NCBI GenBank assembly: GCA_029747585.1
Contig: JAPEVF010000149.1
Coordinates: 25,930-89,929 of the forward strand
Direction: 5' to 3'
Length of the DNA stretch: 64,000 nt
Origin: Pleurotus djamor
Lineage: Eukaryota > Basidiomycota > Agaricomycetes > Agaricales > Pleurotaceae
The notes under the pieces are model-generated. The model was not told the DNA's origin. It was given only the letters and a program-made list of their open reading frames with translations, and made no database searches. Made by a program: the position numbers and the translations under genes. Positions 1-64,000 of this stretch are shown piece after piece; the first letter of the stretch is position 1, and every line of letters begins with the position of its first letter.

Positions 1-169
1 GCTTGTCTGGAAATATTTCACTGACAATGGTCCCGAACAATAGCTCATTGCTCACGAGTTCCTCTTCAACAAAGACATGATGAACGCCTCTAACGCCAAG
101 CTAACCTATGCCCTGGGTTCGATGTTACTCGGGTGTGCTTTGATGGCCCTTCTCGGTCGGTGGGCTTGA
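1..169 (+). CDS. C-terminal fragment of a possible membrane protein (runs off the left edge)
   Basis: The plus strand holds an open stretch that ends in TGA at 167-169. After an in-frame stop near 43 the remaining reading (from about base 44) gives a polar stretch followed by a hydrophobic helix-like segment rich in Leu, Ala, Gly and Met just before the end. This looks like the last exon of a gene whose body lies outside the window, with a C-terminal membrane helix. I do not recognise the family. The exon start is unknown, and the stop at base 43 must fall in an intron if the call is right. Confidence 0.25.
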
Positions 170-396
170 TTTATTTCATGAAAAGACTTTCCACGAGATG
201 TATTCGAATTTGTACCCAACCTGCCGTGTCGTAAATACTTGTTTTGCTATTCATTCAACATTTGATGTGATGATTGAGAAGAAAGGAGGGGTGATGACGA
301 CAAACTTTGCGCGGCATGAGCGCTTCATTGCAGGAAGATGCGCTACACCGAGCGAGGACGAGTTCGGTGCAGTAGCTTCGTATACCCCAGGTCCCA

Positions 397-1681
397 TTAA
401 TTTTCGATATCGGTGCCAAACTCGATCAGATGCATCCAAGCGAGCCAGACATCATGGGCAGTGAACGGAAGGTCTACATCATTGTCAAGGCTAAGTACCT
501 TATCTGTGTCTGAGTCTTCTGACCGAGTCCTAGGTACGACAGCTGATCCCCCAGACTCCAGAGCAAAAACCACCCGAATGATGGGAAACGGAGTCGTTGG
601 TGTTGACATCGTATCTTGTGAAGCCTGGACTACGCGGATCGATGAAATCGAGAAACGCAACATTAGGAGACGCCATGTAGCGTGGCTAGTATGAGCAAGG
701 TTCCGATGATCTCCTCCCTCATAACGACACCGCGGAGGTAAGGCACAGAAATTTTGATTCCGCCTTGGTTCTTAGCGCATGGTAGGGCCGCACCTCGAGA
801 TGATGTCGAACAAGAAATCCACGAAGAGCGTGCCTTCGTCGGTGGCCTTGATGAAGTGACTGAAGTAGATGAAACAATCTGTGGATGCTTCCCCGATGGC
901 TGTGGGTTCGTATCTCCATTGTTCTAACGTTGAGACGGCTCCATATCCCGGACGTGCGCACAACCGTCTCTAATAAGGTCCGGCAAGAAGTTCGGAACAG
1001 AGACGATCAAGACGATCCTGCGGCAACTGGATCCATTATACGAAGTGGAAAATTCGGCATCGATCTGTGCTTACGTCGGAGCGGGCCGTACTGCGTTATC
1101 CACAGCGATGACAAGGAGAGTAGATATTATCTCCCCTCGTGTACCAGGGTCTACAGAGTTGAAATAGGCCAGAGGCGCCTGGGGAGCATAGCTCGCCGCT
1201 TCTGCAAGTAGTGGCCCAGAGGGACTGATTTTCGTCTCGGGTCTAGCATTCATGAAACATTTGCGTTGTATTTCTTCGCGAAATTGTCCAAGCGTCCGAT
1301 ATCAACGCATGCTTAGGGATCGACGCACGGATCGACAGCGTGTGTCTGGAGTCGAGGTGACGAAGGGCGGCTAGACGATGAGTCAAAGCGTCCGTAAAGC
1401 TCAGTAAATCGGTTCCAGTGCGCGTAAGAAAGCGGCGCCATTTTGCGGTGATGAAATCTCCCTTGGGTTGCACTTAGCGAGTACCGGGATGGCAGATTTT
1501 AAGCAGATTGCATGCCACCTGCGGGTGGGAATGCGTTCTGGGATGAGCAAGGAGCGGTAATTTGTGAGAGCAGATGCGCACCGTTGGATTTTTCACTGAG
1601 ACCAACTAGTATGGTGACGACATCTTTGGGAAGTTCGGGCACCAAACGCGACTGTCCCGTTCCACTCGACTGACAGAGCAT
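397..1681 (-). pseudogene. Decayed or poorly resolved hypothetical multi-exon gene
   Basis: Several minus-strand segments look protein-like but lie in different frames. The best part is about 772-1300: a segment beginning near LGQFREEIQRK continues through GEIISTLLVIAVDN, then two plausible introns of about 51 and 40 nt (donor GTAAGC near 1072, acceptor CAG; second acceptor TTAG near 930) lead to a segment with FIYFSHFIKATDEGTLFVDF. Beyond it, sensible peptides such as VPYLRGVVMREEIIGTLL (near 690-750) and TPFPIIRVVFALESGG (near 560-600) are in other frames, and no normal-sized intron joins them. The upstream segment to 1681 is also out of frame. I do not recognise the family. Either the gene is a frameshifted relic or I have missed small exons. 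Confidence 0.3.
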
Positions 1682-1699
1682 GGTGTACCGCGCGCATAT

Positions 1700-2197
1700 A
1701 GTTCAAAAGAATCGCGGGCCTACGCGCTGAGAAGGTCCTCGAGCAACGCCAAACTATGACCCCCGACGGGAGTATCTCATGCTTTCATCGACGTTTCTTT
1801 TGCGTCCGGCCAGGTTCTCTGGTCCGTACCCATTTGTGTGGGGGCTGTAAGTGGTAGAAGAACATGCCTGTCCCCAATGTCCCTGACGACAAGCATATAC
1901 AATCGGAGAGCTAGGATACAGGAGCAGTTTCGGGAAAATGAATTCAGAAGGACTCCTCAGAGAGTAAGATGAGGTCCAAAGGATGTGGAGATGGTGGTTG
2001 GGAACGAACAATGCTGCACCCAATTTCAAACGCGAAGAATCGCACGTGATGGGAATCCAAGAGGGGAGTCGAAAGGGACAGGAAAGGGGCTCGTAGCTGA
2101 CCACGACCCTGCAGCAATGGCAAAATGACAACGTTGCATCAGCGTTTTTTTGTCGTTCCGATTCTAGGAGCCCTTGGAAGCCCAAAGCTCAACTTTA
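1700..2197. other. Intergenic region upstream of the F-box-like gene
   Basis: About 500 bases between the decayed minus-strand gene and the F-box-like gene. A 143-codon minus-strand frame crosses it, but its Ser/Pro/Tyr-rich translation has no recognisable domain and runs antisense into the start of the next gene, so I do not call it. It presumably holds the promoter of the plus-strand gene; no clear TATA box was seen. Confidence 0.4.
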
Positions 2198-3043
2198 ATG
2201 CCGCCCCACTTTCCCAATGAACTGTTGCTGCAGTTAATCAGCTACTTCTCCATCACCACACTCATCGTTTCTCAAGGATTATCTCAAGAATGGCGGCAGC
2301 TTGTTTCTGCGGCCAACGTCCATCCCATCCGCCGCCAGCTAATAGCCGTCTACCTATTTTGCATTGACCAATCCTGGTTCCGGGATAGCCGTCCATGGAC
2401 TGTTGCAAATCTCAGACCCTTCGACAGACGCGCTTACATCGACGCGTTGCTCAGCCAATACCCTTACCTACCCGAATCCTTCCAAATCTTTATTATGGAG
2501 TGGCCTGCAAAAGCAGCGATCGGTGGGGTTTGGCCAGGTCTTCCCGAGGTGACCCTCGACGAAGTGGGACCGGTCACCAGAAATCGGTTCGGACGGAATA
2601 TGCTGAACGCGGATAAACCAGCGATTTGGACTATCAATTCCATCACCCTCACTGGCGATGGGTTCAGCGAGCTCCTCGAGCCGCAGCCAGCTATACCTCT
2701 ATTCGATAGCCAAGGAAGTTACACGAGTTATACCCTCTGGCTTTTGCTTGACCAGCANNAGAGGCTTCGAGGTCGTGTCTTGTACACGTCCTTCGTCAAT
2801 GAATATAGTTTGGACATTGGAAGAGACCCTGGGAGTCACGATGCCATGTTGTTGGATGACTGGATCAAGTATCTTCAATGGGAGGTTGATAGGATGGCTG
2901 GCTGGCGAGCGTGGATCGATGCGAACCCTAACATGGGAAGGTTAGGTCATATGGGAGGCGTCGAGGAATCTCTGAACGAGCATCGCGGGATATACTGTGA
3001 ACCATGGTCTCCCAATAAAGCTCCGTGGACTCGCTCCTTCTGA
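2198..3043 (+). CDS. F-box-like protein, copy A
   Basis: A single exon of 281 residues starting at the ATG that directly precedes PPHFPNELLLQLISYF, a typical F-box opening with a short N-terminus. The Leu/Ile-rich 40 residues that follow (SQEWRQLV) complete the F-box, which in this family recruits substrates to SCF ubiquitin ligases through Skp1. The rest contains conserved blocks such as FIMEWPAKA and GGVWPGLPE and no recognisable repeat domain. A close relative lies at 45004-45852 with the same length and the same blocks. Two N's at 2758-2759 leave residue 187 or so undetermined. Substrates are unknown. Confidence 0.8.
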   Translation: MPPHFPNELLLQLISYFSITTLIVSQGLSQEWRQLVSAANVHPIRRQLIAVYLFCIDQSWFRDSRPWTVANLRPFDRRAYIDALLSQYPYLPESFQIFIMEWPAKAAIGGVWPGLPEVTLDEVGPVTRNRFGRNMLNADKPAIWTINSITLTGDGFSELLEPQPAIPLFDSQGSYTSYTLWLLLDQXXRLRGRVLYTSFVNEYSLDIGRDPGSHDAMLLDDWIKYLQWEVDRMAGWRAWIDANPNMGRLGHMGGVEESLNEHRGIYCEPWSPNKAPWTRSF

Positions 3044-3532
3044 TCATTCGAAGGATGCACGAAGCTACGGAAGGCTCAATGAGCTCAAACCCGTGGCTGC
3101 TCTTCCACAGCCCAAATGGTCGCCTGAGTACTTATGTGGAACAGTACTACGAAGATGCGATCCATCGACGCCTCTTGGGCAGTTACTTTATCTAATTGTG
3201 CTATGTAGTAGATAGTCGATGAAGAATGCCATGCGTTCATGACATAACTACCCTATAGGAACAATAATTGTCATCAAGCAGCACGAAGGAACGTTCTATG
3301 TGCCATCCAGGCCATGAGAAATATGCCAAAACTATACAAAAGGAAACGAAATGTAACAAAGCAGAGCAGCTTGTCCATGTGTATGTGTGTAGAAGTACAA
3401 TGATAGTAGGTGTCGTCTACGGTATCCATACAAAGTGAAAGATATGATGATGTGGGAGGACAAAATACGAAATGGAGCTAAGAAAGAACAGAAAGGGGCG
3501 CGTAGAAGTACAGAGGACGTGATAACAGGGGA
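3044..3532. other. Intergenic region between convergent genes
   Basis: The shared 3' flank of the F-box-like gene and the minus-strand acidic-protein gene. It is AT-rich with several ATG-containing short frames but no supported gene; it should hold both polyadenylation regions. Confidence 0.4.
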
Positions 3533-4239
3533 TCACAGATCGTCCGAGACAGTTTCCCAAGGATGGACGAAGTCCTCAGTGATGAGGACCATGTCAACTG
3601 CAGAACCTCGGCGTAAGTCTCAAGGGGTTCCAATGGAAAACTGCTTGTGAATGAACGTACCTAGCTTCCCTCCTGAAAGAGGCGAGGGAGACGCGCCAGG
3701 CACTCCCATGTCGGAGCCGTACCAGAAATACCCAGGGTATTCATCTGGAGTCGAAGGACAAACGGACGAAGGGGACGAAAAGAAGCCAAGGGTGGGCGAG
3801 TCCGCAAAATCGTATGTGGAGATATCCAAATCGGGAAAAGTTGACGATGAAGAAGCATCTGAGAGGGCGCGCCGTCTTCGAAGCATAGAAACTGTCTCCA
3901 AAGGTTCGTCTTCGACGAAGGTCGCGTTTGCAGGCGCTGCACAAAGAATATACGTTATTACTGCAGATGGGGGAAAGGTAATTGGAGGCAAAACTCACGA
4001 TAGGTATGATCCACATCGAGCTTGTCCCAAGCAAAGTGCATCTCCACGATATCGTCTACGGAGAAGTCGATCCCTTCCTCTTGGTCTTGGGACGCGAATT
4101 GGTGGTTGTCGAGTAGGAGACCGTCTCCGTAGAGATGAGCAGAGGCTTCATGGTGGTCACGGCCGTGCGGGAGCGTGTCGAAGGTCATGAGATCTAGCGA
4201 AAGCTCATCCAAGTTGTCTAAGTTGTCTGAGAAGTTCAT
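3533..4239 (-). CDS. Acidic, serine-rich protein of unknown function
   Basis: Three exons (4239-3999, 3960-3661, 3597-3533) joined by introns of 38 and 63 nt with GTGAGT and GTACGT donors and CTGCAG acceptors give 201 residues. The N-terminal part is rich in Asp, Asn and Leu (NLDNLDELSLDL) and includes EEGIDFSVDDIVEMHF; the middle is Ser/Pro/Tyr-rich (DASSSSTFPDLDISTYDF), and the C-terminus reads VLITEDFVHPWETVSDDL. No membrane segment or known domain is visible. The start is set by a TATA-like element about 100 bases upstream, which makes the longer upstream frame 5' UTR. The 38-nt first intron is short even for this genome, but it restores the frame exactly. Confidence 0.65.
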
Positions 4240-4334
4240 GGCGTTGAAGAACTCAGAGATGGGCGCGTTCGAGGGGAGGACGAGGAGGATTGTATTGGGG
4301 GGAGAAATAACTAAGGCCACAAGCAATGGGGGCC

Positions 4335-4341
4335 TTATAAA
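4335..4341 (-). promoter_or_regulatory. TATA-like box of the acidic-protein gene
   Basis: Read on the minus strand the bases are TTTATAA. They lie about 100 bases before the chosen ATG at 4239, a sensible distance for a core promoter with a short 5' UTR. Confidence 0.45.
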
Positions 4342-4515
4342 GGGCGAGCCAGTGATCGAATTGTGGTCTCCAGTCCAACAATCCCAACTAGGCAATGCTC
4401 TCGCGGAGTTGGCGAGAGTTGGCGTCGACGGAGGAACAAAGCAATTCACGTGGAAATCGAAGTACTCTGTAATCACACTGTGATGATGTGTTATGGATTG
4501 TGATCTTAACGAGTG

Positions 4516-5402
4516 TTAGTGGGCATGAGGAGGCTCGAGGCTGTTGGGGTATGTTTTGTCAAATGACCTTAGTCCCTTGACACGAGGCCACGTTTGAAAA
4601 TGAGGGGTGTGTATCTAAAGCGAGGACATCGACAATAGAAAATATTAGTAATTGATTCAAGATCTTCGTGAAGAGGTCGAGAACTTACGGTCGACTTCGA
4701 CGCAAATATGTTTCCGGCTACTCCGTCAATAACGACGAGCCCCCGAATGGCTCGACACATCTCATGCACGGCCTGCTGACAAATTTGACAAAAGGATCGA
4801 GCCAAAGGCGTTCTCTGATTAGTTGAGATCGTATACGAGTAGACGATACTGAGTGGGGAAGATGAACCACAGCATCTGGCAGCTATCTTGGGGATGGTAA
4901 GCAACTCTGCGCAGCAGCCGGTCCGCCAGTTCAAAATTCCACTAGGGGGAAGACGTTCCGTCCCAATGATGCTGCCCAAAATATCAACCCTTCGCTGAAT
5001 CTCGTGTTCGTTCGCAAAGCGATCTGGGGTCCGAGGCCTTGAGTAACCATAGCATTGCGTTGAAAAGTCCGTCCATGCTACGGAAATAGAGGCTGGAACG
5101 CGATTCCGAGTGGCCCGGTTTGCTCCCCGCACACTTTCCCTGGTCTGGCGGGCTAGCTCCAATAACCCGTAGAGAGGACGAACACGATGAATGGACGCGT
5201 ATCTTGAGTAGGACTCGGCCCTGACGTTGTCTTGAAGCGCACAAGAACTGTTCTCAGAGGGGTACAGTGAGACCAAGTCGTCAAAAGTCCAATCATTCGG
5301 GAGATTCATATGAGCTGCTGAATGAAAGTCGTCAGTATAAAAAAATTGATGATGTAGGCCGAAGCAAGCACATACACATCCTTCTTTGAGGGCTCGTCTC
5401 AT
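4516..5402 (-). CDS. Candidate zinc deaminase-fold protein (fungal, uncharacterised)
   Basis: Three exons (5402-5378, 5317-4689, 4614-4516; introns 60 and 74 nt, the second with a GTAAGT donor and a TTACTAAT branch-like site) give 250 residues. In the central part GCCAELLTI is followed about 43 residues on by SFCQICQQAVHEMC. A Cys/His-Ala-Glu followed by Cys-x-x-Cys is the zinc-binding signature of the cytidine deaminase-like fold, where Glu is the proton shuttle and the three Cys/His bind zinc. This resembles divergent fungal deaminase-like families, but the usual Pro before the Cys-x-x-Cys is not present, so activity and substrate are uncertain. The N-terminal part (TFDDLVSLYPSE onward) is unrecognised. 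The first exon is short; an internal ATG at 5309 is an alternative start. Confidence 0.6.
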
Positions 5403-5896
5403 ACGAACCCTCACACAGAGATCTCCTAGAAGAGAGGCGGTGGATCGTCGTGGTTGTGGTCGAAGGACGTAAGGCAAATTTCGCAATCCGGTCGACCATA
5501 CCAGAGCAAGCTTCAATTAATGACTTGGGTTGCTCGTATTTTCGAGCTTAAATTTTACAGAGACAGGTTGGCATGAGTATGGTGGAGAATTATGAAGAAG
5601 TAGGTGGTGAAAGTTCGAGAGGGACGTGGACGCGTTGCCGGAACTTCGCGCACAAAGTTGATCGAGCCGGATTTGAGCGGACCGTTTGAGGGCATCAACC
5701 TTGGAGGTAAAAGAACACAGTTGTCTCCAAAATTGCACGAGCTTCGAGGGTGTTTTGCAGCGAGCGAGAGAGATTCGAGGCAACGATATTGACTGGATAG
5801 GTCGTATTGAGAAGATGCGTAACACATGCGTATGCACAAGAAACTGAACGGACAACAGATACTCGGAACGAGATAAAAGGAACCGCACAACCGTTC
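5403..5896. other. Intergenic region
   Basis: Roughly 490 bases between the 3' end of the DNAJC7-like gene and the 5' end of the deaminase-like gene, both on the minus strand. Several short frames exist on the minus strand but none has a recognisable domain; the stretch likely holds the terminator of one gene and the promoter of the other. Confidence 0.4.
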
Positions 5897-7897
5897 TCAG
5901 AAGCCAAATCCATGAGAATGCTGCCGTCTTCCACCTCCTCCACCATGCGAATGGAATCCACCTCCAGGGAATCCACCTCCACCAAACCCACCAAACCCAC
6001 CACCTCCACCAAACTGTGCAAAAATCTCCGATATATCTGCACCGGCAAATCCTCCACCAAAGGGATCACCGCCATGCGAGTCGTCATCTTCGCCGTTGTC
6101 ATAACGTTCTCTGCGTTGAGGATCTGACAGAACTGCGTGGGCTTCAACCACCAGTTTGAATTTCTCCTCGTCTCCTCCCTGCGACAATGAATTGAGTATA
6201 ATTTCAGAGGCAAATGGCGGAAAAGAGGTACCTTGTCAGGATGGTGGATCAAACTTTCCTTCCTGTACGCTTTCTTAACCTCCACTTGCGTACAATCCCG
6301 TTTCAAACCAAGAATTCCATAGTAATCCTTTGTTTTACTCTGCTTCAACGCAATCTCAGCTTTGCGGAGTTCCCCTTGCAGTTGACGAACATCCGCTGGT
6401 CCGGTGAGGCCATCTCCCTTTGCGAGCTCGATAGCGCGTTTGAAATCCCGGACGGCATCTTCGAAAGCGTCTAGTGCGAGCTGTATACGAGCACGTGTTC
6501 GATGGACTTTGAAGGAGGTGTCGTTGAGCTCTATGGATTTGGTGGTATCCTCGAGGGCCTCCTGAAACTTGTCAAGCTATGAGGGAGAAGTCGCGTCAGT
6601 GGCGGGGAGCGGAGAGGTGATAGATCATGCAGCCGAACCTTGAGTAGGGTGGTTGCGCGATTTGACAGCAACATGGCACGGATGTGACCACCTTTACACT
6701 CGTCGTCCGCTTCGCCGATCCGCTTCATAAAAAGGTTTAAGCCTTAACTCTGGAACGGACCACGAGGACTCACCTCAAGCGCCTCGGAGTACTTTTCGAT
6801 AGCCTGCTGATGGGATCCAAGTTTGAAGTGTTGGTTCCCTTCATCTTTCAGCCGCTCAACATCTCTGATTCTCTTCCGTAGTTTTTGTGCTCTGGGATGC
6901 TCTGGGTCTAAGCGCAATGCCGAAGTGACATTTTGCGTGGCCTGGGGCAGTTTACCAGAGATGAAGAGGATGAGACCACGAAGGGCAAGGATGTCGGGAG
7001 AGTTTGGGTTCAGGCGAAGGGCATCACTAGTAGATATGGATTATTCAATAACTTGGACGCAGAGGGGAAACGAAGAAGATGACGCACTTGACCGACGCAC
7101 TAGCGGTATCCATCGCACCCCGTGCCAACTCAAGCTCAGCCTTCCATAGCCTCCATTCCATTGGGTTCTCCGAGGCCTCAGTCTCCACCGCTTGGAAGCA
7201 CTTTTCCAAAGCCAGCCTCGCCATCCCCCAATCACCCTTGGCGCGTGATTTTGAATAGTTTTCGAGATGCGACTGTAGTTGTGCTATTTGGCGACTCAGC
7301 TGCTGAGCTGCTGCATTGTTTGGCTCGGCTGAAAGCACGGGTCGGAGAGATGAGAGGGCAGGTTCGGGTTGTCCCAACGCGAGCTGACATTTGACCAATC
7401 GGATGAGGGTTTTTGTAGGTGGGGGATCGGTGGGTTGGAGAGCTAGGGCAGTTTGGCAATCTTGGAGAGCAGGTCTGAAGCGCTTGAGAGCCATGTACGA
7501 TGCTGCTCGATTCGTGAGATAGGCAGGCTCATTCGGATTCAACTCTGAATCAAAAGATATGTGTTGAAGAGGCGGTAATATATTGTCCAGGCTGAGCATA
7601 ACAAGAACGATTGATAAAGAAGAAATGAAAAGCACCTATGGCATTTGTATAGAGTTTTATGGCCTCGTCGTACCTCGCGCCTTTAAAGGCCGCGTTCCCC
7701 TTTTCCTTGGTCTGTTCTGCGAGAGCGATAGGGTCTTCTGAGGGCACCTCCGGCACGGGCGAAGATGATGACGACCTTCCATTAGTGCTGGTTTCACCTT
7801 CACCGCTGGAAGTCGCGACCACCTCCGGTGCAGCGTCAGCAGGTGATGTTGCCGCTGCTGCTGCCCTCTTCTTTGCCTTATTGTTTTTCTTCGCCAT
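5897..7897 (-). CDS. TPR/J-domain cochaperone, DNAJC7 (TPR2) type
   Basis: Six exons (7897-7636, 7544-7088, 7026-6774, 6722-6639, 6576-6232, 6178-5897) encode 560 residues. After a basic Ala/Ser-rich N-terminus (AKKNNKAKK), tetratricopeptide repeats begin at KEKGNAAFKGARYDEAIKLY and continue through about residue 430 (for example LNPNEPAYLTNRAASYMAL and KDEGNQHFKLGSHQQAIEKY). A J domain follows with DYYGILGL and the invariant HPD (SLIHHPDK), then a Gly/Phe-rich tail ending GRRQHSHGFGF. The family binds Hsp70 and Hsp90 through its TPRs and stimulates Hsp70 ATPase through the J domain, acting in the cytosol or nucleus as a client-transfer cochaperone. All key parts are intact. The first ATG of the basic segment is used as start; nothing upstream is in frame and protein-like. 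Confidence 0.92.
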
Positions 7898-8327
7898 TTT
7901 TTTGGTGCAAGCAGGATACGCAACACCTAAATTATCTCTGTCGTGCTGACTATCAGTCAATTCATGGTTTTCAGCAGCTTCACTCACATAAGGGCGAATA
8001 TACGTCAACTCGTCGAGCAAAGAAATGAGCGAGGTCAGGGATTTCAAATCCAATAGCGCGTAGCGCAAAAGATTTGTTCCCACAGTGATAAGATAAGATA
8101 AGTCTGGCCTTTGACCACGCGAGGTCGTTGATGCCAATATTTAGGCCTGCACAAAGAGGATCGACTGTTATCCTCCCGTCATAGAGGCTGCAATTCGAGC
8201 CTAATATTTAGGATACCACGGTGGTAGATGCGACGGACTGTGCTAGAAAACGAGTTGAAGCTTACAAGGAGAGTCCGCACGCGTGAACGTGACACTGCTG
8301 TCCCGACTCCCGCCCGAAAAAAATCGC
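7898..8327. other. Intergenic region between DNAJC7-like gene and transposon
   Basis: Upstream region of the cochaperone gene, with no supported gene. It ends at the 8-bp target site of the inserted hAT element. Confidence 0.45.
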
Positions 8328-8335
8328 CGATGAAC
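8328..8335. repeat. Target-site duplication, left copy (CGATGAAC)
   Basis: Eight bases identical to 9921-9928 directly flank the terminal repeats of the hAT element. An 8-bp duplication is the hallmark of hAT insertion. Confidence 0.93.
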
Positions 8336-8357
8336 TAGTGTTGCCCCAAGTCCAGCG
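8336..8357 (+). repeat. hAT left terminal inverted repeat
   Basis: A 22-bp repeat that begins TAGTGTTGCCCC and is a perfect inverted match to 9899-9920. The TA-G start and Gly/Cys-rich continuation are typical of hAT ends. Confidence 0.93.
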
Positions 8358-8502
8358 CCAGCGATGCTCGAGCCTCCGACCCTGAAACTCGAGTCAGCTC
8401 GAGTTGGTTGCCAAGAACCTCGAGTTGACTCGAGCCAACAAGATTAGCCTTTTTCAGAAATGATAAGATAAACTGGGGTAGGATACAGGGGGAGGGGACC
8501 AA

Positions 8503-8847
8503 CTACGACTCTACGAACGACTCCGCATCCGATGATGTATCTAATGATGAAAGCAAGTTCTCAATGTCTGATGGATTTGTATCAGTGTGATCTTCGGTAT
8601 CTTCCTCCCTTGCAATGAACTTGGAACCATAAGGGAGCCGCTCCGAGCGATACATAAATTTCATGATTTGGAGAATTTCGAAGTTGAGTGGCGACAGACG
8701 AGAGCGACGAAGAGCGTCAGTTTCTTTACCTGACGAGAACACACGTTCACATGGAACGGCGGATGCAGGGATGGGGAGAACATCCAGTGCTAGCCGGAAA
8801 ATGAGAGGATGCCGGGTCTGATTGGCTTTGTCCTGTGAGGAAGGCAT
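8503..8847 (-). pseudogene. hAT transposase C-terminal dimerisation region (remnant)
   Basis: The translation contains IFRLALDVLPIPASAVPCER followed by VFSSGKETDALRRSRLSP, the conserved hAT C-terminal dimerisation motif (hydrophobic stretch, P-x-S-x-x-x-ER-x-FS). It ends at TAG/TGA near 8503 after an acidic Ser/Asp tail. The Asp/Glu catalytic region that should precede it is absent, and the reading frame is shifted relative to the upstream piece, overlapping it by a few bases. Confidence 0.85.
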
Positions 8848-9521
8848 CAGATTTCATCCTCAAGAGGTGCGCAGGCATCTTTTGCCGCCGAAGGGACTGG
8901 ACGAATGGCATTCCAGATATCGGTGGCCACCCAAGAGGATGACTTACGCTCTCGAGAAAATAATTTACTAGCGAAGGCGGGGTGCAGCGCTTCTGCTTGA
9001 GATTCTAAGCTCTCTTGAATAGGGCCATAGCCCGTCGCCGGAGCAAAAGCTGGCTCAGTCTGAGGTGCGGAGAAGGGTGTAGTATTTTCCTTATTACCAC
9101 GCTGGCGTTTGGATCGAGTTCCCCCAGGATGACTCGTCGGGTTCATGCGTTTTGTACCGCGGCTCAAAGTTGCTTGCTGTCTTTGTGGTGTAGAGGAAAG
9201 AGGCATCGTTGTAGAATTCGGAGTTGGAGACGCACTTGGGAGGGGAGGTACCATGCGCGGATTCATCGGAGTGACAAAAGAAAACTGAGGCGGCGGATGA
9301 GATATCGAGGGGTAAGGGAGCTGGCCAAGTGATGGTGATGGTCCTGATGGTGTCATAGGTTGAAATGGATACATAGGCGGCGCATAGAAAGGATAGGGTG
9401 CATGCTGTGTTGTGGCACCTTGGTGCGAAGAAGGCGAAGCAAAGTTGAGCAACTCAGACACTTCGGGGAGGTCTGGAGAAGGGGAACGAAGTGCTTCGTG
9501 ATGATCTGTAGACCCAGACAT
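8847..9521 (-). pseudogene. hAT transposase N-terminal region (remnant)
   Basis: Starting at the ATG of SGSTDHHEAL, this 224-codon frame is Pro/Ser-rich (many PYPF, PPMYP repeats), has a basic nuclear-localisation-like stretch (GTRSKRQRGNKEN) and ends just after SSSWVATDIWNAIRP, which looks like the beginning of a BED-finger or adjacent region. The zinc-binding and catalytic domains do not follow. A GTAAGT lies near 8946, but splicing from it to the CACAG before the downstream piece does not restore the frame, so I read the junction as an internal deletion. Confidence 0.65.
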
Positions 9522-9898
9522 GGTTCTGCACATTTCGAGGAACACGAAATGTGCTATAATAAAGACTTGCGCGACAAAGATTAGATATTGGAAGAATATC
9601 CTCGAATTTTCATCAGAGTGGATTTTTAGGACGCCGGTAGCTAAGGGTCCTTTACTGTACCACTCACTGACTTTCTGACTTCCTCATGCTCAATACGACA
9701 TGTAGATGATATTTTTTTATCTACGAAGGGGTAAGGACAGGAGAGAATTAGGATAAGCAAAGGAGGCGATAGCGACAAATGGGCAGCTGCCAAAAAGGGA
9801 ACGGCAATTCAAGCCGCTACCCAGCTGAGGTCGCTCGAGCCAGCTCAAGGTTTCGACCCTGAGAACCCTGTGAACTCGAGTTGCCTTGACCTCGAGTT

Positions 9899-9920
9899 CG
9901 CTGGACTTGGGGCAACACTA
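9899..9920 (-). repeat. hAT right terminal inverted repeat
   Basis: Perfect reverse complement of 8336-8357. Confidence 0.93.
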
Positions 9921-9928
9921 CGATGAAC
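9921..9928. repeat. Target-site duplication, right copy (CGATGAAC)
   Basis: Identical to the eight bases left of the element. Confidence 0.93.
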
Positions 9929-10217
9929 ACAAGTTGCCGCTAAGGTACTCATTTATTCAGATAATACGAGCCTCGGGCGTTGGGTGGAATGTACCCCACA
10001 AGGCCTGGAACTCCTCGCCAGGGACTGCGCGGTATATATGTTGGCTGTGGTTGTCGTAAGTTAGACAGCTCAGGGCCTCTTGCCCATGTTTGACGGCCTT
10101 TTTCAGTTACAAGTTACAGGAAAGGGCTGCATCCGCAAATGGGTTAAGCCTCCGCAAGACCATTCATAAGGACTAAGGCTGGGGAGTTTGTTGAACCCGT
10201 TCGTCCTTACACTCTAG

Positions 10218-13200
10218 ATGGAAGTTCTTGGGGCACTAACTGCTCCTCCTCTTCTTCAGATTGCTTATAGCTACCTTACTATCGCGTGGCAGCAATATGG
10301 CGTCGTTCAAGGCCACAAGGAGCAGTGTTCATTAATCCTGAATCGATGTCAAGACTTGCTGGTCGAGGTGTGTCGAGTTGCTCAGAGGGATGACTTTACG
10401 CCAGAGATGCAATCGAATATCGTTGTGCTCGAAAGGTAAGTTGTTTCGCTTTTCGATAATCACGCGTAGCCAACACCATGTCCCAGCGCATGCCAAAGCG
10501 TCAAGGACACCATATGCCATGTGGCGGGGAAGGGGTTTGCATGGCGCTTGCTCAACCAGGACAAGGTGGTTCAAGCCATAGCTATCGCAGAAAACTCGAT
10601 CTCAGACGCATTTGCCTGTTTCAATGTGCGTACTCGCATCATCCCACTGTGGCACGATCTTCTCATCCTTGTGTACTCGCGCAGTTTGGCGCACATTTAT
10701 CTGCGCAGAGGCTACAAGTCGACATCGAAGAGGCACGGCAGAAAGACCACCTCTCTCTTGTCAGTCAGCTGGAAGGTCTGGCGGAGAATGACCAGAAGAT
10801 TCTGTCTGCACTACAAGCGGATCAGCGTGGGCGGCATAGGTTGGAAGAATTGGTCATCGCTCTCACTAAAGTGAGTTGCCGGTTTCTACACCTGACTTGA
10901 CTTGGGGGGGATGAAACCATTTGTACAGCATGTACGGAATCTCTCTCCAACAGAGACCAACTCAGATCCCACCAATAAATTCCTTCGTACAGCTAGTGCA
11001 ACTCTACAAAGGCTATCCAACAATCCTTCTCCTGAGATCCCCCACTGGTCTGTCACCAGCTTGGAAGTCAACTTTGATCCCGACGAAGAAGCGACATGCA
11101 TTGGGAGAGGCGGCTTTGGTAATATCTACAAGGGAGAGTGGAACGGTTTAGTTGTTGCAGTCAAGGAAATGTATTCTGAAGACGCTCGCATGCTCGATCG
11201 ATCAAACATGAAGGCCATTCTTCATGAAATCAAGATTTGGTGCGACCAATTCACCTGTGACCCCGTTATGAGCTGAACGTGTACTTTTAGGTCTCGATTA
11301 ACCCATCCACACGTGTTGCCGTTCTATTGCGCCTGCCTTGAGGCCAACAAGGTATATATGTGTACCACCGTCGTTCTTATCTTGCTAACGAAGCTATCTA
11401 GCCTTTCATGGTGAGCCGGTACTGTCCGAATGGAAATGCGCTGGAGTTCCTTCGTAAATATCCTGAGTACCAAAGGATCCCGATGGTAGGCAGCCGTGAA
11501 CTTTGTACGAAGTTAATAAACGCTCATCCCCATACAGCTACATGAGATCTCGCTCGGGATGGTGTATCTACACAGCCAGTCAGTAATTCATAGTGATCTG
11601 AAAGCGGTAAGTATCAACAGCCTCTTCTCTGCTACTTGATTGGTCCTCACGTCTCCTCAGTCCAACATACTCATCGGCGACGACGGCAAAGCTCTCATCG
11701 CAGACTTCGGTTTATCGTTTCTTCAGGAACAGGCATCCACAGGTGCCACCCGCACCATGGCTTCTTCATCTCAACGCCTCAACGGCACCCTTCGCTGGAT
11801 GGCCCCGGAACTCATCGACGGCGAGAAGTTGGACAAGCCCGCTGATGTGTATTCCTACGCCTTGCTCTTGTGGGAGCTTTACACTGGGCAAGTTCCATAT
11901 GGTGATATTCCCGATCGTGCATTTGCAAGGCGGGTTGTTGACAAGCAAGAACGTCCTTCAAGGCCAAGTAATTTCGATAACGATACCCTTTGGCTCCTGA
12001 CGCAAAGTTGCTGGAGTCCGGAGCCTTCCTCTCGACCTGTGTTTCCTGTCATCCAGGCCAAATTAAGACAGTTAAAGAGTGCAATTCGAGGTGCGTGCGT
12101 ATGCGAGCAATTTCTTCGTCCCATATTCATGATTGGTGTTCAGGCAACGATGGTCCTTCTCTGCCTACGTCTCCCGTTTCAGCGTATTCCGCAAGTTCCA
12201 GTATTTCTCAGATGACTGCGGTTAATTCGCCATCTTCACTCGATTCCCCCTTGTCCCCCTTATCAGGAACTACCGTGTCGAACACGAGCTTGGAACCTCC
12301 GAAGGCGAAATCAGAGGGCACGCCGGTTGTGAATGCTTTCGATCACCCCACACAAACCTTAGAGGCCCCAAATTCTGCAACTTCCATCCTGGAAATTCCA
12401 CACCCACCCGATACCCCAATAACTCATTCACCACATCTTTCCGAACCGTCGGAAATCTCTTCTGAACCTCATGCTTCGCAACCGCCCACTCCATCCCCCC
12501 GCAGTCCGGGATACCGTGCTCTTCAGGCAGATGTCGTTACACGCAGTGGTCTACTCCGCGAGCGTTGTAAGTTGTCCATTGACCACCTTTACGTGCAGTT
12601 CTGACAGTTTCCATAGCACCCGCACCAAGTTCGTCACTTCCAGAGCGTCCATACCCTTCGAGTAAAGTTCAGAAGAAGAATATGTCGAATGCCAGTGACT
12701 CGGGCACGTCAGCCCCACTAACCTCTCCCCCTGAAGTGGTGGAAGAGAAAGCGGATCATGATGGGTCTCAACCACGAGCTGATATCCTGAAGACTTTGAA
12801 CGATATCTATAGTACGAAGTCTCGTAAGGAAGCCGCCCCTCTCTCCTGGGATGACCCGTCAAGTGGTTCCGAAGAATCCAAAGAGAGACTTACGCCATCC
12901 CTCCCAGGCGAGATTGACTGACATTTTTTGCACCTTTCGGAATTTTGACACATCCTTTTCAGTGCTACCCGATCTCCAATCTTTCCCCACGCTTGCTCAA
13001 CTTGTTGCTTCGGAGCGTGCTTCTTTGGTCCCTGCGTTCAAATTTGACAGATCCGATTCTCCTCCTCCGCCTGTGCCTTCTCTTCCTCCCCAACGTCCTC
13101 CGTTGTGGGAACGGACCAAGCCTCCGCCATTACCTCCAAGTCGGAAAAAGTCTCCGTCACCTCGACCACTGCTTGAGAATGAGAAGCTCGCAAGTCGGCG

Positions 13201-14996
13201 TGTCAGTGATCCAATCACCGTACCCTCGACATCCTCCTCCAAACGACTCTCCGCAGGTTTGCCCCAGCAATATACTTTATCTTCGACGATCTGACAACGG
13301 TATTGTCCTTTAGAAGGTGTAGTTGCACCACCGTCCGAGGAATCTCTCCGTCGTCGTGGCAGACCTAGTCCGATCTCTCCTCCATCTCCCACTGCCCCTC
13401 TAAGTATTGCGAAGAGGAGCCCGATGTCTCTCATGCACAAAAGATTTGGCTCCTTAGTGAAAGGTAAAATTATCATTAGTCGTCTTTACAGCGGTCTGAC
13501 AATTTACTCACTGCTCTAGATGCGCTTCCCAAGGCTTCACATTACGATGAGAAGCCAGACCCGTTGGAATATGCTGGTCATGTGCTGTCGCTTGTTCCCG
13601 ACCTTACTGAAAAAGGGTCTATCACACAACGCATTCGACGGCTACAGTACTACCTTATGCCCCCTCCACCTCCAGGGGGCACAATATGCTTCACGTCCAT
13701 CGCTATGAGCCAGTACCGTGCCCTAGTGGGAACGTCCAACGGATCGATTCTTTTCTTTGATATGAATACTGGTCGGCTGAAGGGCAACCTCGTGTCTGAA
13801 GGCCCATGCAAAGACATCTTACTCCAAATTTTACCAAATCGTGAGTATCAGGCATCGGCCATGCGAAAGCTAGATAATGCGACGCTGCGAACTATCGGCG
13901 ACAGTAACCCCAAGGAAGTTGGTATCTCCTCGGGATCGGATGGAAGTCTGCGGTTATGGAACCTTGAATCTGGGTATGCAATTTACAACACTTCATTTTG
14001 GAGTGAGATGATGACGATCAGACTCGCCATACAGGAAAATGATCCATGAAGTTTGCGGCCATTCAGCCCCGGTCCTTTGTATGGTGAAGCACTTGCACTA
14101 CATCATCACAGGTTCGGAAGATGAGAAGATTTTAGTCTGGGATATCTGCTGGCCCTTCCGACCAAGTGGGCCCTCGCATGTTTTAGATCGACATACTCGA
14201 GCAGTGACATGCTTATCCCGAGTGCAAGCCGGCCGCTTCGCCAGCGGAAGCTTGGACTCAACCGTTCGCGTACGTTGTCGTCCCCATAACTGGTTGGTTT
14301 TCTCTAACTCAAGTTGCATTCAGCTGTGGCGGATAGATACCAATCAACATCAAAGCTTGGTCTGGACTTACCGTGGCCACGAGGCTGGTGTCTCGCATGT
14401 CGTGTATTATGGGACAAGGATCGCCTCTGTCGGTTTGGATAGTACAATTCGCATCTGGGGCTCCGAGACTCAGTACGTCTACAGAAAGACTCAACCTTGA
14501 TGAACAGATCTTGATCATCCCTCTTAGTGAATCAATCGCGATCCTTCCTCTCTCTTCTCCCGTAACTTGTTTGTCTAACACGCGTGGCCTTCTGTCCTTT
14601 GGGTGTGAAGATGGGGGCATCAACAGCTGCTCCATGTATGGAAGTAACTTTGGCTCTGGCGCCAACGCTTGTGAATCCCCCGTCCGTTCCATAGAAGCGG
14701 CAGGTGATCGTCTCATCGTAGCAGGGGACTCTGGACCCGTGGTTGCTTATACTAACAACGGAAAGTTCGAGGCCAACGTCGGAGACATTGATGAAAGCTC
14801 CATCACGATCCCATCGACACCAACGACTTCCGCCTATGCCCAAGGCTCGTCGTCGACGAAATGGAGATTTGCCCATGATACAGGGAGGTGGGTATTCCTG
14901 CGTCAACATGGATCACGATATATCCTTGATGTTTGGGCCGAGATTGATGGCGAAGGGGCTACTCAGGAATTTGGAAGATCGTCCGCCACTCCTTAA
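10218..14996 (+). CDS. MLKL-like TKL protein kinase fused to a WD40 domain
   Basis: Sixteen exons joined by 15 introns of about 50-63 nt keep one frame to the TAA at 14996, giving 1320 residues. Residues 1 to about 181 are helical, with KEQCSLILNRCQDLLVEV in the first helices, resembling the N-terminal bundle of MLKL/HeLo-type proteins. The kinase (about 235-499) has GRGGFGNIY, VAVKEM, an HSDLKASN catalytic loop, DFG and MAPEL, so the catalytic residues look intact. A long Ser/Pro-rich linker follows, then WD40 repeats (about 935-1320) with SGSDGSLRLWNL, TGSEDEKILVWD, SGSLDSTVRLW and VGLDSTIRIW. One linker intron (12908-12962) is GC-AG; without it the frame stops at 12921, so the fusion depends on it. 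Its paralogue at 49742 shares the first two domains. Likely cytoplasmic signalling; the substrate is unknown. A split into two genes is the alternative. Confidence 0.82.
12908..12962 (+). other. Putative GC-AG intron in the kinase-WD40 gene
   Basis: The donor is CAG|GCGAGA and the acceptor CCTTTTCAG; the length of 55 nt equals that of the neighbouring introns, and a CTGAC branch-like site lies within. Splicing joins codons as CCA G|TG CTA and carries the frame into the following Pro-rich exon. No GT donor nearby gives both a normal length and the right phase. Confidence 0.65.
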
Positions 14997-15629
14997 ACAC
15001 GACCGCATGCACCATGGTTTATATATATAACGTCTTTGTATTTTGCATTGTCTTATCTTTGTTGTCATAATTTGTATCAGTTTTGCATCTTATTGCCAGC
15101 GTATACTTTCGCTAACGAAAACAAGATTCATCAAGAAGACATCAACGTCGTCATCATCATTTCGTTACGGTTACGATACTACATATGGGATGATACATGA
15201 GGGGGCATGCGTGCAAGTATGAGGGGGGTGGAGGGAATTAACGGAGGGAGAAGATAAACTATGAAAATATTAAAACGAGTATAAACGGCAGAGGAATATA
15301 AACGTTTGAAGGGTATGTACGACTAGACTCTATATGCAGATTAAACTAGATACAGTGGCGATGGATGATTGCGCAGGAGAGAAAGGGCTGACATAGTCCG
15401 TGAATGCATACTATAGAAACATGTGTTGGGTTCGTTAAGAAGGATGTAGGTGCTGATTTTGATATTAGGGAAAGTGGGTTTTTGGTAGGGGATGATGAGG
15501 TCGTCAAGGAAAAATGTGCTGCAATCAATGCAGACAAGCTCGGTTGAGATGCGTATGCTCGTGTCGGGGCATAACGATGAGGGATGATGGTGATTGATCG
15601 CGAATGGCTGATTCGATGGTGCCAGCCGA
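14997..15629. other. Intergenic region between convergent genes
   Basis: AT-rich 3' flanks of the kinase gene and the minus-strand Ser/Pro-rich gene. No gene recognised. Confidence 0.45.
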
Positions 15630-16298
15630 TTACTGCGCAGCCGAAGAGACACTGGGAAGAGGAGGAACAGGTGGAAGAGGCGATGAAGGTGGAGGTGCGG
15701 GGGAGGGTCCTCTACGGTCAGATCGCTTCAACCTGTGAAGAAAAAATAAGTACACCCCCCCCAAAAAAAATCACGAGAGNACGAAAAAAAAAACTAACCT
15801 GAGCGGTGCGAGGGCACTGCTAATTGTACTCCTACGCAGCGTTCTCGAGCGTTTGGGAACATCGCTATCCGCAGTATGGGCAATGGCGTTTGGCGATGAG
15901 TCCAAGCTACCGCTGTTGTTCGTTCTTCTCTGAGGCAACGGGCTGCTGGGTCCTAATGTAAAAGAGCGAGTGGCAGCGGCGGTGGCATCTCTTGGAGATG
16001 GCTTGACACCAGTCAGCGTCATCGAAACCGCTGCACTCAGACTGGATCGTCTGCGCCTATGGCGGGAAACGGAAAGCGGCGATGAAGTAGGCGAGACATC
16101 GCTGTTCGTGCTCGGCGACCATTGGTTTAGGTTGCAACGGTTCAAAGAGCTTGAACCGCTAAGCGTTTTGATGGCAAGACGAGGTTCGACATCGACGCGA
16201 TACTGGGTGGTTTTAGTAGCGGTGTATTCGTTCCCTGGTGCGTAGAAAGAGGTGGCGAGGAGGCCAGAAGCGAAGAAGGCGGAGTACGCGGTGGTCAT
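15630..16298 (-). CDS. Ser/Pro-rich protein with AYSAFFASGLLA N-terminus, copy A
   Basis: Two exons (16298-15799 and 15732-15630) give 200 residues. The protein opens with MTTAYSAFFASGLLA, has a basic-serine block (RHRRRRSSLSAAVSM) in the middle and a Pro-rich C-terminus (PPPSSPLPPVPPLP). The paralogue at 18825 shares the opening, the RRRSSL block, the Ala/Ser run and the Pro-rich end, and its single intron falls at the same place. The family is unknown to me; the composition suggests an intrinsically disordered, phosphorylatable protein, RRxSSL resembling a basophilic kinase site. The 66-nt intron contains runs of T and G and one N. Confidence 0.7.
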
Positions 16299-17879
16299 TG
16301 TCGTCAACGACGATGAGCTACAGTGGAAGTACAAGTGAGATAAGGTGGCTTGAAGGGGGATCAAGGTCGGGAATGGACGGTCGTCAGAAGGGGAGTATTT
16401 GAAGAGGCTCGGCTACGGGGACTGTCATAACAACCTTGTGAATTACATAAGGCAAAACTTACCCCCGTCTGATTGTGTCGGTTACCGTAACAGATCGTGG
16501 CATGCTGTCACATGTGGCACGGTTTTCGCTCATGCCCGCCCAACTTTTTAGGCTGAACCCTTGGCGGTATCACCACTCCAAGTCAAGACGCAGAGCCGAA
16601 ATTTGTTTCGAAGATGCATCGGTCTCCGGGATGTCTTTATCACAATTCCAGCGCCTTTCGTCGTTGACTCAGATATCAACTAAATCTCTCGTGCATGGAT
16701 CCATGCATAGCGTGGTACTGGCGGGTGGTAGTGCCGAAGAATCATGGATGCCATCGTTTCCGCGATGCTTCAGTCTATAAACATCAGGTCTGTCGTCAGC
16801 TGGGTATGCTACCCCTGAAGAGCAGGTACTATTGAACGCACTAGGGACCATAGTGCGCAGTCAATTTATACACTGACATAAGTAGACGAGTACGTCCAGG
16901 CCAGCTGCCAGCGATGCCAACGATGTCACGCTCCGCCTGGTAACGGAGGTACGTATTAAAATGCAAACCCCATTCAAGGTTCCAGGGGCGATATTAACAT
17001 GGCCGACGTTGCGTCGAGATCTTGGCAATCTCTACCTCCGGCGGGCACCTGAAAGCGGTGTTGTTCAGCACAACAAGGATCGTCCGGGTTTTCACATACC
17101 GACGAAACAAAAAGAAGAAACGGTTTCCGGTCTACAGGAGGCTTCGACTACCGGTACGCGTATTCTACGATGACTAGCCTATTAGCTGCGCGTGAACGCC
17201 TTCTGTTTCCTCGATTCCACCTCCCGTTAGCAACTTTCAGTGTTCACGAGAACTTGAAATTTATGAAGCTTGAAGATCAGCATTGCTGTCTTTGCACTCG
17301 AAATATGAGAACCTTTGAACGACGCTAGAAGCACGACGGGACGCCGGGATCCTTTCATTCAGCTCGATGGGCGGTGGCGACGGCGATCTAAAGGCCGTTT
17401 CACGAAAAATGCAAAAAATTCCTTGCTCGGCCCACGAGAGCGATCTGACCGGTTCCGTCGTAGGCGCCTATGAATCCTCGGAGCGCCCGTCGCGAGTCCT
17501 CCGCACCTTCATTAGTGGTCTCATACCGAGGACACCCAAGACTGGACCACCATGCACACGGATGGACCTTGCTTTATCCAGGTCTGGGAGGAAGTCCATC
17601 TGTCTACGCCTGAGACATGCACAATAAGCGCCTCCGATGGCGCAGATTGGCCTCAGAGGCATAGCAACCCATAACCAAAGACAAGTATTGTCAGTCTTCC
17701 TATTGTCGATGGCGAATATAATAGCTCTGCGAACGGCAAGCATTCCATCACTATAACACCCCCATTCCTCTGCTGACTTTAACCGCTCAAGAAGACTCTG
17801 ACTTCCATACAAGCAATCTAATCTAGTCGACTCTAAGGAAAGCTTGCGCTTCTCTTCCATACTTCTGGACGTTCTCGAG
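16299..17879. other. Long intergenic region
   Basis: About 1.6 kb with no gene I can support. A minus-strand frame of some 130 codons at 17468-17860 and a plus-strand frame at 16475-16780 have no domain, no convincing introns and no paralogue in the window. The ends are presumably promoters of the flanking divergent genes. Confidence 0.4.
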
Positions 17880-18409
17880 ATGGACACGCCGCTGGTCGGT
17901 TTCGACTTCCAAAAAGTTCATAGCGATACTAGCTCGGCCTTAGTCCATCTTCCTGGCGAACTCGCAGCAAGCTTACTATTCCGTGTTGACGCAAGTAAAC
18001 CTGAGTGCGCTGGCGAAACGTACCACGACGACACCCTACTCGATTTTGGAGCCGACGTCGAGTATCAAGATGGTAAGAATGAATATCAAACTTATTGGAA
18101 GGGCATAACTCACCTGCGTGTCTGTTAGACGAACCCTCCTTCTTGGATGTCACAAACGATTTCCATCGCCGATACTACTACAGGGATATGAAGGCGACAA
18201 CGATTCATGGACTTCCTACCTTCGAAGCTTACGACGACGTTATGGCAGATGACTCTTTGTCATCTTCATCTGGACGTTCCACTCCCGACTCGTCCTTCCC
18301 GGGCACACCGGAGATGATCCACCCAGGTCTGCCCATGGATGATCGTAAATCTTGGAACGACGGCTCTTTCGGTCAGTATATCGTCCCATCTTACACGAAA
18401 ATAGACTGA
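17880..18409 (+). CDS. Small unknown protein
   Basis: Two exons (17880-18072 and 18129-18409) joined by a 56-nt intron with GTAAGA donor and TTAG acceptor give 157 residues. The sequence starts MDTPLVGFDFQKVHSD, is acidic overall, contains HRRYYYRDMKATTIHG, and has a Ser-rich stretch SLSSSSGRSTPDSSFPGTPE with SP/TP-type sites. No domain or membrane segment is visible. The clean splice and codon pattern support a real gene; it lies between the two Ser/Pro-rich paralogues. Confidence 0.65.
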
Positions 18410-18824
18410 TGGTTTCTCGAATACTCAAGCTGAGCGGTTCCATCATGTGTCCTACCTACCCGCCAACTTTGACCTACCCAATATGATTGGCGTTATCTAG
18501 CTTCTTTGTCTCTTCCATTTCCTTGCACATCTTCGTGACACATCTGTACAGTACAGTCTTCCGTCAATCCTAGTCATTTGAACTCAATTCTACTGTATTT
18601 ATGCAATCCAAAATGCGATGAAGGCTTTTCCCTACATAGATTTAGATAGAAAGCAAACAGAACCAGTGTCAGGATCAATGAGACGGCCGAAGTTAGCATC
18701 TGACTCCTAAGCCCCTGACGTCAGTTACGTAATTTATGTACGCGTTATTTATCACAAGTTCAAGTTGGTGCCACACGACGCTTGAACTCGAACCACCATC
18801 ATTGACCCCGTTCGCCCACGACAA
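18410..18824. other. Intergenic region
   Basis: About 415 bases between two plus-strand genes; no gene recognised. It should contain the promoter of the gene at 18825. Confidence 0.45.
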
Positions 18825-19623
18825 ATGGCTTCGTACTCGGCATTCTTCTCGTCGGGGCTGCTCGCTCCCTACCAGTCTTACACGACTACAAACGCCTCGT
18901 CGTTCGACCTCTCTCCTATCAGGCCCGTAAGCCCGCTACCAAACGCGCACGATATCGACCGGACTGCCACACCAACCCCTTCAAGCCACCGGGGTAGCTC
19001 CGACTTGCAACAAATTGACGAAGACGCTCCTTCATCAAACCTCACGTCCTCACCCCAATCATCATCGGGGCCTCGTCTTCGAAAGCGACGTTCCAGTCTT
19101 ACAGTGGGAATGTCACCCATGAACAACATCAGATCACCTCAGCGCAGCGCAGGCGCTGCTGCTGCACGCTATGCGCATCATTCGATATCCATAAGCTCAC
19201 CTTCACGCAGTCGCAGCGGAAGCATCGGTGCAGTGGCTGCCGACTTATTTGGCGCTGGATACGCCAATGTTGCTAGTGAGGGGACCAGCTTGGTTGGGAG
19301 GATGAGAAGTGGTAGCGTTGGTGGTGCACTCAAGTTCGTGTTTTTTCGGGGAATTCCAACTTGAACCCCCTTACTGACCTTTTGTGATGTGCAGACCTCG
19401 CCGAGTGCTACGACGTGGGTTGTCAAGTTTCGTCCCAGCCGCAGCTCCACCCCCGACAGCTCCTCTCCCACCGCTGCCTTTATTCCCATCAAATGTCAAT
19501 ATTGACTCAAGTCAATCAACTTCGCCGTTCTCCCTTGGCGCGCCAATTTCCTTATTCAAAGAGCGCACACCAGTTGGAGATCCCAACTGTCATGATGAAG
19601 ACATGAGCATGAAAGAAAATTAG
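18825..19623 (+). CDS. Ser/Pro-rich protein with SYSAFFSSGLLA N-terminus, copy B
   Basis: Two exons (18825-19333 and 19395-19623) joined by a 61-nt intron with a GTTCGT donor give 245 residues. It starts MASYSAFFSSGLLAPY, carries LRKRRSSLTVGMSPMNN in the middle, an Ala-rich stretch, many SPS/SRS motifs and a Pro-rich block PPPTAPLPPLPLFPS after the intron, and ends DMSMKEN. It is the longer paralogue of the gene at 15630-16298, oriented away from it. Function unknown; probably disordered and phosphorylated. Confidence 0.72.
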
Positions 19624-20781
19624 AAGCTTGTTCCGGAACAAACAAATTGTAGACTTTACTGCTGGGTTCAGGGATGTATCAGATATGTTTCCATTTCTTT
19701 CTTTCTCTTCTATGCTTTCTTTCCTGCTCTATTCAAGCTCTATTTATCTTTTTCCAACTCTTGTCCTGCACGTCGCATTGCTCCAGTTACTCCGCTCGTA
19801 CATTTCCAAAATAATCATTGTAATCCAAGTATTCATGACTCTTGCTCGTAGGCCTCCATGTTGTGTATCGTTTATGGTTTCTGCTTGTCGAAATTCATCT
19901 TGCTGTCGTTGCGCTCCTGTGGAGCTTCCTTTGTTGACCGAGTCCCAAGCTGAACCAACCACTTCCAGTCCCACCAGTGCTCATGAGTATCAGTGAACCG
20001 CCGCTTGGAAAACTTGTCGAACCGACATTGCTACTTACTCTCTTTTGCTTCGCTTGCAGTGTTCGGTAAGCTCAACGCGACACACAATTCGTTCCCTCAA
20101 TCACAAATTTCTGACGTTGATCGATCCACCACGTTCACCTTGACACCCACCCATCCCCCTTATGGCCATGTCGAGGTAAATGGCGTTGTCAATTTGTTGC
20201 CCATTGATATATCGCTTATTTTTGACGTCATTTATGTCACAGATACTTCCCGGTATTGTCGCAGTTGTACCATGTGCATCAAAATTCTAAATATGTGTGT
20301 GACATGTTCTGACGGATGTATAAACTGAACTACCAGTGCACGCGCGCGATGACCGTGCATCCCCATAAACGACGATTCTGCAGAGATTCCGTGGGTCGTT
20401 TGGCCATGCATTTTCTTTAGAGCAAGTCGGGACTTTGAAGGCCGAAAGTTTTTTCTGGGACGTATCAGGAGGAGGAAGTAACGTACATCTTGCTCTCCGC
20501 AAAACATGTTCATCGTCCTTGTGGCTCATTCCTTGTTCCCCCAGTGTGTTCCAGAAAACCACGAAGATATTCCTGAGGTCCAGTAAAGCCTGAGGTATGT
20601 TGGAGATGGAGATGGGCGCTAAGTCTGGCGCCGCTCATTCTTCCCTCCCATCACCACGCCCACGCCCACGCGTCGCGTCGACGCGTTCGATGCCCTTAGC
20701 ACTACTTCGGACGCACGAAAATTAGGGCATTTCTACGCTCATGTCCTCAGTATACATTGGAAGGTACATTATGGTCAACAC
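19624..20781. other. Long intergenic region between convergent genes
   Basis: About 1.16 kb of AT-rich sequence. A plus-strand frame of 111 codons at 19993-20328 and overlapping minus-strand frames show no domain or signal peptide. Nothing else recognised. Confidence 0.4.
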
Positions 20782-22349
20782 CTATTCTAGTTTCACTTTG
20801 GTTCCGTCGATTTTGACCCTCATCAAAGCGAATGGGCCGGTGCGTTTATCAGTCCCATTCTGGAAACCGGGGCTCAACCACAATTGATTCAGCGTTGCGT
20901 AGAGAAAGCCATCATCGGCCACACTGTTGAAATGACCACATTAACTGCCGCCTCATGATTTCGTTCATGAAGACTGAACCCATACCTCATCGTATCTGGC
21001 CACGCAATCATTGGGGACCTTATGAAGGGAGATATCTTCCCCGTTACTGGACTATACGTATTGATTGCGTTGTGTTCGGGACTTCCGAGGTAGATTTTCC
21101 CAGTTGAGTCAGTTTCAAGTCCGTCTGCTTGACCTCCCATCTAAATTCGCTCTTCAATCAGCAACCCAGGGACGTGAACTCCGTGTTGACGTACCTGTCC
21201 TAGGAAACGAACGCTGTCTTCTACCTTAATGTTAGCCAGATTATCGACCTTTGGGTCTATACGAAGGGCTGCTGTGTCAACCTGATAGAAATCCCTGCTC
21301 GCGAGAGGCGTAAAGAAGATCGTTTCTCCATCCGCGCTAATCGCAAGTCCTATTGGAGCGATGCCTCATCAACATCTATTCTTCGACCTTGCATAAACAA
21401 ACCAAGACTCACCGTCGCATCCGCCTCCACCCCCGCTGGTAGTTTCATACTGCGAAGCTGGGTTCATCGGAGTGGCAGCGTACGTTGGTATACCAAAGAG
21501 TGTAGGGAGGAATCTCGAAACAGGCGACACGGCGTTCACTCGATCGAGATGTCGCCATGACTGCCCAGTTCCCAGGTCCACCACAATTATTCCAAAGCCG
21601 CCTTCGGTGCTCTTCAGCATCCAAATATCATATCCCAGGAAAACCCTCGCTCACCACTATCGGAAATGTAGGCTATGCCTTTCCCAGCCTCCGTGACGTT
21701 CGTTCGCAAATCTATTCGAATGTCGTTCAAATATCCTGTCGTTGGCAGCACGTTCTCTGGGAAGGTTATCGTGGAGAAAGGTGTTGTCGCATTGTTTGTG
21801 AGGTTGAACCCCATAAGTTTTGGACCTCCCGGTGCGGCAGGAAGCGTATCTCCCTTGATGATCGGGCGGCCAGTATCCAGGACCCACAAACGATCGCGTG
21901 AATCTGTCACGGCTGCCTGTATGTTGATGAAATGCTTAGAGTCGCTGCTTCCGACCATGACCCCACTGCTGCTATTCACCAATCCGTCTGGAGGCGTGTT
22001 GTATTCCAAGCTCGGGAACGGGACTATAGACGTCTCGTTGATGATCTCTCCGAGCGTAATTGGCGTCATGCTCAGATCCCCTCTNGGTTAGAGAAAACTA
22101 TCGTCAGCCAACGATTTCTTGGGCCTCCAACCAGAGAGCGAGAGCTTACCTGTTGAAGGTGACAAATGCTCTGCCTTTGTTCACCGTAATTCCTATGGGG
22201 GCGTTGTCTCGGAAAAGATGGACAATCTCGATCTCGGGTCCGAAAGTTCCATTGTCAATGAGGCCTGGTTTTTCTGAGAGCGGTTTGAAGGACACGGCTG
22301 ACACCGTCGAAAATAGAGATGATATGGAGACTAGGTGGTTGTATCGCAT
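20782..22349 (-). CDS. Royal-jelly/yellow-like secreted protein, copy 1
   Basis: A multi-exon gene starting at MRYNHLVSISSLFSTVSAVS, a probable signal peptide, and ending KIDGTKVKLE. It matches the major royal jelly/yellow family (six-bladed beta-propeller) by its order of blocks: RDNAPIGITVNKGRAFVTF, SRDRLWVLDTG, GYLNDIRIDLRTNVTEAGKG, RFLPTLFGIPTYAATPMNP, ISADGETI, ADGLETDSTGKIYLGSPEHN, IAWPDTMRYG and a final DGFLYATLNQLW. N-glycosylation sites such as NNATTP and NVTE fit secretion. It is nearly a duplicate of the gene at 22982-24520, same strand, same intron layout. The role in fungi is not established; a link to the neighbouring sugar genes is inference. One N lies at about 22085. Confidence 0.85.
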
Positions 22350-22661
22350 TTTGGGTAAGCTGACGTGTCTGGTGCATTTCTCCGAATCGCCCAATTTATG
22401 TCTTCTCAACTTAGCCTCCTAATACCATGGCTTTTCCCTCAACAACACTCCCGCTTTGCCGTCATTGCGACATCCGATAATCCTCGCCTCCGTCTCTATT
22501 TTTAGGTTTTTCTGATTGGTTGGGGAATTGATTCCGTCATGCAGGGCCGTCTTCATCCATGTTTTCGGATGCGTCAATTTACGCGGGCCGCAAGATCAGC
22601 ATGCTTCACCGTCCGGATTAATCACTCAGCTGTATGCCCAACCTGACGAAGTGCTTGTTCC
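22350..22661. other. Duplicated promoter region of royal-jelly-like copy 1
   Basis: The interval is related to 24521-24843, the divergent promoter between royal-jelly copy 2 and the GH51 gene (shared stretches such as TCTGATTGG and GGATTGATTCCGTC). The TATATATA present before GH51 has become CTGTATGCCC here. Confidence 0.6.
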
Positions 22662-22725
22662 ATGGTTCACATCAGCATCGATCCAGCGCACATCATTGTC
22701 AGTATGGATGTATCCTCTGTTGACA
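22662..22725 (+). pseudogene. Broken copy of the GH51 arabinofuranosidase start
   Basis: ATGGTTCACATCA begins a stretch translating as MVHISIDPAHIIVSMDV, clearly related to MVHINIDPARVINNVDP at the start of the intact GH51 gene at 24844. Similarity fades after about 60 bases and no further GH51 sequence follows; the frame then runs to nothing. It marks the edge of the duplicated segment. Confidence 0.75.
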
Positions 22726-22981
22726 GCAGTTGGGTAATCCGTCATAATGCGTATGATACATGAAGGGCCAGACCAGAGCAAGTGATTGGAACGCGCTAAG
22801 TTTGGCGCTGTGTCTTTCCTTTGCCGCCACGACGCGTCCTCGACCTATGATCTATCCGCGTCCAATCCGCGTCAGGATGCAACCAATGATCTCAACCTTC
22901 ATTGCCAAAAATCAGAGCCCTCCTAGGACCACTTTTAAGCAGACATTATCATGATGATACATGCAGAGTATTGATCTACGC

Positions 22982-24520
22982 TTATTCTAGTTTCACCTGT
23001 GTTCCCTCGATTTTGACTCTCATCAAAGCGAAAGGACCGGTGCGTTTGTCTGTCCCATTCTGGAATCCAGGACCCAACCACAATTGATTCAATGTCACGT
23101 ACAGAAACCCATCATCGGCCACGCTGTTGGTAGGGAAACATCAGGAATTGCGACGCGCGTTTGGAAGGCCATACCTTAACGTATCTGGCCACGCCATCAT
23201 TGGGGACCTTACGAATGGCGATATCTTTCCTGTCGCTGGGTCATATGTGGTGATTGAATTGTGCTCGGGGCTACTGAGGTATATCTTTCCAGTTGAGTCG
23301 GTTTCAAGTCCGTCGGCTTGACCTCCCATCTAAAGGTACATCCTTTTCAATGAGTATATCAAGATTGTGGGCCTTATGCTGACGTACCTCCCCTAGGAAG
23401 CGAAGACTATTTTCTACCTTGACATTAGCCAAGTTATCAACCTTCGGATCAATCCGAAGGGCTGCCGCGTCAACCTGGTAGAAAGCTCTGCTTGCCAGAG
23501 ACGCGAAGTAAATGGTTTCCCCATCCGCACTAATCGCAATCCCTAATGTCGCGATGAACATATTATCTTCGACGTTATGCAAGACGCAGACGCTCACCAT
23601 CACAACCGCCGCCACCGCCGCTGGTCGTCTCGTACTGAACCGCTGGGTTCATTGGGGTCGCAGCGTACGTCGGTACACCAAACAGTGTTGGGAGGAATCT
23701 AGTCGCAGGCGACACTGCGTTCACTCGATCGAGATGTCGCCATGATCGACCAGTTCCCAAATCCACCACAATTATCCCGAAGCCACCTTGGAAGCCCCTC
23801 AGTATCTGCGTCATCATCCAAGGAAAACCTCACTCACCACTGTCGGCAATGTAGGCGATGCCTTTCCCCGCCTCCGTAATGTTCGCCCTCAAATCTACAC
23901 GGATGTCGTTCAGGTAGCCTGTGAATGGTAGGACATTCGTTGGGAAGGTTACTGTGGTGAACGGCGTCGTTGCATTATTTGTGAGGTCGAATCCCATGAG
24001 CTTGGGCCCTCCTGGTGCAGCGGGGAGTGTGTCTCCTCTAATATTCGGGCGCCCGGCGTCGAGCACCCACAGGCGATTTCGGGAATCTATGACAGCTGCC
24101 TGGACATTTATAAAGTGCTCCGTGTCGCTGCTCCCGACCATCGCCCCGCTGCTGCTATTTACCAGTCCCTCCGGCGGCAAGTTAAATTCCATGCTTGGGA
24201 AAGGAACGATCGAGGTTTCATTGATGATTTCTCCCAGAGTAATGGGAGTTGTGTTAACATCTCCTCTATCGAATGTGTTGGTGTTGGCTATGATTTGCTA
24301 GAGCTCAGGTGGAACTTCACCTGTTAAAAGTGACGAAAGCTCTGCCTTTGTTCACTGTTATTCCGATCGGTGCGCTGTCCCTAAAGAGATGAACAATCTC
24401 GATGTCGGGTCCAAATGTTCCATTGTCGATGAGGCCCGGTTTTTCTGAGAGAGGCTTGAAGGAAACAGCTACGGCGATGGAAATCAGGGAAGATATGGAA
24501 GCTACGTGATTGAAGCGCAT
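22982..24520 (-). CDS. Royal-jelly/yellow-like secreted protein, copy 2
   Basis: Starts MRFNHVASISSLISIAVAVS (probable signal peptide) and ends VKLE before TAA at 22982. The conserved blocks are as in copy 1: RDSAPIGITVNKGRAFVTF, SRNRLWVLDAG, GYLNDIRVDLRANITEAGKG, RFLPTLFGVPTYAATPMNP, ADGLETDSTGKIYLSSPEHN and MMAWPDTLRYG. The gene is head-to-head with GH51, about 320 bases between the two ATGs, so they may share a promoter. It is probably the parental copy, since it keeps the complete GH51 neighbour. Intron positions match copy 1. Confidence 0.86.
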
Positions 24521-24776
24521 TGTTGGGTCAGTCTTTTGGGTTTCACTCACGCTCGACCAGCATTTATGTCTTGTTCACCCAGTCTCCTGTGACCTTACCT
24601 CGACCTCGCCCCGTTTGCGGGATTCGATCATGCTCACCTCCGTCGCTATTCTTGTCGTTGGAAGGATTCTGATTGGATGGTGGATTGATTCCGTCCACTC
24701 GATCGGCGTGTCCGTGTGCGTCCATTTACACGGACCGTCAGATCAAATTCTTCACCGTCCGGACCGATCGCTCAAC

Positions 24777-24784
24777 TATATATA
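24777..24784 (+). promoter_or_regulatory. TATA box of the GH51 gene
   Basis: TATATATA lies 60 bases before the GH51 start codon. The equivalent place in the duplicated segment (near 22632) is mutated. Confidence 0.55.
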
Positions 24785-24843
24785 CCCATCCGAACGAATG
24801 GCTTATTCCACGGTCAGAAGCCCTCTTTCACATACATACATCC

Positions 24844-27136
24844 ATGGTTCACATCAATATCGATCCTGCGCGCGTCATAAACAATGTCGACCCACGCATC
24901 TATTCTGGGTTCACGGAACACATGGGGAGATGCATCTATGGTGGATTATACGAGCCAGATAACCCTCACGGGCTATCTGACCCAAAGACTGGGTTTCGGA
25001 AGGACGTTATGGCAGCTTTGAAGGACTTGAAAGTCCCAATTGTGCGCTATCCTGGCGGGTACGTCAAACACATTATGTGTTTTACGACCCCTAATGCCCC
25101 TGTTAGCAATTTCGTCAGTAGTTATCGATGGCAGGGTATGTGTCTTCCTGTATTCTAGTTCCGCTACGTCTGGCTCATCTGGTGATAGATGGGATCGGAC
25201 CACGAGAGCTGCGCCCACGAAGGCCTGAATTAGCTTGGTTGAGTGAAGAAAGCAACCAATTTGGCACTGGTACGTCCCATGATTCCGAAGTTCTGACGAA
25301 AGAAGTTCATAGAAGTTGCATAGATGAATTCATGGAATGGTGCCGCTCTCTAGGAACCGAGCCATATATCTGCTTGAATATGGGCACTGGTACGTTAGAA
25401 GACGCGTTGGCATGGGTTGAATACTGTAATGGGACTGGAAACACTCACTACGCGAACCTTCGAAGGAAGTACGGTCATGATGAGCCATATGGCGTGAAAT
25501 ATTGGTCCTTGGGGAATGAAGTTTGGGGACCGTGGCAAGTTGGTCAGATGGAGGCTGACGAATATGCGAAGAAAGCTTTCCAGTGGGCGAAGGCTTTGCG
25601 ATTGCTTGACCCAAAGATTCAGCTGATCTCATGTGGAGGTAGGCCGTTGTTACTTTCCCCTTCCTCGCGTAGTCTATGGATTGAAACTACTGGTCAGAAA
25701 CGGGCTTCTCGAATTGGGACAGGGTAACACTGAAGACACTTGCCCCAGTGGTTGATTATCATTCCATCCATTGTGAGTCATTGTGTGTATCCGTCGCTGG
25801 TCCTATGAACTTATGGAATTACAATAGTGTACACCGTGAGTGAAGGGAAACATATGGTTAATGTGATGGGCCGTGCGTCACTCCATTCAATTTCCATCCT
25901 TCTTGGTTGACATGTCCTCCAGCTGCTGCCGCTGAGAAGGGGATCAATATAACCCGTTCTCTCATTGATTTGGCGAAGATTGAAAATGGGTTGGACAAGA
26001 GCCTCACAGTGTTAGCGTTTCTGTCAACTTGACGTCCTCTCCGCCACCTAATCGTCCTTGCTCTAGGTGCTTCGATGAGTGGAACGTCTGGTACGTCTAT
26101 CCTTGATGAGACCGTGGAAACACCTGACGATTGTCCAGGGATCCCGTTCGAGGTATTATCATCCCCCCCTCCGTCACGCATACTTATCCTAACTGTCCAC
26201 GTTTAGCCCCTGGAGAAAAGGGAGCTGAAGAGCACTACGACCTTTCAGATGCAATTGGTAGCTCCTCCCTCATTGATCAAAAAAAATTCTGATTTCTGCT
26301 GTAGCCGTCGCAGCTTGGCTGAACGTCTTCGTGAGAAACGTAGACATCGTCAAAATTGCCTGTATCGCACAGTAGGTGACTTACTTCTTTGGACGTGTAT
26401 CGACCCCTCATCTCGCGTCTTAAGATCGGTCAATGTAATCTCGCCCGTGAGTTATCGTAACATCTTCTCTTCTTCTGTCATCTCAAGCTTCTCTCTCATC
26501 TAGATCATTACCTCTCCTCTTGGTCTTTTTAAGCAGGTGTGATTAAACCTAGTTCGTTCTTACCCTTGAAGATTACAAACAACTCATCACAGACTACATA
26601 CTACCCATTACACCTCTTCTCAAACCTCATGCGCGGAGCGTCCCTTGATGTTCATGTTGGCTTTGACCAACAGGACCTTGAACCTTTCTACTCCGGGCCG
26701 ACCGTCCCACCATTCGTTCAGCGCTTGACCTCGCATACCCCCGATTTCAGTAAACTTACCAAGTTCGTCGACGTTAGCGCAGTGTTGGTAACAACTCAGG
26801 ACGATCCTTCGTTGATCCACAACGAGATAAGATTAGCTATTGTCAACCGTCATGACACGACAGACTACGAGGTTCCTATATCATTTGGCCCTAACGCGAA
26901 CGTCAGGAATCAGATCACTGTGTATGAGGTTTGGAGCGAGAATCTCCGGTCGTCGAATTCGTTTGATGGAGAGAACGTCAAGACAGAGAAGAAGACATCA
27001 CAGTTCAATGGGTCTTATACTGTGAAGAAGCACTCCTTCCAAGGTTCGGCGATATATAGATCTCATGTGCTGAGTTCACCGTACTTATGTCTTATCCACC
27101 ACTTTCTCTAGTTCTCGTCTTCCGCTTAGAGAAATA
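24844..27136 (+). CDS. Alpha-L-arabinofuranosidase, glycoside hydrolase family 51
   Basis: A multi-exon gene starting MVHINIDPARVINNVDPRIY, with no signal peptide, so the intracellular type. The TIM-barrel blocks are clear: YSGFTEHMGRCIYGG, VPIVRYPGG then NFVSSYRW, DGIGPRELRPRRPELAW, SLGTEPYICLNMGTG, the acid/base Glu in YWSLGNEVWGPWQ, VVDYHSIH, and the nucleophile Glu in CFDEWNVWY (near 26071). The C-terminal beta domain ends after a last intron with VLVFRLEK and a TAG at 27134-27136. The family removes terminal arabinofuranosyl residues from arabinan, arabinoxylan or oligosaccharides. Both catalytic glutamates are present. It is divergent from royal-jelly copy 2 and followed by a sugar transporter. 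Confidence 0.92.
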
Positions 27137-27434
27137 GATAGAATAAACCCTCCATGACAGCAATTGCCAATGATCGGGACGTCTCCGGGGTTATCAGCTG
27201 GCGATAAGCCTTTCATAGCACTTCAAGTGTCTCGCTTAACCACCTCAACATATCCATGAGAGATTAGTGGTCGCATGACGGAAGTTATCCCCCGTTAGAA
27301 TGATCAAGACTCACCGCGGGCCGGTGAGACTTTCTCCCCACCCCCCACATCTCTTCCCCACATAAATATGATCTCGTACTGTGGAAAGCTCTTCCCGCTC
27401 CCATCTCTTGCTACTTAGTCGAGCGAAGCAATCA

Positions 27435-30400
27435 ATGATGCGCCTGCCTCCGAAGATTTACACATGGTTATGCGGTTTATTTGCCAGTGAATTCTCCTCC
27501 TTTCTAGTCATGGGCTAGTCAACAACTAAGAAACGACGCTGCTATAGGTCTTGGAAGTATTATTTTCGGATATGACTTGGGGGTCATAGCTGGCGTGCTT
27601 CCTTCGCCAGATTTCATCGTAAGTGTTTCCTTCCAAATAGTCGTCAATTGCTGAGACACAACAAATACTCCAAGCGCACCATGGGACCTCGTTATGAGGA
27701 CCCAAATTTGAAAGGCCTCATAACGAGTATATTTGGTTTGTATCTTTTCCTGTCCGACTCACGACATGTAGTCCTCATCCTGCTGTTGAAATAGTCCTAG
27801 GATGGTGCGTCGAACTTCAATTGACCTCTTGAACTGACTAGAAGAAAATTCCAGCTTCTTTGGTATGATACCAGTGGCTTATTTTGCGGACAAATTTGGT
27901 CGTCGCATTACCATCCAAATCGGCGCTGCCGTATACATGTGCTTTCCTTTCCACTCCTTCGCTGCCCCTTGCTGACTTTCCCTAGTTTAGGAGGGGCTTT
28001 GCAAACAGGGGCGCAGAATATGGAGTTCATGTTGTCGGGGCGCTTCTTTGCAGGTAACTTTCGTCTCCTTCCATCCTGCCAGGCCTCAAGGCGTCACGCA
28101 TCATGACTTCTTCCGACAGGATTCGGAGTTGGGATTATGTCAGATCTTGCCCCACTCTACCAGGTATCTATTCACTTTTGTAAGAGCCTCAGCTACGTCA
28201 GGCTGACTTGTTGTAACCAGGCCGAAATCGCACATCCTAGTATCCGGGGGAGACTCACTACTCTCCAACAGGTGAGCTTGTCCCCTTGCATGACGCGTAT
28301 TCTTTGACTCAGTGTGTCATCATGTCAGTTTATGCTGGGCATTGGAGGTTCGTCCTGTCTTCATCCTCGAGTCGCTCCTCAGTAGCCACGACCCTCCCTT
28401 TAGCCTTTATCGCGTCTTGGGTGGTGAGTCACGGTGCAGTTCTTCTCAGGGCTTGAATCACGCGAGCTTATCACGCTCTGTAGACGTATGGCACCTCAGC
28501 GGGCCTCAAAGGATCACAAGCTGAATGGCGCATCCCTCTCGGAATCCAGGCAAGGTAGTAGCTTTTCTAAGGCCAACCTATACTTATGACTCGCCCTAGA
28601 TACTTCCAGCCATACCTCTGATATCTTTTATTCTTTTACTCCCAGAGTCGTACGTGCTCTTNNNACTCCGTCGTTATTGCAGCGAATGACATCCCAGCTT
28701 ACGCACCTTCTAGTCCAAGATGGCTCGCTGAAAGGGGACGCTTCGACGAAGGTGAAACACCTTCATTTCCAAGCCTCATCGCACCATACTGACCTCTGAT
28801 AGCTCATAAGACTTTAGCCCGACTTCATGCCCAAGGCGACATGAATGATCTATTTGTAATCTCGCAGATGGAAGACATGAAGGCCGAAATCACTCGCGCC
28901 AAGGACATTGGGGAAGCGAGGTACGTGGAGTCGACGTTGCTTGAAGATCCAGATTGCGAACGTTATCCCACGTCTTCTAGCTGGGGTGAACTTTTCATAG
29001 TGCCCAGTAATTTCCGCAGGCTAAGCCTCGGGTAAGTTGATGGGACGACCATTCTCCAAATGATTTTAATGGAAGTCACCCCTTGCTTCAGGTATATTCT
29101 TCAGTTCTCGGTTCAGATGACTGGTACGCATCATCCATACCTCACCACTGCTTGCCTTTATGGTCCGACCAGGTGTCAGCGCTATTCAGTACTATTCTAC
29201 ANCAGTACGTTTTCCGCACGAACGGCCCTAATTCAAAACTAATACATTGTCGAAGATTTTTGAAACCGTGTGTTTTGTAATGTTCGCAGCAGTCTTTATG
29301 AATTCTCACTACGGAGCAGATGGGCTTCTCTTCCACGCGGATATTGCTCTTCCAGTCCATCAATAGCATCATTGCGTTGATCGGTGAGGTTCGTCTTTTG
29401 GGACCTTGGAATTGTAGCCATGTCTTCACATTCCAACATAGGCCTGTTGCGTCCTTTGGATAGACCACATCGGTAGGCGACGTCCTATGATATTTGGGAA
29501 CATAGCGTCTGGACTTTCCTTTGTTGTTGGGTCCATTTTGATGGCGAGATACCCTGGAACTGTAGACAAGTGTGTTCATTTCCTCCAACTTTGTGCTGAC
29601 ACCATCGTTGACTAATGGAGCGAACAAGTGATGCGGCAAGTCAACATGCGATGCATTGAGTGCTTGTTCGTCTGCTTACCTCTCCATTACTCTATGCTCT
29701 CTAGGCACACTATGTGCGTTTCACAGTTCGCAGAGCCTCCGCTAAACTGACGTCCTCTCCAGATTTTCATCNGTACGCTACGCCGCTTCAGCTCGGAGAC
29801 TGTGATCTAATTTTGCTTCAATCGTCTAAAACGCAGTCACGTCAGTAACCCTTTCATGTAGTCAAAAGATAGCATCGCTCATCTCAGCTCGAACTGCAGG
29901 ACATGGGTCTTCAACTTTTTCTTTAGTGCATGCATCGGTCCGCTTTCGTGGGCATACCCAGCCGAAATATTTTCCACTCGCACTCGAGCAAAAAGTACAG
30001 CGATCACGAGTTCGTCTTCATGGATATCGAATTTGTGAGTAACGTCCCTGGTAAACATTGGCTCCACCGGTCGAACCGAGACCNACTCTAGTTTCATCGC
30101 TCAAGTCACACCCAAGGCCTTCTTGGCCATCGGTTGGAAGTACGCATCATTCACTTACTCAGCATCGATGATATGGCCCGANTGATCAACCTCGTATAGG
30201 TTCTGTACGTCCCGTAATATTCTTTGCCATTATCCTCGTGGTGAACTCTGGATTAGACCTTGTTTTCGCCATATGCGGCCACACAAAGTACGCAGCTCCG
30301 CATCGTTCTTATGATTGTCCTGAATAGTTTCTCAGTGCTCTATTCATCTGGGCATTTTACCCTGTACGTGGGCTTTTCATTGTGTCGCGTCAACCATGAA

Positions 30401-30760
30401 TATTGAAATCTTGCGAAGGAAACGACTGGCCGTCGCCTAGAAGGTTAGTTCATGTCTTTCGTACTGAGAAACCCTGGTATCTGATCCCCGCCAGAAATGG
30501 ATGCACTCTTCGGTAGCGCGCCGCTATTTGTACCGGGATCCCCATATACAGCGGTAAAGAACCGAGAGGAAGCGGAGAGAGAGCTTCGCGAAGGTTAGCC
30601 TTTATCACTCCTTCTGAAGTTTAAATACGCTAAACTTAGTTATGCAGGCAAATTTGTACCTGGGGAAATAACCGAAAGTCACAGAGAGATCAAAGGGGAG
30701 AAGGTCGATGAATCACACCTAGAGGTTCTGGGAAGGAAACTGCCAGAGGCTTCATATTAG
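27435..30760 (+). CDS. MFS sugar transporter (sugar porter family)
   Basis: A gene split by many small introns. The first exon reads MMRLPPKIYTWLCGLF and continues over the intron into GSIIFGYDLGVIAGVLPSPDF, the usual first helix. Diagnostic blocks follow: ADKFGRRITIQIGAA, SGRFFAGFGVGIMSDLAPLY, EIAHPSIRGRLTTLQQF, LPESPRWLAERGRFDEA, WIDHIGRRRPMIFGN, LSWAYPAEIFSTRTRAKS and ETTGRRLEEMDALFG, which places it in the hexose/lactose-type sugar porters with twelve helices. The C-terminal tail ends GRKLPEASY before TAG at 30758. N's at 28662-28664, 29202, 29772, 30084 and 30182 obscure some exons, and the middle (29200-29900) is hard to splice. Next to GH51 it may import released arabinose or oligosaccharides; this is inference. 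Confidence 0.85.
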
Positions 30761-30997
30761 TCACTGCTGGTTTCCTGAGTTCATTATGGTGCGACGATAG
30801 CAAACCCGCAGAGGCTCTACGCGAGTACTATTACAGTATGGGTACAAGCAAAGCAAATGATACAACAAGCTGAATAAAAANCGCAAAGGATACAGTTAAT
30901 GCGAAGGTATACCGATAAAAAATCAAACAGACAGCATGATCACGAATAAATAAGCGATTGTGTGATGAGAATTTATAGCGGGAGTCCAAACCCATTT

Positions 30998-33341
30998 TCA
31001 CGAAAGGTCGCCGCCAATTTGGTCCATTTTGGGACTCATCCTCCAGATTTCCATCACTGAGCGACCATCTGGTTTTCGGCACATTACAGCGCAGATGTCC
31101 CTTCCGCTGTTGGAACCATCTCGTTTGGAGGAATGTCGCTCACCAGCGCCCCACATCGACCCCCCAAAAACCACCTTCCAGACCCGTTCATATCTGCCAT
31201 TCCCTCCTCGCATGCCAACAGGAGGACCGATGACGCTCCCTGTCTCCACGCCATATGCGTAGGTCGATCCAAATGCATTTCGGCCGCCTTCAGCACCATA
31301 CCAATCCCTGATCAATTTGCCAGTCTCAGTAGCGAATACCCTCACCCGCCCGTCAGTGCCTGAGCTCACGATGAAGTTTTCGTCGAACTGCAGGGCGGTG
31401 ATGGGTGCATCATGTGCGGCAATTCGGTGTAAAACCTGACGTGACTCGAGATCATATGTGATGACTCGCCCATCAGAGCCACCCGTTGCGAGAATGGGAC
31501 GGGAGTATGGCAGACCGTATTGGGAGGACTGCGTTTCCGACGAAGAGGAAGATGAAGACTGTCGCGTAAGGAAGTCTGGGGGAAGTTCGCCATCAGCAAA
31601 GTTAGGAGCTGAGCATCTGGCTGGCCGTGGTTGAGGCGAGAGCTGCAGCTGACACACTAACGTAGTGTGCCCCGTTAGCACAGATAGTGGTGCGCTATCA
31701 ATGGCATGTCAACGTCGACGGCAGTTGATAATGTACAGATGCGCTTACCCAGTGTTGGCATCCCACACTCTCACAACTGTGTCAAGACCGCCTGAAACAA
31801 TATATGTGCCATTGAATGCTACACAATAAACTTGTTGTTGGTGGCCCCGGAGTACATGGATGCACTCTCCCGTATCGATATCCCAGACCTAAGTGATCGG
31901 AGATAAGTATAAGACGGACACTGCGGGTGTGTGATGCACTTACTCGACATGTCCAGTCGTAACTACCACTGACCACCCTCCTACCCCAAACGTCCAGGCA
32001 TCGAACGCGATCGCTATGCCCCTCTAAAACTCTTAGCTGCTTGCCTTTCTGGATATCCCAGACGCGCAACGTATCGTCTCTCGCACCAGTGACGGCGGTG
32101 GGTGAATGATGTGTGACCTTGAGACATCGGACGGTAGCGGTGTGTCCAGCAAGGGTATATATACAAAACCTAGTCGTTCACAAAGTGAAGGGGGAAATCA
32201 AGGTTAGACCGAAAACGTGGCATAAATTTTGATGAGGACTGCGCACCCCGATTCGACATCCCATACTCGAACCACCTGATCGCAGCCTGCACTCACAACT
32301 ATCGCGTTGGATTGACCCCAGCCCTCCGATGCACCACTTGGATGACTGGGCAAGTCCTCGTCTTCATCCTCGGTATCCGCATGGCTTTGCGCGTTAAAAC
32401 CCAAGGCCTCTCGATATTTGAGGGGCAAAGAATGTGGCTCGTCGACAAGATCGTCGGGACTTTCTTCATCTATAGGCTGACATCTGCGCCGTCTCCCACC
32501 TCGACTAATCAAGCCAACGCTCCAAACACCTGATGGATGGCCAACGAGCATTCGATGCAGGATTCCGGTCTCTGCGAAGAAGACGTGAATCTTGCCATCT
32601 TCGCTGGCTACAACCACCCACTCGGAATCCAAAGCGACGCAAGTAATCACAATCCCCTCCGCGTGGTTTCGAGGCATTGGCGCCGGATACTCGCGTACCA
32701 GTTGTCCCCCATAGCGCCAATTTTGCACTACAAAGCAGAAACACGAATCAGCCCTTCTTCCTTTCTGGTTAGGTCACAGATGGAGATAGAAGATACGCAC
32801 AGGTCATGTAATGATACTTGAACCGAGAAAAACAGGACGGTAGCCATGGAGAGCACAAACCACTTTGGGGTTTTTCTCTACTCCTTCGCTTCATCGAAGA
32901 CAACCACTCGAGCGCTGGATCCATAGGTTTATCTGCAAACTCTTCCAGTTCCTCCAGCGGCTCGCTGTCCGCTCTGTAGCCCCATGACCGAGGTGGATCG
33001 TCTACGTCCGCAACTGGAAACCTATACGAAACGCACATCTTCCGCCAGACGCTGTCATCCCCCACAACGTCCCTCCATCTTTTCGAGACCTGTGCGACCC
33101 TCATTAAGGAGCATGGATCATCAACATAGCCCAAAACGTGCAGCGCCAACTCGAAAGGCAAGTCCCGCAAGAAATCGCGCTTTAAAAGCGGCGCGATGGA
33201 AACCGATATGAACCTCAACTCTGCCTGCGTACATGAGTTCAAGACTGACGTCAAGTATTGTAATCGAGTTGAGCTAGTCGAGTTGGGTCCTGGCGACGGC
33301 GCTGGCGTTGGCGGAGGTTCGACGGGGATGTAGAGGTGCAT
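30998..33341 (-). CDS. F-box/WD40 protein, Cdc4/Fbw7 type (SCF substrate receptor)
   Basis: The first exon begins MHLYIPVEPPPTPAPSPG and carries an F-box at about residues 54-100 (RDFLRDLPFELALHVLGYV, then VAQVSKRWRDVVGDDSVWRK). It is followed by WD40 repeats: ITCVALDSEWVVVASEDGK, VVSAGCDQVVRVWDVESG, GHTATVRCLKV, VTGARDDTLRVWDIQKGK, VVSGSYDWTCRVWDIDTG, YIVSGGLDTVVRVWD, LATGGSDGRVITYDLESR and IVSSGTDGRVRVFATETG. An acidic insert (DTEDEDEDLP) lies between early blades and a Ser-rich one between late blades. In yeast and animals this class recognises phosphodegrons in cyclins and transcription factors as part of SCF. The order and number of blades match Cdc4; which substrates it takes is unknown. 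Exons are joined by introns of normal size. Confidence 0.92.
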
Positions 33342-33653
33342 TGCAAAGAAGCGCGACGGACGAGGCGACTAATTCGAGAGCAGACCCTGAATCAGCACGT
33401 GACCCGCTCCCCTATTACTTACACCCCTGAGCACTTTGGCCCGGCTTCTCTCTACTTACGCCCACCGTCGTTACACACAGTAAAGCCTGCACTGCTATTG
33501 AGACGTCTCTCGGTACAGTGTGTAGAAACCTAAAGATCGTGCAGTGAGGCTGGCTCTCTAATTACCGACTTACATAGGTACATCGCAGATGGATTAGAGA
33601 AGGGATCTGTTAGAAAGAGAGGTTGGCGGATTCGGGGGGATGGTAGAAAAAGG
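33342..33653. other. Intergenic region
   Basis: About 310 bases between the F-box/WD40 start and the phosphatase end; no gene recognised. Confidence 0.45.
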
Positions 33654-34265
33654 CTATTTCTTCATCCTATCATTTCTCCTTCCTTTACGACCTTCGTCCT
33701 TGCCATCCTCTCCACGCTTCCAATAGCGATCCGAATAGTCCACGGCCTTGCTCTTTGGCCAACGACCGACGTCATACACCACCGACTTCAGAAACTGCCG
33801 CTGACCCGGAGTCTCTACATGGTTCCTCTCCCAATCGTACTCTCTCGGATACCGTCCGTCCGTGCAACACAGCTGCAGAGTCGTAATCATAGTCCCAGTT
33901 CTTCCGTGTCCATACCCACAATGAACCAACGTCGATCGGTGCTTCAGGAAAAAGTCGTAGGCATCATCCATGTCATTGAGCGTTGGCGTGCTATAGTCCC
34001 TGATGGGCAAGTGGAGATAGTCGATTCCGAAAGCGTTGAGTAGGCCTTTTTCACTGTATTTGTAAGGGAACTCGTTGAGACTGATGATACCATTGATGCC
34101 CAGATCGACGAGATATCGAACGGCTGTCGATGTCAGCCGTTGGGTCGCATCTTTGGGATCTGGCCCATCGTCTTAGTAGTTCGGGGCAGAGGAACGGTAG
34201 AGACGCTTTCCTGGTAGCAAATAGCTACCGGAAACTTTTTCAAACCGTTTCCATTCCCAGCTCAT
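33654..34265 (-). pseudogene. Dual-specificity-type protein phosphatase with premature stop
   Basis: One exon of 204 codons, frame intact from ATG at 34265 to the stop at 33654 except for an in-frame TAA at 34173-34175. The N-terminal part reads MSWEWKRFEKVSGSYLLPGK and RLYRSSAPNY right before the stop; the part after it has AVRYLVDLGINGIISLNEF, HLPIRDYSTPTLNDM and the catalytic loop LVHCGYGHGRTGTM, which is C-x5-R with Cys and Arg intact. The C-terminus is very basic (KDEGRKGRRNDRMKK). A GTAGCT to CTAAG intron could remove the stop but would also delete the conserved segment before it, so I favour a nonsense mutation or sequence error. The family dephosphorylates phosphotyrosine, phosphoserine or phosphoinositide substrates. 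Confidence 0.75.
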
Positions 34266-34667
34266 TGTATAAGATCAATCTGCTCATCACAAACAAAGTT
34301 GATGGAAATCCAGAGGATGGCTCAGTAAATAGACGTACCTGGGAGGACTGGGATTTGAAGCGAGGGCGACTTTTGTAGCCACTTGTTTCCGCACTCTTAT
34401 TCACGACTAGCCGCGGAACTATTTGCATCCAACGCTTTAGTATGTGAAGCATCCACTTCCTAAGCTTCATGGCTAGCTGGAAAATCCGCGCTCTGGAACC
34501 GACAGCAAGCTTGAAGTCAACCAGTGGCAATGCTAGACAATGTTGGTCCGGCGACGACGTTGCTGAACCTGTCAACGGACAAAAAAAANTCAAACAGGAT
34601 TGAACGAAGTACTCTACACATATGTTGAACTGCCTGGCTGAGATAACGAGGAATAGCGCGACAAGGC
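34266..34667. other. Intergenic region
   Basis: About 400 bases between the exchanger's 3' end and the phosphatase start. A minus-strand frame runs through it and contains basic stretches, but it does not join the phosphatase frame (an in-frame TGA precedes the ATG), so no gene is called. One N at 34590. Confidence 0.4.
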
Positions 34668-36659
34668 TCAAGTACATCGGAGTGGTTGGCCTTGCAGCAT
34701 TCTAATCGTCTCCGGGAAATTCCAAAACGAAAGCGCGATGATAACATACACAGCTACCGTGCAATCAATCAGCCCATCATCCAACCATCCAACCATAAGA
34801 AGAAAAACTCACAAATCAAGACGACACCACTCATCCAATGGCTCTTTCCATCTTCCACACTAAACTTCACCATCAACACCGCAAAGAACAACACCACCGT
34901 CTCCACTTCGTCAAACAGCAACGTTAAGGGTTTCCCCATTCCCCATGCGACGCAAACCAGCACCGGAATCACGAACAACGCGATTTGTATGCAACTGCCC
35001 ACCGCAACGCTCATAGCAAGGTTGAAATTGCCCTTCGAAGCAACTACAACGGCAGTGGTGTGTTCCGCAGCGTTAGAAATAATGGGTATGATAATCAGAG
35101 TAAGCCACTCTTGGGAGAGGGAAGCGTGCGCTGCAGTGACTCCGTGGAGGGAATCGATGAGCTTCTCTGATGTCAGATACGCGAGAACGGTGACAACGAC
35201 ACATAAGAGGACAGCCATGGGTTTGTTAAGGGCGGGTTGCTCGACATGCAGTGCGACGGGTGCGACCCCCGCTGGAGTCGTCGAAGGAAGAGGTAAGCTG
35301 AGGGAGGAGGTAGAAGCAGCTGTGCGCATCGAGGAGCGTCCCAATGTGCTTCGTATAGAGGTAGGTGTCGAAGGAATGGTATCCAAGAAGAGATGGTTAT
35401 GCGAATAGAACTGGAAGAAAAGGTACGCGCAATATCTATGGCCGAAAGTTTGGCGTCAGCTTCTCAACAGGAAGGGGTATTGACACGACCTACATGAAAA
35501 TCAGAACGAAGGCGCTACCACGACTCAGCCGCAAAAGAGATCCTAGCTCCGTTCCTTGGGGTAACCTGTCACCCATGTATTCATGCTAAGAGCAGATTTC
35601 AGATATTATGCCTTCTGAACACGGAGATAAACTCACGAAAGCCGCAGGAACAATCAAAGAAATGACAGCCACCGTCATAAGCGATAGATTGAGCTGCGCG
35701 ACCATCGGTTGGAACTCTTGTTGTTGGAACCTATAACCACCAACAACAAACGCCATTCCCAGAACTAGCAACAAGTTACTCAAAAGCCCTCCCAGCAAGC
35801 TACTCTGAACCACCTCTAGCTCACATCTCTGCAAGGCGATACCAGCGATGATCATCTCGATCACGTTTCCCAAAGTAGCGTTGAGCAGACCTCCAACAGA
35901 ATGGGAGGTACGCAAGGCTATCTGTTCGGTGCCGAAAGACAAGAGAGCAGCGAGGGGGATGATCCCGAGGGCGGAGAAGATGAAGATTAGCGTAGGTGAG
36001 AGGTGGAGGTAATGTAAAGCCCATGATATAGGGATAAACGGCAGAAATATATTCAATGGAGAATACTTTAGTGTGTTCAGCAGCGATTTGGCGTAGGTGG
36101 GGGACGGTCCTATCGGATGGACAGGTGTAAACAATGCGCGAAACCGATCTGCCTTCGCATTTGGACGTCGCCGCCGTGGAGGGTGCGTTACAAAATGGAC
36201 CTCTGTCTCACCGTCCGCAACGGTGGCTCCTTCCAAATCTTCGGGTGATTTCTTTGTCGGCACGATACGGCGGAGATACGCCAACGAGAGTCCTCTTCGA
36301 TGACGATGACCCCTCGTATTCTCGTCGACTCCTCGTTCGCTCGCGTTGATAGCTGAGACGTTGCTTTCGTGATTTTCGAGATTAGGTTTGTCATCGTATT
36401 CGTAGCGTCCCTTTTCGTCGGTTTCGTGTTGTTGGTGAACACCATTTACAGGGGAATGCACAATGGCATTTGCAGGTATTAAAATTACATGCCCTCCGTG
36501 CCCCGACGTTACTTCCGTACTTTGCGTAGGGGCGGGCCTGGGACTAGGGGGTTCATCTTCGTCCTCTGCACCGGCCAAAGCGAGGGTTGCAGAGCGAGAT
36601 AAGGCATTATTGGTGTCGGCATAGTTGTTTGAATCAGAGGCAGAAGAAGGGTCGACCAT
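34668..36659 (-). CDS. VCX1: Vacuolar Ca2+/H+ exchanger (CaCA family)
   Basis: Starts at 36659 with a long hydrophilic N-terminus (about 190 residues, Ser/Asp/His-rich) typical of fungal VCX1. The first half has LLNATLGNVIEMIIAGIALQ, the first alpha repeat, and LLGGLLSNLLLVLGMAFVVG. After two introns the second half has HASLSQEWLTLIIIPIISNA, NAAEHTTAVVVASKGNFNLA (second alpha repeat) and VGSCIQIALFVIPVLV. The last exon, joined by a 59-nt intron (34812-34754), supplies VYVIIALSFWNFPE and ends LQGQPLRCT. Glu in each alpha repeat is present, so transport function is expected: export of cytosolic Ca2+ into the vacuole in exchange for protons. A TATA-like element lies 136 bases upstream. Confidence 0.93.
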
Positions 36660-36794
36660 TCAAAACGGTAAGGCGGCAAAAAGGTGAGGGGTATGGGCTC
36701 GAGGTGGGCGTGAGTTCGTGAAAATCGGAGTGGATGCTCTAGTCCCCAAAGGGAAGATGGCGGAAAGGAAGAATGGTGCCCAATAATGTCGGCC

Positions 36795-36802
36795 CTTTTA
36801 TA
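36795..36802 (-). promoter_or_regulatory. TATA box of the Ca2+/H+ exchanger gene
   Basis: Read on the minus strand the bases are TATAAAAG, 136 bases before the ATG. Confidence 0.5.
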
Positions 36803-37455
36803 TGTTCTGGTAAGGGTTGGCAGCACCAGACATATCTAATTGGCGGAGAACGTCCTTGGCAAGAATCTTGGCACGGGTACACTAAAAATAGAAGTTAGCC
36901 TCAGCGGTCCACCAACTCACTTTCAACAACTTGGGTATCAGCTAAGAATTCTACTTATGTCGTTGACGCCGCAATTGCGAGCAAATCAGCATAAGTACAC
37001 GCTTAGTTTTGTGGACGCCAACTTATGATTCACTTACTGGTGTCATACCGCCCAAAACGCGGTCACTCCTGCGTAAGTGCCAGTACACGAAGAGAAGTGT
37101 GTTNCGAGAAGCGCAGCATGTATTGAGGGTGGAAGTGGAACCACCAGTGTTAGCCATCACTTGAAGCCTACCGGGGAATGACACGCCTTATTCTGAGTAC
37201 GTGCCCTACGACCCAGCGACAAGAAACCAACTTTAGGGTGAGATCTAGGACCTGTACTTTGAAATTTGAAAGCTTGAGTTCATGGAGTACTTACATAAAG
37301 CTTACCGTGCGCTCGACCGTCGCGTCCACGGAATGATTTTCTTTCCCTCGGAGTGGGCCTACACGTCGAAATGAGTTTATATTTCGCGAAACGCGGAANA
37401 GGGAATTTTCTTTCCGATACACGGTTGTNACATAGATGAGTTTACCACGTACAGT
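36803..37455. other. Intergenic region
   Basis: About 650 bases upstream of the exchanger and downstream of the NRAMP gene. It contains N's at 37104, 37400 and 37430 and a patchwork of short frames; nothing recognisable. Confidence 0.35.
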
Positions 37456-39635
37456 CTAGCCATCATTACCCANCGATACTAGGACATACATATTCGCAGA
37501 CATCACAACCAACCATATCGCACACCCAATGCCAGTCGTTAGTATCCCACTGCTGTAGTCAACGGTTTCCGTCCCTGCCGACCCAGTATGTTCTGGATCG
37601 TTTGCACCTACATGCTGTCCTTCTCCGTAAAGCTCAGTGACACGGGCAGCTGGCTTCTTGACGGACATCACAGATTTCGAAGACGTCAATATGATAAGGG
37701 GGAGGGTGATGAATGGCAAGACAATCGATAGAACGACTTGTGAAATCACAAGTAGTTCATCGATACCTCTCCGGCCAACGGCTATGGCAACTGTCATCGA
37801 AGGGATGATGGCGAGTAGCCGTGTGAGGAAGCGTCTTACAATCGGCTGGAGAAAGGCCTTAAAACGAGGTTCGGGAAAATAAAAATAGGTATACTGACGG
37901 AAACACGCCATTGCAGGAACCCTTCAGAAACCGCCTGACCTGCGACTGTGGCAATGAGNGATGAGCTTTGACCGGAGGCAAGGAGAGCAAGAGCGAAGAG
38001 TGTCGCGGCAGCTAACAACAAAGGTTGAGCGAAGTATCCTTGGTCTGAAATCATCTACGTACCTGGGCCAACGTAGTCACGGATGACGTCGTAGGCATCA
38101 AACAAGCTCGCAGCTTGGTCTGAAGTTCCCGCTCCTCCGTAGAAGAACACGGCACTTGCAAGAATCAAAATCCTATGAGAGAGACGTTGGTTAGCAATGT
38201 TTTTATAACGAAGGCAAATGCGCACATAGAATTGATAAGGACTGCAAAGCCCAGTAAGCTGAAGACGACGTCAAAAACACCATGATTGAGGTGCGCTCTA
38301 ACGAAAGGCAACGGTCGGTTCTCTCGGTCCGCATGGGTTTTTGGTCGAGGCCGATTCGGATCCAGAGGAGGCGCACGAAATGCGGATGCCATAAATTCAC
38401 GGAACCCAGCCAACAAGCGCCGCCACAAAGGCGGCGGCTGTGGTACGTCGAGGTCGTCGGAGGCCTTCGTACTCGTCTCCATCAACTTCACTTTATCATC
38501 CTCAGGTAACGGTAGAAAGTCTAGTCGATCTTGTGTAGCAAGAGAGGAACCAAGGAACAGACTGTGTGGCATCACAGTGGCGCCGACGATTCCAACAGCT
38601 ATGGGCATAATCTGTTGAGAAAAGAGAGAAACGAGGAATGGCAGAGATGCCCATACAAAGGTAGAGGGCCCCGCTCTGGAAGATGGTTCTAGAAGGAACG
38701 TATCCATGGAACGCATCCGCCCAATCGATCTGGACCCTACTGAGAATGACACCCATGCATATCAGCACAGCGAACACCTGAGCTTTTGTGAGTGGGTAAT
38801 CTTCTCCAAAGGTGTTCGGGCTTACCAGAGCTGCGATAAGAAGCTCAAACATGCGAACGGGTCGTCCTCGCAGGGGATCACCCATGGCCAAGATGAGGAT
38901 GACATCAAAGCCAGTAATGAGGACGCCATGCCAAAGCTCCAGACGTGGAAAAAGCATGCATAAAGCGATGGCTGACCCTAACAGCTCTGCCAAATCGGTA
39001 GCAATAATGGCAACCTCAGCCAGGAGGTAGAGGGGATAGAGGACGAGCCATCGCCAGAGCATAGTGTTCTTTGGTCGATCATGGAGGAGAAGACGGCAGT
39101 GAGAAGCGAGATCTGTAAGCGTATCGAAATAATGATCAGTATTTAGAATTTTACGACGATGAGGCGTAGTCATGGTCCTGGATATATGAACCGTCGTCCG
39201 CCGAGCGGTATCGTCTTTGGAGGGGTCGGGACTCACCCAGACCAGTGACGCAGCCTAATTTACTTGCTAGAACCTATGAGTGCGAAGGGAGATGGCACCA
39301 CCTCAGTTTTTCTCACCATCGATCAGTAGATCAGTGACGAACCTGCAAGAAGACGGCGAAGAGCCCCGCGAGTAAAACAACGAAAAGTAGTTTATACCCA
39401 TATTCTGATCCAGCTTGGAGATCGACACCCCAATTTCCCCTGTCGAAGAAAGATTTATCTCAGCGTTGACGTTCGCGAGGAAAAAAGGAATTACTAACGG
39501 ATCAAAATAAGCAACGGCACAAACTATACCGACGCCGGTATGCTTCCTTACATGTTGTAATATCGTTTTGCCAGCGGTTTTGAAGCGGGATGCCCAACTG
39601 GACTCGGAGTGGGTTTCGTAGTGGGGGGTGGTCAT
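37456..39635 (-). CDS. NRAMP-family divalent metal transporter
   Basis: Starts MTTPHYETHSESSWASRF at 39635. The first helix has VGIVCAVAYFDP spliced to GNWGVDLQAGSEYGY, forming the DPGN metal-binding motif of helix 1. Later helices include WLVLYPLYLLAEVAIIATDL, LITGFDVILILAMGD, GATVMPHSLFLGSSLATQDR (the helix 6 MPH motif), VFDVVFSLLGFAVLINSM, ALLASGQSS and LSIVLPFITLPLIILTSSK. A hydrophilic loop of about 90 residues, rich in Pro and Arg, lies after the MPH segment, longer than in most NRAMPs. The gene ends near 37456 after a last helix. Both metal-ligand motifs are intact, so proton-coupled Mn2+ or Fe2+ uptake is expected. N's at 37473 and 37959 leave two residues unknown. Confidence 0.92.
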
Positions 39636-41073
39636 GATGGGGGGTTAGAAAGAACAGCTGGCAAGAGCCAAGACCTTTATAAACGAACCCGAAACATTGA
39701 ACATGCACCCAGAGTTGCGGGATCCATGCAATGAAAAGTGGAAACGACCCAATGGTACACTTTGTGGACAACCACAGACACGCGCCTCTTGGGCGTCAAC
39801 AAACTCCGGCAAAACTCGAGCTTCTTCTGCTGGAACGAGTCGGATCCCCATCACTCCTCAACCCAAGGTATTGTTAACCATCAACACAAATAGCATGGAA
39901 GTCCATTACAAAGCGAACATGCCAGCATGATCTCAATGGATGAGTCGCGAGCTTCGGCCATTACCACTTCTTCGTTTCCTTGCAACCCTGAAAACTGATA
40001 ATCAATGGCACAACTCGCGTGATTTCGCTTGGCCGAGCAATCAGGAATCAGAACGATCGTTCGAAGTGAATTGGAAAGAGACTGGTATCCGATGTGGCTG
40101 GTGGATAATATCATGGATATTGAGCACGGGAGTCAAACATTGATGACCTTGGAAACGCGTCCAACAGCGAAGGACGATATCTGAAGGAAGGCATCAGGGT
40201 CCGTGCGGTAGACAAAGAATGGGGCTAAGCTCACCATAGCCGCGGCTGACTATGATCACGGGGACCAACTAACCAAAACAATCAACGACCTCAATCCGGG
40301 ACACCCAAAGTGTTGGTGCAGCGGAACGGAGACAAGTAGATTCCTTCCGTCTCCCTCAAATAGGCCGTACTTGTGCTAGAAAAATAGAGATAAAAATGGT
40401 CAAGATACACTCTGACGCGTGTGGCGGTCTTTTCATACTTCTTCAGCGTCGTCGCGTCACCACCCATCGTCTCTCCAAACGTCATTCCGTGTTGGTCTAC
40501 CTCATGCGAGGGCGATCGATTGTGTCGCCAGCTGGTGATTGCAAGAAACCAGGAGTGCCCTCGAAGAAGTCCGTTGGAGGGGAAATGAATTCAAAGTTGA
40601 ACCTCAAACGTCGCTGAAAGAAGATCCAGAGCAACCGAAGAGCAACGTCCCGAATTTGGCGCCGAAACACCTGCCACAGATGATAGGGGCGGGTTCAGGA
40701 CTCAGGAGAGCTCCACTTCTTGAGATCGATTGCATCTGGTTATCCGACATGTCGCCCTCCAAGTATTTTACACGTGTCTGACGGAGAACTTGGGTCGGGG
40801 AGCGAGCGAGGCACGTATTTACTCCTGCAAGCTGGGCCAAACGACGATTGTTGGACGATTGGAGAGGAAAGCAAAGAGACGTGTGGAGTCACCACTCCGA
40901 CTCACCAGTCCAGGCAAGAAACTTCTAAGAAAGGGATAGAGTCAGGTATCAGGGGATCGCTTCACTGAGCGCTCGCTCAAATTGAGATCGGACCGTTGCA
41001 GACGTCTCGAACACAAACACATATATTCATTCATACGCTGGATACTCTACTCATAGCGACATAGATATCTTTA
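39636..41073. other. Long intergenic region left of the inverted repeat
   Basis: About 1.4 kb without a gene I can support. On the minus strand around 40540-40690 the translation LFGCSGSS recalls the third exon of the crystallin-like genes, and a nearby FNFEFIS recalls its FNDVISS end, but the frame breaks; a decayed copy is possible, not shown. Confidence 0.35.
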
Positions 41074-41625
41074 TCAAGCAGTCGCGAAGCAAGTGAACGA
41101 GCTGATCACGTCGTTGAATCCAAAGTTACGGAGGTCCGGGATATCCTGGCTAACGAACAAGGAGGATCCAGAGCAGCCACCATCACTGCAACCAAGCGAG
41201 AACAGGTCAGCGATTGAAGGAAGTAAAGCCGACGCAACCAGCAAGACTTACGCCCAGAAGATGCAGTTAGTCGCAGCTCCGAGCCTGATGCTGGAAATCA
41301 CGTCGTTGTCTGAAGCACCGACGTTGTGGCAAACGCCGTTGCTGTTGGGAGCAAAGACGCAGGGACCACCAAAGTTGACGTTGTGGCAGACAGTCACAGA
41401 GTCGGCGCGCTGGAAAACCTAGTTGTAAGTATCGTTCGGAAACGGGTGAGTCAGCGGGAGAGGCTGACAGCGACGATTTCCTGTGGGGGCCGTGTCAGCA
41501 CTGAGTATGCCAATGATGACAAGAACGCGATGAAAGCTTACCCTAGCTTCGACACCAACAGGAGAGGCCGCGACGAGGCTAGCAGCGGCGACGACGAAAG
41601 CGATGATTTGCTTAGAGAAGGCCAT
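41074..41625 (-). CDS. Small secreted beta/gamma-crystallin-like protein, copy 1 (left arm)
   Basis: Three exons on the minus strand. Exon 1 encodes a signal peptide, MAFSKQIIAFVVAAASLVAA, then SPVGVEAR. Exon 2, after an intron of about 125 nt, has RADSVTVCHNVNFGGPC and SDNDVISSIRLGAATNCIFW. Exon 3 has GCSGSSLFVSQDIPDLRNF followed by NDVISSFTCF and a TGA at 41074-41076. The mature chain is about 90 residues with six cysteines. The two D/N-D-x-I-S-S motifs and the FGG turn match a two-motif beta/gamma-crystallin Greek-key fold, in which that motif often binds Ca2+. Function is unknown; related folds occur in microbial secreted proteins with antimicrobial, inhibitor or killer activity, so an extracellular role is inferred. 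It is nearly identical to the gene in the right arm. Confidence 0.8.
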
Positions 41626-42452
41626 TTGAGTTCTTTGAAGTAGTCAAGAGAATTGGTTGTTCGTTTGACTGGTTTGAACGGACAGAAAATTCGGCCTTTT
41701 ATATGAGAGCCAGCTGGTCTAAGCCCCAAGTCCTAGAGCTCACTCGGCAGCTCGAACTCCGAGATGGCAAGTCCCAAGCCGTCGTACTAGCCAACATAGC
41801 CGTAACGCGCGCTCATAAAGTCGAATGACTTCGCAACATCAGAAGCATGCGCAGACCAAGGAGCCGGCTGTACTGCAAGAAGATTCGCCCATTTAGTCCG
41901 GACGTCATGGGCGGCGAGAAGAAGTGTTGTATTTATGTAACAGAGGTCATAGGACAGTGGTTCATTGCTGCGTAGCCTGCTCCGGTTGTGTAAGTGTTCT
42001 GGGTTGTTTCTGACTTCTGAGGGATATGTAAGGCCGTGTGAGATGAGATGTAGCTAGAGTGAGGGATTGACGCGACTTCGAGCGATAAACCAGAACGAAA
42101 ATTGGAAGAAGTCGACCCCCATGGTGGTGTCATGGTTGGGAACGGTTTAGGCGCCAACTTGGATTTTGGCCACAAATTGAAGCGCCTGCCTCCTTGTCCT
42201 CAACCCCCATCATGCACCAACAAGATTCAATGTATTCACCTGGCTCGACAGCTCGTTAAAGCCTACAATATCGAAAGTATCTTATGAATGATCTCATGTG
42301 TAGCTATGGCTCGCGCAAAATGCAGNTCAGAGACCTCATGGGTATTTTAGTTGAAGCATGCCAAGCCCGACATATCCTCTCGCTTCTCNTCCTTACATNT
42401 CGGAAACCAGGAGGCGAAATCGAGTTCCCGNCAGCGCTCTNNNTNTTTCGCT
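41107..42452 (+). repeat. Inverted repeat, left arm
   Basis: Almost identical, in reverse complement, to 62655-64000. Coordinates of matching bases sum to about 105107-105109 over the whole length (for example CCATGG at 42119 and 62985), so there is almost no net insertion or deletion. It holds exons of crystallin-like copy 1, its TATA box and about 800 bases of upstream sequence. Weaker similarity continues to about 42750. The right arm is cut by the window edge, so the true length is unknown. N's cluster at 42326-42455. Confidence 0.93.
41695..41703 (-). promoter_or_regulatory. TATA box of crystallin-like copy 1
   Basis: TATAAAAGG on the minus strand, 70 bases before the ATG; the same element precedes the right-arm copy. 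Confidence 0.65.
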
Positions 42453-42916
42453 TATTTCAATCCGCCGCTCTATTTCTAAGTCTAGAGTAGCCTTACGGGG
42501 ACCATGTCACCCCCATCGCTGAATCATCTTGAACCAACTATATCTTGCGCTGCCTCCATGATGATCTTGAAGGTCATTTCGGGCTTGGCAANCATACCAA
42601 TGTCTTCCTGATTGGACTTGAGTACCGTCCCATGCGTTACCCCTTCAAGCATGGATCACTTGATTATCCCTCTCAACATCCGCTTACTCGATTCACAATG
42701 CGCAATTCTTGAAACAACGCCTCTAGATCTCGTCTCATACATTGCTCTCCGTGAATTATGGCGGCCGCCGTACAGCGCTCTCAACTGGACCATTGCTTGG
42801 AGCTGGCTTCCTGAATCGGTGTTGGATTTGCGACTGTAAAGCTTTCTTGTTTGAGACTTAGGCCGTTAGAACGCTAGCTTATCTCAGTCTTTCTCGTTTG
42901 CATCCTCGCCCCCACA

Positions 42917-43463
42917 ATGGTCTTAATCACCAAGGACCTCCTTGCCATTATCGCGACCATCGTTGCCGTTGCCGCTGATAGACTGTGATGGCTTCGGTTC
43001 CAACTTCCTGACATCCACTCCGCCCAGCTCGTTGCTGTGCGTTCACTCAACGATGATGAAACAACTCACGATTTATTCAACTAACCTGACTTCATTCCCT
43101 CATATCTAGCGGTCAGACTCGGTAACTGTCTGCCATAACATCAATTTCGGCGCGCCTTGCGTCTTCGCGCCGAACAGCAAAGGCGCTTGTCACAATGTCG
43201 GCTCCGCGGATAACGACGCCTTCNCCAGCATCAGACTTGGTCCCGGCACTAATTGTGTCTTCTACTCGTGAGTCATCACACGAATCCTTCCTCACAAGCT
43301 AAGATACACTGATACATACNCTTTTAGTGANGGGAACTGCTCCGGGCGTGTCCTCACAGTCAATAAAGACATCCCAGACCTCAGGACGGTCAACTTCAAT
43401 GATATCATTAGTTCTTTTACTTGTTTTCAAGCCTCTACTACCACCTCCGCTTCTCGTGCGTAA
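42917..43463 (+). CDS. Crystallin-like secreted protein, copy 3 (possibly damaged)
   Basis: Exon 1 starts at 42917 with a hydrophobic signal-like stretch MVLITKDLLAIIATIVAVAA. Exon 2 (about 43111-43268) has SVTVCHNINFGAPCVFAPNS and GSADNDAF then IRLGPGTNCVFYS; exon 3 (about 43329-43463) has GNCSGRVLTVNKDIPDLRT then NFNDIISSFTCF and a longer Thr/Ser tail. The donor expected after exon 1 (GTAAG in the other copies) is not present at the homologous place, where the bases are ACTGTGATG, so splicing from exon 1 is doubtful. N's at 43224 and 43331 fall in conserved positions. Otherwise the protein keeps all six cysteines. Confidence 0.6.
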
Positions 43464-44153
43464 TCATGAGGGCTGAGCGTAGCGCAATACTCTTCACTAC
43501 TGGGATTGAACAGTCTTTGTGTATCACACCTCCCTCCGCTCGACAAACCTTTAGTTTCTGGCTTTCTCTCCGTAAGGTCTGGATTCCTAGAAGCCGCCAT
43601 CGACGGAACTCGAAATAGGATCGCCCTAATGACTCTCTGCAAAGACTCTANGAGAAGGTGGGCTTCGTTTGAGGAGATATCGGCCTTGACAACGTGTCCG
43701 GTACGCGTAAGCTGTTCTGCGCCCGATTGATGAACGACAGTACAATCATAGTGTTTTGATCTCTCTTCAGTGACAACGACTGTTTTGAAATGCCCACACG
43801 CCAGAACTTGGGACTCCCAACCTCAACTTCGACGACATGCTTAGCATGNNNGNCGAGCTCTTCTAGATTTCTTACTGGATGATTCGTTGTTCATGTTTAT
43901 CTCTTGAATTTCCGGTTGCTCTTTTCCATTTGAAAGACATACCAAGAGCTCACAACTATCACGACGATGGCTGCACCGCTCTCACTCTCACTCTCAGGTT
44001 CGGTGTACCCTCCCTGATTCGATGTGTCTGTACCTTCGCTTGGCCTTGGGATCTCGGGCTTTGTTTAGTGTATAAATTCAAGCNCGTTGCATCAAGAATG
44101 AAGCTTCACGCGTCGCGACCTACTCTCCCCTCACTCACATTTATCCAGCGCCG
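43464..44153. other. Intergenic region with a possible relic
   Basis: Near 43770-43850 the plus-strand translation NLNFDDMLSM, preceded by DNDCFEMPTR, resembles the third exon of the crystallin-like genes and follows a CTTCAG acceptor-like site. The preceding exon is not clear. I treat it as a possible decayed copy. N's at 43651 and 43849-43854. Confidence 0.35.
44071..44078 (+). promoter_or_regulatory. TATA box of crystallin-like copy 6
   Basis: TATAAATT, 83 bases before the ATG at 44154. Confidence 0.45.
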
Positions 44154-44686
44154 ATGGTCTCCCATAGCAAGCTTGTCGCTCTCGCATTGACCGCCGTTGC
44201 TGTTTGTTCCCGAAGTATTGNCGGCCCAAGAGTANGTGCACGCCCTCCATGTTTCGCATACTTCGTGGATGCATTATGCCTCACGCTACCCCCTTTTGCT
44301 TAGAAGACAGGCTCGATCGTCCTCTGCCAAAATGCAGGCTTCAATATACCCTGTGCCGGTGCATACTATATAAGTGGCTACTGCCATAACGTACACGAAG
44401 CCGTCAACGATCGATTCTCTAGCATAAGAATCGGTGCTCATCTTACCTGCGTGCTCTACGAGTAACTCCCATTCTATCATCATTCCATTTGTGGATCTTC
44501 TGACCAACTCTAACTAGGGATATTAATTGCAGAGGGCGCAGCCTATATGTCTCACATGACATCGTGGATCTGGCGAATTATGGGTTCAACGATGTCATGA
44601 GTTCCTATGCCTGTCATAGTGTCTCTGGCAGTGTGCCGGACTCGACTATCGTCACGGACGCTCCAGTTTATACCATTGTGTTCTGA
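44154..44686 (+). CDS. Diverged crystallin-like secreted protein, copy 6
   Basis: Exon 1 encodes a signal-like peptide MVSHSKLVALALTAVAVC. Exon 2 (about 44305-44460) has GSIVLCQNAGFNIPC, SGYCHNVHEAVNDRF and SSIRIGAHLTCVLYE; exon 3 (about 44531-44686) has GRSLYVSHDIVDLANYGF then NDVMSSYACHSV and a tail SGSVPDSTIVTDAPVYTIVF to TGA at 44684. The pattern CxN-GF-PC, CHN, NDxFSSIR, NDVMSS is the same as in the other copies, so the fold should be kept, but the Cys in the third exon before GRSL is lost. N's at 44221 and 44236 lie in the first intron. Confidence 0.62.
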
Positions 44687-45003
44687 TCGCGATCACAGCG
44701 AACTCACATTGCGGATGTATTGGTGTTCGCAGCCAAGAGATAAGAACACGAACCAGGGTATTATGGGGCACCCAACTTTTACGTAGGGGAGACCATGTGC
44801 CCAACGTATGTCGTTTACGATCAGCAGATGAGCNTAGATAGCGTGGGATGTAGGATATACATTCGGTNCCCGTACTCTGTAAGTTCTGCGTGTCAGCTTC
44901 NTGCGAAGCTATCCGTGTATACTTAGTATATCAAGCAGCCGACTGGATTCGCTTTAGCCTCTTTCCCCTCAATAATCCCAGCAGACTCAGTCGCGTCACA
45001 TTC
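44687..45003. other. Intergenic region
   Basis: About 320 bases between crystallin-like copy 6 and the second F-box-like gene; N's at 44834, 44869 and 44901. No gene recognised. Confidence 0.4.
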
Positions 45004-45852
45004 ATGTCACTCCATAGGTTCCCCAATGAACTCTTGCTTGCGCTTTTCGCAGAATTCCGTTTACCATCCCTCGTCGCTGCCCGTGGCGTCTGTCGTCAAT
45101 GGCGCAACCTCGTGCCCGCCACCCAGCATCCAGCCCGTGTATCCCTCCTGAACCTCTACCTCCAAATCATTCAAGAACCATGGTTCATCACAAGTCGCCC
45201 TAGGGTACTCGAAAACTTGGTATCATTCGATCGAGAAGCTTACGTGCGCAAGCTAGAAGGGGTTGATGAAGGAAAGGGGAATGAGAACTCAGAGAAGTTG
45301 GTCCTTCCTGAGGGGTTTCGAATCTGGCTACTGGAATGGCCGAGCAAGGCCGTGTTTGGTGGGACATGGCCGGGATTACCTGCAGAAAGTCGAGAAGGGG
45401 GGCAGAGATGGAACTACCTGGACTGGAAGAAGCCGGCTGTCAGCAATCTCAAATACGTCCTTGACAGACACGAACCAGAACACGAACCCCGAGAAAACAC
45501 CTACACAGAGGTCGTCCAACCAATTCCTGCCATCCCAGTATGGCACAACCCATGCGAAGGCGCAACCTGGGTCCTCTTCAACACATGGGCAGACCTACAT
45601 CAAAGTGAGGTGGTACAAACTGTCAAGTTCGATGAATTCGCTGCATCGGATGGACCGAACGATCTCGTGTATCGGTGGGCTACTTGGGCAGATTATTTAG
45701 AGGAGATGGCGTGTGGATGCAGGAAGACGTATCAGCGGCAGGTTGGCGCGCAAATAGGAGGATATAGATATCCTGAGAGGTTCAAGAGGTCATATGCAGC
45801 CTGGGAGCCAGGTTCGAAGCCGTATACTATACGCCCTCTGCGGTACCTTTAG
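45004..45852 (+). CDS. F-box-like protein, copy B
   Basis: A single exon of 282 residues starting MSLHRFPNELLLALFAEF, an F-box opening like copy A at 2198. It shares with copy A the F-box continuation (RQWRNLVPA), ISQ/IIQEPWF-type blocks (copy A QSWFRDSRPW, here EPWFITSRPR), FDREAYV, WLLEWPSKAVFGGTWPGLP and the Trp-rich C-terminal part, so the two are full-length paralogues. An upstream in-frame stretch exists but the ATG aligned with copy A is used. Expected partner is Skp1 in an SCF ligase; the substrate is unknown. Confidence 0.8.
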   Translation: MSLHRFPNELLLALFAEFRLPSLVAARGVCRQWRNLVPATQHPARVSLLNLYLQIIQEPWFITSRPRVLENLVSFDREAYVRKLEGVDEGKGNENSEKLVLPEGFRIWLLEWPSKAVFGGTWPGLPAESREGGQRWNYLDWKKPAVSNLKYVLDRHEPEHEPRENTYTEVVQPIPAIPVWHNPCEGATWVLFNTWADLHQSEVVQTVKFDEFAASDGPNDLVYRWATWADYLEEMACGCRKTYQRQVGAQIGGYRYPERFKRSYAAWEPGSKPYTIRPLRYL

Positions 45853-46246
45853 GTGTAGTTCAGAGACGTCGGATCTGGATGAAGGACGTACAAATTACAC
45901 TACTCTCGCCCCGGGTCGAAGGGGGCGAAATACTAGCTTAAAAGCACATTTTCTGATGCTCGCCGCGTTGCCCATGACCGTATCGATGGGAGAAAGAGCG
46001 TTATGGAGAGGTTTAGTGTATCCACGAGCGCTTAAATACGCTCAAGCGCCTCCGTACAGGTGCCGAGTTCTTTTGGGTTATGACTACTACTTGATCATCA
46101 GACGTGCACCCTCGGGTCAACTTGACGAAGGAATTCCTGAATAAGTTGCAAAGTAAGAATCCATATTTTCTGTGATTACATCTAATTGAGCCCGCTGGAC
46201 GTAGGTTGTCGCTTAGCGACTTGAGATTGCTTCAAGTCGAGGGTTT
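45853..46246. other. Intergenic region between convergent genes
   Basis: About 390 bases, 3' flanks of the F-box-like and calycin-like genes; no gene recognised. Confidence 0.45.
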
Positions 46247-46831
46247 TCACGCTGAGTCTTTGGCAACCTCGAATAATTCATCGACTAATTTCTTGAAACC
46301 TGGATCGTCGATGGCTTTTAAAGCACCTTGAATACGACCAAACAAGCCATTTGATAGGCCTTTTTTGGATCTTGAATAGATGTCGATACCTGTGGGCGTA
46401 AACAAAGTCTTCTCGAAATATGTGACCGCCCATTCTTCAGCCTCGGGCGAGACGCCGTATCCGAGAACCTCCCAATTGGACGACGCGATCATCAGCCAGC
46501 CACTTCCACGCCACTTCCATACCCAATTTCCCTCCTCTGCAAGGGAAGCCACGGCGGTATCGACGCCGTGCACGGTTTGTACTTTGTCCGACGTTTGAGT
46601 TTGGTATGTAACCAGGTCTTTTAGACGTTGCGCGCCTGATGCCGCTGCTGGTAAAGGCTCGTAGGTGATGGATACGTTTCGCTTGGTTTTCCACATTGGC
46701 AGCGTCGAATGCGTTACATGCCAGGTCCCGCTGAGGAAGGATACCTCAGGAGGAGCGAGAAGAGGACGAGTTTCCAAAGGCAACTTTAGACTTGTAGGGG
46801 GGCGGAGAGTCTCGCTCGTGGGCTGGTTCAT
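46247..46831 (-). CDS. Calycin/lipocalin-like protein (uncharacterised)
   Basis: A single exon of 194 residues starting MNQPTSETLRPPTSLKLPLE. The block FLSGTWHVTHSTLPMW has the Gly-x-Trp of calycin first strands; then come alternating hydrophobic strands (RNVSITYEPLP, DLVTYQTQTSD, GNWVWKWRGSGWLMIASS, NWEVLGYG, WAVTYFEKTLFTPTGIDIYS) as in a small beta-barrel, and a C-terminal helix (GFKKLVDELFEVAKDSA). No signal peptide. The fold and the small-ligand role are inferences from pattern only. The gene is head-to-head with the F-box/LRR-like gene, 153 bases between the two start codons. Confidence 0.65.
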   Translation of the reverse strand: MNQPTSETLRPPTSLKLPLETRPLLAPPEVSFLSGTWHVTHSTLPMWKTKRNVSITYEPLPAAASGAQRLKDLVTYQTQTSDKVQTVHGVDTAVASLAEEGNWVWKWRGSGWLMIASSNWEVLGYGVSPEAEEWAVTYFEKTLFTPTGIDIYSRSKKGLSNGLFGRIQGALKAIDDPGFKKLVDELFEVAKDSA

Positions 46832-46984
46832 CGTGGATGTGAAACGAGAAGAAGAAGGCCTCTTCGGACAGAGAATGGAAGTACCTCGATAGGGGGGCAC
46901 TGTGTTTAGGGATTCTTCAGGGGATTGATGGACACCCACACTCAGGGTCGATGCAGCTGTGCAACGCCCTTGTTCTCCTTGACC

Positions 46985-49070
46985 ATGTCCTCCTCGAGGT
47001 CCAAGTACGTGAGGACGGCTACTTCGCGTCCCAACATCACCCAAGCTCGTGCTCGTAAAGCCCCTTCTATAGTCACCGACGTCAATGCGTACGATCGTAC
47101 CGACCCCTTCACCGCCCTGAACACGCTGCTGAAGCTTTTATCTTCGCTCTCGTCTCGTATTGGGGGCTGTCACCTCAAATTGGCACCAGAAGAACACAAA
47201 CTCTCGCTACACCTTCTCAATATCGTTGAACCCTTCGTCGGGCTCGCGCCCTCACGTCGATCGATCACACGGCAGCCTACCGAGATACTAGACGCTATCG
47301 CGTTTCACGTCGAATCACCTGCAGACTTGGTGTCATTTGGTTTAACGTGCAAGAGGGTCCAGGGGATAGTCTCCCCTCGACACCTCCATTATCGGACCAT
47401 TCGTTGCAAACTCAGTTCAATCCGCGTGTGGCATCATCTGGCCACCCATCGGTCTTTGGCGCGAAATGTCAGGCGATTGGAGGTTCTGGATGAACGTAGT
47501 GGCGTAGTGGAGGTTATACCGCCCGCGTTAATGGTATCGGACACGGATTTAGAGTCGACAGACGATGAACTTGGGTTGCATGCAAAGCATGAGAAGTATC
47601 TGATCGCAGCACTCACGCGTATGTCGGCGCTGTCGAGCTTTACGTGGTCGTGTAACCACAGTCCCACGGACACGCAGGCACTGTGGCCTATTCTTAGGCA
47701 ATGCAAGACATTGACTACCGTTGAGATCTCTGATAATTCGGTTTTCAGCGACATCACCAACGCAGGAACGGAATCCGAGTCGGACGACGATACTGGAGCA
47801 ACGAATAAGGCTAAGAGTTCCGAGGGAAGTAACATAAAGACATTGGTATGGATCTGTATTCCCCTCTCAAAATGAATCTCATTCTGACCGATGCGCAGGC
47901 TCGTAGCCTCCGTTCAATAGCCCTCCGTTCTACTCATCACGCATACGGGGCTCCCAAGACTCCTACCTTGTCGAGTATCACACCAATTCTCAATCAATGC
48001 CCGTCTCTCGAAGTAAGTCCACTCTTCTCGCATCCAATGACTTACCCCGAGTGACATGACCTTTTACTCAGTCTCTGGAAATTTCATACATCCCCCCAAA
48101 GCTCAACTCCAACCCAACTCGACCAAGTGTGGACGAGCTGTTCCTCATCACTCGATTTCCCAACCTTACACACCTTTACCTAAATGACCTAAGGTATACC
48201 GTGCCTTCAGCATCCTCTCTTACGACATTCTTATCGTCCCATGCCAATATTCGGGTAATGCATCTGGATGTCAACGGCCCGGGACTTGTTGTAACGAATC
48301 AAGGAACTGGATTTACTCTACCAGGGAATACTCTCCCTGTTCTCCAAGAGATAAGAGCACCAAAGTCAATCATCAGTGCTGTTCTGACATGCCCAATGCT
48401 TCCCACGGATCAATCGCCTTTGCCCGCCCGACCGCTGGCGACCATCAAGAACATCCGTCTCACAAACTTATCATCCCACTACGAGTCTATCTTCCTCCAG
48501 AACCTCCGCGCGCACGCTCACTCTATCCGTCATCTCGAGATCTCTCACTTCGTAGATATCGATGATATACGGAGGGTTTGTATCAATCTTCCTGGCTTGA
48601 CATGGCTGGATATCGGTCCCCGGGATGGACGAGGCGACGGCGGTGCTACTAGAAGGTCAAACGTCAAGGCTACTGGCGCTACGCACGGCGGCGCTATGGG
48701 GAACGTCGTTCCGGTGGTAAACACCATGGAATGGGCCGACGCGCTTGCAAATGCACCAGAACTCCATACAGTCCATGGAGTTCGTTTCTTTTACGAAGTT
48801 TCTCTACCAACATCAGCGTCGACTTCAGCGGCTTCCCTTGCGGATCGAAGCCGTATCCGGAAGAATGACGAAATAGCGAGTATTTTAGCTTGGAAGTGTC
48901 CGAAATTGAGGAGGGTAGACCATTGGGAGACCATCGGTGGTACTGCACGGGCCGGCAGTAAGGCTACGAACGGCGTTGAGAGCTCGCTCAAGGAGAAGGA
49001 CAGGAAGGTGATTGTACTTCTCAGGGAGAATGAGAAAGTTCGCTGGGAGGTTAGGAAGGTCAAATCGTAA
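46985..49070 (+). CDS. F-box-type leucine-rich-repeat-like protein
   Basis: Three exons (46985-47845, 47899-48012, 48072-49070) give 657 residues. After a basic N-terminus, residues 95 to 140 (SITRQPTEILDAIAFHVESP then ADLVSFGLTCKRVQGIV) look like an F-box. The remaining part has irregular leucine-rich repeats: SLARNVRRLEVL, MSALSSFTWSCN, LSSITPILNQCPSLE, FPNLTHLYLNDLRY, HSIRHLEISHF, LPGLTWLDIG, CPKLRRVDHW. Such proteins are the largest F-box class in Agaricomycetes and are thought to be SCF substrate receptors. An acidic Asp/Glu/Ser stretch (TESESDDDTG) precedes the first intron. The start ATG is the first in frame after the divergent promoter. Confidence 0.82.
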
Positions 49071-49741
49071 GCATCGTAACTGGGTCGAAACAATGTAACA
49101 CCATCTTTTGGATTCTCGGAATTCTCATCCTCGACCTATCCGACGTGCGTTAGTTAGCTTTAGGAATCGGATACTTCTGAAGCTCAGGCACCGCCTAGAC
49201 AAAGTGTGGTACCTGGGCCAGTGCTTTCTCATGTGCGCTTTCTGATAGGTCAGAGGAAAGTCTTTGTGGGCTCTGAAACCATACTCATAAAGCTGAAAAG
49301 CTTGTCCGGGACGCCGACTGGAAGGGCGTTTGGGGGACTGGCTCCTGTCCATGAAAATGGTGTAAAAACTGGTTCGGCAAAGCCCGATGGCTGATCGGGG
49401 GATATTCATCACTTATTTCTGCCCAAATTAGGACGGGCTCTGTTTATGGCAATAAATGATCGACATGATTTCGCTGGAAATGCTGGATTTTAGGACCGGA
49501 ATTATTTGTCGCGACTTCGAGTCCCTGTCGTTCTTGGCTCGTGTCTGGAGGCCGACCACAACCGACTCTGAGTCTCAACATCAGCAATGACACGCTCGAG
49601 CGCAAGCTCTCTCATCCACCCTCGCACTTGAAAATACACGCACGAATATCGCCATAGCGGTACCTTGGTCCCAGTCCCTGAACTTGCGAGCGCTCTAGGA
49701 ATGTCACGCACAGCCTGGGTGGGGAATCTATCTGAGCCCGC
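49071..49741. other. Intergenic region upstream of the second kinase
   Basis: About 670 bases; minus-strand frames at 49125-49412 and 49502-49882 lack domains and the latter is antisense to the kinase start. No gene recognised. Confidence 0.4.
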
Positions 49742-52700
49742 ATGACCATGGAAGTCCTCGCAGCGTTTGCCATCCCAGAGATACTCAAGCTCGGCGGTCA
49801 TGCGCTTCTCTTTGCTTGGGAACAATACGCGAATGTTCAAGGAAACCAGTCGGAATGCCATTTGCTCATCCAGAGATGTCAAGATTTATTCATGGAAGTT
49901 GCCAATCATTACAGTCGCTTGGCAGAGCAGGAGCAGTCAAGTTACATAGAGAGGATGGGGAATCAACTTCGATGTCTGGAGGGGTGCGTATGTTGTTCAG
50001 GGAGTAAGTCCTAGCTGCATTGATTCACAAACGTACCCTAGGGCTTGCTTAGCTGTCCAAGCCACCATCGGACGCCTAGCAAGAAAAGGCTTTGCCTGGA
50101 GACTCCTCAATCAGGATAAAATCAAAGAAGAACTCACCGTAGCAGAGTACGCAGTCTCAGATGCCGTTAGGGCCTTCAATGTGAGTTGTACCTTCAATCA
50201 ACCGCCGATATGGTAGTTTCTGAGGCTGTAACTGCAGATCGGTGCGCATATAGGCGGTCAAGTCCTTCAGATGGAAATTGCTGCAGCACAGAAGAAGGAT
50301 CAGGATGACCTCCTAGCAAGGCTCGACAATGTTGCCGTTAGTGATAGGAAGATTTTGGACGCGTTGCAGGAGGACTCGCTCGGTATTAAGCGGATTGAGG
50401 AGCTGGTGATTGCTTTGGAGAAGGTAAGCCAACCTCGAGCTTGATATATGACAATTGAACGGTCTGCCTACTGAGATGCTTTTGATGTGGTTTGGATAGC
50501 ACGTCATTGAGATGGCCCAATCTTCAAGTCGACAATTGAACGACCCGACCGAGAAGTTCATCCGTACCGCATCGTCAGCGCTCCAGAGAATGTCAGGAAT
50601 CAAGCCCGATATCCCTCACTGGACTGTCACCAGCTTGGAAGTTACCTTCGACCCAAGAGACTCAGAGTCGTGCATAGGTAAGGGCGGATTTGGTAACATC
50701 TTCAAAGGGGATTGGCACGGACAGGTGAGGATTAGTCACTATTCTTCTGGGTGACATTCTTTCATTGATCGGAAACTGGCGCATAGGTTGTTGCTGTGAA
50801 GGAGATGTACAACGAGGACGCTCGACTCTTGGATCGCGACAGTCTGAAGGTTTTCTCCAGTCTATCTCTGAAAAATGATTCAGATCTCATATCATCCTAG
50901 GTCATTCACCAAGAAATAATGATATGGTCACTTCCTTCGCCCCGTTTACCAAAGTCAGATGTCTCATTGAAATCTTAGGTCTCGGATTGCTCACCCGCAC
51001 GTCCTCCCGTTTTACGGCGCTTGCTTGGAGGCCGCTCGCGTACGTTTATACGCTCACAAACTTCCAAATCTCATCTTAAGTCCAGCCTTTCATGGTAACT
51101 CGCTATTGCGAAAATGGCAATGCGCTCGAGTATCTGAGGCGCAATCCCGACACAAGCCGAATACGTATGGTGAGGAGCTATGCCTCAACTATCTCCTTTC
51201 CGTTCTAAAAACATCGTGCTGTGAATCAGCTTCATGAAGTATCTCTCGGTATGACGTACCTGCATAACCAGAGCATCATCCATGCGGACTTGAAAGGGGT
51301 GAGCTTCCCTCCCTTCCCGGTTCGCCTACCCTACCTAATTGCAGACTTAGTCTAATATCCTTGTCGGAGACGACGGAAAGACTCTGATCACGGATTTTGG
51401 ACTTTCTCAGCTTCAAGATCAGGTATCTTCTCTAGCCTCTCGTTCGAAAGTGTCAGGTACATTGCGCTGGATGGCACCAGAGCTCCTCGACGGTGAACGG
51501 TTGAGTCGCCCTGCCGATGTATATAGTTTTGCTTTGTTGGGTTGGGAGCTTTACACTGGCGTCGTACCCTTTGGACATATCCCTGAACGTGCCTTCGTTC
51601 GGAAGGTAGTCGATAAGCAAGAGCGACCCGAGCGTCCAGATAATGTCGACGATGAAATTTGGGAGCTTCTACAGAAATGCTGGGTTCATGAGCCAAGCGA
51701 GAGACCGCCTTTCGCGTTTGTGCAAACCCAGCTGAGATCCATGCTTATCCGAGGTAAGTTTGTCGAATCTCTGGGATGGCCGTACGTGTTTTGATCGATT
51801 TGATAGGCTTGTCTTCCCCGTTAAGTCCGAGATCAAACCCACTCTCTGCTCTCTCACCTACGAGCTCTGCTCCCGTGTCATTGGCCCAGCTCTCTGTCAA
51901 CTCGTTATCAGAACCATCCCCTCCTCCTTACCAACCCACGGTTCCCGACTCGCAAACGTCGATTCCCAACGCAACGCTCGCACCAGCGCCGGCGTATACC
52001 AGCCGAGCTGATCAACCCATCCAAGACAGTGATGTGGATAATTCACCTGGACGCACGCGTATTCAGCAACGCGTCGCTGAGCTTCTATCACACAGCTCCC
52101 TTCCGCCTCAGACGAACGCAGCATCCCGTGCAGGAAAGCAATCTGCATCGAGCACTAAGAAGCAAGAGGATCGCCCTTCTCTCTCTCCTGCGGGATCGAC
52201 GGAACTTCGTGGGAGGGCTATTTGGGATTATGTGGTATGTGATTAGAGTTCATGTCTCTGCGTTGGGATATGTGCTAAGCCCCGTCGCATCGATATCCAG
52301 GCCCAGCAATCCAACGAGTTGAGTTTCAAAGAGGATGATATAATAGTGAAGATACAGAAGCCCGACGAAGACTGGTGGTTTGGCCAAGGACCGGATGGTA
52401 AGAGGGGTCTGTTTCCCGGTAGGTGTGATGTAGCTAGGAGCCACGATGAAGACACTCATGATTAGGAAGCCAACCACATCGAAGTATTGGATCCAATACC
52501 CTCTAAAGCAAGCAAGAATGCGGAGAAAGTAAATCGACAGGCACACATACAAGGGGAGGCTTCCAAGCGCATCCAACAAAGGGTTGCTGCACTTCTAGGA
52601 AACGACACGACTACGTCCCAGAAGAACGCAGTGCGTAATGAGAAGAAACGAGCGTCGCGTCAGAAAAAGCAAGCCAATCCTCGTTCTGCCTCTCCTGACG

Positions 52701-53405
52701 CATCAGAGTCAACAGGGCTATGTGGAAGGGCTATCTGGGGATACACGGTGTGTTGCCCCTCTAGCTCTGACCTGCATGAGCTGATGTCCTCACGTCGCGC
52801 CACCCCAGGCCCAATATCCCAATGAATTAACTTTCAAAGAAGACGATGTAATAGTACATATACAAAAACCTGACGAAGATTGGTGGTTTGGTCAGGGACC
52901 TGACGGTGAACAGGGTGTTTTCCCTGGTAGGTTGTTATCTTGACGAACCTTTTTTCAGACATGCTCATTGTTGTGCAGCCAAATATGTTGAACTATTGAA
53001 CTCGGTTGTAATACGGGTAAGTACTTTCTCGCACATCCAGCAACGCTGTCTCATCGGCGCGTACATTGTAGCCTCCAACTCCCACACAAGTCCGTCCGCC
53101 TCTGCCGGTCCGCATCAGGCCGCCAGTAGCTATCGCTGAGTACGAGTGCGTGTCGTCCTTCGTCCGTCGGTATCTGCTCTCAGTAGAGTCTTCAGTTACA
53201 CCCGCCAGGAAGAGAATGAGATTTCTTTTAAGGAAGGCCAGGGAATCCACTCCATTGATCGGGTCCATCCAGATTGGTGGGCTGGAACGAATGCTCAAGG
53301 CGAGCGTGGACTTTTTCCTTGTGCGTTTCCCGCCTTTCTTTGGAGAACTTGACCCTCATCGGTCTGCCCACTTTAGCTAATTATGTCACTCTCGTCGAAG
53401 AGTGA
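49742..53405 (+). CDS. MLKL-like TKL protein kinase with three C-terminal SH3 domains
   Basis: Eighteen exons joined by standard short GT-AG introns keep one frame to TGA at 53403-53405 and give 901 residues. Residues 1 to about 189 are the same helical region as in the kinase-WD40 protein (NQSECHLLIQRCQDLFMEV; KGFAWRLLNQDK is shared exactly). The kinase (about 240-499) has GKGGFGNIFKG, VVAVKEMYNEDARLLDR, HADLKGSNILVGDD, ITDFGLSQ and RWMAPELLDGE, all catalytic residues present. A Ser/Pro linker leads to SH3-1 (NELSFKEDDIIVKIQKPDED then WWFGQGPDG), SH3-2 (NELTFKEDDVIVHIQKPDED) and SH3-3 (AEYDYTRQEENEISFKEG, ending SNYVTLVEE). Five internal exons have the same size as in the paralogue (139, 186, 61, 84 and 69 nt). 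SH3 domains would bind Pro-rich partners. The first of two nearby ATGs is used. Confidence 0.88.
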
Positions 53406-54363
53406 TCCTGCAGACCTGTATGGTTCTTTTCTTTGTGATATAGCGTTTCCCTATGAATGTACCACTCCGTCTTTTTCCCGCTAACTTTGTTTGAACGATT
53501 TGCCCTCGGGTTTGTGGACATGCCGGAACTCCGCCACAGTTGGAGCCTTTGCGTTTAGCGCCGATGAGAACATCACGGGCGAACATATACTTTAGCGATA
53601 TGCACTCGTTGGCTACCCTTCTGGTATGTATGTATGTGCTCTATACGCCCTTTTTCAACCATTTCAATGGTGTTTTAACTTGCGCAGAACAGATGATTAT
53701 TTCTCTTTCCCGAGACAGAGTCTTGGGGTGCGCAACCTCGAGGCGGAGCTTCTGGCTTCTCGCCTTCTGTTCCTTAAACGAGGCAATCCTCAACGCTCTC
53801 GGAACCGTGAGGACAAACGCCCAAACTAGCGAGAGTCGATTGATTCTAAGTATCAACTTTGGCTGGGTTCTGCTTATATCTCTTTCTTGACTGATGTAGT
53901 GAAACATAAAACTGTCGACTGAAAACATACTCACAGAGCGGTCCCCGACCCGTCAACCACCCTTCTCGGCTTCGATATTAGCAGACCTCATGCTGGTGAC
54001 CAGTATGAAAAGCGCGGATCCCTTCTCTTCGTACCTCGGCCCCAACCCCCTTCCGCCTTTGAGCTTCGGTATGACCCGTGAAGTACGCTAATAACCTGAT
54101 TCAACTGCCTGTGTGACCGCGCCCTCGGAGTGGACCAGCGGAAGCGGCGTATCCGATTCAAGCATGCGTCCGTAGTTTCTTTCGTGGAGTTCTAGATGGT
54201 AAAAGTGGACAAGGGAAGCAACGCCATCCTCTCCATATATTGTGCGCCCCTCAGGGAGGAGACCCAGTCTTGCCTTCCCATCGCTCCCCACCCCCCGACA
54301 CTCTCTTTTGCTCTCTTTCGTTTCGGCTTCAGGCCACTTCACCCAACTCCGTAACTTATAGCA
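53406..54363. other. Intergenic region
   Basis: About 960 bases. A 116-codon plus-strand frame at 53540-53890 is hydrophobic in places but has no recognisable domain or introns; I do not call it. The rest holds terminator and promoter sequences. Confidence 0.4.
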
Positions 54364-56654
54364 ATGGCAACCCCTCCCCTCCTCCGTTTAGACGATACGT
54401 GCGTCCTCTTATGCTTTCACAATTGCGAGCCATCGTTTGACGCAGCTTTTTCGTGTAGCCTCGGCGCTGCTTTCGTAGGCGTGATCTGCGCTGCTGTGTC
54501 AGTTTTACTTACCCTCCATCATGCCTAAACTCACTCTTACCATTGTATTGTCAGTCTGCATGGGGGTGAGTGAACCGCCAACGTTGCCGCTGCCCTACGA
54601 TCTCATCACAACTACCAGTGTCTCTCGTCCAGGCTTGGTATTACGCTACCCATCAGAATGATGGATGGCTTATCAAGAGTCTTGTACGCTCTTTCTTTCC
54701 AAAGCGAGTTTAGGTCTCTTTCTGATCATTGTCCAGGTCACTTTCGTCATGATATTTGATACTATCCATCAAGCTCTCATCTCTCACACTGGTACGGCTC
54801 AGAGTGATCAGTTCACTAAGTTTTCCTCGCTAATCCGTTCCTTAGTCTACTCGTATCTCGTCACGAACTATGGTAACCCTCAGCAGCTTGGCTACCTCGT
54901 TTGGTGGGTGACCACGTCTTTCCTGTAGATTTCGTTCCTCATATCCACTCTTTCACGTTGCTAGGAGCTTGCTTGTAAGCCTTTGATCGTGTACTTTTCG
55001 TACCACTGTTCTCATTACTAATCAAATACCAGGTCGAGGTCCTGTTCAATGTAAGTGCAACATCCGTCCCTCTCCATTGCTCCACTAAAAGTCATGGCAT
55101 GGTCAGGGTTTCACCGCGTTCCTTGTGCAAAGGTCGGTTACACTAATCCTTGGCGGTGATTGTCTATCTAATAAGCTCTCCCATATTGTAGCTTCTTGAC
55201 TATGCGGGTGTGGCGCCGTAAGTCCTTTTCGGGATGCGATCGTGCCCGGTTTCTTATCGCTTTCTCTTGTGTTTCCTCCAGTGAGTGGCCGAAATCTCTG
55301 GCTAACGATCCCAGTGGTGAGTACCGTTCTGTCAACGAACCTTGACTATTTCTAACAGTGATATCTGACCACCTAGTGCGCCCTTGTCCTCGGAGAGTTC
55401 GGTGAGTCTGCAACCTGGTCCTGCGGCGTGTCCGAGGGCTCATTAATTATTCCTTGTTTTTAGCTTGTGTGATTGGTAGGTACTTATCGTATCGTCGTCG
55501 TCATCGAGCTTATCCCTTTTCCCGTGCATGGCAGCTTTCACCGCAAAGTCGTAAGAGTCATTTCCTTTCCTCCATAGTTACTAGGTTTTAATCGCACTCG
55601 TTGCATCCGTCTTCAGTCTCCACTTGAAGACGTACATAGAACTCGCGTCGTTGAAGGTTCGTTCACCGTTCCCCCATCTGTTCATTGTCCGTTCTGATTC
55701 GAGCCTACTTTTAGGAGCTTTCAATCACAGTCAACGCTCTGGCTGCTGCTGGCGATGTCCTCATTGCCGTCATCCTTTGTACCCTCCTCCACCGTTCTAG
55801 GACAGGCTTCCAACGGTCAGATACCATGATTAACAAACTAGTGAGCTTTCTTTGTGATTCTGAATTGTCGTTTCGAATAAACTCATCTTCTCACTTTCTA
55901 GATTATCTTCGCTGTCAACACGGGTGTTTTGACGAGGTCTTTGCCATACTCTTTTCCCTTTCCGTGGTTATGTTATCTCATCTACGTATGTCCAGTCTGT
56001 GCGCTGTTGCCTCCCTCATATCTGTAAGTTCCTCATCCTATCTTTCCTAGCCATCACCCTGAGCCCACACCTCTAGATTGTTGTCGCGGGGAATACTTTC
56101 CTATACATCGCATTCTTCTTCTGCATCGGCCGATGTACGTGACGTTCATCCATTACCACGCGAGCTTGTCTCACGCATCAACACTCAGTGTATAGCAACT
56201 CCCTCCTTGCTACCCTGAATGCTCGTGACAAGATTCGTGCAGCATCTGGGGGCGTCCAGAGCACGAGCGAGCATCTCTCATTTCGCGAAACCCCTATGTC
56301 CCCACGGTCTCTGAAGACAACCATCTCGCGACTCGGCATGGTGAGTGAACCATTTCCTAGCGGTTCTCAATGATGCTCGCCGAAGCTCAGCTAACCGATG
56401 TCCACTCATGTTTTATCTAGCGACCCGCTCAGACCAGTATCTCAATCAAAATTGATACCACCAAGGAGTTCGCCTCAGACAACTTGGGTAATCCCGTCGG
56501 ACGCAAGTCCGTTTGCGACCCGGATATCAGTGACGATTTGGAATCGGGAATCGAGATGGCTAGGGTCATCAAAGTCGATAGGGAGTGTGTCTCCTCTTCA
56601 GACGTGGTGCGTCTCTCCTATATTAAATATATCACTCAAAGGGCTACTCACTAA
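54364..56654 (+). CDS. DUF6534 seven-helix membrane protein
   Basis: A gene of many small exons. The first reads MATPPLLRLDDT and splices to LGAAFVGVICAAVLHGVSLV, then AWYYATHQNDGWLIKSL, MIFDTIHQALISHT, VYSYLVTNYGNPQQLGYLVW, SLLVEVLFNGFTAFLVQSF, LSGRNLWLTIPV, LSITVNALAAAGDVLIAVI, LLHRSRTGFQRSDTMINKLI, IFAVNTGVLTSLCAVASLIS and NTFLYIAFFFCIGRLYSNSL, then LLATLNARDKIR. This order is the fungal DUF6534 pattern, a family of seven membrane helices common in Agaricomycetes with unknown function, suggested by its topology to be receptor-like. The cytosolic tail is Ser/Thr-rich with a final acidic SDVV stretch. The end is uncertain: without a further intron the frame stops at 56654; splicing GTGCGT to ACTAAG would extend it with a basic tail to 56781. 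Confidence 0.85.
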
Positions 56655-57265
56655 GGAGCGTAGTCAACCAGCTCGAAGGCATCGTTCACTTGCCGCGAGG
56701 AAGACAACCAAAACCCCGAGGAAGCTTAAATTCCTTGGATTGGGGATTTTCGTGTGGATAGAAAATGTAAATACTACCTGAGAGGTTGGATCTTGGAAGC
56801 TGACGTAGATGAGTAAATATACCTTGCTTGTGATATAGATAACCATTTCTGTGTTGAAATTTTTGGTATGGTTTGTACAGAGAAACCCGCAAATTTTTCT
56901 GTTGATTTTCTCTGTGGGACCTAGTACGTAGACCCTGCGACTTGACACGATGGCAGGTAACCATTCCTCTGCGCAGAACCTGGATTCGTCTACCACTCTA
57001 AGAAGTGCGTGGCGTGGCGTCGCGGCTTCATGCAGTTCTGGTGGAGAACTTCCTGAATACATACTGCATCAAGGAATGAGCCTGCGTGCGAATGACTTCT
57101 CCTTAGACTTTGTCGGCCACGACCCCGCACAGCCTTCGGTTCCTACCACGCAAGCTACTTAGATGGAAGCCATTCGCGTTCTCATGGCTCACAGCCTTGA
57201 ATTTTGCCTATCTCAAAGCCCATCCTAGAAACTACACGGGCGCAGACGCACGTACGGAGACCCAC
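56655..57265. other. Intergenic region
   Basis: About 610 bases between two plus-strand genes. Its first 127 bases may be an alternative last exon of the DUF6534 gene. No other gene recognised. Confidence 0.4.
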
Positions 57266-59585
57266 ATGTCATCGTCCGACTTCAATCTTGATCTCTCTTT
57301 GAAAATGCCAACATTTCCATCTCCATCTCCATCCCCCCAACTTCCCGCTGAAATATGGCTAAAGATCCTCACCTACATACCCAAGTCCACCTCACTCCGA
57401 GAACGAAACCGTCGTGATATGCTCATAGGCGTGAATCGAGTCTTCTTCGATCATTTCATGGATGAGCGGTATTGGACGTTGAAGGTCCAACGTGACGCGT
57501 CTGGGAAGCTAAGGGATTGGCGGAGGATTGTCAACATTAACTTGGCGTAGGTTACTTCCCGTCTTGTTCATTCAACAGTTGTTCATTACGTTGATAGTGA
57601 ATCTTGCGCCAAGCGTGTCCGCCATTTGTACATCGACGCCTCAGCGATCGGTATCTTGGAAAGCGCACTGCGATGGGACGACGGCTCCTCCGTAGGAAAG
57701 GGACAGAAGCACCATGAAAGCAAGAAGAAATCGTTTATCTCTCGTCTGACCACCTCCATATCATTACCACACAAGCACACGAACCGCCGTTCTCTGACAT
57801 ATCCTAAAGTACAACAGCTTATATCTCGTTTATCTTCCATCGAACACCTCCAGGTCTATCTCGACGATTCCGGTGCTTCAATCTCCTCCTTTCATGCGGA
57901 TAATGGATACGGACACGAAAACGGAAACGAGGAGATGCCTCGACTCCGTTCTTTCTTTGAATCCATCTGGTTCATATTGTTCCCTAGGCTTACACAGATT
58001 TCCTTACATACTTGTCCGGAATTGCTACCGTACCTCCTCCCCGGTCGAACGATGCGTCCGCCAGAAGCCCAACTACTCCAAGTCAATTCCATCTCCATAG
58101 CATTCATTATCTCGTTTACCACCCACAACGAGCCCACCTCAAGTCCAAGTCCATCATCGGTTAATTCCCTCGACCCATGGGAGTCTGAATGCATAGACTC
58201 AATTTCGCGCTTGATTAACTCAGCGCGAGCCTCCTTGACGACACTTTGCTTGAGAGATTGGTACGGCTACGCGGCATTTCCTTCCCTCCTCTCCCGCCTC
58301 GGTAACCACCAACTTGTCCGTTTCTTTGACTGTCACTAACCATCGAATCACCGTTTTCCTTGTTACTTTCCTTAGAACCTCTGTCCCGCCTCCACTCTGT
58401 GGACTTGCGAACCCACGTACCTGCTTCCGCCATACATTCCCGTGCTTACCTGCCCGTAACGACCGCCACGGCCTCAGCAGTCGTTTCCTTCCTCACCAAC
58501 CACGATTCCACATTACGATGTCTTAGTTTAGATCTAATGGAAGGCTGGGCAGCTCCACCCGAATCCACATCCATTATCTGTGAAACTGTGCTCGCCCCGT
58601 ATCTCAGGCTATCGGGCATTCGCGAGCTTACTATTAATCCTCTCGCTAGGACTTCACGAACTAGCGCGTCGGTGGGCTTGATAGACAATTTGATTGCGGG
58701 GTACGCGATTCCGCCGACCACTCATCCTACGTCCACGTCTACCCCTACGCGTTCGCGGGGTAACAACGAACAAATCGCCCGTCTGACTATCAAATCCTAC
58801 ATCATCTTCGAGCTCGACCTGGAAACCCTCCTCATATCCCAATCCAACCGCCTCCATAATCTAGTATATCTGGAACTCGGCATCCAAGGTGCATTCACGA
58901 GACGCCTCCTCAATGCTTTCATGGAGAAACTCCCTGCGCTTCAAAGTCTCAATTTACGCTTCCAGAGCGTCTGTTATAGCTCAAACAATGGCGTACGTCC
59001 ATTTGACTATTTATTACACGACTAGATAAGTCCTTGAATCTAATTATAACTCACATACATGCATGATATCTATGCGTAATGCGTTATCCCTGAACTGAAC
59101 TGAACCATTTTGGCAACAAACAGGATATGGACAACTCACTTGAACTGTTCCTCGGTTCCGGACCCCTTCCTTCCTCGAAATTCAAATGGTCCCCACAAAC
59201 AATCCTCATAACCATTGAAGTCCAATCCCCAAACCCGACCTACCCAAACACCTACTTATTCCAATCCTCCGCGCTCGTCATGATGGCTCTCTGCGTTCTA
59301 TTCCCTACCATCCACTCATTCCTCCAAGGCCACGGACACTATGCGCACGGGATAACATACGACGACTTACGGATGAAGATGTGGTACGAGCATCTGCGGT
59401 TGAGAATCGAGCGTGTGTGGCCGGATAACTGGTTGTACTCACCCCATGTTTCAAGCCTTGCGAAGCCTACGGCTGTGGACGAAGAGAAGGAGACAGAAGG
59501 AGGGTTCAGTGGACATCGTAGGCCCGGTGCGCGTTCATACGGATCCCCGTTTTTTACGATGAGCCACCTCCGACACTCAGGGTAA
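57266..59585 (+). CDS. Large F-box-like protein
   Basis: At least four exons. The first starts MSSSDFNLDLSLKMPTFP and has PQLPAEIWLKILTYIPK, an F-box opening, then NRRDMLIGVNRVFFDHFMDE. A second exon (from about 57600) has RVRHLYIDASAIGILESALR and several Leu-rich segments (VQQLISRLSSIEHLQVYLDD, RLTQISLHTCPELLPYLLPG). An intron with GTAACC donor (58302-58376) joins LLSRL to EPLSRLHSVDLR; a further intron near 58990-59120 leads to the last exon with DNSLELFLGSG and TILITIEVQSPNP, ending at 59583. Irregular Leu-rich stretches suggest an LRR-like solenoid. This architecture recurs in Agaricomycete genomes as presumptive SCF substrate receptors. Internal splice sites after the first exon are only partly settled. 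Confidence 0.78.
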
Positions 59586-59925
59586 TGATGCGTGTTCATT
59601 CGATATTGTGATTATGAAAGCTACTCCGTTGGAAGCTGGGTGAAGAGTCGGTGTGTCGTAAGATACTAAGGAAGCGCGTTGCGAGAAGGGAAAGGAAGAT
59701 TTGTCCCACTGACTTATGTGCGGCCAGGCAAGATCTATAGGAGTATCCCCTTAGGAAGCGAGTGACCTATGTCGCCCTTGCGCTGCTCTGATGTTGAAAA
59801 AATGCCAGTAGTCTCACTGAAGCATATACGAGCGCATTTCTGATCTACTACAAAGTTACAATTCCGTAGCTGGGGCAACACCCATCTGCACTCAGGGTTT
59901 GTCTAGTCCTAACCGCACGCGAAGC
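59586..59925. other. Intergenic region between convergent genes
   Basis: About 340 bases, 3' flanks of the F-box-like and crystallin-like genes; no gene recognised. Confidence 0.45.
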
Positions 59926-60480
59926 TCATTGCCCCAAGACAGAGGTAAAGAGACTGAAGCAAGTGAAAGATCTGATGATGTCGTTGAAATTGACCGTCCT
60001 GAGATCGGGAATATCTCGGTTGACTGAGAGGACGCGTCCAGAGCAATTTCCGTCACTTCAAGGAGCATGCTTTTTCAACTTCGCCTGTTGAAAGAAGAAG
60101 GTGGCAGGCTTACGAGTAGAAGATACAGTTAGTATCGGCGCCGAGTCTAATGCTCGAGATCGCGTCGTTGTCTGCGCTACCGACATTGTGATTGTGACAG
60201 GCACCATTGCTGTTCGGAGCGAAGACACAAGGCGCGCCGAAGTTGATGTTGTGGTAAACGATGACTGAGTCTGCCCGCTAAGGAAGGACGTGTTTGAGTG
60301 AAGTGAACCAGGTATTATCATTGAGAGCAAATGAAGGAACGAACAGGAATGATCTAGAGTAGAGCGATGTGATCAACGGATACTCTTTCAAAGCGGGGGT
60401 AATTCACTTACTGCCGCATCTGCGCTACAAGCAACCACGGTTGCAACAAGTACGAGAAGTTCCCTGGTAGCAAAGGCCAT
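59926..60480 (-). CDS. Crystallin-like secreted protein, copy 4
   Basis: Three exons. Exon 1, MAFATRELLVLVATVVACSA, is a signal-like peptide and splices at GTAAGTG. Exon 2 has RADSVIVYHNINFGAPCVF, NGACHNHNVGSADNDAISS and IRLGADTNCIFYS; exon 3 has GNCSGRVLSVNRDIPDLRT then NFNDIIRSFTCF and a Leu/Phe-rich tail ending SVLGQ at 59926. One of the six usual cysteines (VCHN) is Tyr here, and a HN dipeptide is repeated before NVGS, both unlike the other copies. It is closest to copy 3. Function as for copy 1. Confidence 0.77.
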
Positions 60481-60551
60481 AGCGGATCTGAAGCTCTGTG
60501 TAAGAACGAGTATGATCTAGCGTCTTGCATACTATCGCCCAGTTCAAACAG

Positions 60552-60559
60552 TATTTATA
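60552..60559 (-). promoter_or_regulatory. TATA box of crystallin-like copy 4
   Basis: TATAAATA on the minus strand, 72 bases before the ATG at 60480. Confidence 0.55.
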
Positions 60560-60689
60560 CTGGTACGTCGAAAACCCGAGATGTCAGGTCCAAGCCTTCA
60601 CACAGCGGTGGGTTAAATGACTTCGTCGTAGTGGGGAAAGGCTGGCGCTACCATCCCAGACCATGGGTGAAAAGGACTCAGAGTCAACC

Positions 60690-60810
60690 CCGATGGTAAG
60701 GCCACGACGCTACTGATTGTGCCAAGCCCGAAATGACCTCTCAAGGTGCAAGGGATAGTCTGAGATATGCCGGATGATCCAATGGATATGGGCGATGAGC
60801 GCGACATTGC
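60690..60810 (+). repeat. Third copy of the repeat-unit flank
   Basis: Two identical blocks, GCCAAGCCCGAAATGACCT (60721) and TATGGGCGATGAGCGCGA (about 60788), recur in the same order and orientation at 62491 and 62580 next to the right arm; the first also recurs in reverse near 42575 beside the left arm, there with a few mismatches. Spacing between the blocks differs, so the similarity is old. Confidence 0.6.
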
Positions 60811-61386
60811 CCCTGCATTGAAGATCAAGTCATCGGTTTCCGAAACAGGTTGAACTTTAGGATAATTAGGCCACTGGATACCGCCTATCGAGGTCTTGCA
60901 GGTTGAGAATGGGCTCTGGGACAGAGACCAATATCATTTTCCCGAGATGCAAGGATCAGAAGCCCTTGAAGGCAGTTTGAAGAAGACGGTGGAGAAAGTT
61001 ACACAAACTCAACAACTTGAGTCACCGTTGGTCAACCCAAAAGAGGGTCGGGCGCTTGAGTGACGGAGACAAGCGCGTATCGCGGAGTTTAAGTAATTGA
61101 GTTCAAACCCTCCAACTTGACAAGTTGGCAACCGCCCATCATGCATCATGTTCGGTTGTAACTTGTGCTATCTGCTATCCGGCGTTTCTCTTGCCTCTTG
61201 CTGTATCAGCGCCCATGCCTCAGGCCTGGTAAAACTACATTGGCGGCATTGGCACACCTCTGAAACTCACCTGAAACCAGTGAGACCAACTGTCGACTTG
61301 GCGGCTGGCGACGCCCTCAGCTAACCCTCAGCAGGCCAGGAGAAATGGAGTCATGACTGAGGACTGTCGGAACGCTCATCAAAACG

Positions 61387-61394
61387 TATAAGTA
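61387..61394 (+). promoter_or_regulatory. TATA-like box of crystallin-like copy 5
   Basis: TATAAGTA, 98 bases before the ATG at 61492. Confidence 0.4.
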
Positions 61395-61491
61395 GAGGTC
61401 AAATTGAGCTGAGAAATGAATCCTCATCTTGTTTATTCCTCACTCTCTTTTCTCTTTCTGCAAGGACTCTCTCGCTTCCCCCACGTCCAGA

Positions 61492-62053
61492 ATGGTCTTC
61501 TTCGCACTCAAGCTCTCTGTTATCCTCGCCGCACAGGCTTTGCAGGGTATCAGCGCGAGTCCCGTCAACCTCGAAGCTAGAGTAAGTGCTGCGTCCGCTT
61601 TCAGGAAACAGCACCATGCTCACGACGCTCACCTTGCAGGCCAAGGACATTCAAGCGGTTCGTCCTCGTACAGGAGTTAGCTGTATCTCTTCCACAGACT
61701 GACCTTGAGTCAGCGTGCCGACTCTGTCACAATGTGTCGCAATACTAATTACGGGGGACCTTGTGTCACCAAGTTCGACACTAACGATCGTTGCCTCAAC
61801 GTCGATTCGGGGTACAATGACCAGATCTCGAGTATCCGAGTTGGATTTGAGACTAACTGCATCTTCTATCAGTAAGAATCCAGAAATGATGTGCGTAAGA
61901 GGTTCTCTGAGCTAATCACCTTCTTCTAGGCATTACTCCTGCGTCGGAGACATCATCTTTGCGGACCGCGACATTCCAGACCTCAGGACGGAGCGTTTCA
62001 ACGATGTAATTAGTTCATTCCGGTGCTTCCACGCCCCTCCCTTAGGCTTCTGA
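61492..62053 (+). CDS. Crystallin-like secreted protein, copy 5
   Basis: Exon 1 encodes MVFFALKLSVILAAQALQGI then SASPVNLEAR, a signal peptide like those of copies 1 and 2, and splices at GTAAGTG; the intron of about 130 nt is longer than most in the window. Exon 2 has RADSVTMCRNTNYGGPCVT, NDRCLNVDSGYNDQISS and IRVGFETNCIFYQ; exon 3 has HYSCVGDIIFADRDIPDLRT then ERFNDVISSFRCF and ends PPLGF before TGA at 62051. The six cysteines and both D/N-D-x-I-S-S motifs are intact, with clear sequence divergence from copy 1. Probably a functional secreted member. Confidence 0.8.
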
Positions 62054-62654
62054 GATACTACCCCGGCATACTACTCTCACAAGGCCGCGTGTGATTACCT
62101 AGAACACGCTTTGTATCTTACCTTCACAGTTTGTAATTAATTGAACTCATCCTCATAAATATCGTCTAAGATGTGAGAATGAGTAGTAATTTTTCTATGA
62201 GCAGAGTCACGAAGAGCTGGCTTACTTACTAGTTTCCGTGTACCATTTTGTCGGTATGGACATGCACGCCGACGGCACCAAAGGTGACTGTCAAGAGTCT
62301 CACAAGCAGCAATAGTCCAGACGAGAGAATTATACCGCTGCCGTCAGGATGAGGGAAATGGTCTGGTTATCCCCATTGCGCGCAGCAGTCAATGAGGAAC
62401 GTTGGGGGGTCGGATGATTGCTCCTCGAACGGGAATGAAGCATCGGAAGGTACTCAACTCCAGTATGGAAGGCAATGGGATCGTTGCCAAGCCCGAAATG
62501 ACCTTGAAGATCATCATGGGAGCAGTGCAAGATCCAGAGACCGGGACTTGCATACTCTTGCATACCGTTGATCGAAGATATATGGGCGATGAGCGCGAGA
62601 TCGTCCCCGTAAAGCTAGGGCTTGAAGTAAAATTAGGATTAGCAGACGAAAGTA
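62054..62654. other. Intergenic region leading into the right arm
   Basis: 3' flank of copy 5, then from about 62330 a diverged continuation of the right repeat arm (shared with 42460-42750 in reverse, for example the stretch around ATGATGATCTT and ATTTCGGGCTTGGCAA). A plus-strand frame of 118 codons at 62402-62758 lies in this repeated DNA; I do not treat it as a gene. Confidence 0.45.
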
Positions 62655-63406
62655 AGCGAAAGATAGAGCGCTGGCGGGAACTCGATTTTGCCTCCTGGTT
62701 TCCGAAATGTAAGGACAAGAAGCAAGAGGATATGTCGGGCTTGGCATGCTTCAAATAAAACACCCATGGGGTCTCTGAGCTGGAGGCATTTTGCGCGGGC
62801 CATAGCTACACATGAGATCATTCATAAGATACTTTGGATATTGTAGGCTTTAACGAGCTGTCGAGCCAGGTGAATACATTGAATCTTGTTGGTGCATGAT
62901 GGGGGTTGAGGACAAGGAGGCAGGCGCTTCAATTTGTGGCCAAAATCCAAGTTGGCGCCTAAACCGTTCCCAACCATGACACCACCATGGGGGNTCGACT
63001 TCTTCGAATTTTCGTTCTGGTTTATCGCTCGAAGTCGCGTCAATCCCTCACTCTAGCTACATCTCATCCCACACGGCCTTACATATCCCTCAGAAGTCAG
63101 AAACAACCCAAACCACTTACACAACCGGAGCAGGCTACGCAGCAATGAACCACTGTCCTATGACCTCTGTTACATAAATACAACACTTCTTTTCGCCGCC
63201 CATGACGTCCGGACTAAATGGGCGAATCTTCTTGCAGTACAGCCGGCTCCTTGGTCTGCGCATACTTCTGATGTTGCGAAGTCATTCGACTTTATGAGCG
63301 CGCGTTACGGCTATGTTGGCTAGTACGACGGCTTGGGACTTGCCATCTCGGAGTTCGAGCTTCCCAGTGAGCTCTAGGACTTGGGGCTTAGACCAGCTGG
63401 CTCTCA

Positions 63407-63415
63407 TATAAAAGG
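63407..63415 (+). promoter_or_regulatory. TATA box of crystallin-like copy 2
   Basis: TATAAAAGG, 70 bases before the ATG; identical to the left-arm element. Confidence 0.65.
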
Positions 63416-63484
63416 CGGAATTTTCTGTCCGTTCAAACCAGTCAAACGAACAACCAATTCTCTTGACTACTTCAAAGAACTCAA

Positions 63485-64000
63485 ATGGCCTTCTCTAAGC
63501 AAATCATCGCTTTCGTCGTCGCCGCTGCTAGCCTCTTCGCGGCCTCTCCTGTTGATGTCGAAGCCAGAGTAAGCTTCCACTTCGTTCTTGACATCACCAT
63601 GTTCCTTGCTGACGCAGCCTCCACAGGAAATCGTCGCTGTCAGCCCCTCCCGCTGACTCACCCGTTTCCGAATGATACTGACAACTAGGTTTTCCAGCGC
63701 GCCGACTCTGTGACTGTCTGCCACAACGTCAACTTTGGTGGTCCCTGCGTCTTTGCTCCCAACAGCAACGGCGTTTGCCACAACGTCGGTGCTTCAGACA
63801 ACGACGTGATTTCCAGCATCAGGCTCGGAGCTGCGACTAACTGCATCTTCTGGGCGTAAGTCTTGCTGGTTGCGTCGGCTTTACTTCCTTCAATCGCTGA
63901 CCTGTTCTCGCTTGGTTGCAGTGATGGTGGCTGCTCTGGATCCTCCTTGTTCGTTAGCCAGGATATCCCGGACCTCCGTAACTTTGGATTCAACGACGTG
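63485..64000 (+). CDS. Small secreted beta/gamma-crystallin-like protein, copy 2 (right arm, partial)
   Basis: Exon 1 encodes MAFSKQIIAFVVAAASLFAA then SPVDVEAR; exon 2 and most of exon 3 follow as in copy 1 (SVTVCHNVNFGGPCVFAPNS, SDNDVISSIRLGAATNCIFW, GCSGSSLFVSQDIPDLRNF). The window ends in the FNDV codons, about 30 bases before the expected stop. It differs from copy 1 by a few residues in the signal region and mainly in the first intron. The 5' flank is shared with copy 1, so both should be expressed together. Confidence 0.8.

Follow-up and report, generated by a model that had tools for sequence, protein, structure and literature searches.

A Pleurotus djamor gene model combines a predicted MLKL-like bundle, a protein kinase and a WD40 propeller and belongs to a fungal family with varying tails

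Results

Sequence comparison indicates that a predicted helical bundle followed by a protein kinase forms the front half of a fungal protein family whose tails vary between WD40, SH3, ARM and Fve domains, an arrangement that is new here and suggests that the family may consist of single-chain switches for cell death or stress. The member under study is a gene of Pleurotus djamor (the query) at 10218..14996 on the forward strand of the window, the 64,000-nucleotide stretch of DNA that was analysed; its 16 exons and 15 introns encode 1320 amino acids. The initial annotation had described its WD40 domain as a sensor-like addition not known from characterised proteins; the fusion does not stand alone, the protein being one member of this family with different tails.

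The gene model was confirmed as one 16-exon frame of 1320 residues. It starts at 10218, the stop codon at 14994-14996 is the only stop in the translated frame, and all 15 junctions are in phase, which reproduces the single frame with exact phase of the initial annotation. Its count of 15 introns, 14 of them GT-AG, was likewise correct, but the GT-AG introns measure 50-61 nt and not the 50-63 nt given; intron 10 (12908..12962) is GC-AG and 55 nt long. All features lie on the forward strand. Exons 1-3 (10218..10870, interrupted by introns at 10436-10486 and 10626-10684) encode residues 1-181, with a hydrophobic N-terminal helix, a predicted four-helix bundle that includes a short cross helix, and the greater part of the brace. 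Exons 4-8 (10929..12090) encode the end of the brace and then the kinase (residues about 238-491), exons 9-12 (12144..13463) a Ser/Pro-rich linker (18.7% S and 17.4% P over residues 501-890), and exons 13-16 (13520..14996) the WD40 propeller followed by a C-terminal tail. Codon scores, for which paralogues served as the training set, placed the modelled frame best of the three forward frames in 15 of 16 exons and best of all six frames in 12; another forward frame scored slightly higher in exon 11, which belongs to the linker, and a reverse frame scored higher in exons 6, 12 and 15.

Both the kinase and the WD40 end were recognised directly by Pfam, as the initial annotation had it. The kinase matched PF07714 over residues 238-491 (E 4.8e-51), with the fold and catalytic motifs of a TKL kinase, and WD40 PF00400 was found in three stretches (E 8.2e-17; 61.3 bits against a cut-off of 27), with other propeller models matching about residues 1016-1183. 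The seven kinase residues that were checked (K260, E281, D353, N358, D371, G373 and E406) are all retained, and 25 of the 32 family sequences, counting the query, have all seven. The kinase is thus apparently catalytically equipped and predicted to be active, unlike the pseudokinase of animal MLKL, and the plain MLKL layout of the initial annotation does not hold in this respect.

The N-terminus appears MLKL-like at the level of profiles and predicted models. Searched alone, the N-terminus of the query matched no Pfam family at E<=1, hence not MLKL_N (PF22215) at its curated cut-off of 27 bits, and nothing in the PDB at E<=10. A profile built from eight family sequences, however, had mouse MLKL (4btf) as its best PDB match (E 0.016, which is not below 0.001), profile positions 23-98 lying in register on MLKL 19-95. 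For the family profile against this MLKL stretch hhalign gave 84%, a value reached by none of 200 shuffles, in a control that lacked helix periodicity and used a stretch picked as the best match; a chytrid profile gave only 1.3% against the same stretch. At E<=1, 9 of the 30 family proteins matched MLKL_N, and among the matches listed only the chytrid protein P0144 exceeded the cut-off (3.1e-10, 40.2 bits). When ten N-termini were scanned apart, seven matched MLKL_N at E<=10 with 7.2-22.9 bits, all below the cut-off, and it was the top family for four (6.7e-5, 2e-4, 0.001 and 0.0022). Other, mostly coiled-coil, families outscored it in P0002, P0139 and P0145, and P0003, P0127 and P0132 had no MLKL_N match at E<=10.

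Structure prediction was carried out on P0001, a stand-in that is 99% identical to the query over 737 residues. With 27 sequences, AlphaFold gave a model that was good over both bundle and kinase (mean pLDDT 79-96 per block of ten over residues 11-220; overall mean 71.5), whereas the model from six sequences was poor (mean pLDDT 48); in fold searches with both models, kinases filled the matches listed. The better model has helices at residues 11-27, 34-56, 62-86, 90-95 and 97-118, then at 126-151, 155-163 and 172-185, and its linker is of low confidence and disorder-like up to residue 738. Compared with the helix borders of MLKL, the predicted helix order and brace fit the MLKL layout. The first 26 residues are hydrophobic in all ten members tested, with GRAVY values of 0.45 to 1.47, whereas those of residues 27-185 range from -0.17 to -0.46. 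Of the MLKL-type bundle claimed at the outset, then, a match by the query sequence itself failed to appear, whereas the family profile, its siblings (mostly below the cut-off) and the predicted four-helix bundle with brace agree with the proposal.

The weak spot of the gene model lies near 12921, as had been suspected, and the fusion depends on the removal of intron 10, which contains a stop at 12919-12921. With intron 10 unspliced the frame terminates at 12921, where the deposited P. djamor protein ONZ45_g19480 (738 amino acids, from a contig of 3506 bases) also ends, with C-terminal GEID. A splice-site scan found 63 donor-acceptor pairs, the modelled pair included, that leave the frame open across this stretch. 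The GC donor of intron 10 scores 1.9, against 5.0-11.2 for the 14 GT donors of the gene, and an alternative GT donor at 12812 scores 6.2, with possible introns of 52, 76 or 151 nt. An open path through the region exists, and several candidate splices compete for it.

These observations, together with the failure of codon scores to single out exon 11, could be read as two adjacent genes, a kinase gene terminating at 12921 and a WD40 gene beginning at Met 873 or elsewhere. We regard this as very improbable. Met 873, in exon 12, is the earliest start in the modelled frame, and a gene beginning there would leave unused the 294 nt of exon 11, which are open and in phase. Kinase and WD40 are annotated as a single chain in three other species, Hohenbuehelia grisea (P0002, P0121), P. 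eryngii (P0124) and P. pulmonarius (P0130), and we therefore favour one gene. The H. grisea ortholog P0002 aligns on either side of the junction, with 71% identity over residues 1-508 and 30% over 897-1303. The same domain order results at another P. djamor locus when P0121 serves as the modelling template. C431 might have been another complete copy of the gene, but this was rejected because it matches window positions 10000-11443 only.

Within the family tree, SH3 and WD40 members are intermixed in one clade. One paralogue, ONZ45_g6752 (P0122, 901 amino acids), lies in the same window at 49742..53405 on the forward strand and has an MLKL-like bundle, a kinase and three SH3 domains; its SH3 domains were counted, and its start and stop read from DNA against P0122, by eye. 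The bundle seems to be kept where catalysis is lost: the kinase of P. ostreatus P0125 no longer has its K, D and N, and two proteins of P. pulmonarius, P0126 and P0128, combine the bundle with SH3 but have no kinase, though their gene models may be faulty. P0130, also of P. pulmonarius, is without the bundle start. Two contig copies of a paralogous WD40 locus gave dN/dS values of 0.065 for the bundle, 0.057 for the kinase and 0.036 for WD40, that is, purifying selection on all three parts of the paralogues; the modelled linker of one copy, C517, is interrupted by a stop.

Discussion

The reading that we tentatively prefer, at a little under an even chance, is that of a single-chain sensor, switch and executor triggered through its WD40 end; its cell-death role is inferred from architecture. 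The MLKL/HeLo-type bundle with its brace would be a possible membrane-acting output, the kinase a switch, and the propeller behind the long linker a binding or sensing end. At rest, brace and kinase may keep the bundle inactive. Binding of a partner, or clustering, at the WD40 end could then lead the kinases to phosphorylate each other or the brace, upon which the bundles would oligomerise and the hydrophobic first helices insert into a membrane, with lytic death or an ion signal as the outcome. One chain would in this way do the work of the animal pair of RIPK3 and MLKL.

Almost as likely is an ordinary signalling kinase, in which the helices would be a dimerisation or regulatory module, the WD40, SH3, ARM or Fve tails would set partners or place, and no membrane would be attacked; the likeness to MLKL would stem from common descent or from a helical arrangement found in both, the function not being shared. 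It accords with the completeness of the catalytic residues in most family sequences, the general partner-binding nature of SH3, ARM and WD40 domains, the purifying selection seen in all three parts of the paralogues, and the coiled-coil families that equal or beat MLKL_N for some N-termini. However, it sits less easily with a bundle that persists in one kinase-dead and two kinase-less members, with the hydrophobic N-terminal helix of all ten members tested, and with the roles in immunity or cell death of those bundle-plus-kinase proteins that have been characterised (MLKL; wheat Pm13, PMC10951266, as far as the consulted part describes them).

Allorecognition is a further reading of the sensor end, with a HET-E-style heterokaryon incompatibility gene whose WD40 domain reads non-self partners. 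A bundle-type effector is joined to WD40 here, and between the query and its H. grisea ortholog the WD40 tails are only 33% identical (133/402), against 65% for the bundle (140/215) and 77.5% for the kinase (220/284). Yet the WD40 dN/dS of 0.036 between the paralogue copies is unlike that of a hypervariable non-self sensor, and HET-E-type WD40 domains are described, in the part of the source consulted, as having near-identical repeats (PMC12881547), whereas the WD40 exons of the query have no tandem array and no direct repeat of at least 25 bases. Hypervariability as a sign of allorecognition thus finds support neither in the paralogue dN/dS nor in repeats. Residues 57-885, which contain the kinase, matched six families at E<=1, and neither NACHT nor NB-ARC, the hallmark of fungal NLRs, is among them; we consider allorecognition very unlikely.

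Returning to the sensor, switch and executor, a wider and more doubtful proposal is that the family comprises NLR-like single-chain receptors of basidiomycetes, in which an active kinase replaces the nucleotide switch, behind an MLKL-type executor front, and exchange of the sensor or adaptor tail supplies new triggers. Members that have lost catalysis (P0125) or the whole kinase (P0126, P0128) might then represent steps like those toward animal MLKL. Killing upon recognition seems poorly known in basidiomycetes, to judge from the reviews, whose consulted parts deal mostly with ascomycetes. Should the bundle prove lethal, basidiomycetes would possess an executor of necroptosis-like death that carries both its kinase and its binding end in one chain, and the active-kinase, dead-kinase and kinase-less members would be intermediates for the origin of the MLKL-type pseudokinase. 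Oyster mushrooms, being cultivated, are a place where the executor idea is testable.

Animal MLKL consists of bundle, brace and pseudokinase. By profile, the bundle of the query family aligns in register with residues 19-95 of mouse MLKL, and predicted brace-like helices and a kinase fold follow it; the query differs in a catalytically equipped kinase and an added long linker and WD40 domain, and the similarity is at profile level only. Some bacterial proteins (for example P0024 and P0036, among the matches listed) also carry kinase and WD40 in one chain, at low identity to the query. Fungal HELL-kinase proteins are bundle-kinase fusions like the query, their bundle being joined to a kinase or pseudokinase and said to recall MLKL, but the part of the source consulted describes no C-terminal WD40, ARM, SH3 or Fve tail (PMC12881547), and no description of a fungal bundle-kinase protein with such a tail was found in the portion of the open PubMed Central literature consulted. 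Wheat Pm13 and plant MLKLs share the order of bundle, brace and kinase predicted for the query, with an MLKL_NTD bundle, a three-helix brace and a Ser/Thr kinase in a single chain, whereas Pm13 has 476 amino acids and no C-terminal repeat domain, and its kinase is assigned to a plant group (PMC10951266, in the part consulted). BaMLKL (Basidiomycete MLKL-like), the N-terminus of certain NLRs, has according to the part of the source consulted the four-helix core, short cross helix hM and extra N-terminal helix also predicted for the query; BaMLKL, however, sits on NLR receptors, whereas the query bundle precedes a kinase (PMC9815663).

Gene model and the question of one gene or two

The kinase–WD40 gene at 10218-14996 (forward strand) was reconstructed as 16 exons and 15 introns encoding 1320 residues, with all junctions in phase, which bears out the single frame proposed in the initial annotation. 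Its count of 14 GT-AG introns also stands, but they measure 50-61 nt rather than 50-63 nt; intron 10 is a GC-AG intron of 55 nt. By codon score the modelled frame is the best of the three forward frames in 15 of the 16 exons and the best of all six in 12, exon 11 being the sole exon in which a different forward frame outscores it. At intron 10 a splice-site scan found 63 donor–acceptor pairs (the modelled pair counted) that leave the frame open, so the modelled splice is one candidate among these. A GT donor at 12812 scores 6.2 against 1.9 for the modelled GC donor; paired with the modelled acceptor it would give a 151-nt intron, much longer than the others in the gene, and with two closer AGs introns of 52 or 76 nt.

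A stop codon at 12919-12921 sits inside intron 10 and raises the question of whether two neighbouring genes, rather than one fusion, occupy the locus. The closest deposited protein, P0001 of Pleurotus djamor (99%), terminates at 12921, before the WD40 domain, and this, together with the weak GC donor, counts against a single gene. However, H. grisea P0002 (1225 aa) clusters with the query with support of 100/99 and aligns to it on both sides (residues 1-508 at 71%, 897-1303 at 30%), and kinase and WD40 domains share further annotated single chains in P0121 (H. grisea), P0124 (P. eryngii) and P0130 (P. pulmonarius). A second P. djamor WD40 locus, with copies on contigs C836 and C517, has the same domain order, although its model used P0121 as template; the C517 copy carries a stop codon within the modelled linker. 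No counterpart of the 3506-base contig of P0001 was found in the genome holding the window (55.9 Mb, 1413 contigs).

The N-terminal domain and the kinase

The N-terminal helical bundle had been likened to those of MLKL and HeLo-type proteins. On its own, the query N-terminus matched nothing in Pfam at E≤1 or in the PDB at E≤10, whereas an 8-sequence family profile ranked mouse MLKL first in the PDB, aligned in register at E 0.016, ahead of a designed helical protein (0.18); the likeness to MLKL is therefore tentative and confined to profile level. The Pfam domain MLKL_N was matched at E≤1 in 9 of 30 family proteins. When ten N-termini were scanned separately, seven matched it (E 6.7e-5, 2e-4, 0.001, 0.0022, 0.0024, 0.025 and 4.5), all under the curated cut-off; it was the top family in four and was outscored by other families in three, while P0003, P0127 and P0132 gave no MLKL_N match. 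Among family members with scores listed, the chytrid protein P0144 alone passes the cut-off. Profile–profile comparison of a 15-row family alignment gave 96% over 202 columns with a chytrid profile and 84% with a mouse MLKL stretch, a value reached by none of 200 shuffles; the three-row chytrid profile gave 1.3% with the same stretch.

In the AlphaFold model of P0001, four long helices and a short one at 90-95 are followed by three more, then by a last helix at 195-211 and the kinase. PMC9815663 names two features of basidiomycete MLKL-like domains, a short helix (hM) that lies perpendicular and an additional helix at the N-terminus; the short helix 2-6 of the model could be the latter.

The query has all seven of the kinase residues that were checked, in agreement with the intact kinase claimed for it; with the query counted, the full set occurs in 25 of the 32 sequences of the family. 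At least one is missing in the other seven: K, D and N are changed in P0125, a P. ostreatus member; P0132, P0138, P0005 and P0146 have gaps or changes that are possibly model errors; and P0126 and P0128 have no kinase. The last two, bundle–SH3 proteins of P. pulmonarius, are named SHO1 family or transmembrane osmosensor, which looks like misnaming via the SH3 domain.

A family with differing tails

The family set comprised 30 proteins from the protein search plus P0005, and a local profile search found the N-terminal domain, whole or partial, in all 31, with just its last 39 positions matched in P0004. Tails were assigned from Pfam rows of deposited proteins and the gene model of the second P. 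djamor locus. WD40 tails occur in the query, P0002, P0121, P0124, P0130 and that second locus; SH3 tails in P0122, P0125 and the kinase-less P0126 and P0128; and ARM tails in P0003, P0004, P0123, P0133, P0135, P0137 and P0142. PF09259, which we take to be the fungal immunomodulatory Fve family, follows the bundle–kinase core in Antrodiella, Steccherinum and Pholiota proteins (P0127, P0129, P0005). In Tulasnella P0139, methyltransferase domains lie upstream of the bundle–kinase in one gene model, possibly two genes merged by annotation.

A tree built from 24 rows of bundle plus kinase does not group its two SH3 rows together; both lie inside a 100/99 clade that holds three WD40 rows, and P0125 joins two WD40 rows at 100/99. 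Taken singly, well-supported branches force two changes for SH3 and three for WD40, while ARM and Fve could each have one origin; jointly, the four tails need 4 changes against a possible minimum of 3. This count and the mixing of SH3 and WD40 rows in one clade support at least one WD40/SH3 exchange or replacement, more not being forced.

Related loci and divergence

The SH3 paralogue P0122 (49742-53405), a bundle–kinase core with SH3 domains, lies ~35 kb from the query; its other copy, on C836, shows 94-96% identity to it. In H. grisea the two WD40 members bear the numbers 005255 and 005266, and their contigs share one length, 2881227; the close numbering and equal contig size suggest an old pair.

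At the second WD40 locus, comparison of its two contig copies gives dN/dS values of 0.065 for the bundle, 0.057 for the kinase, 0.519 for the linker and 0.036 for that locus's WD40 domain. Copies of an ARM locus give 0 for the bundle (8 synonymous changes, 0 other), then 0.157, 0.273 and 0.113. Across genera the query's WD40 tail retains 33% identity against 65% for the bundle and 77.5% for the kinase; its WD40 exons contain neither a tandem array nor any direct repeat of ≥25 bases.

A partial copy of the query start on C431 (L031, 2913-4367) matches 10000-11443 at 98%, with 6 synonymous and 0 nonsynonymous differences in exons 1-5, and leaves the similarity in exon 6; it is either a rearranged second haplotype, a partial duplication or an assembly fault. 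A DNA element at 8328-9929, whose terminal inverted repeats are 22 bp long and whose 8-bp target duplication (CGATGAAC) is perfect, stops 289 bases upstream of the query ATG and, from that anatomy, is presumably of hAT type. Elsewhere, C1097:8078-8404 (L045) encodes a further MLKL_N domain, which scores 40.5 bits and so passes the cut-off; its open frame is 926 residues long, includes a stretch rich in cysteine and histidine and, over the 708 residues inspected by eye, shows no evident kinase. Ten of the window's 19 other or overlapping frames of ≥200 aa were scanned against Pfam; ordinary families were recognised in six of them (DnaJ/TPR, WD40, Na/Ca exchanger, Nramp, F-box and, weakly, a glycoside hydrolase), and the remaining four had no match.

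Proposed mode of action and known systems

We tentatively favour a protein in which a binding end (WD40), a kinase switch and a bundle executor would act within one chain, and which by analogy may work like MLKL. Close behind comes an ordinary signalling kinase, in which the helical domain would be regulatory. The query should not be filed as MLKL, because it does not reach the curated MLKL_N cut-off (PF22215) and lacks the pseudokinase feature. In our searches of open PubMed Central papers we found neither WD40, SH3, ARM or Fve tails on fungal bundle–kinase proteins nor tail exchange. The bundle–kinase pair itself has already been published for animals and plants, and for fungi it is mentioned in PMC12881547.
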